Assembly: GCA_021413965.1 (NCBI GenBank)
Contig: JAIOPI010000015.1
Span: 1-64,000, forward strand
Origin: Lentisphaerota bacterium
GTDB lineage: Bacteria > Verrucomicrobiota > Kiritimatiellia > UBA8416 > JAIOPI01
Length of the DNA stretch: 64,000 nucleotides
Direction of reading: 5' to 3'
In this document: piece by piece, positions 1 to 64,000 of the stretch
Layout of the letters: every line of letters begins with the position of its first letter
Numbering within the stretch: position 1 is the first letter of the stretch
Program-made: the position numbers and the translations under genes
The notes under the pieces: generated by a model
What the model was told of the DNA's origin: nothing
Databases searched by the model: none
The model's input: only the letters and a program-made list of their open reading frames with translations

Positions 1-153
1 GTGGCCGGGGTCCTCAGCTGCCAAAAGGGGGCGATTAAAGAACACCTGCTCCGCCTCCAGGGGCGTAACCTTGTGAGCGTCCCAGTTCTTCTGGGCATTC
101 CCCCCGCTCCAGTCAAATCCTTCAAACTCAGGCGCCGACGCGAGCTCCATCAT
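1..153 (-). CDS. brnT: BrnT-family toxin, partial (DUF497), cassette 7
   Basis: Reading the minus strand from ATG at 153 (or 150) gives a frame open to the window edge, 51 residues. It contains FDWSGGNAQKNWDAHKV and then EAEQVFFNRPLL followed by an Asp-Pro-Gly-His stretch. This matches the BrnT pattern: an F-x-W-D-like start, a Lys-Asn pair, an x-H-K-V stretch and an E-A-E-x-V-F motif. BrnT is a RelE-fold ribonuclease toxin normally encoded just before its BrnA antitoxin, which would lie beyond the left edge. Toxin-antitoxin cassettes are known to stabilise integron arrays. The usual WD dipeptide is WS here. The 3' part and the antitoxin are not visible, so activity cannot be judged. Confidence 0.75.
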   Translation of the reverse strand, partial: MMELASAPEFEGFDWSGGNAQKNWDAHKVTPLEAEQVFFNRPLLAAEDPGH

Positions 154-215
154 GGGGATGAGCGTATATGGTTATCGTACACCGGTCAAGTCGCGTGTGA
201 TTCACTCGCCGAAGG

Positions 216-317
216 GCCGAACGTCACGGCTGTGCTGCCCGGAACCCGTGGCGCGACTCGTGGCTCCTGCACGAGGCGTGCCGCGGGTGGAGGGCAAGCA
301 CGAGCCGATGGTTCGGC
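216..317 (-). other. attC recombination site (cassette 6)
   Basis: GCCGAAC at 216-222 and GTTCGGC at 311-317 form the outer inverted pair around about 100 bases with internal complementarity. It lies just after the stop of the 321-830 gene and before the BrnT cassette, as expected for an attC at the 3' end of a cassette. Its interior differs from the 110-base attC type seen at 1824, 2365 and 3534. Confidence 0.75.
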
Positions 318-320
318 TCT

Positions 321-830
321 TCATTTCGCTTCCCATGGTGAGGGCGAATCATTGCCATGACTACCTCCATACGACCATGCAGCGCCCATTGTATTCGTGA
401 ATCCGCCGATGTCGATTTCATGGTAGCCACGCATTTTGCCGTAATCCATGGTCATCTCGATCAGAACATCTACCGCATTGGTGTTGAGGGAGGACAGATG
501 TTCTGCCAAGGCCTTGGAATAGTAGCCAATGTGGTATCCCGGATACTCCTGGAATGTGAGTACTACATGCGTGTCGTTCGTGAACTGGGGTGATGGCTCT
601 CCAATATGCCATGTCATCGCGTAGGTCCTCATCTTCGTGTAGCCGACGTAGGGGCCATACATGAAGAATCCATAGGCAGCGGTGAACAAGAGTATAAGGA
701 CTCCAAAGATCGGAGCTGTATTCCATCTCTTGGACGAGAGCCGGCCAATGATCCAACTCGCGAGAAGAACTGTAGGAATGGCCAAGACATAGATGAATGG
801 CCTGGTATCGATGTAGGCTATCGTGATCAT
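321..830 (-). CDS. Cassette 6: small two-span membrane protein of unknown function
   Basis: 169 residues starting at ATG 830, a few bases inside the cassette boundary, as is normal for cassette genes. Two hydrophobic segments are visible at about residues 10-30 and 40-58. A Tyr/Thr/His-rich soluble C-terminal domain of about 100 residues follows, presumably outside the cytoplasm. No family is recognised. A longer overlapping frame begins at 837 but has no membrane-protein character and no better start. Expression probably depends on a promoter further up the array (higher coordinates). Confidence 0.7.
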   Translation of the reverse strand: MITIAYIDTRPFIYVLAIPTVLLASWIIGRLSSKRWNTAPIFGVLILLFTAAYGFFMYGPYVGYTKMRTYAMTWHIGEPSPQFTNDTHVVLTFQEYPGYHIGYYSKALAEHLSSLNTNAVDVLIEMTMDYGKMRGYHEIDIGGFTNTMGAAWSYGGSHGNDSPSPWEAK

Positions 831-837
831 TCTTCAT

Positions 838-909
838 GCCGAACGTCCGCGTGAACCTCGCCGGTGAAGCGAAGCGGAGCCGGCGTAGTGTTCCACGCAG
901 TTGTACTGT
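838..909 (-). other. attC recombination site (cassette 5), divergent
   Basis: GCCGAAC at 838-844 is a good outer box. The opposite end is degenerate (GTTGTAC near 900-906). A self-complementary core CGCCGG(T)..CCGGCG lies between them. The site falls exactly in the gap between the genes at 321-830 and 919-1815, which supports the call in spite of the weak R'' box. Confidence 0.6.
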
Positions 910-918
910 GTCCCCTTC

Positions 919-1815
919 TCAGAGGATTTCAATGTCTTGATGCTCTCGCTTCACCGGCTTGGGCCAAGCTCGTGCCGAAAAGCGGTCGGCCCAAATGTAG
1001 TAAATGGTCAGACTCATGACTGATAGGCCTGTGGCGGAGATTCGGTCCTCCACTGGCGCGCACGTCAAGAGGCCATCGGCCTCTTGACGGTTAACCAGCA
1101 TGGGAGCGAACTGTCGATTCCAGTCGCTCCACTTCTTCCCTCCACGATGGAAGCGGGCGGATGAACAATGGTGAAGGAGCAAGTAGTCATCGAGGGTCGA
1201 TGGCGAATTGTCGGACTCCCGATCAAGGTAATTGTCGAGGGTTGCCCGAATCATGTCTCCGTCCATGCGGCGACCAATCTCTGCGGGGAGGTGGGAGAGA
1301 TCTAGCAGGTCTCGCCACATCTTGCCGCAATGCGGCGAGATGGCGTTGACGCAATCGCGAATCTTCTGGATTTGCGCCGCAGGCACTTCCGCCCGCTCAT
1401 CGGGGTCGTGCCAACGGTAGTGAACAGTAATGTAATCTGAGAGTGCGATCGCGGTAGCGATGCGCTCCGAGTCCGTCGCCGGATGAGACTCCATCAACCA
1501 TGCGTGACTGGCAATAATGGCCTTGCCAAACTTCTCCGACTGGCGCGACTCGCCCTGGCGGAGGAGCGAAATCAGACAGAACGCCGTGGGCAGTTGCCCG
1601 TTGCCATTGGTGCCCCAACTCCCATTTGGATTCTGAATCTCAATGAACTTCTGCGAGGCGTTCGTAATTACGGCGTGCACTGGGTCTCCCTTGCCGTAAT
1701 GGGAGGCGGAACTACGACTGCCGTAGATTCCCGTGATAGTGACGGGAGCGTTGCTCTCGGCACGCGCGCATCCGGCTAATGCCGTTAGCGCCAGGGCCAT
1801 GACGATTCGACTCAT
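919..1815 (-). CDS. Cassette 5: prenyltransferase/squalene-oxidase-repeat-like lipoprotein
   Basis: 298 residues with a lipoprotein signal peptide (MSRIVMALALTALAGC, lipobox LAGC). The mature part has two stretches resembling the alpha/alpha-toroid repeats common in PVC proteins annotated as prenyltransferase/squalene-oxidase-repeat-containing. One is at about residues 60-120 (IEIQNPNGSWG, then a Leu-rich helix and SEKFGKA). The other is near the C-terminus (W-x-D-W-N, then RQEADGLL, then a helix ending in TIYYIW). Known family members are exported but biochemically uncharacterised, so no enzyme activity is claimed. A start at GTG or further upstream would cross the attC site. Confidence 0.7.
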   Translation of the reverse strand: MSRIVMALALTALAGCARAESNAPVTITGIYGSRSSASHYGKGDPVHAVITNASQKFIEIQNPNGSWGTNGNGQLPTAFCLISLLRQGESRQSEKFGKAIIASHAWLMESHPATDSERIATAIALSDYITVHYRWHDPDERAEVPAAQIQKIRDCVNAISPHCGKMWRDLLDLSHLPAEIGRRMDGDMIRATLDNYLDRESDNSPSTLDDYLLLHHCSSARFHRGGKKWSDWNRQFAPMLVNRQEADGLLTCAPVEDRISATGLSVMSLTIYYIWADRFSARAWPKPVKREHQDIEIL

Positions 1816-1823
1816 CTTCTCAC

Positions 1824-1934
1824 ACAGAACACGCCCGCACTAACTGGCGGCTTCACGTGGCGTGGTTGCTGCTCCTCATCCTATCCGCAGCAACCATGCC
1901 GCGGGAAGCCGTACAGTTCAGTGCGTTGTTCGGC
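1824..1934 (-). other. attC recombination site (cassette 4), 110-base type
   Basis: The right end GTTCGGC at 1928-1934 is canonical. The left end (ACAGAAC at 1824-1830) is altered. The interior is nearly identical to the sites at 2365-2473 and 3534-3643, including TCCTCATCCTATCCGCAGC near the loop and CCGTACA towards the right arm. Confidence 0.8.
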
Positions 1935-1947
1935 TTTTCTCCGAACC

Positions 1948-2346
1948 CTATTGGTTTCCAAAATGTACCCTGAGGCTTTTCTGGTTCTGTGGAGTCAATC
2001 CTACAACTGCTGCATCGAAATCCATCTGTTGAATCTCCGTTTGATTTGGTAGCCGTAACTTTCCGTGAATACTTTGGACGTGCAAATTCAACACCTTCAC
2101 AACGTTGCTCTGTTCGTAGAGAATCGATTGTTCGTAAGTCGTGGTGCCAATTATGGGCGTGACGATTCCGTTTCTGATAATCGGAACGGCGTAATTCGCA
2201 CCTAGGGTCTTGCAGAGTTCATGGGACACCCACTGGCGCAGCTGCTCAAGCTCTCGGGATTGCCACCGCCTGTAGTGCTGGTGACCATAAACGAAGCAAA
2301 GTGTTGAAATAACGCCGGCCAGAAATGCGAGAATGATTCGACGCAT
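1948..2346 (-). CDS. Cassette 4: membrane-anchored protein of unknown function
   Basis: 132 residues. ATG at 2346 has AGGAG eight bases upstream on the minus strand, so the start is firm. Residues 4-22 form a hydrophobic N-terminal anchor or uncleaved signal (ILAFLAGVISTLCFVYG), followed by a basic patch and a soluble domain of about 105 residues rich in Ile, Val and Gln. No lipobox is present and no family is recognised. The short spacers on both sides leave no room for a second gene in this cassette. Confidence 0.7.
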   Translation of the reverse strand: MRRIILAFLAGVISTLCFVYGHQHYRRWQSRELEQLRQWVSHELCKTLGANYAVPIIRNGIVTPIIGTTTYEQSILYEQSNVVKVLNLHVQSIHGKLRLPNQTEIQQMDFDAAVVGLTPQNQKSLRVHFGNQ

Positions 2347-2364
2347 CTTCTTTTCTCCTCATGA

Positions 2365-2473
2365 GCCGAACGCCCGCACTCCCTGTTCCGGGGCCGTGGC
2401 GTGGTTGCTGGTCCTCGTCCGTCCGCAGCAACCATGCCGCGGAACTCCGTACATGTGCAGCGCGTTGTTCGGC
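2365..2473 (-). other. attC recombination site (cassette 3), 110-base type
   Basis: GCCGAAC at 2365-2371 and GTTCGGC at 2467-2473 are exact reverse complements. CGCCCGCACT lies next to the left box and GCGCGTT next to the right box. The core GTTGCTG...CAGCAAC can form a long stem. Confidence 0.88.
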
Positions 2474-2503
2474 CGGTCTGTTTGCTGGCGACTCCAGAAC
2501 GAA

Positions 2504-2854
2504 TCATTTCATTACCTTGCTGATCCTCGCCCCGTTCAGATCAAACACTTCCTCATACACATTCGTATCTGTTGACCAGTACCTCTGGGAGGAGATCAGC
2601 CTGAGCTGCTCTGGTTCCTCACGCCACCTGAGCAGAAGCACCTCGGAGACAGTGGCTAGTCTTGTCTTGGTTCCCGATCTCTCTAGCAAAACATCATACC
2701 CCGGATCGGGTGTGTTTCCGCCTGTGTATCGTACGATTGCCTTGGCGTTTCCGCTTGGAGAGGGGAATTCCTGGACTATCCGCGATTTCCCGCAACCAGC
2801 GGCAACTATCGCGAGAGCTAGAGTGAAGCTTGAAACGTAGGGGCGGTAGTTCAT
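2504..2854 (-). CDS. Cassette 3: small lipoprotein of unknown function
   Basis: 116 residues from ATG 2854. The N-terminus is a lipoprotein signal (hydrophobic LALAIVAAGC, Cys at residue 21). The mature domain (about 95 residues) has alternating polar/hydrophobic stretches such as AKAIVRYTGG and GYDVLLERSG, suggesting a small beta-rich domain. The frame stays open upstream to 3175, but that would read through an attC site and remove the signal peptide, so the internal start is preferred. The ribosome site is weak. Function unknown. Confidence 0.72.
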   Translation of the reverse strand: MNYRPYVSSFTLALAIVAAGCGKSRIVQEFPSPSGNAKAIVRYTGGNTPDPGYDVLLERSGTKTRLATVSEVLLLRWREEPEQLRLISSQRYWSTDTNVYEEVFDLNGARISKVMK

Positions 2855-2908
2855 GTGGTCTCTAACGTTGCGTCGGGGAGACTGCTTCGTTTTTCCGCCA
2901 TCACTTTG

Positions 2909-2985
2909 GCCGAACGTCCGGCCTCTCCGTTTGCTCACCCGCGTCCGCGGCGGGTGAGCAATACGAGAGCAGGCCGTTGTTGGGC
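2909..2985 (-). other. attC recombination site (cassette 2), short type
   Basis: GCCGAAC at 2909-2915 and GTTGGGC at 2979-2985 bound a 77-base site with a strong internal stem (TTGCTCACCCGC / GCGGGTGAGCAA). It is clearly shorter than and different from the 110-base attC type in this array. Confidence 0.85.
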
Positions 2986-2991
2986 CTTCTC

Positions 2992-3528
2992 CTATCCATT
3001 GAGAAACCAGAGTCCCATTGCCCATGCTGGGTTTGTCAGGATTCCGGCTCCTGTGGCAATCCAGATGCTGTGTCTGAAAGACAGCCCCCAAATCCGCTTG
3101 GCGAACACGAAGGCCAATATCCCTACACCGATTCCCGCAAACACGAAGTTCATCACCAGAAGAGGCGCAACCCACGAACCTTCTCCCTTAAGTCCCAGGA
3201 CTCCAGCCACGAGTCCGGCCAGTAATGCCGCAAGAATGGCTCCGATGCGATCAGCGGCTTGTCCGAACATGGTCAGCCAGATCAGTGAACGCAAGATCCT
3301 GCTGATGGGCAATGAGCCGAGACGTCGGGCGGGCAGCCCGACCACGAGGAAGTTAAGGCCGTAATTCACAACCATCAGCAGGGCAACCAGGGGAATTGCC
3401 AACGCCACGTCTTCGCAAGGCGTTCGGGAGAAATATGCGACAAGATCGATCCCGTCCGCGAGCGCGGCGCTTGGACAAAGGGTGCCAAAGGCGACCAATC
3501 CAACCGATAATGCCGATCTTCTTTTCAT
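2992..3528 (-). CDS. Cassette 2: multi-span membrane protein of unknown function
   Basis: 178 residues. A Sec-type signal (ending near ALADG, about residue 26) is followed by roughly four hydrophobic segments: IPLVALLMVVNYGLNFLVV (about 45-63), IGAILAALLAGLVAGVLGL (about 95-113), LLVMNFVFAGIGVGILAFVF (about 122-142) and the C-terminal IATGAGILTNPAWAMGLWFL. A basic, Pro-containing loop (ARRLGSLPISR) lies between the first two. No family is recognised. The start at 3528 is six bases from the attC boundary, typical of a compact cassette. Confidence 0.72.
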   Translation of the reverse strand: MKRRSALSVGLVAFGTLCPSAALADGIDLVAYFSRTPCEDVALAIPLVALLMVVNYGLNFLVVGLPARRLGSLPISRILRSLIWLTMFGQAADRIGAILAALLAGLVAGVLGLKGEGSWVAPLLVMNFVFAGIGVGILAFVFAKRIWGLSFRHSIWIATGAGILTNPAWAMGLWFLNG

Positions 3529-3533
3529 TCCAT

Positions 3534-3643
3534 GGCCAACGCCCGCGCTAACTGGCGGAGTTTCGCGGCGCGGTGGCTACTCCTCATCCTATCCGCAGCC
3601 ACCGTGCCGCGGAACTCCGTACATGTTCAGCGCGTTGTTGGGC
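3534..3643 (-). other. attC recombination site (cassette 1), 110-base type
   Basis: GGCCAAC at 3534-3540 and GTTGGGC at 3637-3643 are the outer boxes. The interior is nearly identical to the sites at 1824 and 2365, with GTGGCTAC...GCAGCCAC able to pair. It marks the end of the first cassette after attI. Confidence 0.88.
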
Positions 3644-3663
3644 TCCGATCTTTTGACGGCCCC

Positions 3664-4269
3664 TCAATGCTCTTGGATCCTCGTGGAAAAAACCACTACG
3701 TTTGTCCCAAGTGGGAATGTCCCATCAAATGGCATAAGCACCTGAGGAGAGTGGTTTGCGTCCGCCGTGAACAAGGAGACGACGCCCCTCATGCTGACGG
3801 CATTTTCTTCCAATGAGAAGACTAACACCCTCGCGAGTATGCCTGGCCCATGAGAAATGGAGACGACATCACCGCCTAGGTGAATGGTGGACTGGCATTG
3901 CTGGTTGGTGCCATCGTTCTCTACACGCACTTCTGCCCATTTGCCGACAGTTGCCTGGATAGGATGGAGTGTGATTAGATCGACGTCCCCCTTGCCGGAA
4001 AGAATCTGACTTAGCTCGTCTGGGGAGAGTGTGCTGTTGCTGGTCATTTGCCATTGGTCCGTCAGCACCCAAGGGGCTTGATCGTCCGGGTGTTCTACGA
4101 TGTGGGCCATTTTCAAGTTGATTGCGACGGTTTCACCGTGGCGTGAAGCAAGCACGTTGAGTTCGCGCCTTGTGATCGTCTGCGGCTTTGAATCGGGATT
4201 CATAGCTGATTGACGGTTGGACAAACAACCGGCAGCTAACAAAAGCAGCAGTGGTAGGGTTTTCTTCAT
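3664..4269 (-). CDS. Cassette 1: lipoprotein of unknown function, attI-proximal
   Basis: 201 residues from ATG 4269, which has GGAG six bases upstream. An ATG at 4281 is in frame but has no ribosome site. The signal peptide MKKTLPLLLLLAAGC has a clean lipobox. The mature part includes a Ser/Asn/Asp-rich region and beta-strand-like stretches (RVLVFSLEENAV, GTNVVVFSTR). Being the first cassette, it should be the best expressed if the usual promoter in the integrase/attI region is present. No family recognised. Confidence 0.72.
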   Translation of the reverse strand: MKKTLPLLLLLAAGCLSNRQSAMNPDSKPQTITRRELNVLASRHGETVAINLKMAHIVEHPDDQAPWVLTDQWQMTSNSTLSPDELSQILSGKGDVDLITLHPIQATVGKWAEVRVENDGTNQQCQSTIHLGGDVVSISHGPGILARVLVFSLEENAVSMRGVVSLFTADANHSPQVLMPFDGTFPLGTNVVVFSTRIQEH

Positions 4270-4283
4270 TCTTGTCTCCATTA

Positions 4284-4360
4284 GCCCAACTCTACATAGG
4301 TCGACGTCTGGTTTCGGAGGCTAGTGACGTGGACCGACCCCTCTAGGGTGTCAGAATCGG
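4284..4360 (-). other. attI-cassette junction and probable attI site
   Basis: GTTGGGC (minus strand, 4290-4284) is a core recombination box just ahead of the first cassette gene. No attC-like partner box lies on its integrase side, so this is where attI should join cassette 1. Short inverted motifs (GTCGAC; GACGT/ACGTC) lie between 4300 and 4340. The outer limit of attI is not defined by the sequence alone. Confidence 0.6.
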
Positions 4361-4450
4361 ACGGTTGGTCAAGCGCAAGATTTTCTCAACTTTTCCCGGA
4401 ATGGCCGGAGGTCTGTCTCTTTATGTGAGTAAAGGGGGGCATCGCGTCGA

Positions 4451-4586
4451 GTTGGCTTTTGGCGGGCGGGACCGCGATGGGACGACGTTGGCCTATCCCG
4501 GAATCAGGCGGGCGGTTTGGGGCCAAAACGTGCGTCAGAAAGTTGGCTTTTGGCCGGCATTGGGATGATAGGCCGACGTTGGCCTA
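4451..4586 (+). repeat. Paired 45-base direct repeats with GTTGGCY ends upstream of intI
   Basis: Copies at 4451-4495 and 4542-4586 both begin GTTGGCTTTTGGC and both end GACGTTGGCCTA, with a more divergent middle. Each end therefore carries GTTGGCT or GTTGGCC, which fits the integrase core-box pattern GTTRRRY. The rest of 4291-4617 holds no convincing gene. AAGGAG at 4601-4606 is the intI ribosome site. The cassette promoter and the integrase promoter probably lie in this 330-base region, but I cannot assign -35/-10 boxes with confidence. Confidence 0.65.
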
Positions 4587-4617
4587 GCAAGGTATTGAGC
4601 AAGGAGCGAGGTGTAAC

Positions 4618-5928
4618 ATGCTGAATGACAATGAGATGCTATTGGAGCAGTTTGGCGAGTATCTGCTGCGGCGTCAGTTGACGCCGGAACGCAATGCGCC
4701 GTTCATGGTCCGGTGGGTCCGGAAATTCCTGAGTCTGCCAGTTGCGCCAGGGGTTCCAATGGACGAGCGGATCGAGGAGTTCTCCGAGTGGCTGCGCGGT
4801 TATGGGATCACCGAGGAATGGCGGTTGGAGCAGGCGCAGCGAGCGGTCCGCATCTACTTCAACACCTTTCTCCATGCGAAAACCACCGCCACTGACCCCA
4901 CTCCCCGCTTCAGCCCCAATCCCGACGGCACGATTGATCGCACCGGCCTGATGACGTGCCTGCGTGACACGCTGCGGCTGAAACACTATTCCTATCGCAC
5001 CGAACAGACTTATACCGAGTGGGTGGACCGCTTTCTGGACTATCTGCGGGAAACGGATAATGGCGCCGCGCAGTCCGGCTACCGGATCACCGCCCAGTCC
5101 GTGAAGGACTTCCTCACTTACCTCGCCACGCGCCGCCAGGTGTCAGCCTCCACGCAGAACCAGGCCTTCAACGCCTTGCTCTTCGTCTGCCGGGAGGTTC
5201 TCAGCCTCGAAGACCTGAATCTGGACACGGGCGTTCGCGCCAAACGCGGGAAGAAGTTGCCGGTCGTGCTGACGGTGCAGGAAGTCCGAGCCCTGCTGGC
5301 GCACATGTCCGGGACCAGTCGCTTGATGGCGGAAATCGTTTACGGCGGCGGTTTGCGGGTCCTGGAATGCTGCCGGCTGCGCGTGAAGGACGTCGATTTC
5401 CAGGAGAACCTGCTGTTCATCCGCGGCGGCAAGGGCGACAAGGACCGGTCCACGCTGCTGCCGGTATCGGTCAAGCCGGCGCTGGCCGAGCACCTTGAGA
5501 ACATTCGGCATTTGCACCAGGCTGACCGCGCGGCGGGCGTGGCCCCGGTCTGGCTGCCGGATGCGCTGGCCCGGAAGTATCCGCGGGCGGGCGAGGAGTG
5601 GGCGTGGCAATACGTCTTCCCGGCCCGCGATCTGTCCACGGATCCGCGCGGCGGGGCCGTGCGCCGGCACCACGTCTGCGAGGGCATGCTGCAGAAGGCC
5701 GTGAAGATCGCCGTCCGCGAGGTGCCGATTCACAAACCGGCCTCCGTCCATACGCTGCGGCACAGCTTTGCCACCCACCTGCTCCTGCACGGGGTGGATA
5801 TCCGCCAGATCCAGGAATATCTGGGCCACCAGAGCGTGGAGACGACCATGATCTACACCCACGTGGTGAGGGATTTGCGCAGTCCGGCGCGCAGCCCGCT
5901 TGACTTGCTGGAGGATACGGAAGCCTAG
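4618..5928 (+). CDS. intI: Integron integrase with extra N-terminal domain
   Basis: 436 residues. This is a tyrosine recombinase that excises and inserts cassettes by attI x attC recombination. Catalytic residues visible: R247 (GGGLRVLE), K272, H378 and R381 (HTLRHSFATHLL), H404 (LGHQS) and Tyr413 in MIYTHV. Residues about 321-352 (YPRAGEEWAWQYVFPA then DPRGGAVRRHH) are the additional segment specific to integron integrases, separating it from XerC/D. Usual IntI proteins are about 320-340 residues. The excess is at the N-terminus, where residues 1-90 look like a second SAM-like DNA-binding domain before the canonical one (about 108-200). Start ATG 4618 has AAGGAG at 4601. Confidence 0.93.
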   Translation: MLNDNEMLLEQFGEYLLRRQLTPERNAPFMVRWVRKFLSLPVAPGVPMDERIEEFSEWLRGYGITEEWRLEQAQRAVRIYFNTFLHAKTTATDPTPRFSPNPDGTIDRTGLMTCLRDTLRLKHYSYRTEQTYTEWVDRFLDYLRETDNGAAQSGYRITAQSVKDFLTYLATRRQVSASTQNQAFNALLFVCREVLSLEDLNLDTGVRAKRGKKLPVVLTVQEVRALLAHMSGTSRLMAEIVYGGGLRVLECCRLRVKDVDFQENLLFIRGGKGDKDRSTLLPVSVKPALAEHLENIRHLHQADRAAGVAPVWLPDALARKYPRAGEEWAWQYVFPARDLSTDPRGGAVRRHHVCEGMLQKAVKIAVREVPIHKPASVHTLRHSFATHLLLHGVDIRQIQEYLGHQSVETTMIYTHVVRDLRSPARSPLDLLEDTEA

Positions 5929-5994
5929 GAGCCTGACGGACGGCGCGCGGCGCCCGCTGGCAAGCAGAGAATTTCAAAGTCGGGCCACATTCGC

Positions 5995-8900
5995 ATGCAA
6001 AAATCGTTGCTGCTTTGCGCTGGCGATGCGTACCATGGGCGGGTGAAAAGCGATCCCTTTGTCCATCTCCATCTCCATACCCATTTCAGCATTCTCGACG
6101 GCGCCTGCCACATCAGCAAGCTGATTGACGCCGTGGTGGCGCAGGAAATGCCGGCGGTGGCCATCACGGACCACGGCGTGCTCTACGGCACGGTCGATTT
6201 CTACAAGGCGGCCCGTGAACAGGGCGTGAAGCCCATCATCGGCTGCGAGGCCTACATCACGACCGGCAACCACCTGGAGCGCGTGAATGACCCCAAGGGG
6301 GGGGCGCGCACGCACCACCTCGTCCTGCTGGCGAAGAACCAGACCGGCTTCCAAAACCTGTGCCACCTGATCTCGCTGGCCCACCTCGAGGGCTACTACT
6401 ACAAGCCCCGCATCGACCACGAAATTCTGGCCAAGTACGCTGACGGGTTGATCGGGCTGTCGGCCTGTCTCAAGGGCGAGGTCACCTCGGCCCTGGCGAC
6501 CGATGACGTGGACCTCGCGCTGAAGTGCGCCGGGCAGTATGCGGACATCCTGGGCAAGGACAATTTCTACCTCGAAGTGCATGATCACGGCATTCCGGAG
6601 CAGCGCCGCGCCAATCGCCACCTCAACGCGCTGGCGAAGCGGGCCGGCCTGCCAATCGTGGCCTCAAACGACGTCCACTACCTGGAGAAGGGCCACGCCG
6701 CGGCGCACGAAGTGCTGCTGTGCATGCAGACCCAGACGGTCCTGAGCGATCCCAAGCGCATGCGCTACCAGAGCCAGGAGTTCTATCTCAAGACCCGCGC
6801 GGAAATGGATACCATCTTCCGCGAGTTCCCGGGATCGGTGACGCGCACGCTGGAAATTGCGGAGCGCTGCAACCTGGAACTCGAATTCAACGTGCCGCAC
6901 TTCCCCACTTACAAGCTCCCCGCCGGCATCACGCCGCCGATGCGCCTGCGCGAGCTCGGCTACGAGGGCATGCGGCGGCGCTATGGCGTCCAGGATCCGG
7001 CCCACCCGCGCGACGCGCGCGAAAAACAGGTGGTCGACCGGTTCAACATGGAATTCGCCATCATCGAGCGCACAGGGTTCGTGAACTACTTCCTCGTCGT
7101 GTGGGATTTCGTGCGGTTCGCGCACGAGAACGACATCCCGGTCGGCCCCGGGCGCGGCTCGGGGGGCGGCAGCCTCGTGGCCTATGTGCTTGGCATCACG
7201 GCCATCGACCCGCTGAAGTACGGCCTGATTTTCGAGCGCTTCCTCAACCCCGAGCGCGTGTCGCCGCCGGACTTCGATATCGACTTCTGCCAGGCGCGGC
7301 GCGGCGAGGTCATCGAGTACGTGAAGAACAAGTACGGGCGCGAAAACGTGGCCCAGATCATCACGTTCGGCTCGCTGGGGGCCAAGACGGTGATCCGCGA
7401 CGTCGGCCGCGTGCTGGAAGTGCCGTTCTCGGAGTGCGACCGGCTCGCCAAGATGGTGCCGGAAGATCCGAAGATGACGCTGCAGAAGGCGCTGCAGCTC
7501 AGCCCGGAATTCAAGCAGGCGTACGAGACCGAGGACACCTGCAAGCGCATCCTGGACTACGGCTTGATCCTGGAAGGGCTGTATCGCAACCCCGGCACGC
7601 ATGCGGCCGGCGTCGTCATCGGCGAGCGCCCGCTGATCGAGATCATTCCGCTGGCGCGCGACAAGGACAACAAGGAAATCGTCACGCAGTACGCCATGGA
7701 GCCGCTGGGCGAACTCGGGCTGCTGAAGATGGACTTCCTCGGCCTGAAAACGCTGACGGTGATTCACGAGACGCTGACCCTGATCAAACGCTTCCGCGGC
7801 GAGACCATCGACCTCGACAACCTCCCGTTCGATGACGCCTCGACCTACGCCCTGCTCAACCGCGGCGACACGGTGGGCGTGTTCCAGCTGGAAAGTGGCG
7901 GCATGCGCGACCTGATCCGGCGCATCGGCATCGGCAACGTCGAGGACCTGACGGCCATGATCGCGCTGTACCGGCCCGGGCCCATGAACATGCTCGACGA
8001 CTACGTCAACCGCAAGAGCGGCAAGACCAAGGTCCGCTACGACCACCCCCTGCTGGAGTCGATCCTCAAGGAGACGTACGGGGTCATGCTGTACCAGGAG
8101 CAGGTGCAGAAATCCGCCAACATACTGGCGGGGTACAGCCTCGGCGAGGCGGACATCCTGCGCCGCGCGATGGGCAAGAAGAAGGCCGAAGTGATGGAGC
8201 AGCAGCGCCTCAAGTTCACCGAGGGCTGCCAGAAGACGAACAAGATCCCGCTCGAGCTGGCCGGCCGCATCTTCGACACGATGGCGAAGTTTGCGGGGTA
8301 TGGCTTCAACAAGTCCCACAGCGCGGGCTACGCGATCATCTCGTACCAGACGGCCTACTTGAAGGCGCGCTACCCGGCGGAATTCATGTCCGCTCTGATC
8401 TCGAGCGAGATCGGCAACTTCGACAAGCTGCCGGTGTTCGTGGCCGAGGCGTCGGAGATGGAGCTCGAGGTGCGGCGGCCGGATGTGAACACCAGCGGCG
8501 TCCGGTTTCTGCCGGAAGACAAGGCGATCCGCTACGGGCTGGCGGGGATCAAGGGCGTGGGCACCGGAGCGGCGGAATCCATTGTCCATGCCCGCGAGAC
8601 GGACGGCCCGTTCAAGGATCTGATCGACTTCATCACGCGGGTCGACGGCCAGCTGGTGAACAAGAAGGTGCTGGAAAGCCTGGTGCGCGGCGGGGCCTGC
8701 GACGCCTTCAAATCCCATCGCGCCCGCCTGTTCCAGGGCATCGACTTTGCCATGGCGCGCGCGCTGCAGCAATCACGCGATCGCAAGGCCGGCCAGGGCA
8801 GCCTGTTCGACCTGCTGGAGGCCCCCACCGCGGGCGAGGAGACGACCGTCGAACTGCCCGATGCGCCGCCCTGGACGGAGCCCGTCATGCTGGCCGGCGA

Positions 8901-9585
8901 GAAGGAACTGCTGGGCATCTACCTGAGCGGGCACCCGTTGACCCAGCACAGCGCCATCCTGAAGAAGTACCAACTGTCCACCATTGCCGGGCTGGCCGCC
9001 CTGGCGCCGGACACCGTCACGCGCGTCGGTGGCATTGCGACGGTGATCAACAAGCGCCTGACGAAGAAGGAGCCCCCCCGCCCCATGGCGATTATGCAGC
9101 TTGAAGACCTGACGGGCACGGTGGAGGTCATTGTCTATCCGGACACCTACGCCGAATTCGGCAACCGCCTTGAAGCCGAAGCGCCCCTGCTGGTCTGCGG
9201 CGCCCTGGCCCACGAAAACGAGAAAACCAAGCTCTTTGCGCAGGAAATCTACCCGCTGGCCGAAGCCCCGCGCTACTTCTGCAAGCGCGTAGGCATCCAC
9301 GTGCCGACCGCCACGCTGAAGGACGAAACGCTGCCACGCATCAAGGAGATCCTCAGCCTCCATCCGGGGCAGACCCCGGTCACCATCTGCCTGCAATACC
9401 CATCGGGCGAGAAGGTTTTCGTCGAAATCGACAAGCGCCTGCGGGTGACGCCGGACCCCAAACTGGTCCACAACCTGGAGCAGGCACTGGGCGAAAACAG
9501 CGTCTTTCTGGCCGTGGATCCCACCCCCTGCAAGCGCCCTCGGAATGGCCGTGGATCGGGCTTCCGCGGGCCCGCCGCACCTTGA
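5995..9585 (+). CDS. dnaE: DNA polymerase III subunit alpha
   Basis: 1196 residues, the usual size for DnaE, the replicative polymerase catalytic subunit. The N-terminal PHP domain begins at FVHLHLHTHFSILDG and ITDHG. The polymerase active site has PDFDIDF with D428 and D430, and the third aspartate at D580 in LLKMDFLGL. Helix-hairpin-helix and OB-fold regions follow (LAGIKGVGTG; VEVIVYPDTY). The usual RPGPM motif is present (ALYRPGPMNMLDDYV). ATG 5995 is the longest start, but GTG 6043, giving an N-terminus just before FVHLHLH, is equally likely and neither has a strong ribosome site. A small hairpin at 9580-9594 overlaps the stop. Confidence 0.97.
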   Translation: MQKSLLLCAGDAYHGRVKSDPFVHLHLHTHFSILDGACHISKLIDAVVAQEMPAVAITDHGVLYGTVDFYKAAREQGVKPIIGCEAYITTGNHLERVNDPKGGARTHHLVLLAKNQTGFQNLCHLISLAHLEGYYYKPRIDHEILAKYADGLIGLSACLKGEVTSALATDDVDLALKCAGQYADILGKDNFYLEVHDHGIPEQRRANRHLNALAKRAGLPIVASNDVHYLEKGHAAAHEVLLCMQTQTVLSDPKRMRYQSQEFYLKTRAEMDTIFREFPGSVTRTLEIAERCNLELEFNVPHFPTYKLPAGITPPMRLRELGYEGMRRRYGVQDPAHPRDAREKQVVDRFNMEFAIIERTGFVNYFLVVWDFVRFAHENDIPVGPGRGSGGGSLVAYVLGITAIDPLKYGLIFERFLNPERVSPPDFDIDFCQARRGEVIEYVKNKYGRENVAQIITFGSLGAKTVIRDVGRVLEVPFSECDRLAKMVPEDPKMTLQKALQLSPEFKQAYETEDTCKRILDYGLILEGLYRNPGTHAAGVVIGERPLIEIIPLARDKDNKEIVTQYAMEPLGELGLLKMDFLGLKTLTVIHETLTLIKRFRGETIDLDNLPFDDASTYALLNRGDTVGVFQLESGGMRDLIRRIGIGNVEDLTAMIALYRPGPMNMLDDYVNRKSGKTKVRYDHPLLESILKETYGVMLYQEQVQKSANILAGYSLGEADILRRAMGKKKAEVMEQQRLKFTEGCQKTNKIPLELAGRIFDTMAKFAGYGFNKSHSAGYAIISYQTAYLKARYPAEFMSALISSEIGNFDKLPVFVAEASEMELEVRRPDVNTSGVRFLPEDKAIRYGLAGIKGVGTGAAESIVHARETDGPFKDLIDFITRVDGQLVNKKVLESLVRGGACDAFKSHRARLFQGIDFAMARALQQSRDRKAGQGSLFDLLEAPTAGEETTVELPDAPPWTEPVMLAGEKELLGIYLSGHPLTQHSAILKKYQLSTIAGLAALAPDTVTRVGGIATVINKRLTKKEPPRPMAIMQLEDLTGTVEVIVYPDTYAEFGNRLEAEAPLLVCGALAHENEKTKLFAQEIYPLAEAPRYFCKRVGIHVPTATLKDETLPRIKEILSLHPGQTPVTICLQYPSGEKVFVEIDKRLRVTPDPKLVHNLEQALGENSVFLAVDPTPCKRPRNGRGSGFRGPAAP

Positions 9586-9663
9586 CTTTCAAGGGCCGTT
9601 TCCCTACAAGTTGAGGTTAACAGTTGGCCGCCAGTGACCGCGCCACGCATATAAGGATTCGGC

Positions 9664-12600
9664 ATGACAGCTTCGCAAAGCCCCTCCCCCGCCGCCGGCA
9701 CGCCGCCGACCTGGTTTTTGAAGATTGACGACGGATCCACCTTCGGCCCGGTGCCGGAGCCGGACCTGGTCAGCTGGGCTGAGCAGGGACGCATCGCGCC
9801 GGGGAACCAGATCTCGCGCGATCAGGCCACCTGGGTGGCCGCAGATTCCGTTCCCGCCCTCGGCATGGACTGGATGGTCGAGTTGGCGGACGGGACGCTG
9901 TTCGGGCCGATCAATATCAAAGCCCTCAGCGACCTGGTCCAGGACGGCACCGTCGACCTCGACGCCCCGCTGCAGCATCGGCTGACCGGCGAGACGACCA
10001 TCGTCGCCCGCAAGGAGGCGGAAATCCTGGGGGCGACCGGAATCTCGCCAGAGGACCAGGAACGCGAGGCCGCCCTCGCCGCGCGCGTGGCGGAACTGGA
10101 AGCACAGTCGCAAGCCGCGCGCGATGCCTTGGAGAAGGCGCGCGCCGCCGCCCGCGAACAGTCCGAACGCCACGATATCTACCGCAAGCAGACGGAGAAG
10201 GAATCGGAGTCCCTCAAGGGCCGGGTCAAGGAACTCGACGCCAAGAGCCACTCGCTGGCTGAGGCGCTGAAGGCGGCCGAGAAGAAACTCGAGGACGCCA
10301 AGGCGGCCCAGTCCAAGCGGGACATCGATTGGGTCGATACGGACAAGACGGCCGAGAAGAAGCGCCAGGAGCAGGCGCGCCGCGAGGTGGAACTGGACCA
10401 GCAGGTTCAGAAACTGACGCGTGAAGCGCGTGACGCGGAACAGAAAGTCGCCGACGCCAAGCTCGAGCTGCAGCGCCAGACGGCATCCATCGACGGGCTC
10501 AAGAAGCAGTCCGCGCAGCGTGAACAGCACCTGCAGCGCCAGGTCGAGGAATTGCGCAAGCAGGCGGCGGAAACGAGTGCGGCGCTGACCCGCGCCCGGA
10601 CCGATCTGGAGAAGCAGACGGCCTCCCGCCCCGACCCCAAACTGGCCGGCCGCATCTCGGAGCTGGAACAGCAGGCCCGCGATCAGGCGGGCCGACTGGG
10701 CGCCACCGAGCAGGAGTTGCTCGCGCGCAAAACCGAACTGGAAGCCGTCCAGCGCGCGGCAATGGAGCGCGAGCAGAATCTGGCGCAGGAACTCGCGGCG
10801 CAGAAGCAGCAGGCCGCCGAGGCCGCCGCCCAGCTGGAGAAGGCGCGCGCCGAACTGGACGCTGAGCGCGCCGCGCTGACGCAAACGCAGGCCGAGCGCG
10901 GTCGTCGCGAACAGGAGCTTCAGACGCGCCTTCAGGAGGCCGGCCAGGCCGCCGAAAAAGCTCAAACCGAACTGCGCGAGGCGCAGGAGCAGCTCCGGCA
11001 GCGAACGGAGGACTACCAGGCCCTGCGGTCGCAGACATCGGGCAAGGAACAGACGCTCGTCGAGCAGATCGAGCAGATCCGGGCCCAGTCCGACACGGCC
11101 GCCTCGCAGGTGGAAAAGGCGCGCCAGGACCTGGCTGCGCACCGGTCGGCCGTCGCGGAGAGCCCCGCGACTCTGCGCCAGCGGCTCGACGACTTGACCC
11201 AGGCGGCCCATGCGCTGGGCAAGCAGGTGGCGGCGGCCCGCCAGGCCGTTGCCGAGGCCGACTCCAAGCTCCAGGCATTCGAAGCCGAAGCGAGCGCCTC
11301 CGAACAACGGCTGCAGCAGCAGGTCGCCCATCTGGACGAGCACGCCCGGAAAGCCGTCGAGCAGGTTGCTGCATTCCGCCAGCAGTTGGCGGACGCCCTG
11401 GCCGGCACGGACCGCTCCCAGGATGCCGCGCTACGCAAGCAGGTCGAGCAGGCCGGCTGGCAGGCCGAGAACGCGGCCTCGCGCGTGCGCCAGGGCCGCA
11501 CGCAGCTGGCCGACTTCCGCGCCACCGCCGGCGCCACCCGCACCCAGCTCACGGCAGCCCGCGACCATGCCGCCGAGACGCTGGAAGATGCACAGCATGC
11601 GACCGACGAGAATCGCCGCGAAGCCGAGCAGGTCAGCACCGCACTCGAGCGGGCAGCCGCACAGCCGGCGGCCGCGCCGTCCGCCGCGCCGTCCGGCGAA
11701 TCCGCTCTGGCCGAGCGCCTGCAGCGCTACACCGCTGAAGCCACGGAGGCCGCGCAGGCGCTCGCCGCATCGCAAGCGGAACTCGCGCGGGTGCGCGCCG
11801 ACATGCGCGACGCCGAAACGGATCGCCGCAAGGTCGAACGGGAGCAGAAGCGACAGATTGCCCAGCTCCAGGCGGCCTACCAGGAAGCTTCGGCCGAAGT
11901 CCAGCAGCTCCGTCTCGCGCTCGAGGAGGAGCGCCGTCTCGCCGCTGGCGCGCAGGCCGATGGCCGTGCGCGCGAAGATGCCCTGCAGCAGGAGCTCGCG
12001 AATCTGCGCCAGGCGGCGGCTCAAACGGCCGCCCAGCTGGAAGAAGCCCAGCAGGCTTACACCGAAGTCCACGGACGCGGTCAGGATGTTGAACAACGCG
12101 CCGAATCCCTGCAGCAGCAGCTCCAGCAGCAGGCCGCGCAACTTGAGGCGCAGCTCCGGGAGACTGAAGGTGAGCTGAACAGCCTGCGGGCGGCGCTCGA
12201 GCAGGCACAGCATGATGCCCAGGCTCTGGCGGCGGAACATCAGCAGCGCATCGACCATCTTGAGGTCGCCGTGCGCACCGCCCGGAACGAGGCGAGCGAG
12301 CGGCAGGCGCGCGTTCAGGAGCTGGAAGCCGCCGCCGGCGCCGCGCAGCTGGAAGTTGCCACCGTCCAGCAGTCTCTCGCGGGAACCCGACAGCAGGAAG
12401 AGCAGATCCAGCGACAGAAGCAACAGGCGGAAGCCAGCCTCGACAAGCTGCTCGGCCGTACGCGCCATCTCGAGGCGCAGGCCGCGGCCTACCAGGAGCA
12501 GGCAGCCCAGACGCGCGAGGCGCTGGAAAACGCTCGCCGGCAGGTCCACGAAGCGGATAAGGCCCGCGAATCCGCCGCCGCGCACGCGGCCCAACTCGAG

Positions 12601-15600
12601 CAGGTCCTCAGCTCGTCGACGCAGGATCGTGATGGCATCCAAGCCGCACTCGAGCAGGCAGGCCGGGAGCGGGAAGCCCTTTCATCCGCCCTCCAGCAGG
12701 CCGAGGCCAGGGCCGAGCAGGCCGGGGCGTCGCATGCAGCGGCCGCGCGCGAGCGCGACGCGGTGCAGGCCGCACTGGCGGACGCCCAGCGCGAACAAGG
12801 ACGCCTCACGGATCTGCTGAAGCAGATGACTGACCGCGCCGACCAGGCGGAAGCCGCGTTTCACACGACGGCCCAGGATCGCGACACCCTCCGCGCCGCA
12901 CTGGAAAGCGCCGGCGGCGAGCGCGAGCGGCTGACGGCGGCCCTGCAGGACATGTCGGCGAAGGCCGAAGAGTCGGCCGCCGTTCTGCGAGCCACGGCAC
13001 AGGACCGGGACGGTCTGCGCGCCGCGCTCGAGGATGTCCAGCGCGAGCAGGAGCGCCTGGCCACGGCCCTCCAGGCCACGAGCGCGCAGGCGGACGAGAC
13101 CGCGACCGCGCTGCAAACGACGACGCAACAACGCGACGCCCTGCGGGTGGAACTTGAAGGCGTCCAGGGCGAGCAGCAGCGGCTCGCCGCCGCCCTGCAG
13201 GCCGCAAACGCGGCCGCCGAACAGACCGGGACGACGCTCACACTCACCGTCCAGGAACGCGACAACCTGCGTGCGGCCCTGGAAGCGGCCGATCGTGAGA
13301 ACGAGCATCTGACGCAGGCTTGCGAGGACTCCAATGCCAGGGCGGAGCAAACAGCCGACGCCCTCCAGGCGGCCACGCGCGAGGGGGAGGCCCTCCATGC
13401 CACGCTGACGGACACGCAGCAGGAGCGGGAACGGCTCGCGGCAGCCCTTCGGCATTCGCAGGCGACGGCGGACGACACGGCGGCCGTGCTGCGCACCACC
13501 GCCCAGGACCGCGACACCCTGCGCGCCGCACGGGAAGAGGCCCAGCGCGAATGTGAGCGCCTGACGTCACTCCTCGGCGAGACCACGACACGCGCCGCCT
13601 ACCTTCAGGACGAACTGAACCGGACGACCGCGGCGCTGGCCGATGTTCAGTCGGAACTCGCGACGACCCGCGCAACGCTCGATGCCACCGCCCAGGAGCG
13701 CACGCAACTGGCCGCTGACCTGCAGGCGGCGAGCGAACGCGTGGCGCAACTGCAGGACGATCTGGACCGCACGTCCACCACCCTCTCGCAGACCCAGGAT
13801 GAACTGACCGGCACGCAGGCCGCCCTGGCTGATCTGCAGGCCGTTCATGCCGAAGTCGACACGCAGCGGGTGACGCTGGAGACCCGGCTCGGCGAGTCGT
13901 CGTCAACCGCCGCGGAACTTGAACAGCAGCTGGCCACGGCCCGGCAGGAACAGGAAAGCGACCGCGAGCGCGCGGCCCAGCGCGAGCAGGACCTCAACGA
14001 ACAGATCGAGCAGTTCCGACGCGCGGCCGGCGAAAGCGCGCAGACCCTCCATATGTTGCAGGAGCAGCTGGAGAGCGCCTACGCCAACAGCCGGGACATC
14101 CAGGAGAAAAGCCGCCAGGCGCAGGAGCAGATGCGCGGGCGCATCGAGGACCTCGAAGGCCAGCTGCAGGCGACGCACGCCACCCTGGTCGACACGCGCA
14201 ACCAGCTGAACGAGGAGCAGCGCCAGTCCCAACTCCTGTCCCAATCGCGGGCCACGATGGAAGCGCAGCTGCGCCAGCACATTGACGAACTGAACGCCCG
14301 CCTCGCGGACCTTCAGGCACAACTGGAATCCACCGCCGCTGACCTGGAACACGAGCGCTCGCAGCATGCCGAGTCCCGCGCGACAGCGGAGCAGCAGGCG
14401 CTCGACCTGCAGGGCCAGATCGAGCAGCTGCGGAGCGAAAGCCAGCAGACGGCTGCCGAGCTCGCCACCGCACAGCGCGAACTGCAGCGCGCCGCGGAAG
14501 ACGCCCAGCGAGTCGAGGCCGAGTACGGCAACGAGCGCGCCGACCTCCGCCGGCGGATTGAAATGCTTGAAGGCCATCAAGCCGAGGCCCTGCGCGCCCT
14601 CGAGCAAACGCGCGGCGAGTTGAGTGCCGAGCGGGAAACGTGCTCGCAGCTGCGGCAGGAAAACGCCCAACGCACAGAGGACCAGCGCCGGCAGGTCGAG
14701 GATGTGAAGGAAATCCTCGTCGAGGAGACGGACGACATTGCCGCCGACCTCACGGCCGGGCGCGCGTTCCTGGAATCCGTGCGGGTCGCCTTCGACCAGA
14801 AGGAACGGACCTTCCAGGATCGCATCAGCGCGCTGCGCGACATGGTCGGCGATGATTTCGAAGCGCGGCGCGAGCAGCTCCGCCGGCGGCGCGAAGCACT
14901 CAAGGAATATACCGCGGTGCGCCAGCGGCTGGAGACCCAGCAGGCCGCCACGGAGGCGGAACTGGCTCAATACCGCAGCCGGCTCCAGGAGTTGCAGGCC
15001 GCGCACGACAAGGTGCGCACCGAGAGCCTTGCCGCCGTCGAGGATCTGGCGCAGACGAGGCTGGAACTCGATACGCAGCGCGAGACGGTGCGCGAACTGC
15101 AGGATCGCAGCCAGCGCACGGACTCCGAACTCACCCACCGGCTGGACCAGCTGCAGGAGGATTACCGCACCGCGTCGCGCTCGCTGCAGGAAGCCGAATT
15201 GAAGCTTGAGGAACTGGCCAAGCTGCGCGAAGACGCTCTCGGCGACGCGCGCCAGAAGGAGCAGGAGCTCGCGCACCAGCAGGCGCTGTACGAGCAGGCG
15301 GTCGAAGCGGCACGGTTGCAGGAACAGGAACTGACGCAACAGGTCGCAGACCTGCAGCAGCAGCTGCGCTCGGCAACGGAACGGCTCGACCAGGCGGAGT
15401 GGGACCAGCGCCAGAGCCAGAGCGCCCACGCCAACGCCCTCGAAGGGTTGGCCCTCGAGAAGGCCGAACTCCAGCAGTCCCTGCAGGAATGGGAGGAGAA
15501 AGACGCCCAGACCCGCGAGTTGCTTGCCAGCCGGACCGAGGAGCTCGAGCGCCTGGCCGCCCTTCACCAGGAAGCCCAGCTCGGGGCCCAGCATACCCAG

Positions 15601-17562
15601 GGACTCCTGCAGGAGCAGGTCGCCCGGCTGCGCGAGGAGCGCGACAGCATCAGCGCCCAGCTTCAGGCCGCGCGCGAGGGAATCGAGCAGGAGAAGACCC
15701 TGCGGGTCGATCTTGAACTTGGCACCAAGGATCGCGAGCGACTGCTGAACCAGCGCCTCGACCAGACGACGCAGAAACTCGACGCGGCCGTCGCGGCGGC
15801 GCAGCAGGCGCGCGAGGAAGGCCAGCGCCACAAGGCGCTCGCCGAGGCCATGCGCGAGCAGTTGACCCAGACCGAGGCCCAGCGCCTCGGCCAGGCCGAG
15901 GCCCTTCAGAAGGAACGCGAAGCGCTCAAGTCTGACCTGGCGCGCGAACGCGAGGCGCGGGACGACGCGGCCAACCGGGCCCGCCAGAAGGAGCAGGACT
16001 TCCTCGAGCTGCAGAAGCTCTTTGAGGCCCAGCAGGCGGAATCCGAGAAGCGCGAACAGGCCATGCAATCCCTGATGGCCGAGGCGCACGAGAAGATCCG
16101 CGGCATCTCCACCGAACTGCAGCAGGTCCAGCGTCAGAACGAGGGCGAAAAGACGCGCACCCAGCAACGGATGGAGGAACTGGAACGGCTTCGCCGAAGC
16201 GTGCAGGACGAACAGAAACTCCGCCGGTCACGCGAGCAGGAAGTCACCCAGCTTCAGAATCAGCTCCAGGAGCAGCGGGCGCTCGCGACGGAGCGCGACG
16301 AGCAGCTCCGCAACCGCAAGGAGCAGGTCGAGGACGAACTCGCGCGCCGGCAGCAACTGGAACAGGAACTGGCGCTGCAGCAGGTCGCCATGCGCGAGCT
16401 TGAAGAACGCTGCCGCATCCTCGACAGCCAGCTCACGCAGGAGAAGTCGACCCTGCAGGTGACGGAGGAGAAGGTTCAAACCGAGCAGGCCGGACTGCTG
16501 GCGCGCCTGGATCAGGCGCAGCAGGATTATAGCGGGCTGGAACTGCGGCTGGAGCAGGCCTTGCAGGATCTGGACCAGCAGAAGACGATTTACACGGAAG
16601 AGCAGCAGCGCAGCCGCCAGCGCATCCAGGACTTCGAAGTCCAGGTCGCGCAGATGCAACAGGAGCAGCAGGCGCTTCGCACCCAGCTCGAGCAGGCGGT
16701 TCACGAAGCGGAGCAGCAGAAGATCCTGCACGAGGACGAGCAGGAGCGCAGCCGCCTGAAGGTGGAAGACCTGCAGCAGCGGATTGACCAGGTGCAGCAG
16801 GAGCGCGAGGCCATGTCCGTGCGGCTGCAGCAGCAGAAGAAGTTCTACGACGAGGAGCGCGAGCAGCGCCGCAAGCGCGAAGTCGAGATTCTGCAGCAGA
16901 AGAAGCAGCTGCAGGATTTGACCGGCGTGCTGCGCCAGAAGGAACAGCAGGTCAAGCAGCAGACGAAACTGCAGGAAGACGACGTGACTCGCTGGAAGCA
17001 GAAGGAGCAGCTGCTGACGCGCCGCATCGAACAATTGCAGCAGGAAATGCGCGCGCTGGGTGCCCGGCTCGATCAGAGCCAGCGCGAGTTGAGCCAGCAG
17101 CGTGAGCTCGCCGCACAACCGCGCGAGGCGGCTCCGCGCAAACCGGCCGTGACAACCGAGGTCCGGCGTCCGGTGGTGGTACCGCCAACGACACCTCGTC
17201 CCCGCGCCGAGGTCGCCGAGACACGCTCGACGCCCGAACCCGTGCGCGAATTCGACACCCTCAACGTGACGCTGCCGGCGCCGGTCGCCACGCCGATCGT
17301 GGAACCCGACGTCGCGCCGCCAGCCGCAGAGCCGGCATCGGCACGTGCCGAAACCGCGCGCAAGATGCAGGACATCGAGCGGGCCGCGCAACGGGAGCTT
17401 GCGCAATGGCAGGAACGTGCTCGCGAAGAACAGTCCAGCGCGCAACCCATCGGCGAGACTCCGCCACCGATCACGCCCACCGAGCGGCCCGCCCTGCCGA
17501 CGACGGAAGAACAGCCGCGCAAAACCCTCTTTAGGCCACGCCCATGGATGCGCCTGAAATAG
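9664..17562 (+). CDS. Giant GYF-domain coiled-coil protein
   Basis: 2632 residues, start fixed by AAGGA at 9653. Residues about 18-65 and 68-115 are two GYF_2-like modules (WFLKIDDGSTFGPV; WMVELADGTLFGPI). From about 135 to about 2480 the protein is continuous Ala/Glu/Gln/Arg-rich heptad sequence predicted to be coiled coil, including eight tandem 42-residue repeats. A Pro/Thr-rich tail follows (about 2490-2632). There is no signal peptide or membrane span, so it is probably cytoplasmic. A fully helical rod of about 2300 residues would be of the order of 300 nm. It overlaps the next gene, a membrane protein, by 19 bases, which suggests coupled expression. Possible roles are a cytoskeletal filament, a scaffold or a tether. 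No characterised homologue is recognised. Confidence 0.85.
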   Translation: MTASQSPSPAAGTPPTWFLKIDDGSTFGPVPEPDLVSWAEQGRIAPGNQISRDQATWVAADSVPALGMDWMVELADGTLFGPINIKALSDLVQDGTVDLDAPLQHRLTGETTIVARKEAEILGATGISPEDQEREAALAARVAELEAQSQAARDALEKARAAAREQSERHDIYRKQTEKESESLKGRVKELDAKSHSLAEALKAAEKKLEDAKAAQSKRDIDWVDTDKTAEKKRQEQARREVELDQQVQKLTREARDAEQKVADAKLELQRQTASIDGLKKQSAQREQHLQRQVEELRKQAAETSAALTRARTDLEKQTASRPDPKLAGRISELEQQARDQAGRLGATEQELLARKTELEAVQRAAMEREQNLAQELAAQKQQAAEAAAQLEKARAELDAERAALTQTQAERGRREQELQTRLQEAGQAAEKAQTELREAQEQLRQRTEDYQALRSQTSGKEQTLVEQIEQIRAQSDTAASQVEKARQDLAAHRSAVAESPATLRQRLDDLTQAAHALGKQVAAARQAVAEADSKLQAFEAEASASEQRLQQQVAHLDEHARKAVEQVAAFRQQLADALAGTDRSQDAALRKQVEQAGWQAENAASRVRQGRTQLADFRATAGATRTQLTAARDHAAETLEDAQHATDENRREAEQVSTALERAAAQPAAAPSAAPSGESALAERLQRYTAEATEAAQALAASQAELARVRADMRDAETDRRKVEREQKRQIAQLQAAYQEASAEVQQLRLALEEERRLAAGAQADGRAREDALQQELANLRQAAAQTAAQLEEAQQAYTEVHGRGQDVEQRAESLQQQLQQQAAQLEAQLRETEGELNSLRAALEQAQHDAQALAAEHQQRIDHLEVAVRTARNEASERQARVQELEAAAGAAQLEVATVQQSLAGTRQQEEQIQRQKQQAEASLDKLLGRTRHLEAQAAAYQEQAAQTREALENARRQVHEADKARESAAAHAAQLEQVLSSSTQDRDGIQAALEQAGREREALSSALQQAEARAEQAGASHAAAARERDAVQAALADAQREQGRLTDLLKQMTDRADQAEAAFHTTAQDRDTLRAALESAGGERERLTAALQDMSAKAEESAAVLRATAQDRDGLRAALEDVQREQERLATALQATSAQADETATALQTTTQQRDALRVELEGVQGEQQRLAAALQAANAAAEQTGTTLTLTVQERDNLRAALEAADRENEHLTQACEDSNARAEQTADALQAATREGEALHATLTDTQQERERLAAALRHSQATADDTAAVLRTTAQDRDTLRAAREEAQRECERLTSLLGETTTRAAYLQDELNRTTAALADVQSELATTRATLDATAQERTQLAADLQAASERVAQLQDDLDRTSTTLSQTQDELTGTQAALADLQAVHAEVDTQRVTLETRLGESSSTAAELEQQLATARQEQESDRERAAQREQDLNEQIEQFRRAAGESAQTLHMLQEQLESAYANSRDIQEKSRQAQEQMRGRIEDLEGQLQATHATLVDTRNQLNEEQRQSQLLSQSRATMEAQLRQHIDELNARLADLQAQLESTAADLEHERSQHAESRATAEQQALDLQGQIEQLRSESQQTAAELATAQRELQRAAEDAQRVEAEYGNERADLRRRIEMLEGHQAEALRALEQTRGELSAERETCSQLRQENAQRTEDQRRQVEDVKEILVEETDDIAADLTAGRAFLESVRVAFDQKERTFQDRISALRDMVGDDFEARREQLRRRREALKEYTAVRQRLETQQAATEAELAQYRSRLQELQAAHDKVRTESLAAVEDLAQTRLELDTQRETVRELQDRSQRTDSELTHRLDQLQEDYRTASRSLQEAELKLEELAKLREDALGDARQKEQELAHQQALYEQAVEAARLQEQELTQQVADLQQQLRSATERLDQAEWDQRQSQSAHANALEGLALEKAELQQSLQEWEEKDAQTRELLASRTEELERLAALHQEAQLGAQHTQGLLQEQVARLREERDSISAQLQAAREGIEQEKTLRVDLELGTKDRERLLNQRLDQTTQKLDAAVAAAQQAREEGQRHKALAEAMREQLTQTEAQRLGQAEALQKEREALKSDLAREREARDDAANRARQKEQDFLELQKLFEAQQAESEKREQAMQSLMAEAHEKIRGISTELQQVQRQNEGEKTRTQQRMEELERLRRSVQDEQKLRRSREQEVTQLQNQLQEQRALATERDEQLRNRKEQVEDELARRQQLEQELALQQVAMRELEERCRILDSQLTQEKSTLQVTEEKVQTEQAGLLARLDQAQQDYSGLELRLEQALQDLDQQKTIYTEEQQRSRQRIQDFEVQVAQMQQEQQALRTQLEQAVHEAEQQKILHEDEQERSRLKVEDLQQRIDQVQQEREAMSVRLQQQKKFYDEEREQRRKREVEILQQKKQLQDLTGVLRQKEQQVKQQTKLQEDDVTRWKQKEQLLTRRIEQLQQEMRALGARLDQSQRELSQQRELAAQPREAAPRKPAVTTEVRRPVVVPPTTPRPRAEVAETRSTPEPVREFDTLNVTLPAPVATPIVEPDVAPPAAEPASARAETARKMQDIERAAQRELAQWQERAREEQSSAQPIGETPPPITPTERPALPTTEEQPRKTLFRPRPWMRLK
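12619..13626 (+). repeat. Eight tandem 126-base (42-residue) coding repeats
   Basis: Within the giant coiled-coil gene, residues about 986-1321 are eight units of exactly 42 residues (six heptads). Each starts with a form of AQDRDxLRAALE and continues through ER-x-x-L-x-x-AL. The units include TQDRDGIQAALE, ARERDAVQAALA, AQDRDTLRAALE, AQDRDGLRAALE, TQQRDALRVELE and VQERDNLRAALE. Divergence between units argues for old duplications. The period is kept without frame slips. Confidence 0.9.
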
Positions 17563-18359
17563 CACCTGCCGAACAGGTCCCGCCCAAGTTGGTGAGCCTG
17601 CAGGCCCGCCGGTTTGCTCCGGAGGGTGAGGCGGGACTGTTGCTTTCCGGCCGGATGTCGGCCCGGTTGGAACGACGGATGGCCGGCGATTTTCCCGTGC
17701 TGGAGGCCTTCCAGCAGTTCCTGGAACAGGAGCGGCGCCGCGCCCGCCGCCACCTGGTCGTCATGACCAGTCTCGTCGGCATCGTCCTCCTTGCGGTCAC
17801 GACGCTGGGCGTCTACCTGGGGACCCTGTTGCACCGCACAGTCAATCAGGACGTGAGCAAAGTCGAGGCCGGGCTGCAGGCCCTGCAAGTGGAAACCAGC
17901 CGGGTGCGCGAAGAGACGCGGGCCCAGGCGGCGGACGTGGCGACCACCGCCGCGGCATGGCGTGGCGAACTTGAGGACAAGGCCCAGGCACAGGCCGCGG
18001 AACTCGAACGCTACCAGAGTGCCATGGCGGCCATGAACGCCAAAGTGGCGTCACTGGAGCAACGCAATGAGACCCTGCTCAGCGATATGGAATCAGTCCG
18101 CAAGGTCGTGCCCTCGCTGACAACCGACATGGGCCTGGTGGTCAATATGCTGGAGGACCTGAAGTCACGGCCGGTTCCGCCCGTGGCCGCGCCCGCTCCA
18201 CGGCCTGTCGAGCCGGCGGCGGTGGCCGCGCCCGCCCCCGTGGCGAAGGCGCCAGTCGCGACAGCCGAACCGCCCGGCCCCCCGCTGACGCTCGCGCTTC
18301 AGATTTCGCCGCGCACAGGCGCAACGGCCATTCCCTGGCGGCTCGTCATTCCGGAATGA
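17544..18359 (+). CDS. Single-span membrane protein with coiled coil, partner of the giant protein
   Basis: 271 residues. ATG 17544 lies inside the end of the preceding gene. A cytoplasmic N-terminal region (about 1-69) is followed by one transmembrane segment (about 71-92, VVMTSLVGIVLLAVTTLGV). An extracytoplasmic coiled coil (about 95-190), a Pro/Ala-rich linker (about 198-245) and a short C-terminal segment follow. This topology would let the N-terminus contact the cytoplasmic giant protein while the rest spans the periplasm. Its stop overlaps the convergent LysM lipoprotein gene by 14 bases. No family recognised. Confidence 0.8.
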   Translation: MDAPEIAPAEQVPPKLVSLQARRFAPEGEAGLLLSGRMSARLERRMAGDFPVLEAFQQFLEQERRRARRHLVVMTSLVGIVLLAVTTLGVYLGTLLHRTVNQDVSKVEAGLQALQVETSRVREETRAQAADVATTAAAWRGELEDKAQAQAAELERYQSAMAAMNAKVASLEQRNETLLSDMESVRKVVPSLTTDMGLVVNMLEDLKSRPVPPVAAPAPRPVEPAAVAAPAPVAKAPVATAEPPGPPLTLALQISPRTGATAIPWRLVIPE

Positions 18360-18885
18360 AGAGTTTCTGCCCCACGCGCAGGTTATTCGCGTTCTTTAGC
18401 CCGTTCGCTTCGATAATGGCCGACGGTTTGACCTTGTAGGCCGCGGCAATGGCTGAGAGCGTTTCGCCCTGCTGCACCACGTGCTCATAGCCGTCGGCAG
18501 AGCGTGACCCTCCCCCGCTTCCGCCCCCGGTCGTGCGCACCACATCAGCCATCTTCTTGCTCAACTGGTCCACGATCTGTTCGCGATCACGCTGGCGCGC
18601 GGCTTCCATGCTGCCCACTGAGCTCTCCAAGGCGGCCAGGCGCTGCTGCTCGTCGCGGCGGCCGGCCTCGATCCCGGCCTCCAACTGGTGCATGCGTTCG
18701 TAGAGGTCCTGGCGCTGGGCCTCCATGTCGTTCACACGCTCCTGCAGCTGGTTGACCTGCACCTGGAGCGTTTGAATGGTCATCTCCGACCGCGCCTGTT
18801 CGTCAACGGCCGAAGGATCGTAGAGCGTGGCGCAACCGCTGGCGGCAAGCGCCAGCGCCAACATAAGCATAGCGCGGATGATCAT
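18346..18885 (-). CDS. LysM-domain lipoprotein with coiled coil
   Basis: 179 residues. ATG 18885 gives a signal peptide MIIRAMLMLALALAASGC with lipobox ASGC. A frame extension to 18957 would add residues ahead of the signal, so it is rejected. A coiled coil (about residues 30-105) and a Gly/Ser linker lead to a C-terminal LysM domain (about 132-179, YEHVVQQGETLSAIAAAYKV ... NNLRVGQKLFIPE), which binds peptidoglycan glycan chains. It is probably anchored in the outer or inner membrane and holds the wall. The gene is convergent with the membrane protein at 17544-18359. Confidence 0.85.
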   Translation of the reverse strand: MIIRAMLMLALALAASGCATLYDPSAVDEQARSEMTIQTLQVQVNQLQERVNDMEAQRQDLYERMHQLEAGIEAGRRDEQQRLAALESSVGSMEAARQRDREQIVDQLSKKMADVVRTTGGGSGGGSRSADGYEHVVQQGETLSAIAAAYKVKPSAIIEANGLKNANNLRVGQKLFIPE

Positions 18886-18958
18886 AGGCGAAGTCGTATC
18901 ACCGCGCGGGAGCCGGATCAAGTTCTTTTGAATCCCGCTTGCCTTTCGGCATTCCACA

Positions 18959-19948
18959 ATGAAAAGTGACGCAACGATGACGCCTTACCCACTGTTGTTC
19001 AAGCCCGTCTACCAGTCTTATCTGTGGGGCGGGCAGCGCATCGGCCGGCATTTCCAGCGCGCCGGGGTCCCTCCGGTCTGTGCCGAATCGTGGGAACTGG
19101 CCGACCGGCCGGAAGGCATGAGCGTCGTCTGCAATGGCCCCCTCAGCGGCATGCCGCTCGATGCGTTACTCCGTCGCCACGGGCGGGAGATTCTGGGGCC
19201 TCGCCACGTCGGGGAATCCTTTCCCCTGCTGATCAAAGTACTGGATGCGCGCGAACGCCTGAGCGTGCAAGTTCATCCCAACGACGCCTCCGCCGCACGC
19301 TGCGGCGGCGAGGCTAAGACGGAGATGTGGTACATCCTCGACGCCGCCCCGGGAGCGTGTGTATTTGCCGGTCTGCGTCCCGGAACGACGCCAGCCGCGT
19401 TACGCGCCGCCTTGGCCACGAACTCCGTCGACGCCCTGCTCAATACGATTTCGGTCAAGGCCGGCGACGCGGTCTTCATGCCCGGCGGCCGCGTCCATGC
19501 CATCGGCGAAGGATGCCTGATTCTCGAGGTCCAGCAGAACTCGAACACGACGTACCGACTGTACGACTGGGGACGCGTCGATCAGCAGGGACGACCGCGC
19601 GCGCTGCATATCGATCAGGCGCTGGAGGTGATCGATTGGGCTGATCAGCCGCGCCCGCTGGTGACGCCAGGGCCGATTTCACATTCCGCGGCCGGTACCG
19701 TCGAACGAATTCTGGCGTGCCCCTATTTCACCATGAGCCGTCTGGTTCTGCAGGCGCGTCTCCCCTACCCTCGCCGTGGTGAGACCTGTGTGATGCTCTT
19801 TGTCGCGTCGGGTTCGCTTACGGCGACGGCTGGCGCGATGGGCGTCAGGCTCGACGCGGGAACCACCTGCCTGGTGCCGGCGGCTTGCGGCACGCTCGAC
19901 TTGGAGCCGCTGAACGGGCCGGCGTCCGCACTCGTGATCACGCCCTGA
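18959..19948 (+). CDS. manA: Mannose-6-phosphate isomerase, class I
   Basis: 329 residues. It interconverts mannose 6-phosphate and fructose 6-phosphate using Zn. The cupin core has SVQVHPND (H106), KTEMWYI (E122) and PGGRVHAIGEG (H180) as likely metal ligands. The active-site stretch EVQQNSNTTYRLYDWGR is intact. The length fits the short bacterial class I form. ATG 18959 is the longest start and ATG 18977 (MTPYPLLFKP) is also possible; neither has a good ribosome site. It is divergent from the LysM lipoprotein gene. Confidence 0.93.
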   Translation: MKSDATMTPYPLLFKPVYQSYLWGGQRIGRHFQRAGVPPVCAESWELADRPEGMSVVCNGPLSGMPLDALLRRHGREILGPRHVGESFPLLIKVLDARERLSVQVHPNDASAARCGGEAKTEMWYILDAAPGACVFAGLRPGTTPAALRAALATNSVDALLNTISVKAGDAVFMPGGRVHAIGEGCLILEVQQNSNTTYRLYDWGRVDQQGRPRALHIDQALEVIDWADQPRPLVTPGPISHSAAGTVERILACPYFTMSRLVLQARLPYPRRGETCVMLFVASGSLTATAGAMGVRLDAGTTCLVPAACGTLDLEPLNGPASALVITP

Positions 19949-19971
19949 ACAGGCGGGCACGCCGCTGCCCC

Positions 19972-20475
19972 TCACATGTCGTAGAGCGTGGGATCATGTC
20001 GCCGCGCGCGAGGTTTTGCGCCTGCGGTTTCGGCACCGGCCTGTCCGGGCAGCACAAAGGGATCCGCCTCCTTGAGCCGGTCGCCCAGGTCCTGTTCGAT
20101 GGCCTCCGGGTCCTCGCCCGATTCCATACGCGCGACGGCCTCCTCCACTCCGCCGGCAAATTCGAGGCCCGTCATCTGCGAGAACTTGCGCATGAGACGT
20201 GCCGCCTCGCGCGGATCGTCCTCACGCAGCCCTTCCGCCTCGCCGGCCAGTGCCTCCATGGCGTGTTCCATGCGCGCTTCATCGATTGGCAGTTCGCCAC
20301 CCTCGCCGGCCTCCGGAGCGCCCGTCGGCGCGGCAAAAGGCGAAACCTCACGCTGCAATTCGTGTGCCTTGCCACTCGGACACGGCGGCCGCGACGTCGT
20401 ATCGATGCGTCGGGAGAAGAACGTGAAGACGGTGTGACAGTCCGGACAGTAGAATTCGTAGATTGGCACGGTCAC
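19972..20475 (-). CDS. FmdB-type zinc-ribbon protein
   Basis: 167 residues from GTG 20475, which overlaps the murG stop in a GTGA arrangement, so the two are translationally coupled. The N-terminus PIYEFYCPDCHTVFTFF is the FmdB/CxxC putative regulatory fold. The second knuckle keeps only one Cys (PPCPSG), so zinc binding may be altered. The remaining 120 residues are acidic and helical (EAGEGGELPIDEARMEHAM) and end in a basic tail. Function unknown. A much longer frame to 20838 is excluded because it runs inside murG. Confidence 0.75.
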   Translation of the reverse strand: MTVPIYEFYCPDCHTVFTFFSRRIDTTSRPPCPSGKAHELQREVSPFAAPTGAPEAGEGGELPIDEARMEHAMEALAGEAEGLREDDPREAARLMRKFSQMTGLEFAGGVEEAVARMESGEDPEAIEQDLGDRLKEADPFVLPGQAGAETAGAKPRARRHDPTLYDM

Positions 20476-21545
20476 CCTCCGATCACGGATTCCACCAAGT
20501 TCGCCAGTCGTTCCGCACCATCGGGAATCGCAAGGCCTTGCAGCGCGGCACGCATGCGGTTCCGGCGGTCGGGCGCCTCCATCAGGGAGGCGATTTCCAT
20601 GGCCAGACGCTCCGGCGTCAGCGCCCGCTGTTCCAGCAACTGCGCGCCGCCACGCTGCTGGATCTCCTTGGCATTCAGCCATTGGTGGTTGCGGCGGGCC
20701 GTCGGCAAAGGCACGAGGATGGCGGGAACGCCGTACCGGGCCAGTTCCATGCAGCTCCCGGCCCCCGACCGGCACACGGCCAGGCTCGCCACGTTGTAGG
20801 CCTTGTCCATGTCCTCCAGGAAACCGAAGACCTGGCACGGAACCTCCTCTGCCGCGTAGGCCGCGCGAACCAGTTCGCCATCCGCTTTGCCGGCAAGATG
20901 AACAACTTGCAGGGCTCGGCCCTCACGGCGCAGGCGACCGGCCGCCACAGGCACGACTTCATTCAACACATGTGCGCCCTGACTGCCGCCCATGACCAGA
21001 ATGGTGAATACCCCATCGGTCAGCGGGGCCCCCTCCAGGCGACCGGTGCCGAGAGGCCGCATCGGCAGCCCGGTACGGACCGCCTTCCCGCGCGGAAAGT
21101 GATAGCCGGCAGATTCAAAAGCCACTCCGACGGCACGGGCAAATCGCGCCAGAAACGACACGGCACGCCCCGGGATGGCGTTGGCTTCGTGAAGAATAAT
21201 GGGGACGCGCAAGACCCAGGCCGCCAACACCGGCGGGACGGACGAGTAGCTGCCCATGCCGAGCAGGACGTCGGGCCGATTGGTGCGCATGCGCGCCGCC
21301 GCGTGCAGGCAGGCGCCGGCGTGGCCCGCAGCCACCCCCACGCCGCCCGCCGACCATCGCTCCTGAAAACCGCGAGCGGCAAGCCGCACGACCGGACCGT
21401 CCCACCCCTTGATGACCGCCGTCTCCGTATCTCGCCCTGACAGCCACAGCGTGACCTTGTGGCCGCGCTGGCGCAGAGTCTGCGCGGTCATGACACCCGG
21501 GAACGCGTGTCCCCCCGTTCCCCCACAGGCTATACCTACATGCAT
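20472..21545 (-). CDS. murG: UDP-GlcNAc:lipid I N-acetylglucosaminyltransferase
   Basis: 357 residues, usual for MurG, which converts lipid I to lipid II on the inner face of the cytoplasmic membrane. GT-B fold signatures: GGTGGHAFPG (8-17), LHEANAIPGR (118-127), GGSQGA (186-191) and a C-terminal nucleotide-sugar region CRSGAGSCMELA. Usually murG sits in a dcw cluster with ftsW and murC. Here it stands apart, followed only by the coupled zinc-ribbon gene. Start ATG 21545. Confidence 0.95.
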   Translation of the reverse strand: MHVGIACGGTGGHAFPGVMTAQTLRQRGHKVTLWLSGRDTETAVIKGWDGPVVRLAARGFQERWSAGGVGVAAGHAGACLHAAARMRTNRPDVLLGMGSYSSVPPVLAAWVLRVPIILHEANAIPGRAVSFLARFARAVGVAFESAGYHFPRGKAVRTGLPMRPLGTGRLEGAPLTDGVFTILVMGGSQGAHVLNEVVPVAAGRLRREGRALQVVHLAGKADGELVRAAYAAEEVPCQVFGFLEDMDKAYNVASLAVCRSGAGSCMELARYGVPAILVPLPTARRNHQWLNAKEIQQRGGAQLLEQRALTPERLAMEIASLMEAPDRRNRMRAALQGLAIPDGAERLANLVESVIGG

Positions 21546-21659
21546 GCCGTGAGCATAGGCAACCAGCGAAAATCGCGCAACCCGGATTACGTTTCTTAAC
21601 AGACTTGTGTTTCATGATCGGGCCATTATCATCCGTCGAGCCGTGCGAAGGAGCAAGAC

Positions 21660-22058
21660 GTGATGTGTCGGAATCTGGCCATACTGTTGACCGCGGTCGT
21701 GTCTGTCGCCAGCCTCGGCTGCGCCACGTCGACGCCCCCCTCGCCCCACCCGGGCCGCGTGCAGCACGTCGTGGTCTGTTGGCTGAAGGAGCCAGGCAAT
21801 GTCACCCAGCGCCAGGCACTGATTGATGCCTCCCGCCGGCTGAACGCCATCCCCGGCGTCATCGCCGTGAGCGCCGGCTCGGTGATGCCCAGTGAACGCG
21901 CCGTCGTGGACAGCACCTTCGATATCGCGCTCGTGATGACCTTCACCGACGCCGATGCCATGCGCCGCTATCTGACGGCGGCCCAGCACCTCGACATGAT
22001 GCGCAACATGATCCAACCGCTGACGCAACGGGTGCTGATTTACGATTTCGCGGAGTAG
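21660..22058 (+). CDS. Dabb-domain lipoprotein
   Basis: 132 residues. AAGGAG at 21648-21653 serves GTG 21660 or, with better spacing, ATG 21663. A lipoprotein signal (LLTAVVSVASLGC) is followed by a stress-responsive alpha/beta-barrel (Dabb) domain: VQHVVVCWLKEPG, then a ferredoxin-like pattern, then DIALVMTFTDADAMRRYL. Dabb proteins usually form dimers and their roles vary. An exported lipoprotein form is seen in several PVC genomes, to my recollection. It is divergent from murG. Confidence 0.8.
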   Translation: MMCRNLAILLTAVVSVASLGCATSTPPSPHPGRVQHVVVCWLKEPGNVTQRQALIDASRRLNAIPGVIAVSAGSVMPSERAVVDSTFDIALVMTFTDADAMRRYLTAAQHLDMMRNMIQPLTQRVLIYDFAE

Positions 22059-22127
22059 GTCGTCGAGGGGCGGACTCAGCCGAAGGAACGAGCAAACAGG
22101 AACATCTGACGACCGAAAGGACTTCGC

Positions 22128-23150
22128 ATGAAAACTCGCCGGCGTTCACAGCCCCGCATTCAAACCACAACCGTAGGCTCATACCCGGTCCCGGAATGGC
22201 TCCTCGCACTGCCAAGCGAGCAAGCGCTGGTTGACGCCACGCGCGTGGTTTTCGACATTCAGCGGCAGGCCGGAATCGACCTGCCGACCGATGGTGAATT
22301 GTACCGGTTCGACGCCAACCATCCCGATACCAACGGCATGATTGAGTATTTCACGCGCCGCTTGTCAGGCATCCGCTCCAACCTCGGACGATCGGACCAT
22401 GACTTGTTCCGGCGCCGGACCGACATGGGGTTCCGCACGAGACCTGCCGGCTGCGTGGACGGCCCGCTGGGCGAGGGATCGCTGAACCTCATCGACGATT
22501 GCCGCCGCGCCGCATCCGTGGCGGGTGGTCGATTCAAGTTCACCCTGACGAGCCCGTACATGTTGGCCCGCACCTTGCTCGACGGCTACTATTCCGACCT
22601 CTCGAGCCTGACCCTGGCCATCGCCGACGTGCTCGCGGCCCAGGTGGCAGGCCTGCCGTGCGCCTGCGTGCAGGTCGATGAGGCAAACATCCCCGGCCGC
22701 CCCGAAGATGCGCCCTTCGCGGCCGAAGGGATCAACCGCATCCTGGATGCCGTGTCCGTTGAGAAAGCGGTCCACTTCTGCTTTGGCAACTATGGCGGCC
22801 AGGTCATCCAGAGCGGCTCCTGGAAGCGGTTGATTCGCTTCCTCAACAGCCTGCGCACCGATCACCTCGTCCTCGAACTGGCGCACCGGCCCGAAAGCGA
22901 TCTCGCGGCCCTGCGCGACATCCGTCCGGAAATCGGGCTCGGCATCGGGGTCATTGACGTCAAGGTGAACCCGGTTGAATCGCCCGACGACGTGGCGCGG
23001 CGCATCGAGCGGGCCGAGCGCAAGCTGGGCGCGGGACGCGTGCGTTTTGTGCACCCGGACTGCGGATTCTGGATGCTGAAGCGCTCCATCGCCGACCGCA
23101 AAATGGCGGCCCTGTCCCGTGGACGCGATTTGTACCTGGGCCAGGCATGA
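22128..23150 (+). CDS. MetE C-terminal-type (core-MetE-like) methyltransferase
   Basis: 340 residues. It resembles the C-terminal catalytic barrel of cobalamin-independent methionine synthase: TTTVGSYPVPEWL at the start, PTDGELYR, VQVDEANIPG, HFCFGNYGG and the Zn-ligand region HPDCGFWML. It lacks the N-terminal half that binds folate in full MetE. Stand-alone proteins of this kind include methylcobalamin- or corrinoid-protein-dependent methionine synthases and non-methionine enzymes. The substrate is therefore not assigned. It overlaps the next gene by four bases (ATGA). Confidence 0.8.
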   Translation: MKTRRRSQPRIQTTTVGSYPVPEWLLALPSEQALVDATRVVFDIQRQAGIDLPTDGELYRFDANHPDTNGMIEYFTRRLSGIRSNLGRSDHDLFRRRTDMGFRTRPAGCVDGPLGEGSLNLIDDCRRAASVAGGRFKFTLTSPYMLARTLLDGYYSDLSSLTLAIADVLAAQVAGLPCACVQVDEANIPGRPEDAPFAAEGINRILDAVSVEKAVHFCFGNYGGQVIQSGSWKRLIRFLNSLRTDHLVLELAHRPESDLAALRDIRPEIGLGIGVIDVKVNPVESPDDVARRIERAERKLGAGRVRFVHPDCGFWMLKRSIADRKMAALSRGRDLYLGQA

Positions 23151-23563
23151 CCCGGCCCCTATCCAGCCGGCTAGCCTTTCACGGGACATGCCTGGGTTTG
23201 CTGGTCGCCGCGATGCTGCTCACGCTCGGCCAGTGGTTCTACAACGGAAGCGCGTCCGCCTCCGCCGGTGCGCTCGACGTCCTCGTCGACGAACTGGTGG
23301 AACTCCACCGGCAGGCCCTGACCGGCGCCGGCGACGGGACCGCCGTGTATCGCGCCTGGCACGATCTGCGCAATCAGTTCGGCGTCCGGTCGGTGCAGGC
23401 GCGGACGCGTGGCGGCCCCCTGCTGGTGCGCGTCCGTATCGACAGCAATCCGCAACTCGTCGCCCGACCGCCCGCCTGCCTGTATTACGTTCTGACGCCG
23501 CGCGAAGACGATGCCTGGGAGATTGCCCCGCTCGACTCGTGGTGGACCTTCTGGCTGCGCTGA
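23147..23563 (+). CDS. Small membrane-anchored protein of unknown function
   Basis: 138 residues with an ATGA overlap with the upstream MetE-like gene. An N-terminal hydrophobic segment (about 12-32, GTCLGLLVAAMLLTLGQWFY) looks like an uncleaved anchor. The rest is a soluble domain of about 100 residues ending in the Trp-rich WWTFWLR. No family recognised. The coupling suggests co-expression, not necessarily a shared pathway. Confidence 0.65.
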   Translation: MTRPLSSRLAFHGTCLGLLVAAMLLTLGQWFYNGSASASAGALDVLVDELVELHRQALTGAGDGTAVYRAWHDLRNQFGVRSVQARTRGGPLLVRVRIDSNPQLVARPPACLYYVLTPREDDAWEIAPLDSWWTFWLR

Positions 23564-23647
23564 GTGCCTTCCAGAGATGGACTTGCCGCGGGCCGGTTGC
23601 TAGTATCCTCCGACAACAAACGTCCTGTCCGCCGGGCCCGATACCAC

Positions 23648-24769
23648 ATGAAGTCGACTGTTCATCTTGCCTTTGACTCCGGCTCCGCCAAAGGCCGGCG
23701 CGTGGCCGTGCCGGAGGGCGGGTTTGGCCTGGGACGCGAGTCGACAAATGACCTGGCCATTGACGATGCCACCCTGTCGCGGGAACACTGCCAATTCTTC
23801 TTTCGCGCCGGCAAGCTCTGGGTTTCGGATCTTCAGAGCGCCAATGGCACGGAAGTGAATGGCAAGCGGATCGCGAGTGTGGCGCTCGAAAAGGGCGACA
23901 GCGTCGTGATCGGCAACACGCGCATTCGCATCCTCTCCGCCAAGCAGCCGCGCGTGGATAAGCGCCCCAAGCTCCCGAGCACGGGAGCCGTCGTCCAGGA
24001 TGCGCCCCAGCCTGCGGCGTTCACCAAATTCCTCCAGAACTTGGCCTGGGCGGCGCTCATCGTGGCGTGGCTCTTCCTGGCCTATAGCTTGTGCCTGCCG
24101 CCGCCCACCCCGCCACCGGCCCCGGAGACAATCATCGCAGAGCCGCCCCCACTCGACGCCGCGCGTGAGGAGGAGCCACGGGTCACCGCCGCGACGGACG
24201 ATGCTGAACCCGACCAGTCCACGCCGACGTCCGAAAGCGATGCCACGGCCGCGGCAGATGCCGAATCCCTGCACGCGATCACGTTGGCCGTCGCCAAGCG
24301 TCTGGTCGCGGAGGATTACTCGGCGGCGCTGGCGATGATCAACGCGCACCGAGGCGTCCAACATTCCCCCCCCACGCAGTCCGCCCTTGAGCAACTGGCG
24401 GCATACGTCACCGGCATGCAGGGCTTGAATGCCAGGGTCATTCAGTCTCTGGGCGCCCAGGCCGGCCGACGGATCACGTTGCGCGCGGGTTCGACCAATG
24501 TCCAATTCCGTGTCGTCGCGGTTGCCGGAACAAAGCTCAGAGGCGCCGTGGTGACGGCCACCGGCGAGAAGGAAACGTCGGTCGAACTCTCCAAGCTGCA
24601 CCCGGAAGACCGACTCCACTGGCTGGGCGAACCTCAGACACCGGAGGCCTTTGCCCTCAGCGCCGTGCTGAAGTTGAAGGGCGGAAACCGAGAGCTGGCG
24701 CAACAGCAGGCTCGATCAGCCGGCCTCCTCGCCGACGCCCTTCAGGAAGTACTGACCGCCCGGCAATAG
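23648..24769 (+). CDS. FHA-domain single-span membrane protein
   Basis: 373 residues from ATG 23648. An N-terminal FHA domain (about 4-98) has GFGLGRESTNDLAIDD, LSREHCQFFF and SANGTEVNG, the phosphothreonine-binding loops. A transmembrane segment (about 131-152, AALIVAWLFLAYSLCL), a Pro/Glu/Thr linker and a C-terminal extracytoplasmic domain (about 215-373) follow. FHA proteins read Ser/Thr-kinase signals or organise secretion and division complexes. No kinase is in view. ligA follows 18 bases later and may be co-transcribed. Confidence 0.85.
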   Translation: MKSTVHLAFDSGSAKGRRVAVPEGGFGLGRESTNDLAIDDATLSREHCQFFFRAGKLWVSDLQSANGTEVNGKRIASVALEKGDSVVIGNTRIRILSAKQPRVDKRPKLPSTGAVVQDAPQPAAFTKFLQNLAWAALIVAWLFLAYSLCLPPPTPPPAPETIIAEPPPLDAAREEEPRVTAATDDAEPDQSTPTSESDATAAADAESLHAITLAVAKRLVAEDYSAALAMINAHRGVQHSPPTQSALEQLAAYVTGMQGLNARVIQSLGAQAGRRITLRAGSTNVQFRVVAVAGTKLRGAVVTATGEKETSVELSKLHPEDRLHWLGEPQTPEAFALSAVLKLKGGNRELAQQQARSAGLLADALQEVLTARQ

Positions 24770-27022
<2,253 letters not shown>

Positions 27023-27044
27023 CCAGCCTGCAGATCGGTCCAGA

Positions 27045-28553
27045 TCAGGCCCCGGTCCCGCTGCTCAGGTCCACGGGCTTGTACCCGCCTTTGCCGCGGA
27101 AGTAGCCAATCAGAACCAGATACGCGACCAGCATGATCGCGGGCAGCAGCGCCACGTCCTTCAGTGCGATTTTCTTGGACCGGTCTTGAACCTGTTTCAC
27201 CAGGTCCTGCCCGGCAGGCGCCAGCCCCGCCACCTTCACCTGGTCCACGGCATGATACTCGCCCAGCAAGCTGTGCTTCGCGACGGTCACCTGCGCATGC
27301 ACGCCGGCATCCTGTGCCGACAGCGTCGCATCGATGGTGCGGTCCTGGATGTTACCGAGCAACATGGCGCCCAGCACGCCCACACCCAGCATGCCCACCC
27401 CGCCCATGGCGTTGAGCGTCAGCGCACCGCCTCGTGGAAACTGCTCCGCCACAACGCCCAACGTGGTCGGCCAGAAAAACGTCTTGCCAACAGCATACAG
27501 CGTGGCTGCCAGCACGATGAAGCCAGCCGTGGGCGCGGCGGACAAGGCGACCAGGCCCAGTGCCGCCAGCCCCGCGCACAGTGCCAGCGTCCCGAGCGGC
27601 GACAGCTTGTGCACGATCGGTCCGGCGCAGAAGCGCAACACCATCATGATGGCGGAGGTGTACACGAGTATCCACGGCGCGAGTTTGCCCATGGCGGGCT
27701 TCATCAGTTCCGTCACCCAACTGTCAACCCCCAGCTCCGTCGTCGCCAGCAGCACCATCACCAGCAGCAGGAAGATGTACAGCGGGCGCCCCAGTGAACG
27801 GACCCAGACGCCAAACGCCACGGCCACAACCAGTGCCACCAGCGCCCCCGCCCCGACGGGGGAGTCACTCCACCCCATCACGCGCGCCAGTTCCGAGGCG
27901 ATCATCCAGGCGATGATGAAGATGCCCACGGCACCCACTTCACGGAGCATGTCGCGATACGAAACGCCCGCGGCCACGCGCTCGTTCACCGGGAACCTCA
28001 ACCCGATCAGCATGATGAAGTAGACCATGGTGGGAATCGCCAGCAGCAGGATTTTCACTTTCCATGACCCCACGCCGATTGCCCCAAGCACGATCGTCAG
28101 CACGCCCCCCAGGACCAGACCTCCCGGCCAGCCGGCGTGCAGCATGTTCAACCACTTGGTCTTGTCCTTGCTGAATAGGGTGGCGACGACCGGGTTGATG
28201 TAGGCTTCGACCGTGCCGTTACCGAGCGCCACGATGAACATGCCCCAATAGAGCTGCTGGTAGCTCCGGGCCGTGATCGTGACCACCATGGACACCACGT
28301 GGCAGATGAAGCCGAACATCATCGCCGATTTGTAGCCCACCTTGTCGATGATCAGGCTGAAGAGCACGATGCTGATGGCGAACGGCCAGAGCCCGACGCC
28401 GAAGATCTCGCCCTGCTGTGTCGGCGTGAGGTTGAACTCGGCGCCCCAGTCTCCGATGATCAGCGCCCGGATGATGAACCCAAACGCCGTTGCGATCAGC
28501 GCGATAAAGCAGCCCCAAAACAGCACCTTGTCATGCCCCGTTTTCAGACTCAT
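27045..28553 (-). CDS. MFS transporter
   Basis: 502 residues with about 12 hydrophobic spans and AGGAGG five bases before ATG 28553. The A-like loop motif DKVGYKSAMMFGFI between spans 2 and 3 identifies the major facilitator superfamily. A long hydrophilic segment (about residues 415-470, from QDRTIDATLSAQDAG to VQDRSKKIALKD) sits before the last span. The substrate is not evident. The sugar-related genes upstream suggest a carbohydrate or organic-anion solute, which is inference only. Confidence 0.85.
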   Translation of the reverse strand: MSLKTGHDKVLFWGCFIALIATAFGFIIRALIIGDWGAEFNLTPTQQGEIFGVGLWPFAISIVLFSLIIDKVGYKSAMMFGFICHVVSMVVTITARSYQQLYWGMFIVALGNGTVEAYINPVVATLFSKDKTKWLNMLHAGWPGGLVLGGVLTIVLGAIGVGSWKVKILLLAIPTMVYFIMLIGLRFPVNERVAAGVSYRDMLREVGAVGIFIIAWMIASELARVMGWSDSPVGAGALVALVVAVAFGVWVRSLGRPLYIFLLLVMVLLATTELGVDSWVTELMKPAMGKLAPWILVYTSAIMMVLRFCAGPIVHKLSPLGTLALCAGLAALGLVALSAAPTAGFIVLAATLYAVGKTFFWPTTLGVVAEQFPRGGALTLNAMGGVGMLGVGVLGAMLLGNIQDRTIDATLSAQDAGVHAQVTVAKHSLLGEYHAVDQVKVAGLAPAGQDLVKQVQDRSKKIALKDVALLPAIMLVAYLVLIGYFRGKGGYKPVDLSSGTGA

Positions 28554-28709
28554 TCCCGCCTCCTGTGGGTGTCAGGGACATCCCCCCACGGGTGCCCCGA
28601 CGCCGCGTCACTCTATCCACCGTCCCCCAGGCTGTCGAGACCCCATGAGCGTGACGAAGAGGCGCGCGCCGTCGACATACAGACATGACCGGTGCGGCGC
28701 CCCGCGCGG

Positions 28710-29306
28710 CTATGGCCGAAGCATGCGGTCCAGATCGGCGGGGGCCAGTGGCCAGGCCAGTCGCTCGATGCCGGCCCCCTTGATGGTCCGCGCCGTGCCG
28801 CCGGCATCCACCATCACGGCGGCCGTCCGTCCGAAGGGCGCCTCCTCTTCGAGGTAGGCCCGCACCACCCCGTCGACATTGGTGAAGTGCAGGTTGCGGG
28901 TGAACAGGAGGGGCATGCCGCGTGCCGAATTCGTCGTGATACCGAGGCTGACGCACCACGCATTGTTGGAGGCCGAGAAACCTGCCGCATCCGCGCCCGC
29001 GAAGGGCGGCACGCCGGGCGCGGCAAACCACGCCATATCCACCCCCAGCGCATGGTCCTGCACGAGCCGCCGCCAGAGTTCCGTGCTGGTGACAATGGCC
29101 TGGGTGGCCACGTAGCCATCAAGATCGACGCCGCCCTGCAGCCTCGCTTCCTGCAACAGCAGCGCCGTGCTGCGCGCCTGGTTGCGGACCGACTCCGGAA
29201 TGCTCACGTCCCGGCCGCCATGCGTGAAGACGAACCCGCCGACCGAAAGTGCTGCGAGCACCATCACCACCGCGAGCACAACGAGCACCGACTTGAGATT
29301 ACCCAT
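28710..29306 (-). CDS. Membrane-anchored protein, possibly pseudopilin-like, function unknown
   Basis: 198 residues from ATG 29306; GTG 29336 is an alternative. One N-terminal hydrophobic segment (about 5-27, VLVVLAVVMVLAALSVGGFVF) is followed by a helical region and a beta-rich domain (WCVSLGITTNSARGMPLLFT). The architecture recalls type II/IV pseudopilins, but the G-F-T-L-x-E prepilin cleavage motif is absent, so I do not assign it. It follows the cupin gene by about 40 bases on the same strand. Confidence 0.6.
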   Translation of the reverse strand: MGNLKSVLVVLAVVMVLAALSVGGFVFTHGGRDVSIPESVRNQARSTALLLQEARLQGGVDLDGYVATQAIVTSTELWRRLVQDHALGVDMAWFAAPGVPPFAGADAAGFSASNNAWCVSLGITTNSARGMPLLFTRNLHFTNVDGVVRAYLEEEAPFGRTAAVMVDAGGTARTIKGAGIERLAWPLAPADLDRMLRP

Positions 29307-29344
29307 GGCCAGCCTTGTGGTGTTCGTCGCGTCCACGTTCAGCC

Positions 29345-29737
29345 TCAGACGGTCGCTGGGCGCTCGTGCGCATGTTCCGCATCGCGGTATACGGTCTCGG
29401 GCGAGAACGCGGGCAGGCAGATCGCCATGTACTCGGCGCCTTCCGGCAGCGGGGTGCTATACTTCACCCACTCGCCCTTGCCTACAATGATGGCCTGGCC
29501 GGCCGTCACGTCATGTGTGCCGTTCTCCGTTTCCACCCGAAGCATGCCATGCAAGACGATGCTGTACTCGTCAAATTCCGGACGCTGACCCGGCTCCATC
29601 CAGCCCTCCGGGCTGCGCATGCGGGCGACGCTCACTTCCGGAGTCCCGGAATTGATCCGACCGATGAACTCTTCAATCTGTTTGGGCTTGTTCCCGTGCG
29701 CGGCCACGACCGTCGTTGACGTGATGTGCTCGATCAT
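29345..29737 (-). CDS. Cupin-domain protein
   Basis: 130 residues, single-domain cupin. The first motif is PEFDEYSIVLHGMLRVETE and the second is GEWVKYSTPLPEGAEYMA. The metal-ligand histidines of the classic motif are partly replaced. ATG 29737 overlaps the YajD-like stop in an ATGA, so the two genes are translationally coupled. Possible roles include sugar-phosphate binding or a small regulator; no specific function. Confidence 0.8.
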   Translation of the reverse strand: MIEHITSTTVVAAHGNKPKQIEEFIGRINSGTPEVSVARMRSPEGWMEPGQRPEFDEYSIVLHGMLRVETENGTHDVTAGQAIIVGKGEWVKYSTPLPEGAEYMAICLPAFSPETVYRDAEHAHERPATV

Positions 29738-30147
29738 GGGGTCTCCTTCGGCGGTTGATCGCTTGTCGGCTTGTCCTTCAGCAGATTGTCCAGTCCGGCA
29801 AAAGGCTGGAAGACGGCCCGCGGCGGCTGATCATCCGGGGCGCCCGCCGCCACCCGATGCCCAGCCATGCGGTATTTTTCGTGCTCATGGTCGTGGCAAT
29901 AAAGGCACAGCAGTTCCCAGTTGCTGCCGTCGGGCGGATTGTTGCGGTGGTCGTGATCCTTGTGATGAACCGTCAGCTCGCGTAAACGCTTTCCCGAGAA
30001 TTCGCGGCAGCACCGCGCGCAAACGTGCGCAAACAGCCGCAACGCCTGTGCCCGGTAGCTCTGCTCGCGCGTCTCCCGATCCTTACGCAGGTCGGCCAGA
30101 ATGCGCGCCTGTGTCTCGGCGTCCGGTCTCTTCTTTGGCGGTGGCAT
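29734..30147 (-). CDS. yajD: YajD-type HNH nuclease-family protein
   Basis: 137 residues. The core matches YajD closely: CARCCREF, LRELTVHHKDHDHRNNP, DGSNWELLCLYCHDHEHEKY. The HNH beta-beta-alpha-metal residues (HH, N and the closing H) and the paired Cys of a structural zinc site are all present. A basic N-terminal extension (PPPKKRPDAETQARILADLR) is longer than in E. coli YajD. The enzymatic role in vivo is unknown. Confidence 0.88.
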   Translation of the reverse strand: MPPPKKRPDAETQARILADLRKDRETREQSYRAQALRLFAHVCARCCREFSGKRLRELTVHHKDHDHRNNPPDGSNWELLCLYCHDHEHEKYRMAGHRVAAGAPDDQPPRAVFQPFAGLDNLLKDKPTSDQPPKETP

Positions 30148-30219
30148 GTGCTCCCCCGATTACCCTCGATTCAACGGACCGCGCAAGCGTAACACGACAG
30201 ACCGGAGACCGTCAGCACT

Positions 30220-31314
30220 TTACCGAGCGGCATCCCATTCCTGCAGGGATGCCGCCAGCAACCGGGCCACATCGTCCTGGCCGCTATGGTTCAAATGCCC
30301 GTCATTGGCATAGTAGACGGCCTCCCCCGCGCGCTCGGCAGCCTGCAGATCCGGGAGCGGATCCACGATCAGGACGCCGGGCGTGTCCGCGAACAGCGCC
30401 CGGATACCGCGCACAAAGGGGTAGTCATGATCCATCAGCCGCGACGGCGCGGCGAATGTGGCGCCGAGTGTTTCCATGCGTTTCCGGTATACCGGCGCAA
30501 CCTGCACGGCGTGCGGAATGATCAGCAGGATCAGCCGGCAATCGGCGGCCTCGCATTGCGCGTGCAATTGCTGCAGGCCCCTCAACAGGGCGACGTAGTC
30601 GTCCGCTCGGCGTCGCGTGACCCGAATCTGATCTTCAAGCACCGTCGGATCTGCCGCCAGGTAAAGCCGTTCCCGTGCCGAATAGCGCTGCGGCACGAAG
30701 CGCTCACGCCGTTCGGGCTGATCCCGCGGCGCCGCCGGCGCGCTCGCTGAACCACCTTCATACCATTGGCCGAGGCGGTAGTTTAGAAAACCCAAGGCGC
30801 GGACATGGTTGGCCAGAAACCAGTAGGTGCGCCGCCCCGGCGAGAGCCCGGCGCCACGCGTCGGGTACCGCAAGTCGAACAGGTCGTTGCCGACGAAAAG
30901 CTGATAGACGCAGACGTGCGGCTTGAACGCTCGAAGACGCCGGCCCGCCAGCAGGTTTGCCTGCACAATTCCCGTTCCCGATACGCCGCCATTGATGATG
31001 CGCCAGTCGGGCAAGAGCGTGCGCAAACCGTTCGGATACGTCGCCGTCCCGGCCGTAAAGGAGTCGCCAAGCGCCAGCAGCGTCGGCCCGGCGCCGGAGG
31101 TGGCCAACACGTCCGGCGGGTTGTAGGCCTGCAACTCGGTGCGATAGGTGTCCACCCACTGGAACCGGTAGCTCACTTCAACAACCGCGATGGGCAGCGC
31201 CAGAAGCAAGAAGGTGAACAGGAATCCATAGATCGCCCGCCTGGGTGCGGATAGCCGCCCTGTCAGTCCGCCCCCTTCCGGCTTGCGTGCATCGCGATCC
31301 ACCCGCCCCCCCAC
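30220..31314 (-). CDS. Membrane-anchored SGNH-fold hydrolase or acyltransferase
   Basis: 364 residues from GTG 31314. Residues about 27-47 form a single transmembrane anchor (IYGFLFTFLLLALPIAVVEV). The catalytic domain has the nucleophile block LLALGDSFTAG, the Gly of block II (IINGGVSGTG), the Asn of block III (FVGNDLFD) and a C-terminal DGHLNHSGQ providing Asp/His. SGNH proteins of this form add or remove acetyl groups on exported polysaccharides. It lies 47 bases after the kinase gene on the same strand. Confidence 0.85.
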   Translation of the reverse strand: MGGRVDRDARKPEGGGLTGRLSAPRRAIYGFLFTFLLLALPIAVVEVSYRFQWVDTYRTELQAYNPPDVLATSGAGPTLLALGDSFTAGTATYPNGLRTLLPDWRIINGGVSGTGIVQANLLAGRRLRAFKPHVCVYQLFVGNDLFDLRYPTRGAGLSPGRRTYWFLANHVRALGFLNYRLGQWYEGGSASAPAAPRDQPERRERFVPQRYSARERLYLAADPTVLEDQIRVTRRRADDYVALLRGLQQLHAQCEAADCRLILLIIPHAVQVAPVYRKRMETLGATFAAPSRLMDHDYPFVRGIRALFADTPGVLIVDPLPDLQAAERAGEAVYYANDGHLNHSGQDDVARLLAASLQEWDAAR

Positions 31315-31361
31315 CGTTCACCTGCGCCAGCGAACCCGCGCATCCGCCGCGGTTGACCGCC

Positions 31362-32960
31362 TCATCCCCCCACCAGCCGCTGTTCCAAACGCGCCAGACG
31401 CGGCAGCAGCCCGGCGTACGCGCCATGCGCAGCCGCATCCGGATCGACCGCCCGCCGGAAGGGCACCGCGTTGGCGAAGACAATGGCAAAGGGCAGCACG
31501 CGCCCGCCTTCCCGACAGCGCCAGCCGTGCAGGGCCCGATACGCCGCACCGAGTGATGCGGAGTCCGACTTCTCCGCCACGAACACCGGCGTGCCGAAGA
31601 TGTCCGCCGCCACACGCAACAGCGCCGTGTTCACCGAAGCACCGCCCGTGGCGATCAACCGCGTCGGCTTGATACCGAGATTCTCGGCGTGCAGGCGCAT
31701 GGACAGAAATTGGTTCTCCACAACGGCACGCACCTCCTCAGCGGGTGTGAACGCCGGGACCGCCCCATCCGCCGCATCGAACCGGAATACGCCGGTCTGG
31801 TGAATGGCGGGCGTGATCTCCGGCTCCAGCACGTGAATGGCGAGCTTGCCATGGTTGCCGGGCGGTGTCTGCGCCAGCAGGCGATTGAATGTCTCCCACG
31901 ACCGGTCTGCCACCTGGTCGCGCACATGCTCCCGCGTGAGCGATCCGTTCTTGCGGCAAATCAGCGCCATGTACCCGGCCGGATCCACCGGACTGGCAAA
32001 CACATGCCCCTCTTCCGCGGAGGGGCGCGGTTCAGTCAACGTGCCGAAGACCGTGTCACTCGTCCCGAGGCTGATGGCCACATCCCCCGCCCCGGACAGG
32101 CGCAGTCCCGCCAGGCTGCAGGGATTGTCGCCCGAGAACGCGATCACGCGGCAGGCGGGATTGAACCCGTAGCGACGCATGTAGTAGGCATGAAGCAGCC
32201 CGATGTCCGTGTGCGACGGCACGATCATCCCCAACTTGGCGGCCAAGTCAGGCGCCGTCGCCTTCAGCAGCGACGGATCCCACTGCTTGCGACGCAGATC
32301 CATTACGTTCATACCCGAGCCATCGGCCGCGTCGATGGGTGCGACGCTCCCGATCAACAGCGAGGCGACAAACGAGCTGACCAGGCTGATGCGCGCCGTC
32401 GCCGCGTAGGCGCCCGGCTCGGTCTGATAAATCTTGGCAATCTGGTTGCCGGTGAACCGCTCATACGCCCGCGAGCCGCTGAGTTCCGCCACCCGCTGCG
32501 CCCCGCCCATGGCCTTCTCAAGAGCCGCGCATTGCGCACCGGTACTGGAATCCATCCAGATCGGCGAATCACCCACGGAGAACACGTCGGCCAGCTGCGT
32601 GCGCAGCGGCATGGCATAGTGCAAGGCATGCAAAGCAGGCGCGGCGCGAGCGTTCAGCCAGACACTGCCGTGCTGCTGGCCGGATCCGGAAATCGCGACG
32701 ATCTTGCCCAGGGGGGCGCCATCCGATCGCATGTGCGCCAGCAGCAGGTCCAGCGCCGCCACCCACAGGATGGCCGGCGACGTCACCGTCACCCCATCCG
32801 CATGCCGATGCACCCCCCCCTGCGTCTTGAACTCGGGCAGCTCGGCATCGAAATTGACCGTGCGCTCATAGACCACGTTGAGAGCCTCATCGATAACCGT
32901 GGCCTTAAGGCTTTGCGTGCTGGAATCCAAGCCCAGGACATAGCAGGGTGCAGTTCCCAT
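31362..32960 (-). CDS. Xylulokinase-like FGGY carbohydrate kinase
   Basis: 532 residues from ATG 32960, preceded by GAGGAG; an upstream extension to 33035 is rejected. The FGGY fold shows the phosphate loop LGLDSSTQSLKA, ISGSGQQHGSVWLN, ISLGTSDTVFG and ATGGASVNTALLR near the C-terminus. Details such as PVDPAGYMALICRKNGS and the C-terminal RALHGW are closer to eukaryotic xylulokinase (XYLB) than to E. coli XylB. It phosphorylates a ketopentose or related ketose. Divergence from an L-fucose-isomerase-family gene suggests the pair handles an isomerised aldose. Confidence 0.87.
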   Translation of the reverse strand: MGTAPCYVLGLDSSTQSLKATVIDEALNVVYERTVNFDAELPEFKTQGGVHRHADGVTVTSPAILWVAALDLLLAHMRSDGAPLGKIVAISGSGQQHGSVWLNARAAPALHALHYAMPLRTQLADVFSVGDSPIWMDSSTGAQCAALEKAMGGAQRVAELSGSRAYERFTGNQIAKIYQTEPGAYAATARISLVSSFVASLLIGSVAPIDAADGSGMNVMDLRRKQWDPSLLKATAPDLAAKLGMIVPSHTDIGLLHAYYMRRYGFNPACRVIAFSGDNPCSLAGLRLSGAGDVAISLGTSDTVFGTLTEPRPSAEEGHVFASPVDPAGYMALICRKNGSLTREHVRDQVADRSWETFNRLLAQTPPGNHGKLAIHVLEPEITPAIHQTGVFRFDAADGAVPAFTPAEEVRAVVENQFLSMRLHAENLGIKPTRLIATGGASVNTALLRVAADIFGTPVFVAEKSDSASLGAAYRALHGWRCREGGRVLPFAIVFANAVPFRRAVDPDAAAHGAYAGLLPRLARLEQRLVGG

Positions 32961-33190
32961 CGAATTCTCCTCGTGGCATTGACTGGCAAGCGGGCGCCAG
33001 TGATGAAGCGTAGACAAGTGCACGCATGCGCGCAACCGCTGACTGGGCGCCGTACCCGTTTCACGCGCCGTCGGCCCCGGGATGCCGAATGTTAGGGCCG
33101 CGGCATGCGCCGACTTCCTTTGCCATTGCCCACCGCGGCGCAGGAGTATATGTTTACCGTGTTTGTCGAATCCAACTTTGGAGAACCCTC
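32961..33190. promoter_or_regulatory. Divergent promoter region between kinase and fucI
   Basis: This 230-base gap separates divergent starts at 32960 (minus) and 33191 (plus) and must hold both promoters. GGAGA before 33191 and GAGGAG before 32960 are the ribosome sites. No operator repeat stands out by eye. The long frames that run through it are not supported as coding. Confidence 0.5.
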
Positions 33191-35062
33191 ATGCAGACCA
33201 GCCGCAAGTCCGCCGCCAAGTCCCGTACCAACAGCACCGCATCGGCCCGCCAGTTCTCGAATACCGCACGCGCACTGATCGGCCACGTGCCCACCATCGC
33301 CATCACGCCCGTCGCGGATGGCCGCACCGGCGCCTATGAATCCAACGTCGAAGGCACCTGGCGCATGGTTCGCCGGGTTTATGACCTCATCAGCAGCAAC
33401 GTCTGCCTGCCGGACGGCACCCCGGTGCGCGTCGTGGTGGCGCCGGAAATCGTGTACGGCGCGCGCACGGGCGCGTTGGCCCAGGCGTATTACGCCACGG
33501 AAGGCGTCTGCGCCAACATCTGGGTGAGCCGCTCCTGGGCCTACAGCGACGAACTGATGAGCGCCTGCATGGGCATCGGCAGCTCCGAATGGCAGCAGGC
33601 TGCCTACGGGCTGAACCAGACCAATCGCCCCGGCGCCGTCTGGTTGAAGGCCTTCACCGCTGCGATGGATGAAAAACAGCGCCCCATCTTCTCCATCTAC
33701 AATCCGGATCTCGAAAGCGAAGAAGGCGAACTGGCCCCCTACGTGGCCGAGCGCCTGCTGCGCTTCGCGCGCTGTGCCGCCGCCATCGGCGAAATGCGCG
33801 GCAAGAATTACCTCTCCGTCGGTGGCGTTTCGATGGGCATCATCGGCTCCGACGTCCGCCGCAATCTCATGCACCACTACCTGGGCATGGGCACGGTATC
33901 GGTCGATATGGTTGCCGTACACGGCCGCATGGCACGCGGTTTCTACGATCACAATGAACTGGAAAAAGCCTTCGCGTGGATGAAGAAGCGCTTCGCCTTG
34001 AACTTCGGCAAGGGCCGGCGCCCCTCACCGCCGGACACCCTGTTGCGCGACTGCATCAAGATGACGCTGATCGTGCGCGACATGATGATCGGCAATCCGC
34101 GACTCGCGGATCCTGCCGTCGGACGCAAGCAGGGCTTCAAGGCCGACGTCGAACACGCGCAAGGCTACAACGCCATTGCCGCCGGCACCCAGGGCCAGCG
34201 CCAGTGGACCGACCTGTACCCGAACTACGACCTGACCGAATCCGTCCTGAGCAGCTCATTCGACTGGAACGGCTTCCGCGCCCCCTATACGGTTGCCACG
34301 GAGAACGACTCCAAGAACGCCGCCGGCATGCTGATCGGGACGCTGCTCACCGGCCAGCCGCAGCTCTTCGCCGACATCCGCACCAACTGGACACCCGCCA
34401 GCGTCAAGGCCGCCACGGGACACGACATCTCCGAAATTGCACCGCTCGGGCTGATCGACAAGCGCAATTCCGGCGCCGGCGCGCTCGACTACGCGGTCGA
34501 CGTCTTCCGCCTCGTCAAGGGCGGACAGAACCTCTCGATCCAGCAGATCTCGGCCGCCATCCGCGCCCGCCCGGACCTGCAGAAGGCGCTGATTGATGCG
34601 GCCATCGACGGCACCTCCTATGAAGGCGCGGTGCTCGAATACTTCCCCGGCGACGGACTCTCCAGCCACTACCGCACACCCGGCGGCATCCCCATGACGT
34701 CCTTCCGCTTCAACGTGGTTGGTGACCGGATGACCTGCTCGGTGGTCGAAGGCCGCACCATCGACCTGCCCCTGGCGGTGGCGGATCACATCAGTCGCGT
34801 GACCGATTCCACCTGGCCGGAAACGTACTGGTCCCCGCGCGGCATGTCCTCGTTTGAGTACATGTCCCGCATCGGGCCCAATCATGACGTCAACGCATTC
34901 GGCGATATCGGCGCGGACCTGGTGACGCTCTGCGCCATGTTACGCATCCCCGTGGATATGCACAACGTGCAGGCCGAAGACATCTTCCGGCCCACGATGT
35001 GGTACCGCTACGCGGAGAACGACTTCCTCGCCTGCCGCGATCTCGGCCCGATGTACATCTGA
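33191..35062 (+). CDS. fucI: L-fucose isomerase family protein
   Basis: 623 residues from ATG 33191, slightly longer than the usual 590. The N-terminal Rossmann-like domain begins HVPTIAITPVADGRTGAYES. The central region has the family-typical ATENDSKNAAGML with its metal-binding carboxylates and GTLLTGQPQLFADIRTNW. The C-terminal barrel has VLEYFPGDGLSSHYRTPGG. It would isomerise L-fucose to L-fuculose or D-arabinose to D-ribulose with Mn. No fuculose-phosphate aldolase is in view. It ends at a strong hairpin (35093-35131). Confidence 0.9.
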   Translation: MQTSRKSAAKSRTNSTASARQFSNTARALIGHVPTIAITPVADGRTGAYESNVEGTWRMVRRVYDLISSNVCLPDGTPVRVVVAPEIVYGARTGALAQAYYATEGVCANIWVSRSWAYSDELMSACMGIGSSEWQQAAYGLNQTNRPGAVWLKAFTAAMDEKQRPIFSIYNPDLESEEGELAPYVAERLLRFARCAAAIGEMRGKNYLSVGGVSMGIIGSDVRRNLMHHYLGMGTVSVDMVAVHGRMARGFYDHNELEKAFAWMKKRFALNFGKGRRPSPPDTLLRDCIKMTLIVRDMMIGNPRLADPAVGRKQGFKADVEHAQGYNAIAAGTQGQRQWTDLYPNYDLTESVLSSSFDWNGFRAPYTVATENDSKNAAGMLIGTLLTGQPQLFADIRTNWTPASVKAATGHDISEIAPLGLIDKRNSGAGALDYAVDVFRLVKGGQNLSIQQISAAIRARPDLQKALIDAAIDGTSYEGAVLEYFPGDGLSSHYRTPGGIPMTSFRFNVVGDRMTCSVVEGRTIDLPLAVADHISRVTDSTWPETYWSPRGMSSFEYMSRIGPNHDVNAFGDIGADLVTLCAMLRIPVDMHNVQAEDIFRPTMWYRYAENDFLACRDLGPMYI

Positions 35063-35092
35063 GATCGCCGAGACCGCCGACCCTCACGAATG

Positions 35093-35131
35093 GCGCGTAT
35101 TTCACGGATCCCCGATCCGTGAAATACGCGC
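35093..35131. terminator. Perfect 18-bp hairpin between convergent genes
   Basis: GCGCGTATTTCACGGATC at 35093-35110 and its exact complement at 35114-35131 enclose a three-base CCC loop. It sits between the stop of fucI (35062) and the stop of tatC (35143). It is symmetrical, so it can act on both transcripts. There is no T-run, so termination may be of a non-canonical kind. Confidence 0.8.
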
Positions 35132-35142
35132 TCGTTCGCGCC

Positions 35143-35916
35143 TCAGGCGTCGCGGGAGGGAATGGCCCGGCCGCGACGTTCCATCAGCCAGACGATCCAG
35201 ATGCATCCTTCGTTGAGGATGATCAACGGGGCGGACATCAGGATCATGCTCAGCGGATCGGGTGGCGTGACGAACATCGCGATCGTCATCAGGACCACGA
35301 TCACATGCCGGCGCTTCTCCCGCAGGAAGGCCGAACTGACCAATCCCAGCGCGCCGAGCAACACAATCAGAATCGGCAGTTCAAACACGAGCCCGAAGGC
35401 CAGCAAGAGCTTCAGGACAAAGCCGCAGTAATTCGACAGTTCCGCGAAATCGGCCTCGATGCCCATCCATCGATTGAACTGCAGCATCCACTTCAGCGTC
35501 ACCTTCAACGTGGTGGCATAACCAATGAACACCCCCAGGGCGAACAGCGCGGTGGACGCCGCCAGGATCTGCGTCACCACACGCCGCTCCCGGCGCGTGA
35601 GCCCGGGATACACGAAGCGAACAATAGACGCGACCATGCCCGGCGTGGCCAGCAGCAAGCCCGACCAGAAGACCACCTGCATGGCCACGGAAAATCCGTC
35701 CCCGATGTTGATGACCTTGAGATAGACATCCGGGTTCACGCCAGCACCCGCCAGCGGCATCTTGAGAAGCGCAAGTATGCGCGGGGCGAGCGGGCAGGCA
35801 ATGCCGACGCCCAGCACCAGGCTGACGGCGCACCAAATCAGGGTCTGGCGCAAGTCTTCAAGATGCGCGAGAAACGGTTTTCCCTGATCGGGAACGTCGG
35901 GCAAAGGAGCACTCAT
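35143..35916 (-). CDS. tatC: Twin-arginine translocase subunit TatC
   Basis: 257 residues with six predicted spans. The N-terminal FLAHLEDLRQTLIW is the conserved cytoplasmic motif that recognises the twin-arginine signal. The first loop contains GDGFSVAMQVVFWSGLLLATP, and FELPILIVLLGALGLV and AMFVTPPDPLSM are characteristic later segments. TatC forms the substrate receptor with TatA/B. The start overlaps the tatA/B stop (ATGA). The C-terminus is basic. Confidence 0.95.
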   Translation of the reverse strand: MSAPLPDVPDQGKPFLAHLEDLRQTLIWCAVSLVLGVGIACPLAPRILALLKMPLAGAGVNPDVYLKVINIGDGFSVAMQVVFWSGLLLATPGMVASIVRFVYPGLTRRERRVVTQILAASTALFALGVFIGYATTLKVTLKWMLQFNRWMGIEADFAELSNYCGFVLKLLLAFGLVFELPILIVLLGALGLVSSAFLREKRRHVIVVLMTIAMFVTPPDPLSMILMSAPLIILNEGCIWIVWLMERRGRAIPSRDA

Positions 35917-36317
35917 GCCTTGGGGTCCTGCGGCGGCGGCACATGACCGGACCCGGCCCCTCGCGGCGGCACCTCGCCAAGGACAGGCGTATCGGCAGGC
36001 GCATCGGCAGAGGCCAACACGTCAGGCGGCTGGCGATGAATGCCCCCGGGGGGCAAAGGCCGCGGGGGCAGCACCGGAGGGACATGACGGCCCGTCGCAT
36101 CATCCGCAGACCCGTCCAGGCTCATGATCTGATCCCGGAATTCGTTGGCGGCGCGGCGGGCCTCGTGCATCCAGCGGCCGACGGTGCGGGCAATCTCGGG
36201 CAATCGGCGCGGGCCGAACAGGACGAGAATCACCCCAAACAGCAGGAGCCACTCGCTGGTTCCTGCCGATCCGCTGAGGAAAGCCGTCGGCACTGGCGTT
36301 GCCGCCGGTAGGATCAT
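35913..36317 (-). CDS. TatA/TatB-family translocase protein
   Basis: 134 residues. One N-terminal hydrophobic helix (about 21-36, SEWLLLFGVILVLFGP) with the FGP hinge is followed by the amphipathic helix RRLPEIARTVGRWMHEARRAA and a Pro-rich tail of about 60 residues. A 20-residue leader precedes the helix, longer than usual. Only one TatA/B-type gene is present here, so it may serve both roles or a second lies elsewhere. ATG 36317 overlaps the pal stop. Confidence 0.9.
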   Translation of the reverse strand: MILPAATPVPTAFLSGSAGTSEWLLLFGVILVLFGPRRLPEIARTVGRWMHEARRAANEFRDQIMSLDGSADDATGRHVPPVLPPRPLPPGGIHRQPPDVLASADAPADTPVLGEVPPRGAGSGHVPPPQDPKA

Positions 36318-36826
36318 CGATACAGCGCGAACTCAACGCGGCGGTTGGCGCTCCAAGCCGACTCGTTGTGAGCCGGATCGAGAGGACGCTCCTCGCCATA
36401 GCTGCGCGTCTGAATGCGGGCGCCATCAATGCCGTAGCTGATCAGCGCCGCGCGCACCGCCTGCGCACGGTTCTCGCCAAGCGCCACGTTGTACTCGCGG
36501 CTGCCACGCTCGTCGCAATGGCCTTCCGCGATCAGACGGACATTCGTGTTCTGCGTCATGTACTGGGAGACGGCTTCAATCTTGGATGCTTCCTGCGCCT
36601 CGATGATGTACTGGTTGTAACCGAACGCCACGTTCTCAAAGGTGACATCCGTGACGCGCTCGCCATCCTCGAACCGCTCGCTCATGGCGTATTCGGTGTC
36701 ACCCGCCGGAAGGACATCCGTGTTCGTGGCCATGCCGGCGTTCTTCTTCTTGCCGGAGCAACCGGATACAAAGACGGCCATAGTCATTGTCAACACGAGG
36801 AAACGCAGTGCCACATACCGATGCAT
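36314..36826 (-). CDS. pal: Peptidoglycan-associated lipoprotein Pal
   Basis: 170 residues from ATG 36826 with GGAGAG upstream; the frame extends to 36859 without support. The lipoprotein signal ends at FVSGC. The OmpA-like domain has VRLIAEGHCDERGSREYN and ENRAQAVRAALISYGID, with the Asp and Arg that bind meso-DAP peptidoglycan, and ends RRVEFALYR. Pal anchors the outer membrane to the wall with TolB. It is the third gene of the tonB/tolA-tolB-pal series. Confidence 0.95.
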   Translation of the reverse strand: MHRYVALRFLVLTMTMAVFVSGCSGKKKNAGMATNTDVLPAGDTEYAMSERFEDGERVTDVTFENVAFGYNQYIIEAQEASKIEAVSQYMTQNTNVRLIAEGHCDERGSREYNVALGENRAQAVRAALISYGIDGARIQTRSYGEERPLDPAHNESAWSANRRVEFALYR

Positions 36827-36896
36827 ATCGAATCTCTCCAGAGCAGAGCCAACGCTCATTCAGGATGCGCCTGAACACGCCCGCAAAAGCGACCAC

Positions 36897-38096
36897 TCAG
36901 CGTGGCGACCACGCCGGCGAGTACCAATCGCCCTGCATTGTGGTCAACCGTACTTCAGGGTCGCCAAGAGTGTCAAGGATATACAAATCACTGTGGTATC
37001 CTTGGGTTTTTGCGCACACAATATGCCGCCCGTCGGGTGCCCAGGATGGCTCTTCGTAATCCGCCCCGCTGCTTGTCAACTGCGTTTCCTCGCCCGTGGC
37101 TGGATTCAGGATGCAGGCCTGGTAGCGCCCGCCACGGCGGCTGCTGTACACCAGCCGCCCGTCCGGCCCCCAGTCCGGCGACACGTTTTCCGATCCGCGG
37201 AACGTCAACCGCTTGGCCGCCCCACCCGCGGCCGTCATGACGTAGACCTGCGGCGACCCGGAACGGTCCGACACGTAGGCCAGGCGCGAACTGTCCGGCG
37301 ACCACGTCGGACACGCCTCCGTCGCCTGCGCCGTGCTCGTCAGCCGCTGCACGCGGCTCGATCCCAAATCCATCACATACAGTTCCGCATTGCCGTCGCG
37401 CGACAGCACCAGGGCCAACTGCCGCCCGTTCGGCGCCACTGACGGACCGGTGTTGATGCCGGGAAAATTAGACACCTTCTTGCGCGTCCGGCTGCCCAGG
37501 TCTACGCTGTAAATGTCTGCATAGCCACCATGGTACGACATGTAGTAGATCTGGCGCATATCCGGCGTCCACCCCGGCGTCATGCAAGGCTTGTCATCGC
37601 GCGTCAGTTGCGCCATCCCCTGCCCGTCCGCGTCGCACACGTACAGGTTCTTGCGGCCGCCCGGCGCGCCAATCAGCGCAATGCGCGTCGACGCCATGCC
37701 CGGCTTGCCCTTGACCGCCTTCACGATGTCGTCCGCCAGCCGGTGGGCGGCACGGCGCCAGGTCGCGCTGGGCTCGTCGTAGGCGCGCGTGAAGTAGCGG
37801 GTGCCGCCGGCGGCATTAGCCACATCGGCGTCAATCCGCGCCGCGCCATCCACCGCGCATTTGCCGCGCACCGTGATCGCCGCGCCGCCGCTGACAACAT
37901 TGAAATATCCCGAGCGCATCAGATCGTCGCGCACCACCTGCTTGAGCGCCCCGCCCTGTCCGGAAGCCGCTTGCAGCCCCGACAGGTCGATGTCCGATTT
38001 GCCCGTGCCCTGCTTGACGATGCGAATATCCTGCGCAGCCGCGACTCCGGCCATGCACACGGCCAAGACCGCCGCCACGATCCCATTCCTGCTCAT
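36897..38096 (-). CDS. tolB: Tol-Pal system protein TolB
   Basis: 399 residues. ATG 38096 is nine bases from AAGGAG; the ATG at 38102 is too close to it. A Sec signal (GIVAAVLAVCMAGVAAAQD) leads to the N-terminal TolB domain, then a beta-propeller with repeated blades: MTPGWTPDMRQIYYMS, GPSVAPNGRQLALVL, CPTWSPDSSRLAYVSD, SPDWGPDGRLVYSS, EPSWAPDGRHIVCA. It is periplasmic and binds Pal. It lies 35 bases after the TonB/TolA-like gene. Confidence 0.95.
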   Translation of the reverse strand: MSRNGIVAAVLAVCMAGVAAAQDIRIVKQGTGKSDIDLSGLQAASGQGGALKQVVRDDLMRSGYFNVVSGGAAITVRGKCAVDGAARIDADVANAAGGTRYFTRAYDEPSATWRRAAHRLADDIVKAVKGKPGMASTRIALIGAPGGRKNLYVCDADGQGMAQLTRDDKPCMTPGWTPDMRQIYYMSYHGGYADIYSVDLGSRTRKKVSNFPGINTGPSVAPNGRQLALVLSRDGNAELYVMDLGSSRVQRLTSTAQATEACPTWSPDSSRLAYVSDRSGSPQVYVMTAAGGAAKRLTFRGSENVSPDWGPDGRLVYSSRRGGRYQACILNPATGEETQLTSSGADYEEPSWAPDGRHIVCAKTQGYHSDLYILDTLGDPEVRLTTMQGDWYSPAWSPR

Positions 38097-38131
38097 GCCC
38101 ATGCGCTCCTTCTCCGGCGCGTACACCGCGC

Positions 38132-38905
38132 TCACTTCACGACAAATTCAATCGTCAATACCCGGTGCCGCTCCAGGAACGATACCGACAACCCCGGAAT
38201 ACGGTCCACCGCATTCAAGGCCGCTTCCACCGATCGGTCAAACTCCGGTATCCCCGACCCCCGCACCAGCTCGCGCTCCGAAACACTCCCGCCCGGCCCC
38301 AGCCGGAACGACGCCGTGACGGTCCGGTTGCCGACCGTGTCGCGTGAAGGCTGCACCCAGACCCGATCCATGGCTTGGCGGATCAAAAGCATGCTGCGTT
38401 CGTCTTCGCTCGGAATTGCGGTGTTGTACGTCCCCGCCTGAGCGCCCAGCAGCAGGCGGCTCCGGATTTCCTCCGGCGTCAGGGGATTCAACGTGTGGCC
38501 AGGGCGCCGCATCTTCTTCTTGCTGACCTGCACCTTCGTCTTCGTGGCGCTGGTGCCGTCCGCCGGTTTGGCAAGCTTGGCCGTATCTACCACTTTGGGC
38601 TTGGCGGCCTCGACCACCTTCGGCGTCGGAGCGGGTGCAGGCTCGGGCGTGCGAGGCTTTGGCGTGGCCGCCGGCGGCGGCGGTTCGGGTTCGGCCACCT
38701 CCTCGTTCCCGTCACCCTCATCCGGCTCACCCTTGAGCGTGCGCGTGTCCACGACGAACTCAATCGGAACGATCGTCGGCGCGGCTTCGCGAAAGCGGGC
38801 CCCGATGAGCGGCACGATCAGGAAGAGGAGCAGCAAGGCCACGTGGCCCGTGCTGACCCACGCCACCCGGCGGTAGAACACCTGCTTCTCCACCGCGTGA
38901 TTCAT
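38132..38905 (-). CDS. TonB/TolA-type energy-transducing protein
   Basis: 257 residues from ATG 38905 with AGGAGG directly upstream. One transmembrane helix (about 21-38, HVALLLLFLIVPLIGA) precedes a Pro/Glu/Lys-rich periplasmic linker (about 55-125) and a C-terminal TonB-like domain (about 160-257; VTASFRLGPGGSVSERELVR, FDRSVEAALNAVDRIP). Position just before tolB and pal suggests a TolA role, but the C-terminal domain reads like TonB. TolQ/TolR or ExbB/ExbD homologues are not in the window. Confidence 0.85.
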   Translation of the reverse strand: MNHAVEKQVFYRRVAWVSTGHVALLLLFLIVPLIGARFREAAPTIVPIEFVVDTRTLKGEPDEGDGNEEVAEPEPPPPAATPKPRTPEPAPAPTPKVVEAAKPKVVDTAKLAKPADGTSATKTKVQVSKKKMRRPGHTLNPLTPEEIRSRLLLGAQAGTYNTAIPSEDERSMLLIRQAMDRVWVQPSRDTVGNRTVTASFRLGPGGSVSERELVRGSGIPEFDRSVEAALNAVDRIPGLSVSFLERHRVLTIEFVVK

Positions 38906-39006
38906 CCTCCTCCTGTCAACCTGTCGGTTCCGGAATGGTGCGGGATCCGCACGCAGACGGCCCAGCCGCCGCCGACAGGACAATAGGTGGGTAACCGAAA
39001 ACCTGT

Positions 39007-39051
39007 CAAAAAGGAAATGACGGCTGCGGGTCAGGACACCACAGCCGTCAT
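39007..39051 (-). terminator. Rho-independent terminator after the 21-residue gene
   Basis: On the minus strand ATGACGGCTG (39051-39042) pairs perfectly with CAGCCGTCAT (39026-39017) across a 15-base loop, followed by TTTCCTTTTT. It lies 39 bases after the microprotein stop and about 110 bases before the TonB/TolA start, so it separates the two units. Confidence 0.85.
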
Positions 39052-39089
39052 CTCGTCGTTCATCTCTGACCGAAGCCAGAGAGTCGAAT

Positions 39090-39155
39090 TTACTTCTTAC
39101 CCTTCTTCGCCGCCTTCTTCGAGCTCTTCTTGGCTGCCTTCTTCTTAGCTACCAC
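39090..39155 (-). CDS. 21-residue Lys/Ala-rich microprotein
   Basis: GTG at 39155 is preceded by AAAGGAGGT, a near-perfect ribosome site ten bases upstream. The product has the form (M)VAKKKAAKKSSKKAAKKGKK plus a final residue, 12 Lys in 21 residues. It resembles the Lys/Ala repeats of histone H1-like tails. A good promoter (39338-39366) and a terminator (39007-39051) bracket it, which argues for a real transcribed gene. Likely binds nucleic acid or ribosomes through charge; this is inference. Too short for normal gene callers. Confidence 0.7.
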   Translation of the reverse strand: MVAKKKAAKKSSKKAAKKGKK

Positions 39156-39337
39156 GACTCGCTCACCTCCTTTGACCTCGCGTTCAGTGCTCGCGAGTTA
39201 ATAGGATTGGCCTTGATGCCTGTGCACCCGCCGGTCGGGTAGCTCCAATCGCCTGAACGATTGTTCGGCAGCACGCATGGCCACGACGACTCGCGCATTC
39301 AACCCCTAACGCCCTTGCGCCATCCATCGTTGTCGCG

Positions 39338-39366
39338 ACTGTAACCACAATTCAGAATCGCGTCAA
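39338..39366 (-). promoter_or_regulatory. Sigma70-type promoter for the microprotein gene
   Basis: On the minus strand TTGACG (39366-39361), a 17-base spacer and TACAGT (39343-39338) make a near-consensus promoter. It predicts a 5' leader of about 175 bases before the GTG start. The leader contains a possible hairpin (CCCGACCGGCGGG) and a 49-codon frame at 39149-39298 that ends across the microprotein start. Otherwise I see nothing in the 281 bases between 39156 and 39436 except the phr terminator. Confidence 0.65.
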
Positions 39367-39384
39367 CACCGCGGCGTCGGAAAT

Positions 39385-39427
39385 CAAAAAAAGATCGCGA
39401 TGCGAACGCGCGCTGTTTCTTTTTTTG
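39385..39427. terminator. Probable bidirectional terminator after the photolyase gene
   Basis: CAAAAAAAGA (39385-39394) and TCTTTTTTTG (39418-39427) are exact complements around a GC-rich inner region with CGCG arms. On the minus strand the T-run follows the hairpin just after the phr stop at 39437. Confidence 0.6.
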
Positions 39428-39436
39428 TCCGCGCGC

Positions 39437-40897
39437 TCACGCGCCGCGCGCGTCTTCGCGCCTCGACGGCATCCGCTTGAGCGCCGCCAGCGCACGCATG
39501 CGGGCCGCCGTGTGGCTGACCATCGGCTCGGGATAATTATCCCCCAGCCTCACGCCCGCAGCGCGCTGCACGTCTCCCGGCGCTTGCGCCGGCTGGTGGA
39601 TCCAACGCGCCGGCAAACGTCCCAACTCGGGCACGTAGCGCCGCACATACGAGCCTTCCGGATCAAACCGCTCGCCCTGCAGCGTCGGATTGAAAATGCG
39701 AAAGTACGGCGCCGCATCGGCCCCGCACCCCGCCGCCCACTGCCACCCCAGCGTGTTGTTGGCGAGATCGGCATCCACCAACGTGTCCCAGAACCACGCC
39801 GCTCCCGACTGCCATGACACCAGCAGATCCTTCACGAGAAAAGACGCCACGATCATGCGCACACGGTTGTGCATCCACCCGGTTTCCCACAGCTGGCGCA
39901 TGCCGGCATCCACGATCGGGAAGCCCGTCTGCCCCTTCTGCCAGGCGCGACGCCCCGCATCGTCGACCAACCATGGAAACGCCGCATACTCGCCGCGCAA
40001 AGGCTGCTCGGCGGTGTGCGGGAAGTGATGCAACAGGTGCTGTGCGAACTCGCGCCAGACCAATTGCCGCAGATAGGCTTCCGCCGCGTCCGCGCGGACC
40101 GCCCGCCCCGCCGACCGAACGGCATGCCAGACCCTGTGCGCGCTCAGCTCGCCCGAGTGCAGATACGGAGACAGCCGCGACGTCCCGTCGGCGCCGGGCA
40201 TGTTGCGTCCCTCAGGATACGTGTCGGCCGCCTCCGCCAGAAACCGTTTCAACGCCGCCTTCGCCCCCGCCGCACCCGGCGTCCATGCGCGGGCCAAACC
40301 CGCGGACCAGTCGCGGACGGGAAGGAGGGACAGGTCCGCCAGCGTCACCCCGTCCGGCCAGCGCGCTGGAGCGATCAAGCGCGTCACCGGCGGCAGCGGC
40401 GCGCGCGGTTCGCCCTGTCCCGTGCATTGCCGCCAGAACGGCGTGAATACCTGATACGGGCGTCCCGCACCGGTGGCAATGATCGCCGGATCAAAGAGCA
40501 GCGCGCCGGGAAACAGCCGCCACTCGATCCCCGCCGCGCGCAGTGCCGCGGCGGCGCGCGATTCCTCGCCCGCACCCACCGGCCCGTATCGGCGGCTCGC
40601 GTACACCGCCACCGCCCCCGTGGCACGGCAGACGGACACCAGATTCTCGACCATGGAGCCCTTGCGCAGAATCAAGCGCGCCCCTGCCCCGGCTAAGGCG
40701 GTGTCCAGATCATGCAACGCATGGTGCTGCCACCAGCGACTCGCCGCACCTGGCGCCCAGCGCCCGTCCTCCGCCGGCGACCAGATGTGGAGCGGAACGA
40801 CCGGACCGCCGGTCTCTGTCGCCGCCGTCAGCGCCGGATGATCGTCCAGCCGTAGATCCTCGCGCAACCAGACCACGGTTGCCGCGCGCCCCTTCAC
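39437..40897 (-). CDS. phr: Deoxyribodipyrimidine photolyase
   Basis: 486 residues, class I CPD photolyase/cryptochrome family. The N-terminal antenna-binding Rossmann domain starts VVWLREDLRLDDHPAL. The FAD-binding helical domain has TSRLSPYLHSGELSAHRVW, GWMHNRVRMIVASFLVKDL, DADLANNTLGWQWAAGCG and PYFRIFNP, all typical of active enzymes. It repairs UV-induced cyclobutane dimers with light. ATG 40897 overlaps the histidine-kinase stop (ATGA), so its translation is tied to the two-component genes. Confidence 0.94.
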   Translation of the reverse strand: MKGRAATVVWLREDLRLDDHPALTAATETGGPVVPLHIWSPAEDGRWAPGAASRWWQHHALHDLDTALAGAGARLILRKGSMVENLVSVCRATGAVAVYASRRYGPVGAGEESRAAAALRAAGIEWRLFPGALLFDPAIIATGAGRPYQVFTPFWRQCTGQGEPRAPLPPVTRLIAPARWPDGVTLADLSLLPVRDWSAGLARAWTPGAAGAKAALKRFLAEAADTYPEGRNMPGADGTSRLSPYLHSGELSAHRVWHAVRSAGRAVRADAAEAYLRQLVWREFAQHLLHHFPHTAEQPLRGEYAAFPWLVDDAGRRAWQKGQTGFPIVDAGMRQLWETGWMHNRVRMIVASFLVKDLLVSWQSGAAWFWDTLVDADLANNTLGWQWAAGCGADAAPYFRIFNPTLQGERFDPEGSYVRRYVPELGRLPARWIHQPAQAPGDVQRAAGVRLGDNYPEPMVSHTAARMRALAALKRMPSRREDARGA

Positions 40898-41943
40898 GAC
40901 GCCACCGGCAGACTGATGGTGAAGGCGGCGCCGCCAAGATCACTGCGACTGGCGTCCAGGGAACCATGGTGCGCCGCAACGATGTCGGACACGATGGCCA
41001 ATCCAAGTCCGTGGCCGTCCCGCCGACTGCTGCCCGCGCCGCGCCGGAATGGACGGAATGCCAGCCCGCGTCCCTCGTCCGGCAGGCCGGGGCCCGAGTC
41101 CCCCACGCGAACGCGGACGCTTGTCGCGTCTGGCATTACCTCGATCCTCACCTGCCCCCGGCCAGGCGTGAAGCGCATCGCATTGTCCACAATGTTGTGC
41201 AGCGCCTCGCGCAAGAGTTCACGCACGCCGCGCACCGTCAGCCGGCCGGGCGTCTCGACAATTGTGAGCGCAATGCCCTGCATCTCGCACACCGGGCCAA
41301 ATTCCGCCACCACTTCACGCGCCAACGCCAGCATGTCGACCGCGACAAAGGCCACTTCGATCTGGGCGGGTGAAAGCTTCGCCAGCGTCAGCAACTGGTC
41401 CACGGTGCGACTCAGGCGGCCCACTTCCTCCAGGACCCTCCCCAGCGTCTCCTGGTATTCCGCCGGACGGCGCGGCCGGCTCAGGCAGACTTCGGCACTG
41501 GCCCGCATGGCCGCCAACGGAGTGCGCAACTGGTGTGACGCGTCGTAGCTGAACCGCTCAAGGCGCTCCAGCGTCTCCTGGTACCGGTCAAAGGCGGCGT
41601 TGATCGTGCTCCCAAGTCGCCCCAGTTCGTCATCCGACCGCTCCGTGGTCACGCGCTGCGTGAGATCGCCCTCTCGAATCGTTTCGGCCGTGGAGAGCAT
41701 GGACCGGATGGGCTCAACCAGCCGCCGGGACAAGATCCACGCCACGCCAACCGCCAGCGGCCACAGGATCAGCATGCCAGTCAACAGGACGCGAAACTCA
41801 GTCCGCTCATCCCCCGCCATCGCCGGGTGCTCACTGATCTCGTGAAGGTTGAAGACCTTGAGGCCGATGACCTGGGCAATGAAGACAACCCCGGTCTGCA
41901 GAGTGAGCCACTTGAAGAACTGGACCCGCAGCGTGCCCCTCAT
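40894..41943 (-). CDS. Sensor histidine kinase
   Basis: 349 residues. Two membrane spans (about 10-30 and 53-71) enclose a periplasmic loop of only about 22 residues, so it is unlikely to bind a large external ligand. HAMP (about 72-122) is followed by HisKA with H137 in YDASHQLRTPLAAM, and by HATPase_c with NIVDNAMRF (N box), DSGPGL (G1) and GHGLGLAIV (G2). It is an EnvZ/OmpR-class kinase. The start overlaps the response-regulator stop. Confidence 0.93.
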   Translation of the reverse strand: MRGTLRVQFFKWLTLQTGVVFIAQVIGLKVFNLHEISEHPAMAGDERTEFRVLLTGMLILWPLAVGVAWILSRRLVEPIRSMLSTAETIREGDLTQRVTTERSDDELGRLGSTINAAFDRYQETLERLERFSYDASHQLRTPLAAMRASAEVCLSRPRRPAEYQETLGRVLEEVGRLSRTVDQLLTLAKLSPAQIEVAFVAVDMLALAREVVAEFGPVCEMQGIALTIVETPGRLTVRGVRELLREALHNIVDNAMRFTPGRGQVRIEVMPDATSVRVRVGDSGPGLPDEGRGLAFRPFRRGAGSSRRDGHGLGLAIVSDIVAAHHGSLDASRSDLGGAAFTISLPVAS

Positions 41944-42620
41944 GCGCCATCCCGCAGCATAAAGCCCACGCCGCGCACCGTGTGCAGCAGCTTCACGGCG
42001 TGCTCCTTGTCGATCTTCTCACGCAGGCGTGACACGTGCACGTCGATGACATTGTCCAGCGACGTCATGCGCGAACGAATTCGCCACACGTCACGCGCCA
42101 GCATATCCCGGGATACCACCTGCCCAAGATTGTCGAAAAGAAACGCCAGCAGGTCGAACTCGCGTGGCGTCAGCTCGATACTGACGCCACCGCGAACCGC
42201 CGTGCGCGAGCGCACATTCAGCTCCAGGTCGGCCAGGCGATAGCTCTGCACCTCGGACTTGCCGGCATGACGCAACTGCACACGGATCCGTGCCAGAAGT
42301 TCTCCCAGCGCGTACGGCTTGACCAAGTAGTCATCGGCGCCCGCATCCAGCCCCTGCAGACGGTCGGCAAGTTCCCCGCGGGCCGTCGTGATGATGACCG
42401 GCAACTTGCTCGGATGCTGTCCCCACTCTCTGATCAACTCCAACCCGTCGCCGTCGGGCAGACCGAGATCCAGCAGGATGATGCGAAAGACATGCGCCTG
42501 AAGCGCGGCATGCGCGTCCCGCAAGGTGCCAACCGTCAGCGCACGGTATCCGGCCTCTTCCAGACCGCGAACCAGGCTGGCGGCCAGGTGCCGGTCATCT
42601 TCGATGACGAGAATATCCAT
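41940..42620 (-). CDS. OmpR-family response regulator
   Basis: 226 residues. The receiver domain has the acidic pocket EDD (7-9), phospho-acceptor D51 in LLDLGLPDGDG, T79 and K101 (LVKPYA). The C-terminal winged helix (about 130-226) ends with DNVIDVHVSRLREKI and TVRGVGFMLRDG, typical of OmpR/PhoB proteins. It is the first gene of the three-gene unit with the kinase and photolyase, and probably autoregulates the unit from the 119-base gap up to lacZ. Confidence 0.95.
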   Translation of the reverse strand: MDILVIEDDRHLAASLVRGLEEAGYRALTVGTLRDAHAALQAHVFRIILLDLGLPDGDGLELIREWGQHPSKLPVIITTARGELADRLQGLDAGADDYLVKPYALGELLARIRVQLRHAGKSEVQSYRLADLELNVRSRTAVRGGVSIELTPREFDLLAFLFDNLGQVVSRDMLARDVWRIRSRMTSLDNVIDVHVSRLREKIDKEHAVKLLHTVRGVGFMLRDGA

Positions 42621-42739
42621 GGGTCAGTCCGAGCCCACATCGTCCGCAAGCAGGACAAAGCATAGGTCCGCCCCCCGCGCGTACGCAAGAAGCGACTGGC
42701 GGGACGCCTCCCCGAAGGCCCCTCCAGCCGCTCGCCCCC

Positions 42740-46478
<3,739 letters not shown>

Positions 46479-46586
46479 GCCCCGCATGAATGCACGTGGA
46501 CGTGAATCGGCTACCACATCCATGGCCGGGTTCCCGGCCCAAGCCCATTTGCATCCTTTCAAAACGCCAACTCCGACTTTGCCTGC

Positions 46587-47801
46587 ATGCGCCCCTTTTC
46601 ATTGCTGATCAAGCCGGCGTCGGGTGACTGCAACCTGCAGTGCAACTACTGTTTCTACACCCGCAAGTGCGCGCTCTTCCCGGATACCGCGCGGCACCGG
46701 ATGACCACCGAGGTCCTCGAGCGCACCATCGCCAGCTACATGGCCACCTCCCAGCCGACCTATTCCTTCGGATGGCAAGGAGGCGAGCCCACCCTCATGG
46801 GGCTGGATTTCTACCGGCATGCCGTGGCACTGCAGCAGCGCTTCGGCAGTCGTGGCGCCCTTGTGGCCAACGGCTTTCAAACCAATGCGACCTTGCTGGA
46901 TGACGCCTTTGCCTCGTTTCTGGCCGCGTACAATTTCCTGGTCGGGGTCAGCCTTGACGGCCCGGCCGATCTGCACGACCAGTACCGGCGACACGCCGCC
47001 GGTCGTGGATCCCATGCCGACGTCATGCGTGGCATTGACTGCCTGCGGCGCGCCAAGGTTGAGTTCAACATCCTGATCCTTGTCAGCGCGGCCAATGTCG
47101 GTCACGCCCGGACAGTCTACCGTAACCTCACAGACCAAGGCCTCCTCTTCCACCAGTACATCCCTTGCGTGGAAATGCAGGCAGACGGCTCGCCCGCACC
47201 CTACACGATTACCGCATCCGACTGGGGCCAGTTCCTCTGCGATCTGTTCGACGTCTGGCACCCCGCCGATGCCCGCCGCGTGTCGATCCGCAATTTTGAT
47301 GCCATCCTCGCCAAACTTGTCGATGGCCAGGATGCCGTCTGCACGATGGCGCGCAATTGTTGCCAGTACGTTGTGGTCGAGCATAACGGCAACGTGTATC
47401 CCTGCGATTTCTTCGTGGAGCCGGAACTTCTGCTGGGGAATGTTATTCGCGATGACTGGCCCGGCATGAGCGCCTCACCCGTCTATCGCGAGTTCGGCGC
47501 CCGCAAGGCGCGCTGGCACCCCGCCTGCGATGACTGCGAGTTCGTAACCCTCTGCCAGGGCGACTGCCTCAAGCACCGCGTGCCCGCCGGCTCGCCCACG
47601 GTCAGCTGCAGTCATCTCTGCGCCGGCTGGAAGCAGTTCTTCGCCCACACCCTGCCACGCTTCCATCAACTGGCCGGCCAGATCCGTGCCCAACGTCGTG
47701 CGGTCGTGCTCCCGCGCGGAGCGCCGTCGGTCGCCGTCGGTCGCAATGCCCCCTGCCCCTGCGGCAGCGGCCGCAAATTCAAACAGTGCTGCGGACGGTG
47801 A
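46587..47801 (+). CDS. Anaerobic sulfatase-maturating enzyme with SEC-C tail
   Basis: 404 residues. A radical SAM domain has CNLQCNYCFY (C15, C19, C22). GWQGGEPTLMG and GVSLDGPADLHDQYR are hallmarks of the anSME family, which oxidises a Cys or Ser of sulfatases to formylglycine. The SPASM-type C-terminal Cys set (CTMARNCCQ, YPCDFF, CDDCEFVTLCQGDC) holds two auxiliary clusters. The last 20 residues are a SEC-C zinc motif (APCPCGSGRKFKQCC). No sulfatase gene lies in the window, so its clients are elsewhere. Confidence 0.92.
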   Translation: MRPFSLLIKPASGDCNLQCNYCFYTRKCALFPDTARHRMTTEVLERTIASYMATSQPTYSFGWQGGEPTLMGLDFYRHAVALQQRFGSRGALVANGFQTNATLLDDAFASFLAAYNFLVGVSLDGPADLHDQYRRHAAGRGSHADVMRGIDCLRRAKVEFNILILVSAANVGHARTVYRNLTDQGLLFHQYIPCVEMQADGSPAPYTITASDWGQFLCDLFDVWHPADARRVSIRNFDAILAKLVDGQDAVCTMARNCCQYVVVEHNGNVYPCDFFVEPELLLGNVIRDDWPGMSASPVYREFGARKARWHPACDDCEFVTLCQGDCLKHRVPAGSPTVSCSHLCAGWKQFFAHTLPRFHQLAGQIRAQRRAVVLPRGAPSVAVGRNAPCPCGSGRKFKQCCGR

Positions 47802-48018
47802 GCGGTCCGTCCGGGCGACGCCAGCGCGCCCCCTGCCCGGTGTCGGTCGCGGCCCGCCGCATGCGCACAGACGGCGGGCCGCGCCTCCCGCCACATGAGC
47901 GTGCACGCCAGTGGCGGCGAGATGCACCGGCAAGGACCATCGCCCCTCCCCCGCTTGACACCGTCGCCCGCCCTTGTTACTAGCCCACCATGCCCGAGAG
48001 ACGCGCGGGATCAGCCCT

Positions 48019-49053
48019 ATGACAGATGCCACGTCCATCACGCCGTCGCACCGGGCGCTCAATGCGTCCGATGCCGCCTGCACGCCCGTGAACGGCGACA
48101 AGGATCGCTACGTCGGGATGCTGCGCACCATGTTGCGCTCGCGCTTCACGGACGAACGCCTGAACCGCCTCTACAAACAGGGGCATATCACGGGCGGCGT
48201 TTACAGCAGCATCGGACAGGAAGCCATCGGCGCCGCCACCACCGCCGCCGGACAGCCCCAGGATCTCTACGCGCCGCTGATCCGCAACATGGCCGTCCAC
48301 GTCGGCCGCGGCGAAACCGTGCTCGATGTCTTCCGCCAATGGCTCGGCCGCGGCGGCAGCCCCACCCGCGGACGCGACGGCAACATCCACTACGGCACGT
48401 TTAGCCACGGCGTCTACGCGATGATTTCCCACCTCGGGGCCATGCTGCCCGTCGTGGTGGGCGGGGTCATGGCCAGGCGCCGCCTGGGCGTGGATGCCGT
48501 CGGCTTCGCCTACATCGGCGATGGCGGCTCCAGCACCGGCGACTTTCACGAGGCCATCAACTTCGCCGCCGTCTTCAGCGTGCCCGTCATCTTCATCATC
48601 GAGAATAACAAGTACGCCTATTCCACGCCCATCGCCGGCCAGTTTCGCTGCGAGCGGCTGATCGATCGCGCCCCCGGCTACGGCCTGGAGGGTTTCAGCG
48701 CCGATGGCAACGACGCCCTGGCCCTCTACCGCCTCGTGCACCCGCTGGCCGCCGATATCCGCGCCAAGCCCCGCCCCATCATGATCGAGTGCGACACCAT
48801 GCGCATGCGTGGCCATGGCGAACATGACGACTTCACCTACGTCCCGCCCAAACTGCTCGAACGCTATCGGGCCCGCGACCCGATCGCCGTGGCGTCCAAC
48901 CACCTCAAGGCCGAAGGGGTGCTGACCGCCGCCGAGATCGAGTCACTCACCCAGGCCTGCCAGGCAGAGGTCGATCTCGCCTACCGCACAGCCATGAACG
49001 AGCCGCCCCCCAACCCCGACACGCTCCTCGATGGAGTCTACGCGAATGCCTGA
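48019..49053 (+). CDS. 2-oxoacid dehydrogenase E1 component, alpha subunit
   Basis: 344 residues from ATG 48019; the frame extends to 47974 without support. The thiamine-diphosphate motif GDGGSSTGDFHEAINFAAVF...ENNKYAYST is complete, and GHGEHDDFTYVPP near the C-terminus holds a phosphorylation-loop-like segment. It decarboxylates a 2-oxoacid (pyruvate, branched-chain or acetoin type not decided). The 217-base gap before it contains no gene. E1-beta starts within its last codons. Confidence 0.92.
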   Translation: MTDATSITPSHRALNASDAACTPVNGDKDRYVGMLRTMLRSRFTDERLNRLYKQGHITGGVYSSIGQEAIGAATTAAGQPQDLYAPLIRNMAVHVGRGETVLDVFRQWLGRGGSPTRGRDGNIHYGTFSHGVYAMISHLGAMLPVVVGGVMARRRLGVDAVGFAYIGDGGSSTGDFHEAINFAAVFSVPVIFIIENNKYAYSTPIAGQFRCERLIDRAPGYGLEGFSADGNDALALYRLVHPLAADIRAKPRPIMIECDTMRMRGHGEHDDFTYVPPKLLERYRARDPIAVASNHLKAEGVLTAAEIESLTQACQAEVDLAYRTAMNEPPPNPDTLLDGVYANA

Positions 49054-50023
49054 GATCACGTACATCGAAGCCATTCGCCAGGGACTCTTCGAAGTCATGC
49101 GCGCACACCCCGACGTGGTCCTCTACGGCGAAGATGTCGGCGCCTTCGGCGGGGCCTTCAAAGCCACCCTTGGGCTGCAGAAGGAATTTGGCAAGGAGCG
49201 CGTCTTCGACACCCCCATCTGCGAATCGGCCATGCTCGGCGTCGCCATCGGCATGGCCACGCAGGGACTGCGGCCGATCGTCGAACTGCAGTTCGCGGAC
49301 TTCATTACCACGGCGCTCCATCAGCTGCTGAACAATGCCGGCACGCTGCACTATCGCACGGGCGTGCCGGTCCCCATGGTGATCCGTGCCCCCTGCGGCG
49401 GCGGCTTCAGCGGCGGCCCCTTCCACTCCGAGGAGCTGGAGGCCATCTTCTGCCACATGCCCGGCATCAAGGTCGTCTACCCGGCCTTCCCCTGCGATGC
49501 GCGCAATTTGCTGCACACCGCCGTCATGGACAACAGCCCCGTCGTCTTCCTCGAGAACAAGTACCTCTACCGCCATATCAAGGAAGCCATCCCCGCCAAG
49601 CACGATCCCCTGCCCTTCGGCAAGGCGCGCATCTGCCGCAACGGGCGCGACGCCACCGTCATCACCTACGGCGCCATGGTGAACGAGACCCTGCACGCCG
49701 CGCGCGACCTGATCGACGACACCGGCTATGACATCACCGTCGTGGACCTGCGATCCCTGAAGCCGTACGACAAGGACACGATCATGGCGGCCGTGGCCTC
49801 CACCAACCGCGTGCTGATCGTGCATGAGGCGTGGCACACCTGTGGATTCGGCGCCGAAATCGCGGCCCACATCGCCGAGAACGCCTTCCATTTGCTCGAC
49901 GCTCCCGTCCGCCGCCTGACCGCGCCGGACTGCCCCGTGCCCTTCGCCCCCGTCCTCGAAGAGCGCTACCGTCCCAATTCGGCCAAAATTGTAAGCGCCC
50001 TGGTGGATTTGATTGAATACTGA
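49046..50023 (+). CDS. 2-oxoacid dehydrogenase E1 component, beta subunit
   Basis: 325 residues from ATG 49046, overlapping the alpha-subunit stop by eight bases, with GGAG nine bases upstream. Family motifs: VVLYGEDVGAFGGAF, TPICESAMLGVAIGMA, EGLRPIVE-like GLRPIVELQFADF, PSDARNLL-like PCDARNLLHTAV, and the C-terminal transketolase domain VVDLRSLKPYDKDTI. It forms the alpha2-beta2 E1 with the preceding gene. Confidence 0.94.
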   Translation: MPEITYIEAIRQGLFEVMRAHPDVVLYGEDVGAFGGAFKATLGLQKEFGKERVFDTPICESAMLGVAIGMATQGLRPIVELQFADFITTALHQLLNNAGTLHYRTGVPVPMVIRAPCGGGFSGGPFHSEELEAIFCHMPGIKVVYPAFPCDARNLLHTAVMDNSPVVFLENKYLYRHIKEAIPAKHDPLPFGKARICRNGRDATVITYGAMVNETLHAARDLIDDTGYDITVVDLRSLKPYDKDTIMAAVASTNRVLIVHEAWHTCGFGAEIAAHIAENAFHLLDAPVRRLTAPDCPVPFAPVLEERYRPNSAKIVSALVDLIEY

Positions 50024-50106
50024 CGCGCACGCGTCTGGTCACATGAATGGCTGTTTGTCCTTCCGGCGCCCGCGCGACATCGCCGGGACCGGAGATGAGG
50101 CATGAC

Positions 50107-51387
50107 ATGAAGACTGTTGATGTTCGCATGCCGCAGATGGGGCAGAGCGCCGCCGAAGGCACCATCGTCAAGTGGCACAAGAAGATGGGCGATCGTGTCC
50201 ATGTTGACGAAGTGCTGGTCGAAGTCGAGAGCGACAAGATCAACGTCGAGGTTGAATGCCCCGTTGCCGGGCGCCTGATCGGCTCCATCAAGGAAGGCCG
50301 CACGGTCCCCGTGGGCGACGTGATCGCCATGATCGAAACCGACAACGACGGGGCGGGCGACGCCCCAGCCTCCTCCACGCCCCCCGCCGCCGGCTCCCGC
50401 CCGCACATGAACAGCTCGGACGATCAGGAACTGGTGTCCACCGACACCATGCCCAATTCGCTGGATGCCCCCGCGCTGCCGGACTCCACGCGCGACTGGC
50501 TGTCGCCCGGCGTCATGCGGCTGGCCCTGCTTAACAACATCACCGTGGCCGAACTCAAGCTGATCAACGGCTCCGGACGCAACAATCGCATTACCCGCGA
50601 TGACGTGCTTAACCTCATCGCTCGCCGCGACGGAACCGCCTCAGTCGGGCGGCGCGCGGAACCGAGCACGACGGTGGCCGACACCGTCGTCCCGATGACG
50701 TCCATTCGCAAGACGATCGCGGACCACATGGTCCAGTCCGTCCGCACGAGCGCCCACGTGACGATGGTCCACGCCGCGGACATGACCCATATCGTGCAGC
50801 TGCGCAACCGCATCAAGGACGCGTTCTTCAACCAGCACGGCGTGCGCATGTCCTACACCGCCGTGGTCACCTATGTCGTGTCGCGCGTGCTGCGTGAATT
50901 TCCGACCATCAACGCATCCGTCGTGGGGACCAACATCGTCCTGCGCAATGAGGTGAATGTCGGCTGCGCCGTGGCGCTGCCCGACGAGAGCCTCGTGGTG
51001 CCGGTGGTGCGGAATGCCGACCGCAAGACGTTCCCCGAAATCTCCCGCGAACTGGACCGGCTCATCGGCCTCGCACGCAACAAGGCCCTCGGCCCCAGCG
51101 ACGTGCACGGCGGAACGTTCACGCTGTCCAACTTCGGCGCCTTTGGAAGCCTGATCGGGACGCCGCTGATCAATCAGCCCCAGGTCGCCATTCTCGGCAT
51201 GGGCGCCGTCTTTCAGGCGCCCGTCGTGATCAACGGTGACATCTGCGTCCGCGATATCACGTACCTCAGCTTCTCCTTCGATCACCGCGTCATCGACGGC
51301 GCCATGGGCGGCCGCTTCCTGAACCGGCTGCAAAAGTCCATCGAAGCCTTGAATGAGTCCATCTTGGATGTCGCGGAATTGACCTGA
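50107..51387 (+). CDS. Dihydrolipoamide acyltransferase (E2)
   Basis: 426 residues from ATG 50107 (GAGG at 50097). One lipoyl domain with K44 in VESDKINVEVE, a linker, a peripheral-subunit-binding domain (about 137-175, SPGVMRLALLNNITV), and the catalytic acyltransferase domain ending in SFDHRVIDGAMGGRFLNRL with the active-site His and Asp. Together with the E1 genes it makes the complex core. The E3 gene (lpd) is not adjacent. Pyruvate versus branched-chain specificity is not decided. Confidence 0.93.
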   Translation: MKTVDVRMPQMGQSAAEGTIVKWHKKMGDRVHVDEVLVEVESDKINVEVECPVAGRLIGSIKEGRTVPVGDVIAMIETDNDGAGDAPASSTPPAAGSRPHMNSSDDQELVSTDTMPNSLDAPALPDSTRDWLSPGVMRLALLNNITVAELKLINGSGRNNRITRDDVLNLIARRDGTASVGRRAEPSTTVADTVVPMTSIRKTIADHMVQSVRTSAHVTMVHAADMTHIVQLRNRIKDAFFNQHGVRMSYTAVVTYVVSRVLREFPTINASVVGTNIVLRNEVNVGCAVALPDESLVVPVVRNADRKTFPEISRELDRLIGLARNKALGPSDVHGGTFTLSNFGAFGSLIGTPLINQPQVAILGMGAVFQAPVVINGDICVRDITYLSFSFDHRVIDGAMGGRFLNRLQKSIEALNESILDVAELT

Positions 51388-51452
51388 GCCAGGGCCGCAC
51401 GCCGGCACGCGGCGTGCCCGTTGGCGGGGCTGCCGCCGCGCGGTCAGCCACG

Positions 51453-52325
51453 TCACAATCGTCGCCGCTCCCGGCTGCGCGCGTCGCGCACCAACCTGCC
51501 GCTGTTCAAGACGCCCCGCAGGGCGCGGGATCGCCAACGCTCCGATGCATCGTAATACGTCCGCAGCGGATCGATGCGCGTGAGCAAGACCCCGGCACGC
51601 TCCAGCGTCAGCTGTCCCGCGATGGCGCCATCCGGCTGCACGATGAAACTCGGCCAGGCGCAGGCGGTGCGTGAGCTGTTGGCGGCGCTGATCCACATGG
51701 CATTGCACGCCGCAAAGGCCTGCATCGTCGCCGGGACGATGAACCCGTGAAGGTTCCGACGGCGAACCTTCGCCGGATCCCAGTGCGCATTGTGGTAGGA
51801 ATGGAACATCACCCGCACGCCAATCCGCGCGTAGTCCCGGTACAGCTCCGGATAGCGCATGTCATGACAAATCAAGGCCCCGCACACCATGCCACGGATG
51901 CGAAACACCGTGGCGTGATTGCCCGGCGCGAAATGTTTCAAGTCGCCCGTGCGCCCCGCGGCATCCCCCGTGCAGAACCGCTTGTCGTAGCGATCCACCA
52001 ACCGGCCCCGGTCGTTGATGATGTAAAGACAGTTATGGGGTTTGTGCGTTCCGGTCAGCGGATGCGAACTGCCCAGGATCACCCACACTTTCAGCGCGCG
52101 CGCCTCCCGCATGACCGCACGCACCGCCGCCGCGTGAGGCGTCCAGTCGTACGCCTCGAACCCCGGCATGTCGAGTCCCGGATACCCGGTGAGGGCCGTC
52201 TCCGGGAAATGCACCACATGCGCCCCACGCCGCGCGGCCGTCCGCATTTGCCCCAGAATGTAGCGCGCATTGCGCGCCACCGTGCCCTGCACCGGAAACT
52301 GACAGGTCGCCAGAACCATGTTCAT
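51453..52325 (-). CDS. Carbon-nitrogen hydrolase (nitrilase superfamily)
   Basis: 290 residues from ATG 52325. The Glu-Lys-Cys triad is visible: E42 in FPETALTGYPG, K115 in RYDKRF and C153 in LICHDMRYPE. It lacks a signal peptide, so it is a cytoplasmic amidase or related hydrolase; the substrate is unknown. The C-terminal region after residue 240 is basic (RWRSRALRGVLNSGR). It is convergent with the E2 gene and divergent from the protease gene. Confidence 0.88.
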   Translation of the reverse strand: MNMVLATCQFPVQGTVARNARYILGQMRTAARRGAHVVHFPETALTGYPGLDMPGFEAYDWTPHAAAVRAVMREARALKVWVILGSSHPLTGTHKPHNCLYIINDRGRLVDRYDKRFCTGDAAGRTGDLKHFAPGNHATVFRIRGMVCGALICHDMRYPELYRDYARIGVRVMFHSYHNAHWDPAKVRRRNLHGFIVPATMQAFAACNAMWISAANSSRTACAWPSFIVQPDGAIAGQLTLERAGVLLTRIDPLRTYYDASERWRSRALRGVLNSGRLVRDARSRERRRL

Positions 52326-52430
52326 GAAGCCATCCAAGCACGCCCGCCCGCGCGCGGTCAAGAGCGCCGCCGCGCATCGGCTGTCACTTCGGCCTGCCCG
52401 CCACGCCAAAACCTGCTATGCTGCCGGCCC

Positions 52431-53672
52431 ATGAATCCCTGGCTGATCGTCGTCCTTGTCGCGCTGCTGCTCCGGCTCGCCGTCACCCTGCTGGCGGACG
52501 TCCTGAATCTGCGCCGCGCGCATGGCGGCCTGCCGGCGGCCCTGCGCGCCAGTTTCGACGAAGCCACCTACTCGCGCTCCCAGGCGTACCTGCGCGCCAA
52601 CACGCGCTTTGGCATGGTCGAGGATCTGGCCCTCACCGGCGTGCTCATCGCCTTCATCCTGCTCGGCGGCTTTGGCGCCGTGGACCATTGGGCGCGCAGC
52701 CTTGGCTGGCCCCCGCTCGCCACCGGCCTCGCCTTCACCGGTGCCCTCGTGCTCGCGTCGCGCCTGCTCGGCCTGCCCTTCTCCATCTACGACACCTTTG
52801 TCGTCGAACAACGCTTCGGGTTCAACCGCACAACGCCGCGCACCTTCGCCCTCGATATGGCCAAGGGCCTCCTCCTGCTCACGCTCATCGGGGGCCCGGT
52901 CTACGCCGCCGTCATCTGGCTCTTCGACAGCGCCGGCCCGGCCGCCTGGCTCTGGGTCTGGGCCACCATCACCACCTTTCAGATCCTGCTCATCTTCCTG
53001 GCGCCCTACGTGATCATGCCGCTCTTCAACACGTACACGCCGCTGCCCGAGGGCGACCTGCGCGCCGCCATCGAAGCCTACGCGCGTGCGCAGCGCTTCA
53101 CCATGCAGGGGATCTACACCATGGACGGGTCGCGGCGTTCGTCCAAGACCAACGCATTCTTTACCGGCTTTGGCCGCTCGCGCCGCATCGTGCTGTTCGA
53201 TACGCTCATCGCGCGGCATACGGTGCCGGAACTCGTGGCCGTGCTCGCCCACGAAATGGGGCACTTCAAGAAACGCCACATCCTCCAGGCCATCGCACGC
53301 TCCATCGCCCTGACGGGATGCACCCTCTTCCTGCTGTCGCGCTGCATCGGGAACGCTGGGCTGGCCGCTGCTTTCGGAGTCGACACACCGTCCACTTACA
53401 CGAGCTTGGTGTTTTTTGGCTTTCTCTACACACCCATCAGCATGGCCGTCTCCCTGCTGGAGCAGGCCATCTCACGGCGGCATGAGTATGAGGCGGACGC
53501 CTACGCAGCCCACACCACCGGCAGCGCCGCGCCACTCGTGAGCGCGTTGAAAACATTGAGCACGGACAACCTGTCAAACCTGACGCCGCACCCCTTCAAA
53601 GTCCTGGTCAGCTACAGCCACCCGCCCCTGCTGGAGCGAATCCGGGCGTTGGAGAACCGGACCGGGACCTGA
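52431..53672 (+). CDS. M48-family membrane metalloprotease (Ste24/CAAX type)
   Basis: 413 residues from ATG 52431; the long upstream open frame overlaps the nitrilase gene and is rejected. Multiple spans in the N-terminal half match Ste24 (YDTFVVEQRFGFNRTTPRTF is family-typical). The zinc site is HEMGH at H274-H278 with the downstream Glu in HEYEADAYA. The C-terminus SHPPLLERIRALE is also conserved. In bacteria such enzymes act in membrane protein quality control. Confidence 0.92.
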   Translation: MNPWLIVVLVALLLRLAVTLLADVLNLRRAHGGLPAALRASFDEATYSRSQAYLRANTRFGMVEDLALTGVLIAFILLGGFGAVDHWARSLGWPPLATGLAFTGALVLASRLLGLPFSIYDTFVVEQRFGFNRTTPRTFALDMAKGLLLLTLIGGPVYAAVIWLFDSAGPAAWLWVWATITTFQILLIFLAPYVIMPLFNTYTPLPEGDLRAAIEAYARAQRFTMQGIYTMDGSRRSSKTNAFFTGFGRSRRIVLFDTLIARHTVPELVAVLAHEMGHFKKRHILQAIARSIALTGCTLFLLSRCIGNAGLAAAFGVDTPSTYTSLVFFGFLYTPISMAVSLLEQAISRRHEYEADAYAAHTTGSAAPLVSALKTLSTDNLSNLTPHPFKVLVSYSHPPLLERIRALENRTGT

Positions 53673-53719
53673 CAAACCGCGCCACCTTCCCCGGACGGCT
53701 CGGCGGGATGCCCTCTCCC

Positions 53720-54313
53720 TCACCCCACCGGCGGCTTCCCCCCGGGATGCCACAAGAACTCCGGCAGGCCCTCCACGCGCAGCACCCAGCGCGAGAACAC
53801 GAAGAGATAATCCGACAGCCGGTTGATGTAAGTCAGGATCGGCTCCTCGACGGATTCCTGCTCGTTCAGCCGCCACAGGACGCGCTCACCGCGACGGCAA
53901 ACCGTCCGCGCGAGATGCGCGTAGGCGTTGAGCATGCTGCCGCCCGGCAGCACGAAGGAGTTCAGCTCTTCCAGGCTCTCCTGGTAGCGGTCGATCCGCT
54001 CCTCGAGGAATGCAATGCGCTCCACGGCAAACTCCGGCATCACTTCCTTGGCCCGCCCCGCGGCGCACGCCAGGATGGCGCCAATGTCGAACAAGTCGTT
54101 CTGGACCTGCTTGAGGCTGAACTCCGCCTCGCTGCGGATCGCCTCATGATTCGACGCCCCGGCCCAGGATCGCATCAGCCCGATGACGCTATTCAGTTCG
54201 TCAGCCGTTCCGAATCCCTCGATTCGCAAGGCCGACTTGGCCACGCGCTCACCGGTTACCAGGCTCGTCTTTCCGCGGTCCCCGGTCTTCGTGTAGATCT
54301 TATCGAGCCGCAT
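53720..54313 (-). CDS. pduO: PduO-type cob(I)alamin adenosyltransferase
   Basis: 197 residues. It transfers the 5'-deoxyadenosyl group from ATP to cob(I)alamin. The N-terminal ATP-binding motif IYTKTGDRGKTSLVTG and RIEGFGTADELNSVIG, the central SFVLPGG and the C-terminal YINRLSDYLFVFSRW are all intact. It is the last gene of the B12 series, 143 bases after cobS, probably in the same transcript. Confidence 0.93.
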   Translation of the reverse strand: MRLDKIYTKTGDRGKTSLVTGERVAKSALRIEGFGTADELNSVIGLMRSWAGASNHEAIRSEAEFSLKQVQNDLFDIGAILACAAGRAKEVMPEFAVERIAFLEERIDRYQESLEELNSFVLPGGSMLNAYAHLARTVCRRGERVLWRLNEQESVEEPILTYINRLSDYLFVFSRWVLRVEGLPEFLWHPGGKPPVG

Positions 54314-54456
54314 GCCCCACCGCCTTTGTCACGTGCTGCACCATTGGCCTATGATTCCCGCAACTCGGCACAGCCTCCCCTCCAGTTGCCCGAGCCGGCG
54401 TGTCTCACACCAGCTGAAGAGTAGGCCCGCGGCGAGCCGCTTCACCCGCGCCCTGT

Positions 54457-55206
54457 CTACCGCATCCACGCCACCGTCACCAGCACCGCCAATTCCGCCA
54501 TCTCGCTGCCCGCACCAATGGTGTCACCCGTGATGCCGCCAAAACGTCCACGGCACCACATCCCCCACGCCCAGGATAGCGCCCAGGTCAGGGCAAGCGC
54601 CACCCCGGCGCGCAGCGTCAATCCACCCACGGCCACAACCAGAAGGGCGGCCCCCGCGCCCGCCACGCAGGCGTGCCCACGCGTCGCCTGGCGCACAAAC
54701 CCGGCGGCCGTACCGTCCTGGCGCGCGTACGGATGGTGACTCATCAGATGCACTTGCCCCGCCCGCGCCACCACGCTCGCGGCCAATACCCACGCCAGCG
54801 CATGTGTGTCCGCCAGTCGCACGTAGGCCACCCACCGGCCCAGCAACAGCAGCGTCAACGCCATCACGCCGAAGGCCCCCGTATGGGAATCCTTCATGAT
54901 GAGCAAAGCCCGCTCACGATTCCCCCGCGCACCCAGCGCGTCGGCGCAATCCGCCAAACCATCAAGGTGCAGCCCGCCCGTCACGAGCACATACACCACC
55001 ACCATGATCAGCGCCGCCGCCTCGGTCCAGTGGGCCGGCGCCACGCGCAGCGTCACCGCACCAGCCGCCCAGACGAGCCCGCCCACGATCGCGCCGGCCA
55101 CCGGAAACCACGGCAACGCCGCGCCCAGATGCTCGGCATCAGCCCCCGGAATCCGCACCGTGGTCAGGGTGCGCACCGCTGTCACGAGTCCGCGCAGCAC
55201 CCTCAC
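54457..55206 (-). CDS. cobS: Adenosylcobinamide-GDP ribazoletransferase (cobalamin synthase)
   Basis: 249 residues from GTG 55206, which overlaps the cobT stop as GTGA. The open frame runs further to 55695 but only through cobT in another frame. Motifs: GGLHLDGLADCADALGAR, MKDSHTGAFGV and FGGITGDTIGA, with about six membrane spans. It joins alpha-ribazole(-phosphate) to AdoCbi-GDP at the inner membrane. Confidence 0.93.
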   Translation of the reverse strand: MRVLRGLVTAVRTLTTVRIPGADAEHLGAALPWFPVAGAIVGGLVWAAGAVTLRVAPAHWTEAAALIMVVVYVLVTGGLHLDGLADCADALGARGNRERALLIMKDSHTGAFGVMALTLLLLGRWVAYVRLADTHALAWVLAASVVARAGQVHLMSHHPYARQDGTAAGFVRQATRGHACVAGAGAALLVVAVGGLTLRAGVALALTWALSWAWGMWCRGRFGGITGDTIGAGSEMAELAVLVTVAWMR

Positions 55207-56276
55207 CCCTTGTCCTCCGCATCCCGGCCACTGACGCCCGCCGATGAGAACGTGGCCATCCCCCCGTACACCTTCATCGCCCCTTCCAGGACGCTCATCG
55301 CCAGCGCCGCACCCGTGCCCTCGCCCAGCCGCATGTCCAGATCCAGGATGGGGCGGACCTTCAGCGCCTCCAAAACGTGCCGATGTCCGCGCTCCTGCGA
55401 GAGGTGCGCAAAGAAGAGATAGTCCGCAGCCGCCGGACAAAGCCGCATCGCCGCCAGCGCTCCCGCGCACGAGATGAAGCCATCCACGACCACCGGAATG
55501 CGCCTGGCCGCGGCCCCCAGGATCAGCCCACTGATGCCCGCAATCTCCAACCCGCCCAGCGCGGCCAGCACGCCGAGCGCATCGCCCAACTGGCCCGCAT
55601 TGACCGCCAGCGCGCGGCGCACAACGTCGGTCTTGTGCGCCAGCCCTGCGGCGTCCACGCCCGTCCCCCGCCCCACCACCGTCGCCGGATCGCACCCCAG
55701 GTAAGCTGCGAACATGGCCGTGGACGGCGTCGTATTGGCAATGCCCATCTCGCCGGTGCCAAGCATCGTCACGCCGGCCTCCGCGGCTTCGAACGCGAGC
55801 CCGATGCCCGTTTCCAGGGCCTGCGTGGCTTCCTCGCGCGTCAGCGCCGGCCCCACGGCCAGGTTGCGCGTCCCGCGCCGTACCTTCACCAGGCGCAGAC
55901 CGGGCGCAGCGGCAAACTCCGCGTCCACCCCGATGTCCACCACCACCAGGTCCGCCCCCACGTGTCGCGACAGCACGCTCACCGCCGCTCCACCCGCCAC
56001 GATGTTATGCACCATCTGGGGGGTCACCGCCGGGGGAAACGCCGACACCTTCTCCGCCGCCACCCCATGGTCACCCGCAAAGCAGTAAATGCGCTTGCCA
56101 CCCAGCCGCGGCCGGACCTCGCCCCGCGCCACGCAGTAGCGCATCGCCAGTTCTTCCAGCCGGCCCAGACTCCCCTGGGGTTTGGTCAGGTCGTCCAGAT
56201 GCGCCTGGATGGCAGACCCGATCGACGGATCGGCCGGGACGATCGAGCTAAGGGTACTCGCCAGCAAGGCCTTCAT
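55203..56276 (-). CDS. cobT: Nicotinate-nucleotide:dimethylbenzimidazole phosphoribosyltransferase
   Basis: 357 residues. It activates the lower-ligand base to alpha-ribazole phosphate. KPQGSLGRLEELA, CFAGDHGVAAEKVSAFP, GTGEMGIANTTPS and the C-terminal LDLDMRLGEGTGAALAM with the catalytic Glu are present. ATG 56276 overlaps the cobU stop (ATGA). The N-terminal LDDLTKPQGSLG places it among bacterial CobT proteins of normal length. Confidence 0.95.
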   Translation of the reverse strand: MKALLASTLSSIVPADPSIGSAIQAHLDDLTKPQGSLGRLEELAMRYCVARGEVRPRLGGKRIYCFAGDHGVAAEKVSAFPPAVTPQMVHNIVAGGAAVSVLSRHVGADLVVVDIGVDAEFAAAPGLRLVKVRRGTRNLAVGPALTREEATQALETGIGLAFEAAEAGVTMLGTGEMGIANTTPSTAMFAAYLGCDPATVVGRGTGVDAAGLAHKTDVVRRALAVNAGQLGDALGVLAALGGLEIAGISGLILGAAARRIPVVVDGFISCAGALAAMRLCPAAADYLFFAHLSQERGHRHVLEALKVRPILDLDMRLGEGTGAALAMSVLEGAMKVYGGMATFSSAGVSGRDAEDKG

Positions 56277-56800
56277 ACGCGTCCTTTGATTACCAGGGGG
56301 ATGCCCGCCACCAGCAACACCACTCGCTGCGCCAGCCGCGCCACGCGGGTATTCACCGACCCGGCCAAGTCACGGAACTGGCGCGCCATCGCGTTGTCCG
56401 GAATGATGCCCAGCCCCACTTCGTTCGTCACCACGAACACGTCGCACGGCGGGGCCGCCAACCCTTCCAGCAAGGCATCAATGGCCCGCTGCGTGCCATC
56501 CCCGAGACCGTGGTGGTGCATCAGATTCCCGAGCCAGACCGTCAGGCAATCCACAACGGCCACCTCGTCACCGCTAAGCGAGCCAATCGCCCCCGCCAGG
56601 TCGAGCGGCGCTTCGACCGTCCGGAATGCCTCACCGCGCTGACTGCGGTGGGCCGCGATGCGCGCCGCCATCTCGTCATCAAATGCCACGGCCGTGGCGA
56701 TGAAAACCCGGCGGCGCGGATAACGCTGCGCCTCGGCCACGGCATAATCGCTCTTCCCGCTCCGTCCGCCGCCCGTAATCAACGTCACGTCACGCTTCAT
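56273..56800 (-). CDS. cobU: Adenosylcobinamide kinase / guanylyltransferase
   Basis: 175 residues, usual CobU size. P-loop GGGRSGKSDYAVAEAQ, the guanylylated-His region RIAAHRSQRGE, VVDCLTVWLGNLM and TNEVGLGIIPDN are all intact. It phosphorylates adenosylcobinamide and converts it to the GDP derivative. First of the coupled cobU-cobT-cobS trio, 83 bases after btuD. Confidence 0.95.
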   Translation of the reverse strand: MKRDVTLITGGGRSGKSDYAVAEAQRYPRRRVFIATAVAFDDEMAARIAAHRSQRGEAFRTVEAPLDLAGAIGSLSGDEVAVVDCLTVWLGNLMHHHGLGDGTQRAIDALLEGLAAPPCDVFVVTNEVGLGIIPDNAMARQFRDLAGSVNTRVARLAQRVVLLVAGIPLVIKGRV

Positions 56801-56883
56801 GCACCCTCTCCAACCGCCGTCCCACCTGCGCCGGCCGCACAGGCATCCCGTCCGCTTCCGGGTGTTTCACAGAGCCATTCTGG

Positions 56884-57699
56884 TCACTTGGATGCCGCGT
56901 GGCGAGACTGCCGCCGCTTCTGCACATCCTCCGACACCGGGAATACGCACGGCCGCCCCGAGATGCTGTTGCGGCCGACGACCAGCACGGTTTCATAAAC
57001 TTCTTCGAGCACCTGGTAGTCCATGACCTCATCCGGTTCGCCCACCGCGCGAACCTGTCCATGACTCATCAACACCAGCCGTTCGCAATACTCGCTCGCC
57101 GCGTTGAGGTCGTGCATGACCATGACCACCGTCAGCGTCAATTCCCGATTCAACCGGCGGATCAAATCCAGCAACCGCACCTGGTGCGCAATGTCGAGAT
57201 AGGACGTCGGCTCGTCGAGCAGCAGCAGCTTCGGCTCCTGCGCCAGCGCGCGCGCAATCAAGGCCAGCTGCCGCTCACCCCCGCTGATGGCCGTCATCAG
57301 GTGATCCTTGAACGGCAGGCACTCGGTCATTTCCATGGCCCGCCGGGCAATGTCCCAATCGGCGTGCGTTTCCAGAAACTGAAAGTGCCCGTAGTGCGGG
57401 ATGCGCCCCAGCAGGACGTACTCGGCCACCGTCATCGGCACGATGTCCGCGGTCTGCGACACCACCGCCAGGGTGCGCGCGAGCAGCGCGGGACGCTGGT
57501 GCCAGATATCCTCCCCATGGATCCGCACGGTGCCGGAACGCGGCCGCAGCGACCGCGAGGCGGCCCGCAGCAACGTGGTCTTGCCCGATCCGTTGGGCCC
57601 CACGATGCCCACCAACTCGCCCGGTTTGATCCCGAGGGAAATGCCATCGAGGGCAAACCCGCCCGCGTAGCCGCACGACACGTTCTCCAGTTCCAGCAT
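56884..57699 (-). CDS. btuD: Vitamin B12 ABC transporter ATP-binding protein
   Basis: 271 residues from ATG 57699, overlapping the permease stop by one base (TGATG). Walker A GPNGSGKTTLL, signature SGGERQLALIARAL, Walker B LLLLDEPTSYLD and the H-loop VMHDLN are present. The family is FecE/BtuD. The context with BtuF, BtuC, BtuB and a cobalamin riboswitch makes corrinoid the substrate. The C-terminal 35 residues form a basic extension. Confidence 0.92.
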   Translation of the reverse strand: MLELENVSCGYAGGFALDGISLGIKPGELVGIVGPNGSGKTTLLRAASRSLRPRSGTVRIHGEDIWHQRPALLARTLAVVSQTADIVPMTVAEYVLLGRIPHYGHFQFLETHADWDIARRAMEMTECLPFKDHLMTAISGGERQLALIARALAQEPKLLLLDEPTSYLDIAHQVRLLDLIRRLNRELTLTVVMVMHDLNAASEYCERLVLMSHGQVRAVGEPDEVMDYQVLEEVYETVLVVGRNSISGRPCVFPVSEDVQKRRQSRHAASK

Positions 57700-58712
57700 C
57701 ACAGGCGTCCCTCCGGAGACTGGCGTCGGTGCAGCATGTAGACAAACAGCGTGCCGCCCGCAATCCCGGTCACCACCCCAATGGGCAACTCGAGCGGCGC
57801 CACGATGGTGCGCGCCACGAGATCGCACAGCATCAGGAACCCCGCCCCGCACAGGAAGGCCGACACCAGCAGGATGCGATGATCGCGCCCCACCAGCAGG
57901 CGCGCCACGTGCGGCACGACCAGGCCGACAAACCCGATGATGCCCGCCACCGAAACGCACACGCCCGTCAGTAGCGCCGATAGCACAAACAACAAGCGCT
58001 TGGTGCGCTCCACGTCAATGCCAAGATGCGCCGCCCCATCTTCGCCCAGCGCCAGTGCATTCAGCGGCACGGCCAGCCGATAGGCAGCTGCCAGCGCCAC
58101 GACGGACACCCCGAGCGCCACCGCCAGCAATCCCCGGCGTGGCTCCTCAAGCGACCCCATCGTCCAGAAGACGATGCCATAGAGATCCTCCGCCCGCGCC
58201 AGCGCCATCACCAGCATCACCAGCGACGAGCACACGAAGCTGACCATCACGCCCACCAGCACCACGTCGCGAATGTTCAGCATGCCGCGCCGCGTCCCGA
58301 GCCCGTAGACGAGAACCGCCGTGGCCATCGCACCCACAAACCCGGCCGCGGGGAACGCGAGCGCGCCCAGCCCGCTGCCCACGCCAAAGGCCACGCAGGC
58401 GCACAGGCCCAGCGCCGCGCCGCCCGATATGCCCAGCGTGAACGGCTCCACCAGCGGATTCCGGAACATGCCCTGCAGGAGCACCCCCGCCAGGCTTAGC
58501 CCTCCGCCCACCGCAAACGCCAGCGCAACGCGAGGAATGCGAATGCCCAGGATGATGGATTGGTCAATCTCGCTCGCATGCCCGCCCATAGCCGCCAGGA
58601 CGGCACGCAGCGGCACGCGCGTCGAACCCAGGCAAATGCCAAGGGCGGCGATGGCGCCCAACACGACAACCTGAATCAGCAACACCAACCCCCATCGGGT
58701 GTGAGTCTTCAT
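57699..58712 (-). CDS. btuC: Vitamin B12 ABC transporter permease
   Basis: 337 residues from ATG 58712, overlapping the btuF stop (ATGA). About ten spans of the FecCD type, with IRIPRVALAFAVGGGLSLAG, FRNPLVEPFTLGISGGAALG and GFVGLVVPHVARLLVGRDHR, the conserved coupling region to BtuD. Open frame upstream to 58862 belongs to another reading of btuF. Confidence 0.93.
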   Translation of the reverse strand: MKTHTRWGLVLLIQVVVLGAIAALGICLGSTRVPLRAVLAAMGGHASEIDQSIILGIRIPRVALAFAVGGGLSLAGVLLQGMFRNPLVEPFTLGISGGAALGLCACVAFGVGSGLGALAFPAAGFVGAMATAVLVYGLGTRRGMLNIRDVVLVGVMVSFVCSSLVMLVMALARAEDLYGIVFWTMGSLEEPRRGLLAVALGVSVVALAAAYRLAVPLNALALGEDGAAHLGIDVERTKRLLFVLSALLTGVCVSVAGIIGFVGLVVPHVARLLVGRDHRILLVSAFLCGAGFLMLCDLVARTIVAPLELPIGVVTGIAGGTLFVYMLHRRQSPEGRL

Positions 58713-59584
58713 GGTCGCCCCACGATGCCCGGATGCAGCAACCGGGCCATCTCCTCGGTGGCTTCCGCGAATCGCGTCGGCGTCGGGCTGCATACCGTGT
58801 AGGCGTCCATCACGTAAATCCGACCGCCAGCCGCCGCGCGCAGCCCCCGGGCCTGCATCCACGTCTCCCGCTCCGCGTCCGCGGCCACCCCCATCGTGAC
58901 GATGACAATCGCCTCGGGGTTCTGTGCCAGCACCTGTTCGCGGCTGAAGAACCCGCTGGCGTTGTCGCTCGCAATATTCACGCCGCCCGCCCGGACCACC
59001 ATGTCATCAATGAACGAATCCTTGTTGGCCGTGAATAGGGGCCGAGTGCCCACCTCAACAAACACCGTCGGTCGCGGACGCGCCGTGAGCTGCCCCGCCA
59101 AGACGGCCAGCCGCCCCCGCGCATCGGCCACGATGGCCGCCGCTTCCGGCGACCGGCCCAGCAACTCACCCAACTGGAGGAACTGGGCACAGATGTCGCT
59201 GAAGTCCTTCGCGTAATTGAAACGCACAACGCGCAAGCCCAACTGCTCGAGCTTCGTGGTGTCACGCGGATGCGTCATCCCGGTCGCCAGGACGACATCA
59301 GGCTTGAGTCGCACCACCTGCTCGGCATTGACTCCCGTCACTTCACCCACCTGGGGCAAGGGAGCCATCCCCGGCGGAAGGCGGCAGAAACTCGTGACCC
59401 CTACCAGATTGCTGGCCATGCCCAGCAGGCAAACCTGATCCGTAATCGCCGGCCCAAGTGACACGACGCGCAACGCAACGGGCGGGGCAGCCTCTGCCAC
59501 CCCGCCCGCCGCCCGCAGCCAGCATGCAGCCGCCATGAGGACGGCCGGCCACAACCGGATCAGACGATAAGGACGTTCGCTCAC
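58709..59584 (-). CDS. btuF: Corrinoid-binding periplasmic protein
   Basis: 291 residues from GTG 59584, with AAGGA upstream. A signal peptide (LIRLWPAVLMAAACWLRAAG) precedes a class III helical-backbone binding protein: RVVSLGPAITDQVCLLG, VVLATGMTHPRDTTKLEQLG, FVEVGTRPLFTANKDSFI and NPEAIVIVTMG. It is the soluble receptor for BtuCD. It starts 118 bases after btuB. Confidence 0.88.
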   Translation of the reverse strand: MSERPYRLIRLWPAVLMAAACWLRAAGGVAEAAPPVALRVVSLGPAITDQVCLLGMASNLVGVTSFCRLPPGMAPLPQVGEVTGVNAEQVVRLKPDVVLATGMTHPRDTTKLEQLGLRVVRFNYAKDFSDICAQFLQLGELLGRSPEAAAIVADARGRLAVLAGQLTARPRPTVFVEVGTRPLFTANKDSFIDDMVVRAGGVNIASDNASGFFSREQVLAQNPEAIVIVTMGVAADAERETWMQARGLRAAAGGRIYVMDAYTVCSPTPTRFAEATEEMARLLHPGIVGRP

Positions 59585-59702
59585 GCCACTAGCATTCCTT
59601 CTGGCGGGGCCGACTGAATCCACGGATGTTACAGCGTTCGCCCCGGCAAACACCGCCGCCCCGTGTCATGCGCTCCATCCGGAGCCCGCCCGCTCTCAGC
59701 GT

Positions 59703-61571
59703 TTACCACGTTGCCCGGACACCGCCAATGCCCGTGAAACCCGGTGACGTGAAGCCGTTGACCTCCTGGTAGTCCTGATCGAGCAGGTTCTCCACCCGCA
59801 CGTACGGATACACGTGCCGGCTGAGCGCATACTCAACCACGGCGTCCACGCGCTCATAGTTGTCCATCGAGGATCCGTCCGAATCAACCCGGTCATTGAC
59901 GGCGATCAGTGTCACGGACGTGCTGATCCGCTTCACCGGCTTGCAGGCCGCCGTCAGCGTGGCCCGGTGCACGGGGCGCCGTGCCAGTGGTTCGCCCGTG
60001 GACTTGTCTTCCGAGTCCGTGTACGTGTACGTCGCCGACACCTGCGCGTTCGACGTCAGTTGCAAGGAGCCCAGCGTTTCCACGCCCTGCGCCATCGCTT
60101 CCTTGACGTTCGCCGCCAGGAACGTCGTCGAATCAAAGCTGATCAGGTTCTCGAATTCGTTGCGGAAGTACGTGACATCCAGCTTGGCCCGATTGTCGGC
60201 AAAGCGCGCCTCAAGCCCGCCGTCATACCCCACGCTCGTCTCCGGATCCAGGTCCGGATTCCCGTAGTAGGGGTAGAACAGGTCGGTCAAGGTCGGCGCC
60301 TTGAAGCCCGTCCCCACGCTGCCATGCGCACGCAACGTCGTCGCCGGAATGTCATAGGACGCCGTGCCCCGGTAGGTGTCCTCCGAGCCGAACTCCGAGT
60401 GGTCGTCCACCCGCGCGCCACCTGTCAGGTACAGCCCCTCCAAGGCATTCCACTGATCCTGGGCAAAGACCGAGTTGATGTCCGCGCTCTCGTCGTAGGA
60501 TCCGTGCGACTCGCCGTAGCGGTTCTCGTATTCGTAGCCCACCGACGCGACATGCCGGTCAACCGGCGTCAAATCCGCCTGGGCGCTGACGTCCACGTTG
60601 CGGTTGTCGATCTCGTAGCGGTTGTCCGCCGAATCCGGATCGTCGCCGTCGAGTTGCTCGTCGTAAATGCCCGCGGACAGCGTCTGCTGCCACCAGCCCG
60701 ACAGCGGAGCCTGCACCGTCGCCCCCGCCATCACCCCGTCGCGTGTCGTGCTCGCGTTCGGGTCATCTGATACGGACATGCCGTCGAAGCCATCCACGTC
60801 GGCGTCGTCGTGGAAGAAGCGGAAGGTCAAATCGGCACGCCCTTCATCCAGCACGTCGAACCCAAGGCGTCCGGACGTGGACACGCTCTCGAAGGGATCC
60901 TTCTCGTCCCCGCCGACACTCTTGTCGACGGCCGAGATGCCGGCGTAGCGCTGTGCCAGGGCCGAGACGCTGTAGTCCATGCCGCCCTGGCCGCCGCGCA
61001 CTTCCGCCGTGCCCAGCCACTGCTCAGGCGTGCCGCCTTCCACCCGCGCGCTGCCGCCCGCACCCGCCGCGCCCCGCCGCGTCGTGATGCTGATCACGCC
61101 GCCCATCGCCTCCGAACCGTAAAGCGTGCTCTGCGGTCCGCGCAGCACTTCGATGCGCTCGATGTTGTCCGATGTCAGACCGGAGAAATCGAACGCCCCG
61201 AGCGTGGCGGCGTTCACCCGCACGCCGTCCACCAGCACGAGCGTCTGTGACGAACTCGCACCGCGGATGGAGACGTCCGCCAGTCGACCCGGACCGCCAC
61301 TCTGCGTGATCTCCACGCCCGGCACCGTCCGCAAAACCTCCAGCACGGTCGGCTGCTTCTGGAGTTCAATCTCGTCGGCCGTGATGACCGTCACCGCGCT
61401 GCCCACGGCCGCCGCCGGCGTCGCGTAACGATTCGCCGAAATCACCAGGTCCGGCAAGGCCGCCTCAGCCCCAGGGCCCGCCTCGGCGTCCTCCGCCCAC
61501 GCCGGCACAACGGCCAGCATGGCCCCGGCCATCATACTCACGGCACACCGCGCCAAGATACACTGCCTCAT
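59703..61571 (-). CDS. btuB: TonB-dependent vitamin B12 receptor
   Basis: 622 residues from ATG 61571, nine bases after AGGAG; the frame upstream to 61688 is the leader region. A signal peptide ending AWAEDA, a TonB-box-like LPDLVISANR, the plug domain (VTVITADEIELQKQP, VSIRGASSSQTLVLVDGVR, IERIEVLRGPQSTLYGSEA) and a 22-strand barrel ending in a C-terminal aromatic-strand pattern (GVRATW) are visible. It sits directly downstream of the riboswitch and would import corrinoids across the outer membrane. Confidence 0.94.
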   Translation of the reverse strand: MRQCILARCAVSMMAGAMLAVVPAWAEDAEAGPGAEAALPDLVISANRYATPAAAVGSAVTVITADEIELQKQPTVLEVLRTVPGVEITQSGGPGRLADVSIRGASSSQTLVLVDGVRVNAATLGAFDFSGLTSDNIERIEVLRGPQSTLYGSEAMGGVISITTRRGAAGAGGSARVEGGTPEQWLGTAEVRGGQGGMDYSVSALAQRYAGISAVDKSVGGDEKDPFESVSTSGRLGFDVLDEGRADLTFRFFHDDADVDGFDGMSVSDDPNASTTRDGVMAGATVQAPLSGWWQQTLSAGIYDEQLDGDDPDSADNRYEIDNRNVDVSAQADLTPVDRHVASVGYEYENRYGESHGSYDESADINSVFAQDQWNALEGLYLTGGARVDDHSEFGSEDTYRGTASYDIPATTLRAHGSVGTGFKAPTLTDLFYPYYGNPDLDPETSVGYDGGLEARFADNRAKLDVTYFRNEFENLISFDSTTFLAANVKEAMAQGVETLGSLQLTSNAQVSATYTYTDSEDKSTGEPLARRPVHRATLTAACKPVKRISTSVTLIAVNDRVDSDGSSMDNYERVDAVVEYALSRHVYPYVRVENLLDQDYQEVNGFTSPGFTGIGGVRATW

Positions 61572-61611
61572 AGCACCGCTCCTCTCCGATGTTCTGCGCA
61601 TCGAACGGGAT

Positions 61612-61701
61612 TCAACCACCAGTTGCGCACATCCATGTGCACAAACAAAAAGGGCCTCCGTCTCCCGGGTGGAAGAAGAAGGCCCCATGTTGGCTATCCA
61701 T
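61612..61701 (-). CDS. Candidate 29-residue leader peptide downstream of the B12 riboswitch
   Basis: ATG 61701 lies nine bases after a perfect AGGAGG (61716-61711). The frame reads MDSQHGAFFFHPGDGGPFCL and then CTWMCATGG before TGA. It has three Cys in six residues (CLCTWMC) and a Phe triplet. The frame covers the whole terminator hairpin at 61652-61686, so ribosome movement could affect hairpin formation. It ends 40 bases before btuB. A second in-frame ATG at 61710 is too close to the ribosome site. Coding status is inferred from the ribosome site and placement only. Confidence 0.5.
   Translation of the reverse strand: MDSQHGAFFFHPGDGGPFCLCTWMCATGG
61643..61686 (-). terminator. Rho-independent terminator in the btuB leader
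   Basis: On the minus strand GGGCCT ... AGGCCC (outer stem) encloses an inner CTTCC-ACCC-GGGAG hairpin and is followed by TTTTTGTTTGT. It lies between the riboswitch and btuB, as expected for a transcriptional off-switch when cobalamin is bound. Confidence 0.78.
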
Positions 61702-61771
61702 GCGCCTCATCCTCCTCGACCGCGAAGGAGACGCCATGGCCCTTGGACCATGACGTGACGATGAGAACGGG

Positions 61772-61945
61772 AAGCAACGTCTTCTGGCTTGCCTGGCCGG
61801 GCCGCCGCCTTCCCATCGATCACGCTTGTGACCGACAGTGGCATCTTGGCGCACCCAGCTGCGGCCGGACTCCCGGCCGCTCAGGCTCACAGCGGCGCGA
61901 CCGCGTCCGATTTACACGGACTTCCGTTCGCTTCCCGCCGTCTCA
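61772..61945 (-). ncRNA. Cobalamin riboswitch
   Basis: The minus strand carries the ordered elements of the AdoCbl class: GGGAAGCG near 61936, then AAGTCCG, GCGGTCGCGCCGCTGTGA, ATGCCACTGTCGG, GATGGGAAGGCGG and finally the B12 box form AAGCCAGAAGACGTTGC at about 61789-61773. It precedes a terminator and btuB. Cobalamin binding should lower expression of the whole btuB-btuF-btuC-btuD-cobU-cobT-cobS unit. The 368 bases from 61702 to 62069 hold only this element, the linker with the leader ribosome site, and the upstream promoter region. Confidence 0.88.
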
Positions 61946-62069
61946 CACATCTGTCAAAGAACGGGGCGACGGTAGCAGGTCGCGCCACCGTCGCGGAACT
62001 AAAAAGGATGTGAATTTTCTGTAAAGGCCCGTGACGCCCCCCTTGTCACCCATCACCGCACATGCGACA

Positions 62070-62312
62070 ATGCCGGCGATGCATTCCTGCCTCCACGCCG
62101 TTGGCCATGCGTCGCGCGCCGCCACCTGCCGGGCGACGTTCCACGCGCTGCTGCTCGCCCTTCTCCCCCTCCTCTCTGGCTGCGAACTCGCCTTTGACTC
62201 CAACTCCGGCGGTGGAACGCATGTGTCGGTCTCCGACACCACCACGGTGCAGTTCGCCTCCTCCGCCGAAACGTCCGGCTCGCGCGTTCGCTTCTCAACG
62301 ACCGGCCTCTGA
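62070..62312 (+). CDS. Small lipoprotein of unknown function
   Basis: 80 residues from ATG 62070; a GTG at 62031 is in frame. A signal peptide (FHALLLALLPLLSGC) with lipobox LLSGC leads to a 42-residue Ser/Thr-rich mature part (SNSGGGTHVSVSDTTT). No ribosome site is obvious. It precedes a larger lipoprotein by 54 bases on the same strand. Function unknown; it may be a short coding artefact. Confidence 0.45.
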   Translation: MPAMHSCLHAVGHASRAATCRATFHALLLALLPLLSGCELAFDSNSGGGTHVSVSDTTTVQFASSAETSGSRVRFSTTGL

Positions 62313-62366
62313 GTCCCGACCTCGCCAGCCACTCCTCCCTGGCGGTTCGGGCAAAGGCGTGCCGCT

Positions 62367-63281
62367 ATGCGTATGTGGTCTTGCGTCAGTATACGGGCAC
62401 CGGCGCTGGCCTTGCTTTTATCCCTCGCCGGCGGTTGCGCCACGCCGTGGCGTCCGCATGGCGTCGCACTGGATGGCGAGCGCGTCCGATTGGCCGTGCT
62501 CCCCGCTCAATGTAGCGTCCCCATCAGCAAACTCGCGGACATCCAGACCGTCACAAACGACGTCACGGCTTCGAAGTCGGAAACGAGCGAGCAAATCACG
62601 CGCAGCATCCAAGTCGCCTGTGACCACGTGACCACCTCCATTCGCGCTGGGCTGACCAATACCTACTTCTTCGCGGTGGTCCCACCGCAGGAGGTCGCCG
62701 ACGCCATCGCCACCCTCGCCCCAACCCAATCCGTCATCCGCCTGCAGACCAGCCAGGCCATCGCACTTGGCCGGACCTTGCACGCGCCCTGCCTCCTAAC
62801 CACGGAGATCGCAGGCTACGGACGAATCAAGCGCTCCTGGATGTACTTGCTGGTTGGCAGCGCCGCCGTCGAAGGGATCGCACAAGGGGTCGCGGCAGCC
62901 CTGGTCGTCGACAGCGTCTGGGTCGGCGTCGGTCTCGCCGCCGAAGAGTTTCTGCAGGAGGCCGTCACCTGGGGCGGAGGGGTCTGGCTCTTTGACCGGA
63001 TCTACACCCCCGTCATCCTCGAGTCCCGGCTGTGGAGCGCGGCCGACGGCACGGTGCTCTGGAAGGCGACCACCTTCGTTTCCATTGACCGCAAGGCTCT
63101 CAAGCAACTCCCCAGGGAGGAGCGCGCGCGCAAGGAGGTCAGGCTCCGCGTGACGGCGGACCGGGCGGTGCGCGACATGCTGCACGACTTGAACAAACAG
63201 GCCTTCAAGAACGTCCGGGACCTCCGCCAGCCCTCGCCTGACGTGATGGCAACCTTGCCGGAGTTGACGCCGTCGCCCTGA
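62367..63281 (+). CDS. Lipoprotein of unknown function
   Basis: 304 residues. The signal peptide ALALLLSLAGGC gives a lipobox at AGGC. The mature protein has an N-terminal alpha/beta region (VRLAVLPAQCSVP, YFFAVVPPQEVADAI), a hydrophobic middle that may be membrane-associated (about 152-190, YLLVGSAAVEGIAQGVAAAL), and a C-terminal part (ESRLWSAADGTVLWKATTF) resembling the predicted-lipoprotein group that builds on GNA1162/CsgG-like folds. That resemblance is weak and not used for a name. Confidence 0.75.
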   Translation: MRMWSCVSIRAPALALLLSLAGGCATPWRPHGVALDGERVRLAVLPAQCSVPISKLADIQTVTNDVTASKSETSEQITRSIQVACDHVTTSIRAGLTNTYFFAVVPPQEVADAIATLAPTQSVIRLQTSQAIALGRTLHAPCLLTTEIAGYGRIKRSWMYLLVGSAAVEGIAQGVAAALVVDSVWVGVGLAAEEFLQEAVTWGGGVWLFDRIYTPVILESRLWSAADGTVLWKATTFVSIDRKALKQLPREERARKEVRLRVTADRAVRDMLHDLNKQAFKNVRDLRQPSPDVMATLPELTPSP

Positions 63282-63299
63282 CGGCCTACCCTCGGTCAC

Positions 63300-64000
63300 A
63301 TGGCCACCCGCATAGCACCCGCGGTTCCTGCACCCGCCACGCCCGCCCCCATCCGCCTCGGAATCAGCACCTGCCTGCTCGGCGTGCGCGTGCGCTTCGA
63401 TGGCGGACACAAGCGCGACCCCTACATTACCGAACTGCTCGGCCAGTACTTCGAGTGGGTTCCCGTCTGCCCGGAGGTCGAAGTCGGCATGAGCACCCCG
63501 CGCGAGAGCCTGCGCCTGGTGGGGACTGCCGCCGCGCCACGCCTGCTGACCGTGCGCACGAAAGTCGACTGGACGGCGCGCATGGAACACTATGCCCGCG
63601 AGCGGGCCGCCGCCATCAAGGCCGAGAACCTCGACGGCTATATCCTGAAAAGCAAGTCACCCAGTTGCGGGATGGAGCGCGTCAAGGTCTACACCGAAGA
63701 TGGCATGCCCAACCACGCCGGCGTCGGCCTCTACGCGCGGGAACTCATGCGTCAGTGCCCCGCCCTCCCCATCGAAGAAGAAGGCCGGCTCAACGACGCC
63801 GCCCTGCGCGAGAACTTCATCGTGCGCGTCTTTACGCACGCGCGCTGGCGTCAGCTGCGCGCGCAACGCTTCTCCGCCGCGCGACTGGTCGACTTCCAGG
63901 CACGGCACAAGTTGCTCCTCATGGCCCACAGCGAAACCCACATGCGCCAGTTGGGACGTCTGGTGGCCACCGCCGGCCACCACCCGGCCGCCGGGGTCCT
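63300..64000 (+). CDS. DUF523-DUF1722 protein, partial (TudS-like N-terminal domain)
   Basis: Starts at ATG 63300 and runs off the window; 233 residues visible. Residues about 18-160 are DUF523: LGISTCLLGVRVRFDGGHKR, VPVCPEVEVGM, SKSPSCGMERVKVY. The three Cys positions match the [4Fe-4S] ligands of TudS, the thiouracil desulfurase. From about 180 the YbgA-like DUF1722 domain begins (NFIVRVFTHARWRQL, ARHKLLLMAHSETHMRQLGR). The fused form often neighbours photolyase genes in other bacteria; here a photolyase is 22 kb away. Substrate unproven. Confidence 0.88.
   Translation, partial: MATRIAPAVPAPATPAPIRLGISTCLLGVRVRFDGGHKRDPYITELLGQYFEWVPVCPEVEVGMSTPRESLRLVGTAAAPRLLTVRTKVDWTARMEHYARERAAAIKAENLDGYILKSKSPSCGMERVKVYTEDGMPNHAGVGLYARELMRQCPALPIEEEGRLNDAALRENFIVRVFTHARWRQLRAQRFSAARLVDFQARHKLLLMAHSETHMRQLGRLVATAGHHPAAGV

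Follow-up and report, generated by a model that had tools for sequence, protein, structure and literature searches.

A giant GYF-headed coiled-coil protein and its conserved membrane-spanning and LysM neighbours in Kiritimatiellia: a candidate tether between cytoplasm and cell wall

The stretch of 64,000 nucleotides analysed here (the window), from a Lentisphaerota bacterium of the class Kiritimatiellia, encodes a giant coiled-coil protein with a tandem pair of GYF-like modules at its N-terminus. Its gene lies beside those of a predicted single-span membrane protein (the partner) and a predicted LysM lipoprotein, and this arrangement is conserved across the order (UBA8416). The balance of evidence tips towards the giant being a cytoplasmic tether, with its C-terminus anchored to the inner membrane through the partner, its GYF head outermost and a linkage towards the wall. 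GYF-pair genes occur in 30 of the 31 genomes of the order, several copies in most, and this rod family is new beyond the first-pass annotation of the window.

Layout and conservation of the gene trio

The open reading frames of the giant (9664..17562, forward strand; 2632 aa, 296 kDa, pI 5.0) and of the partner (17544..18359, forward strand; 271 aa) have 19 bases in common. The LysM frame lies on the reverse strand (18346..18957 at full length, 203 aa), and its lipobox points to a likely start at the ATG that gives 18346..18885. The partner and LysM genes overlap by 14 bases (18346..18359) forming a perfect palindrome, tcattccggaatga, and because of this palindrome both proteins have a C-terminal IPE. 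The list of open reading frames agrees with the first-pass annotation on the coordinates, the 19-base overlap and the convergent LysM gene; where that annotation had the partner and LysM genes stopping at one point, the convergence stands and the single shared end point does not, given the 14-base overlap. The amount of DNA tandem repeats in the region is negligible.

The proposal had been made to depend on conservation of the trio in relatives, and this is what was found: a GYF/coiled-coil gene lies directly upstream of the partner in all 21 judgeable loci of the order, and a convergent LysM gene lies downstream in 23 of 24. The outer flanks vary between the loci. A protein near the trio resembles GltG, in its FHA part only. 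The order holds 26 partner matches, two of which (G011 and G023) were left out, their alignments starting only at positions 56 and 60; the G011 match adjoins a PilM/PilO-like pair (named by eye). Locus L097, from which the motif is absent, was also excluded. A giant-partner fusion in G003 is at most a candidate, since the frame has a TAA in the first three bases of its contig. A search of the protein database with the partner profile returned 24 proteins, the window's own partner among them. Outside the class, 152 of 387 genomes gave a match at E 1e-3; these were left uncounted, the matches listed starting at least at model position 72, in the helix, with the exception of one in G168 that spans 32-195 (E 1.3e-4).

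Outside the order, no giant adjoins the partner in 19 of 38 judgeable loci, and a LysM gene converges on the partner in just 2 of 35, which makes it a non-obligate member of the arrangement. It may even be a bystander, a structural lipoprotein gene locked to the partner by a palindromic overlap that is costly to separate rather than by function; we regard this as possible, yet doubtful. Of the 23 order loci with a LysM gene, 17 have the 14-base overlap, and the convergent strands mean that the two genes share no transcript, both of which count for a bystander, as does the rarity of the pairing outside the order. Against it, six order loci keep the neighbourhood although their two genes are separated by a gap or overlap differently (L021, L028, L030, L034, L013, L074), and in L077 the LysM gene lies on the same strand, 313 bases off.

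The GYF head, the rod and the envelope-side proteins

Module 1 of the giant (residues 17-66; 9712..9861, forward strand) scores 24.2 bits against Pfam GYF_2, with a cut-off of 25.8, and 25.9 bits once neighbours in frame are added. Module 2 (about residues 69-118; 9868..10017, forward strand) has no Pfam match, and GYF_2 is the sole Pfam domain reported in the giant at E ≤ 0.01. An AlphaFold model of residues 11-140 (mean pLDDT 92) predicts two GYF-like folds, which bears out the initial reading of two GYF_2-like modules. A Foldseek search with the model gave a best E of 0.013, with none below 0.001 among the matches listed. Alignment (n=18) shows that module 1 retains the aromatics W17, F27, W38 and W57. 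GYF domains carry the tripeptide GYF at a position where module 1 has mostly GRI or GRV. In module 2, L91 occupies the position of W38, and this substitution suggests that the module is likely degenerate and has lost ligand binding. Among relatives, GYF_2 scores above the curated cut-off in L106, L122, L136, L100 and L102 and below it in L119, while L150, L118 and L099 have no GYF_2 match in Pfam. Searching residues 1-140 against 5.8 billion proteins returned zero matches; the search missed the giant itself and is therefore uninformative on the spread of the head.

The rod (about residues 131-2499; 10054..17160, forward strand) has a hydrophobic period of 3.5-3.55 residues, above the 95% level of shuffles in 93% of the 84-residue windows (n=111), and would measure up to about 350 nm if it formed one continuous coil. 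One stretch of it (12868..13233, forward strand) repeats internally every 42 residues (six heptads), and self-comparison there finds 48 identities in 80 positions at offset 42. A 60-residue scan against 23 relatives places the rod's highest conservation in the membrane-proximal segment, about residues 2321-2480 (16624..17103, forward strand). Beyond it lie the conserved helix motif LxxLEAxAQRELxxW (17365..17430, forward strand), found in 20 of 21 order loci (the exception is L074), and the tail motif F(R/K)xxPWM(R/K)LK (17521..17559, forward strand; alignment of 21 relatives), which 21 of 38 loci were judged to carry. The giant has no membrane-like stretch (best 19-residue hydropathy 0.91). 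Binding of its own Pro-rich tail by the GYF modules was set aside: PPG, the canonical core of GYF ligands, is absent from the giant sequence, and the tail motif is absent from lineages that retain the GYF pair.

The partner has a single membrane-like stretch, with hydropathy 2.36 from residue 72 and ERRRARRHL just before it, in keeping with its original description as a single-span protein. The span (about residues 72-95; 17757..17828, forward strand) and its flanking Arg residues predict an N-terminus inside the cell. This end carries PPKLV (17580..17594, forward strand), an instance of PP[KQR]x[VLIA], which occurs in 4 of 811 background N-termini, and then the juxtamembrane motif SLPVLEAFQEFLDxERRRxR (17691..17756, forward strand), here FPVLEAFQQFLEQERRRARR, in which P51, L53, F56, E63 and R68 are invariant in 24 partner sequences. 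Beyond the span, the structure model predicts a periplasmic helix to residue 207 (17829..18164, forward strand; pLDDT up to 98) and a C-terminal beta hairpin of residues 249-268 (18288..18347, forward strand), with the consensus LxIxPxGxxxxVxWRLPLPE in the partner alignment. The LysM lipoprotein, which also has a coiled coil, contains a LysM domain (PF01476, E 1.1e-15) and a lipobox Cys that is invariant in 23 aligned sequences; domain and signal together predict an outer-membrane location and peptidoglycan binding.

The GYF-pair rod family and the proposed tether

The rod proteins of relatives range from 268 to 2,755 residues, and the GYF pair is constant. When giants beside a partner are excluded, a membrane span follows in 18 of 19 rods that have only an N-terminal pair and a visible stop, and 14 of these 18 then enter an OmpA-like end, of the wall-binding type. 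In 17 one-chain membrane frames the strict OmpA motif was found once and a GHTD pattern 11 times, while 15 were recognised by eye. PF00691 scores above its cut-off after the span in six of seven single-span paralogues scanned; the seventh, L102, has no OmpA-family match at E ≤ 1e-3. A database search with a one-chain paralogue found nine proteins, six with OmpA and GYF_2 together, and one relative bears the source name "flagellar motor protein MotB". Soluble rods, for their part, have a C-terminal GYF pair, in some cases with a second pair at the N-terminus. The motif PP[KQR]x[VLIA], common to their C-termini and the partner N-terminus, terminates 11 of 26 of them, against 3 of 811 background C-termini. 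Family f14 combines a PPQ form in the partner with soluble C-headed rods, five of them seen, that all lack the motif.

The polarity that we infer for the split version would place the C-terminus of the rod at the inner membrane, held by the predicted single-span partner, and the GYF head at the far tip, where proline-rich peptides are its predicted targets. Past the membrane, the partner would continue as its predicted helix and hairpin. The link to peptidoglycan would likely come from the LysM lipoprotein, whose gene is the convergent neighbour in the order. If GYF heads recognise motifs of the PP[KQR]x[VLIA] type, rods anchored in the membrane could link up with soluble ones to form a meshwork beneath it, coupled to the wall. 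One-chain relatives that unite GYF pair, rod, span and OmpA-like domain give independent support for such a tether. The first-pass idea of a connection from cytoplasm through membrane to peptidoglycan thus gains from the conserved trio and from these relatives, but its LysM link is rare outside the order.

A wider reading is more tentative: Kiritimatiellia may have a cytoskeleton-envelope system of their own, in which GYF-headed rods, both soluble and membrane-anchored, are connected by a PP[KQR]x[VLIA] peptide code into a cortex under the inner membrane; OmpA domains, or else partner and LysM lipoprotein, would bolt this cortex to peptidoglycan, and rod length would set the reach. If true, a deep bacterial lineage links cytoplasm, inner membrane and wall by adaptor-headed rods of tunable length, a counterpart, by working principle only, to the long coiled-coil tethers of eukaryotes. 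The family could help to explain how envelope layers are coupled in the order, TolB_N being found in one of 31 genomes (the window's own, at a weak 22.3 bits; the control search was positive in 3 of 14). Given the PP motif and the one-chain OmpA versions, short peptides and small domains would allow direct tests of binding and of attachment to the wall.

The length and heptad period of the giant would also suit a crescentin-like, intermediate-filament-like protein whose filaments set cell shape and are attached to the membrane by the partner, and soluble rods headed at both ends could act as cross-linkers. We consider this unlikely. Relative L106 has a weak PF00038 match (23.4 bits, cut-off 40), whereas the window's giant has none at E ≤ 0.01; rod length differs about tenfold among relatives, which would be unusual for fixed lateral packing, and MreB, present in all 31 genomes of the order, is another candidate for shape.

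It is similarly improbable that the tail motif and the partner's PP motif form a giant-partner clamp, with the GYF pair binding an unrelated protein, for example of the nucleoid, division or motility. Tail-plus loci are PP-plus in 21 of 21 cases and tail-minus loci PP-minus in 15 of 17. The labels are partly manual. PPVSL (L016) and PPSTV (L074) were accepted as PP-plus, and so was L030, which the regular expression had missed; PSWM (L018) and LPWM (L059) were accepted as tail-plus. The association, however, derives from few independent events: on the tree the tail changes five times and the PP motif three times, and the well-supported branches yield a single independent pair (sign test p = 1). 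Coevolution was accordingly rejected as a statistical claim. The PP motif also ends 11 soluble C-headed rods and hence is not specific to the partner. A gliding-type focal-adhesion apparatus akin to Myxococcus GltJ/AglZ is very improbable, the profile match to GltJ having E 0.56 and its fold fitting no better than those of eukaryotic GYF domains among the PDB matches listed.

Comparison with known systems

No description of GYF-headed coiled-coil rods was found in the open literature searched by titles and abstracts. The modules resemble the GYF family (CD2BP2, GIGYF, Smy2; Pfam GYF_2) in predicted fold, GP core and retained aromatics. They differ in forming a tandem pair, in the missing W38 counterpart of module 2, in having mostly GRI/GRV for the GYF tripeptide, and in being borne by coiled-coil rods that can reach about 2,750 residues.

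GltJ (AgmX) of Myxococcus xanthus is an inner-membrane protein with a zinc ribbon, contacted by the cytoplasmic coiled coil AglZ. It shares with the giant a GYF domain (7z3c), and the two systems are alike in pairing an inner-membrane protein with a cytoplasmic coiled-coil protein. Here, however, GYF is on the rod itself, and Pfam detects no zinc ribbon in the giant. GltJ and AglZ are both named among MglA effectors in a passage of one review (PMC12288465).

Crescentin is a long cytoplasmic coiled-coil protein, and the giant is like it and other bacterial coiled-coil scaffolds in this respect. The adaptor head, the split membrane anchor and the roughly tenfold length variation set the present family apart. 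Tol-Pal places a single-span protein with a periplasmic helix opposite a wall-binding lipoprotein, which recalls the partner's span and predicted helix facing the LysM lipoprotein; the difference lies in the near-absence of TolB_N from the order, with sequence kinship compared by Pfam only. MotB and OmpA-like anchors are matched by the one-chain paralogues, which mostly have an OmpA-family end after one span. In these paralogues, unlike the known anchors, a long GYF-headed cytoplasmic rod precedes the span, and the window's own version is divided among giant, partner and LysM lipoprotein.

Conservation of the three-gene locus

The gene of the giant, a 2632-residue GYF/coiled-coil protein, occupies positions 9664-17562 of the forward strand and has 19 bases in common with the gene of its 271-residue, predicted single-span partner (17544-18359, forward strand), which is followed by the predicted LysM lipoprotein gene (18346-18957, reverse strand); these open reading frames (ORFs) lie where the first-pass annotation had placed the three genes. 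The LysM gene likely starts at the ATG at 18885, so that the lipobox cysteine would be residue 18. Its 14-base overlap with the partner gene (18346-18359) is a perfect palindrome, tcattccggaatga, and an overlap of exactly 14 bases occurs in 17 of the 23 loci of the order with a LysM gene (the window and 16 others), spanning families. In the window, the palindrome gives the two convergent proteins similar last residues.

Whether relatives keep the trio had been named as one check of the first-pass proposal, and within the order they do. The partner profile matched 26 of 31 genomes at E <= 1e-8, and 24 were kept; G011 and G023 were left out, as their alignments begin only at model positions 56 and 60. 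Contig edges lie too near to judge the gene upstream of the partner at three loci (L022, L023, L028); in all 21 judgeable loci a GYF/coiled-coil gene of 268 to 2,632 residues is found directly upstream (at L014 only the last 189 residues of the rod gene are on the contig, with the head outside). The convergent LysM gene is located downstream of the partner in 23 of 24 loci, the exception being L032. The flanks of the trio vary, with dnaE upstream in 8 of the 24 loci and manA (11), accD (5) or neither (8) downstream, some contigs stopping before the flanking genes. In the window, an integron integrase (4618-5928; TIGR02249, 380 bits) and three nearby attC-like repeats (1831-1935, 2395-2473, 3539-3643), one of them clearly palindromic, lie in a stretch of lower GC; 4618-5928 and 1831-3643 probably represent a chromosomal integron with cassettes. 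An FHA-domain protein is encoded at 23564-24769, residues 56-227 of which are partly similar to GltG of the gliding machinery.

Outside the order, 39 loci of the class were considered: 38 from the profile matches listed, plus L027 and L035, minus L097 (G299, G237, G212, G265, G354 and G395 are examples left out among the matches listed). A giant or rod gene clearly adjoins the partner in 17 of the 39, and a probable piece of one in 2 more (L078, L086); 19 have no giant beside the partner, and at L092 the contig stops too near for a judgement. A convergent LysM gene adjoins the partner in 2 of 35 loci (L027, L058), four others (L061, L079, L080, L081) being cut downstream, and at L077 the LysM gene lies on the same strand as the partner. 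Family f34 (L078, L083, L093, L095) carries two GYF-pair genes in succession upstream of the partner. The 16 named partner loci, all from MAGs, are labelled Kiritimatiellae/Kiritimatiellia (7), Lentisphaerae/Lentisphaerota (6), and for the rest Verrucomicrobia, uncultured bacterium and, once, Victivallis vadensis; the order probably falls within Kiritimatiellota.

Architecture of the giant, the partner and the GYF-pair family

The N-terminal pair of the giant is modelled as two GYF-like folds (AlphaFold, 34 sequences) and keeps W17, L19, F27, G28, P29, R43, P46, W57, W70, V72, G81 and P82 invariant in 18 aligned sequences. Among the matches listed, the 11 best solved structures, well apart from the others, are GYF-domain or TOC-TIC chains, including Smy2 with a proline-rich peptide and Myxococcus GltJ, with modest Foldseek E-values (best 0.013). 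Since module 1 keeps its aromatic residues and module 2 has leucine where module 1 has W38, only module 1 would be a likely reader. The rod is periodic at 3.5-3.55 residues, contains a 42-residue repeat, and is best conserved at about residues 2321-2480; a conserved C-terminal helix pattern is present in 20 of the 21 judgeable loci of the order and in only 6 of 19 rod genes outside it. The length of the relatives ranges from 268 residues (L033) to a 2,755-residue frame (L063), and such conserved ends with free length would be the expected look of a spacer or tether. The partner has one span preceded by Arg residues and a juxtamembrane motif in which P51, L53, F56, E63 and R68 are invariant in 24 sequences; its model predicts a single helix over residues 51-207 and a hairpin at the end.

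With the GYF-pair profile, 30 of the 31 order genomes gave a match and 27 gave at least two. Across the phylum it matched 103 of 387 genomes at E <= 1e-10, and 93 of the 103 belong to the same class. Sixty GYF-pair places were fetched, giants beside a partner excluded, and yielded 45 GYF ORFs with a seen stop. Twenty-six of these have a C-terminal pair (some with an N-terminal one as well) and no span in the part seen, 7 being cut at the 5' end; 18 combine an N-terminal pair only with a span, and one (L154) has an N-terminal pair without a span. The giants beside a partner constitute an additional N-headed kind with no span of their own. An OmpA-like NRTV-type strand ends 14 of the 18 spanning ORFs, the remainder being the divergent L152 and three with two spans and no OmpA-like end (L100, L131, L147); these three, of about 330-380 residues, come from three genomes of the window's genus. 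Pfam confirmed OmpA in 6 of 7 single-span ORFs scanned, and a GH[TSC]D motif with an ARA/ARS box, the elements that in OmpA contain the Asp and Arg contacting peptidoglycan, is readable by eye in 15 of 17 one-chain membrane ORFs, all except truncated L107 and L152. Besides the giant, the window's genome encodes three other members: L098, a double-headed rod of 1,244 residues; L099, which is soluble, has 414 residues and ends in APPKTVRTLLQKHRTTR; and the two-span L100.

Motif distribution and polarity of the rod

A PP[KQR]x[VLIA] motif lies at the N-terminal side of the partner, and near the N-terminus in 17 of 23 partners of the order with that end on the contig (counted by eye, some start codons being uncertain). 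Among the soluble C-headed rods, 11 of 26 carry it within their final 30 residues, as against 0 of 18 membrane rods and 3 of 811 other ORFs. At the opposite end, 4 of the 811 have it within their first 45 residues. In families f6 and f16 it was seen neither on the partner nor on the soluble rods (one each in G008, G020, G018 and G022). In family f14 the partner bears a PPQ form, and none of 5 soluble rods has the motif. With f14 apart, this distribution would fit a common receptor; going by what its domain family usually does, the GYF pair would be the first candidate. In PMC12171015, a PPG-hydrophobic motif is reported to be required for GIGYF2 binding. The C-terminal tail motif of the giant and the PP motif are both present in 21 loci and both absent in 15; 2 loci have only PP and 0 have only the tail. 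Independent events on the tree are too few to support a statistical test of this association.

Three lines point to a probable polarity of the split version, with the rod C-terminus at the membrane. The partner start and the rod gene's end lie no more than 30 bases apart in 16 of 20 order loci measured; in G003 (L028, first 120 bases, reverse strand) the tail motif PRPWMRLK lies within the partner's own frame; and in the one-chain paralogues the span comes after the rod. The G003 arrangement, where TAA forms the first three bases of the contig, is open to either a fusion or a shifted boundary.

A possible place in the cell envelope

We lean slightly towards the giant being a cytoplasmic tether, with the rod C-terminus at the inner membrane and a link towards the wall. 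That the GYF rods are also wired together into a sub-membrane meshwork is a weaker reading and seems rather unlikely. Among the 31 genomes of the order, MreB is present in all, and TolB_N was matched in one only, weakly (window 36897-38135, 22.3 bits). That GYF rods stand in for part of Tol-Pal would be speculation.
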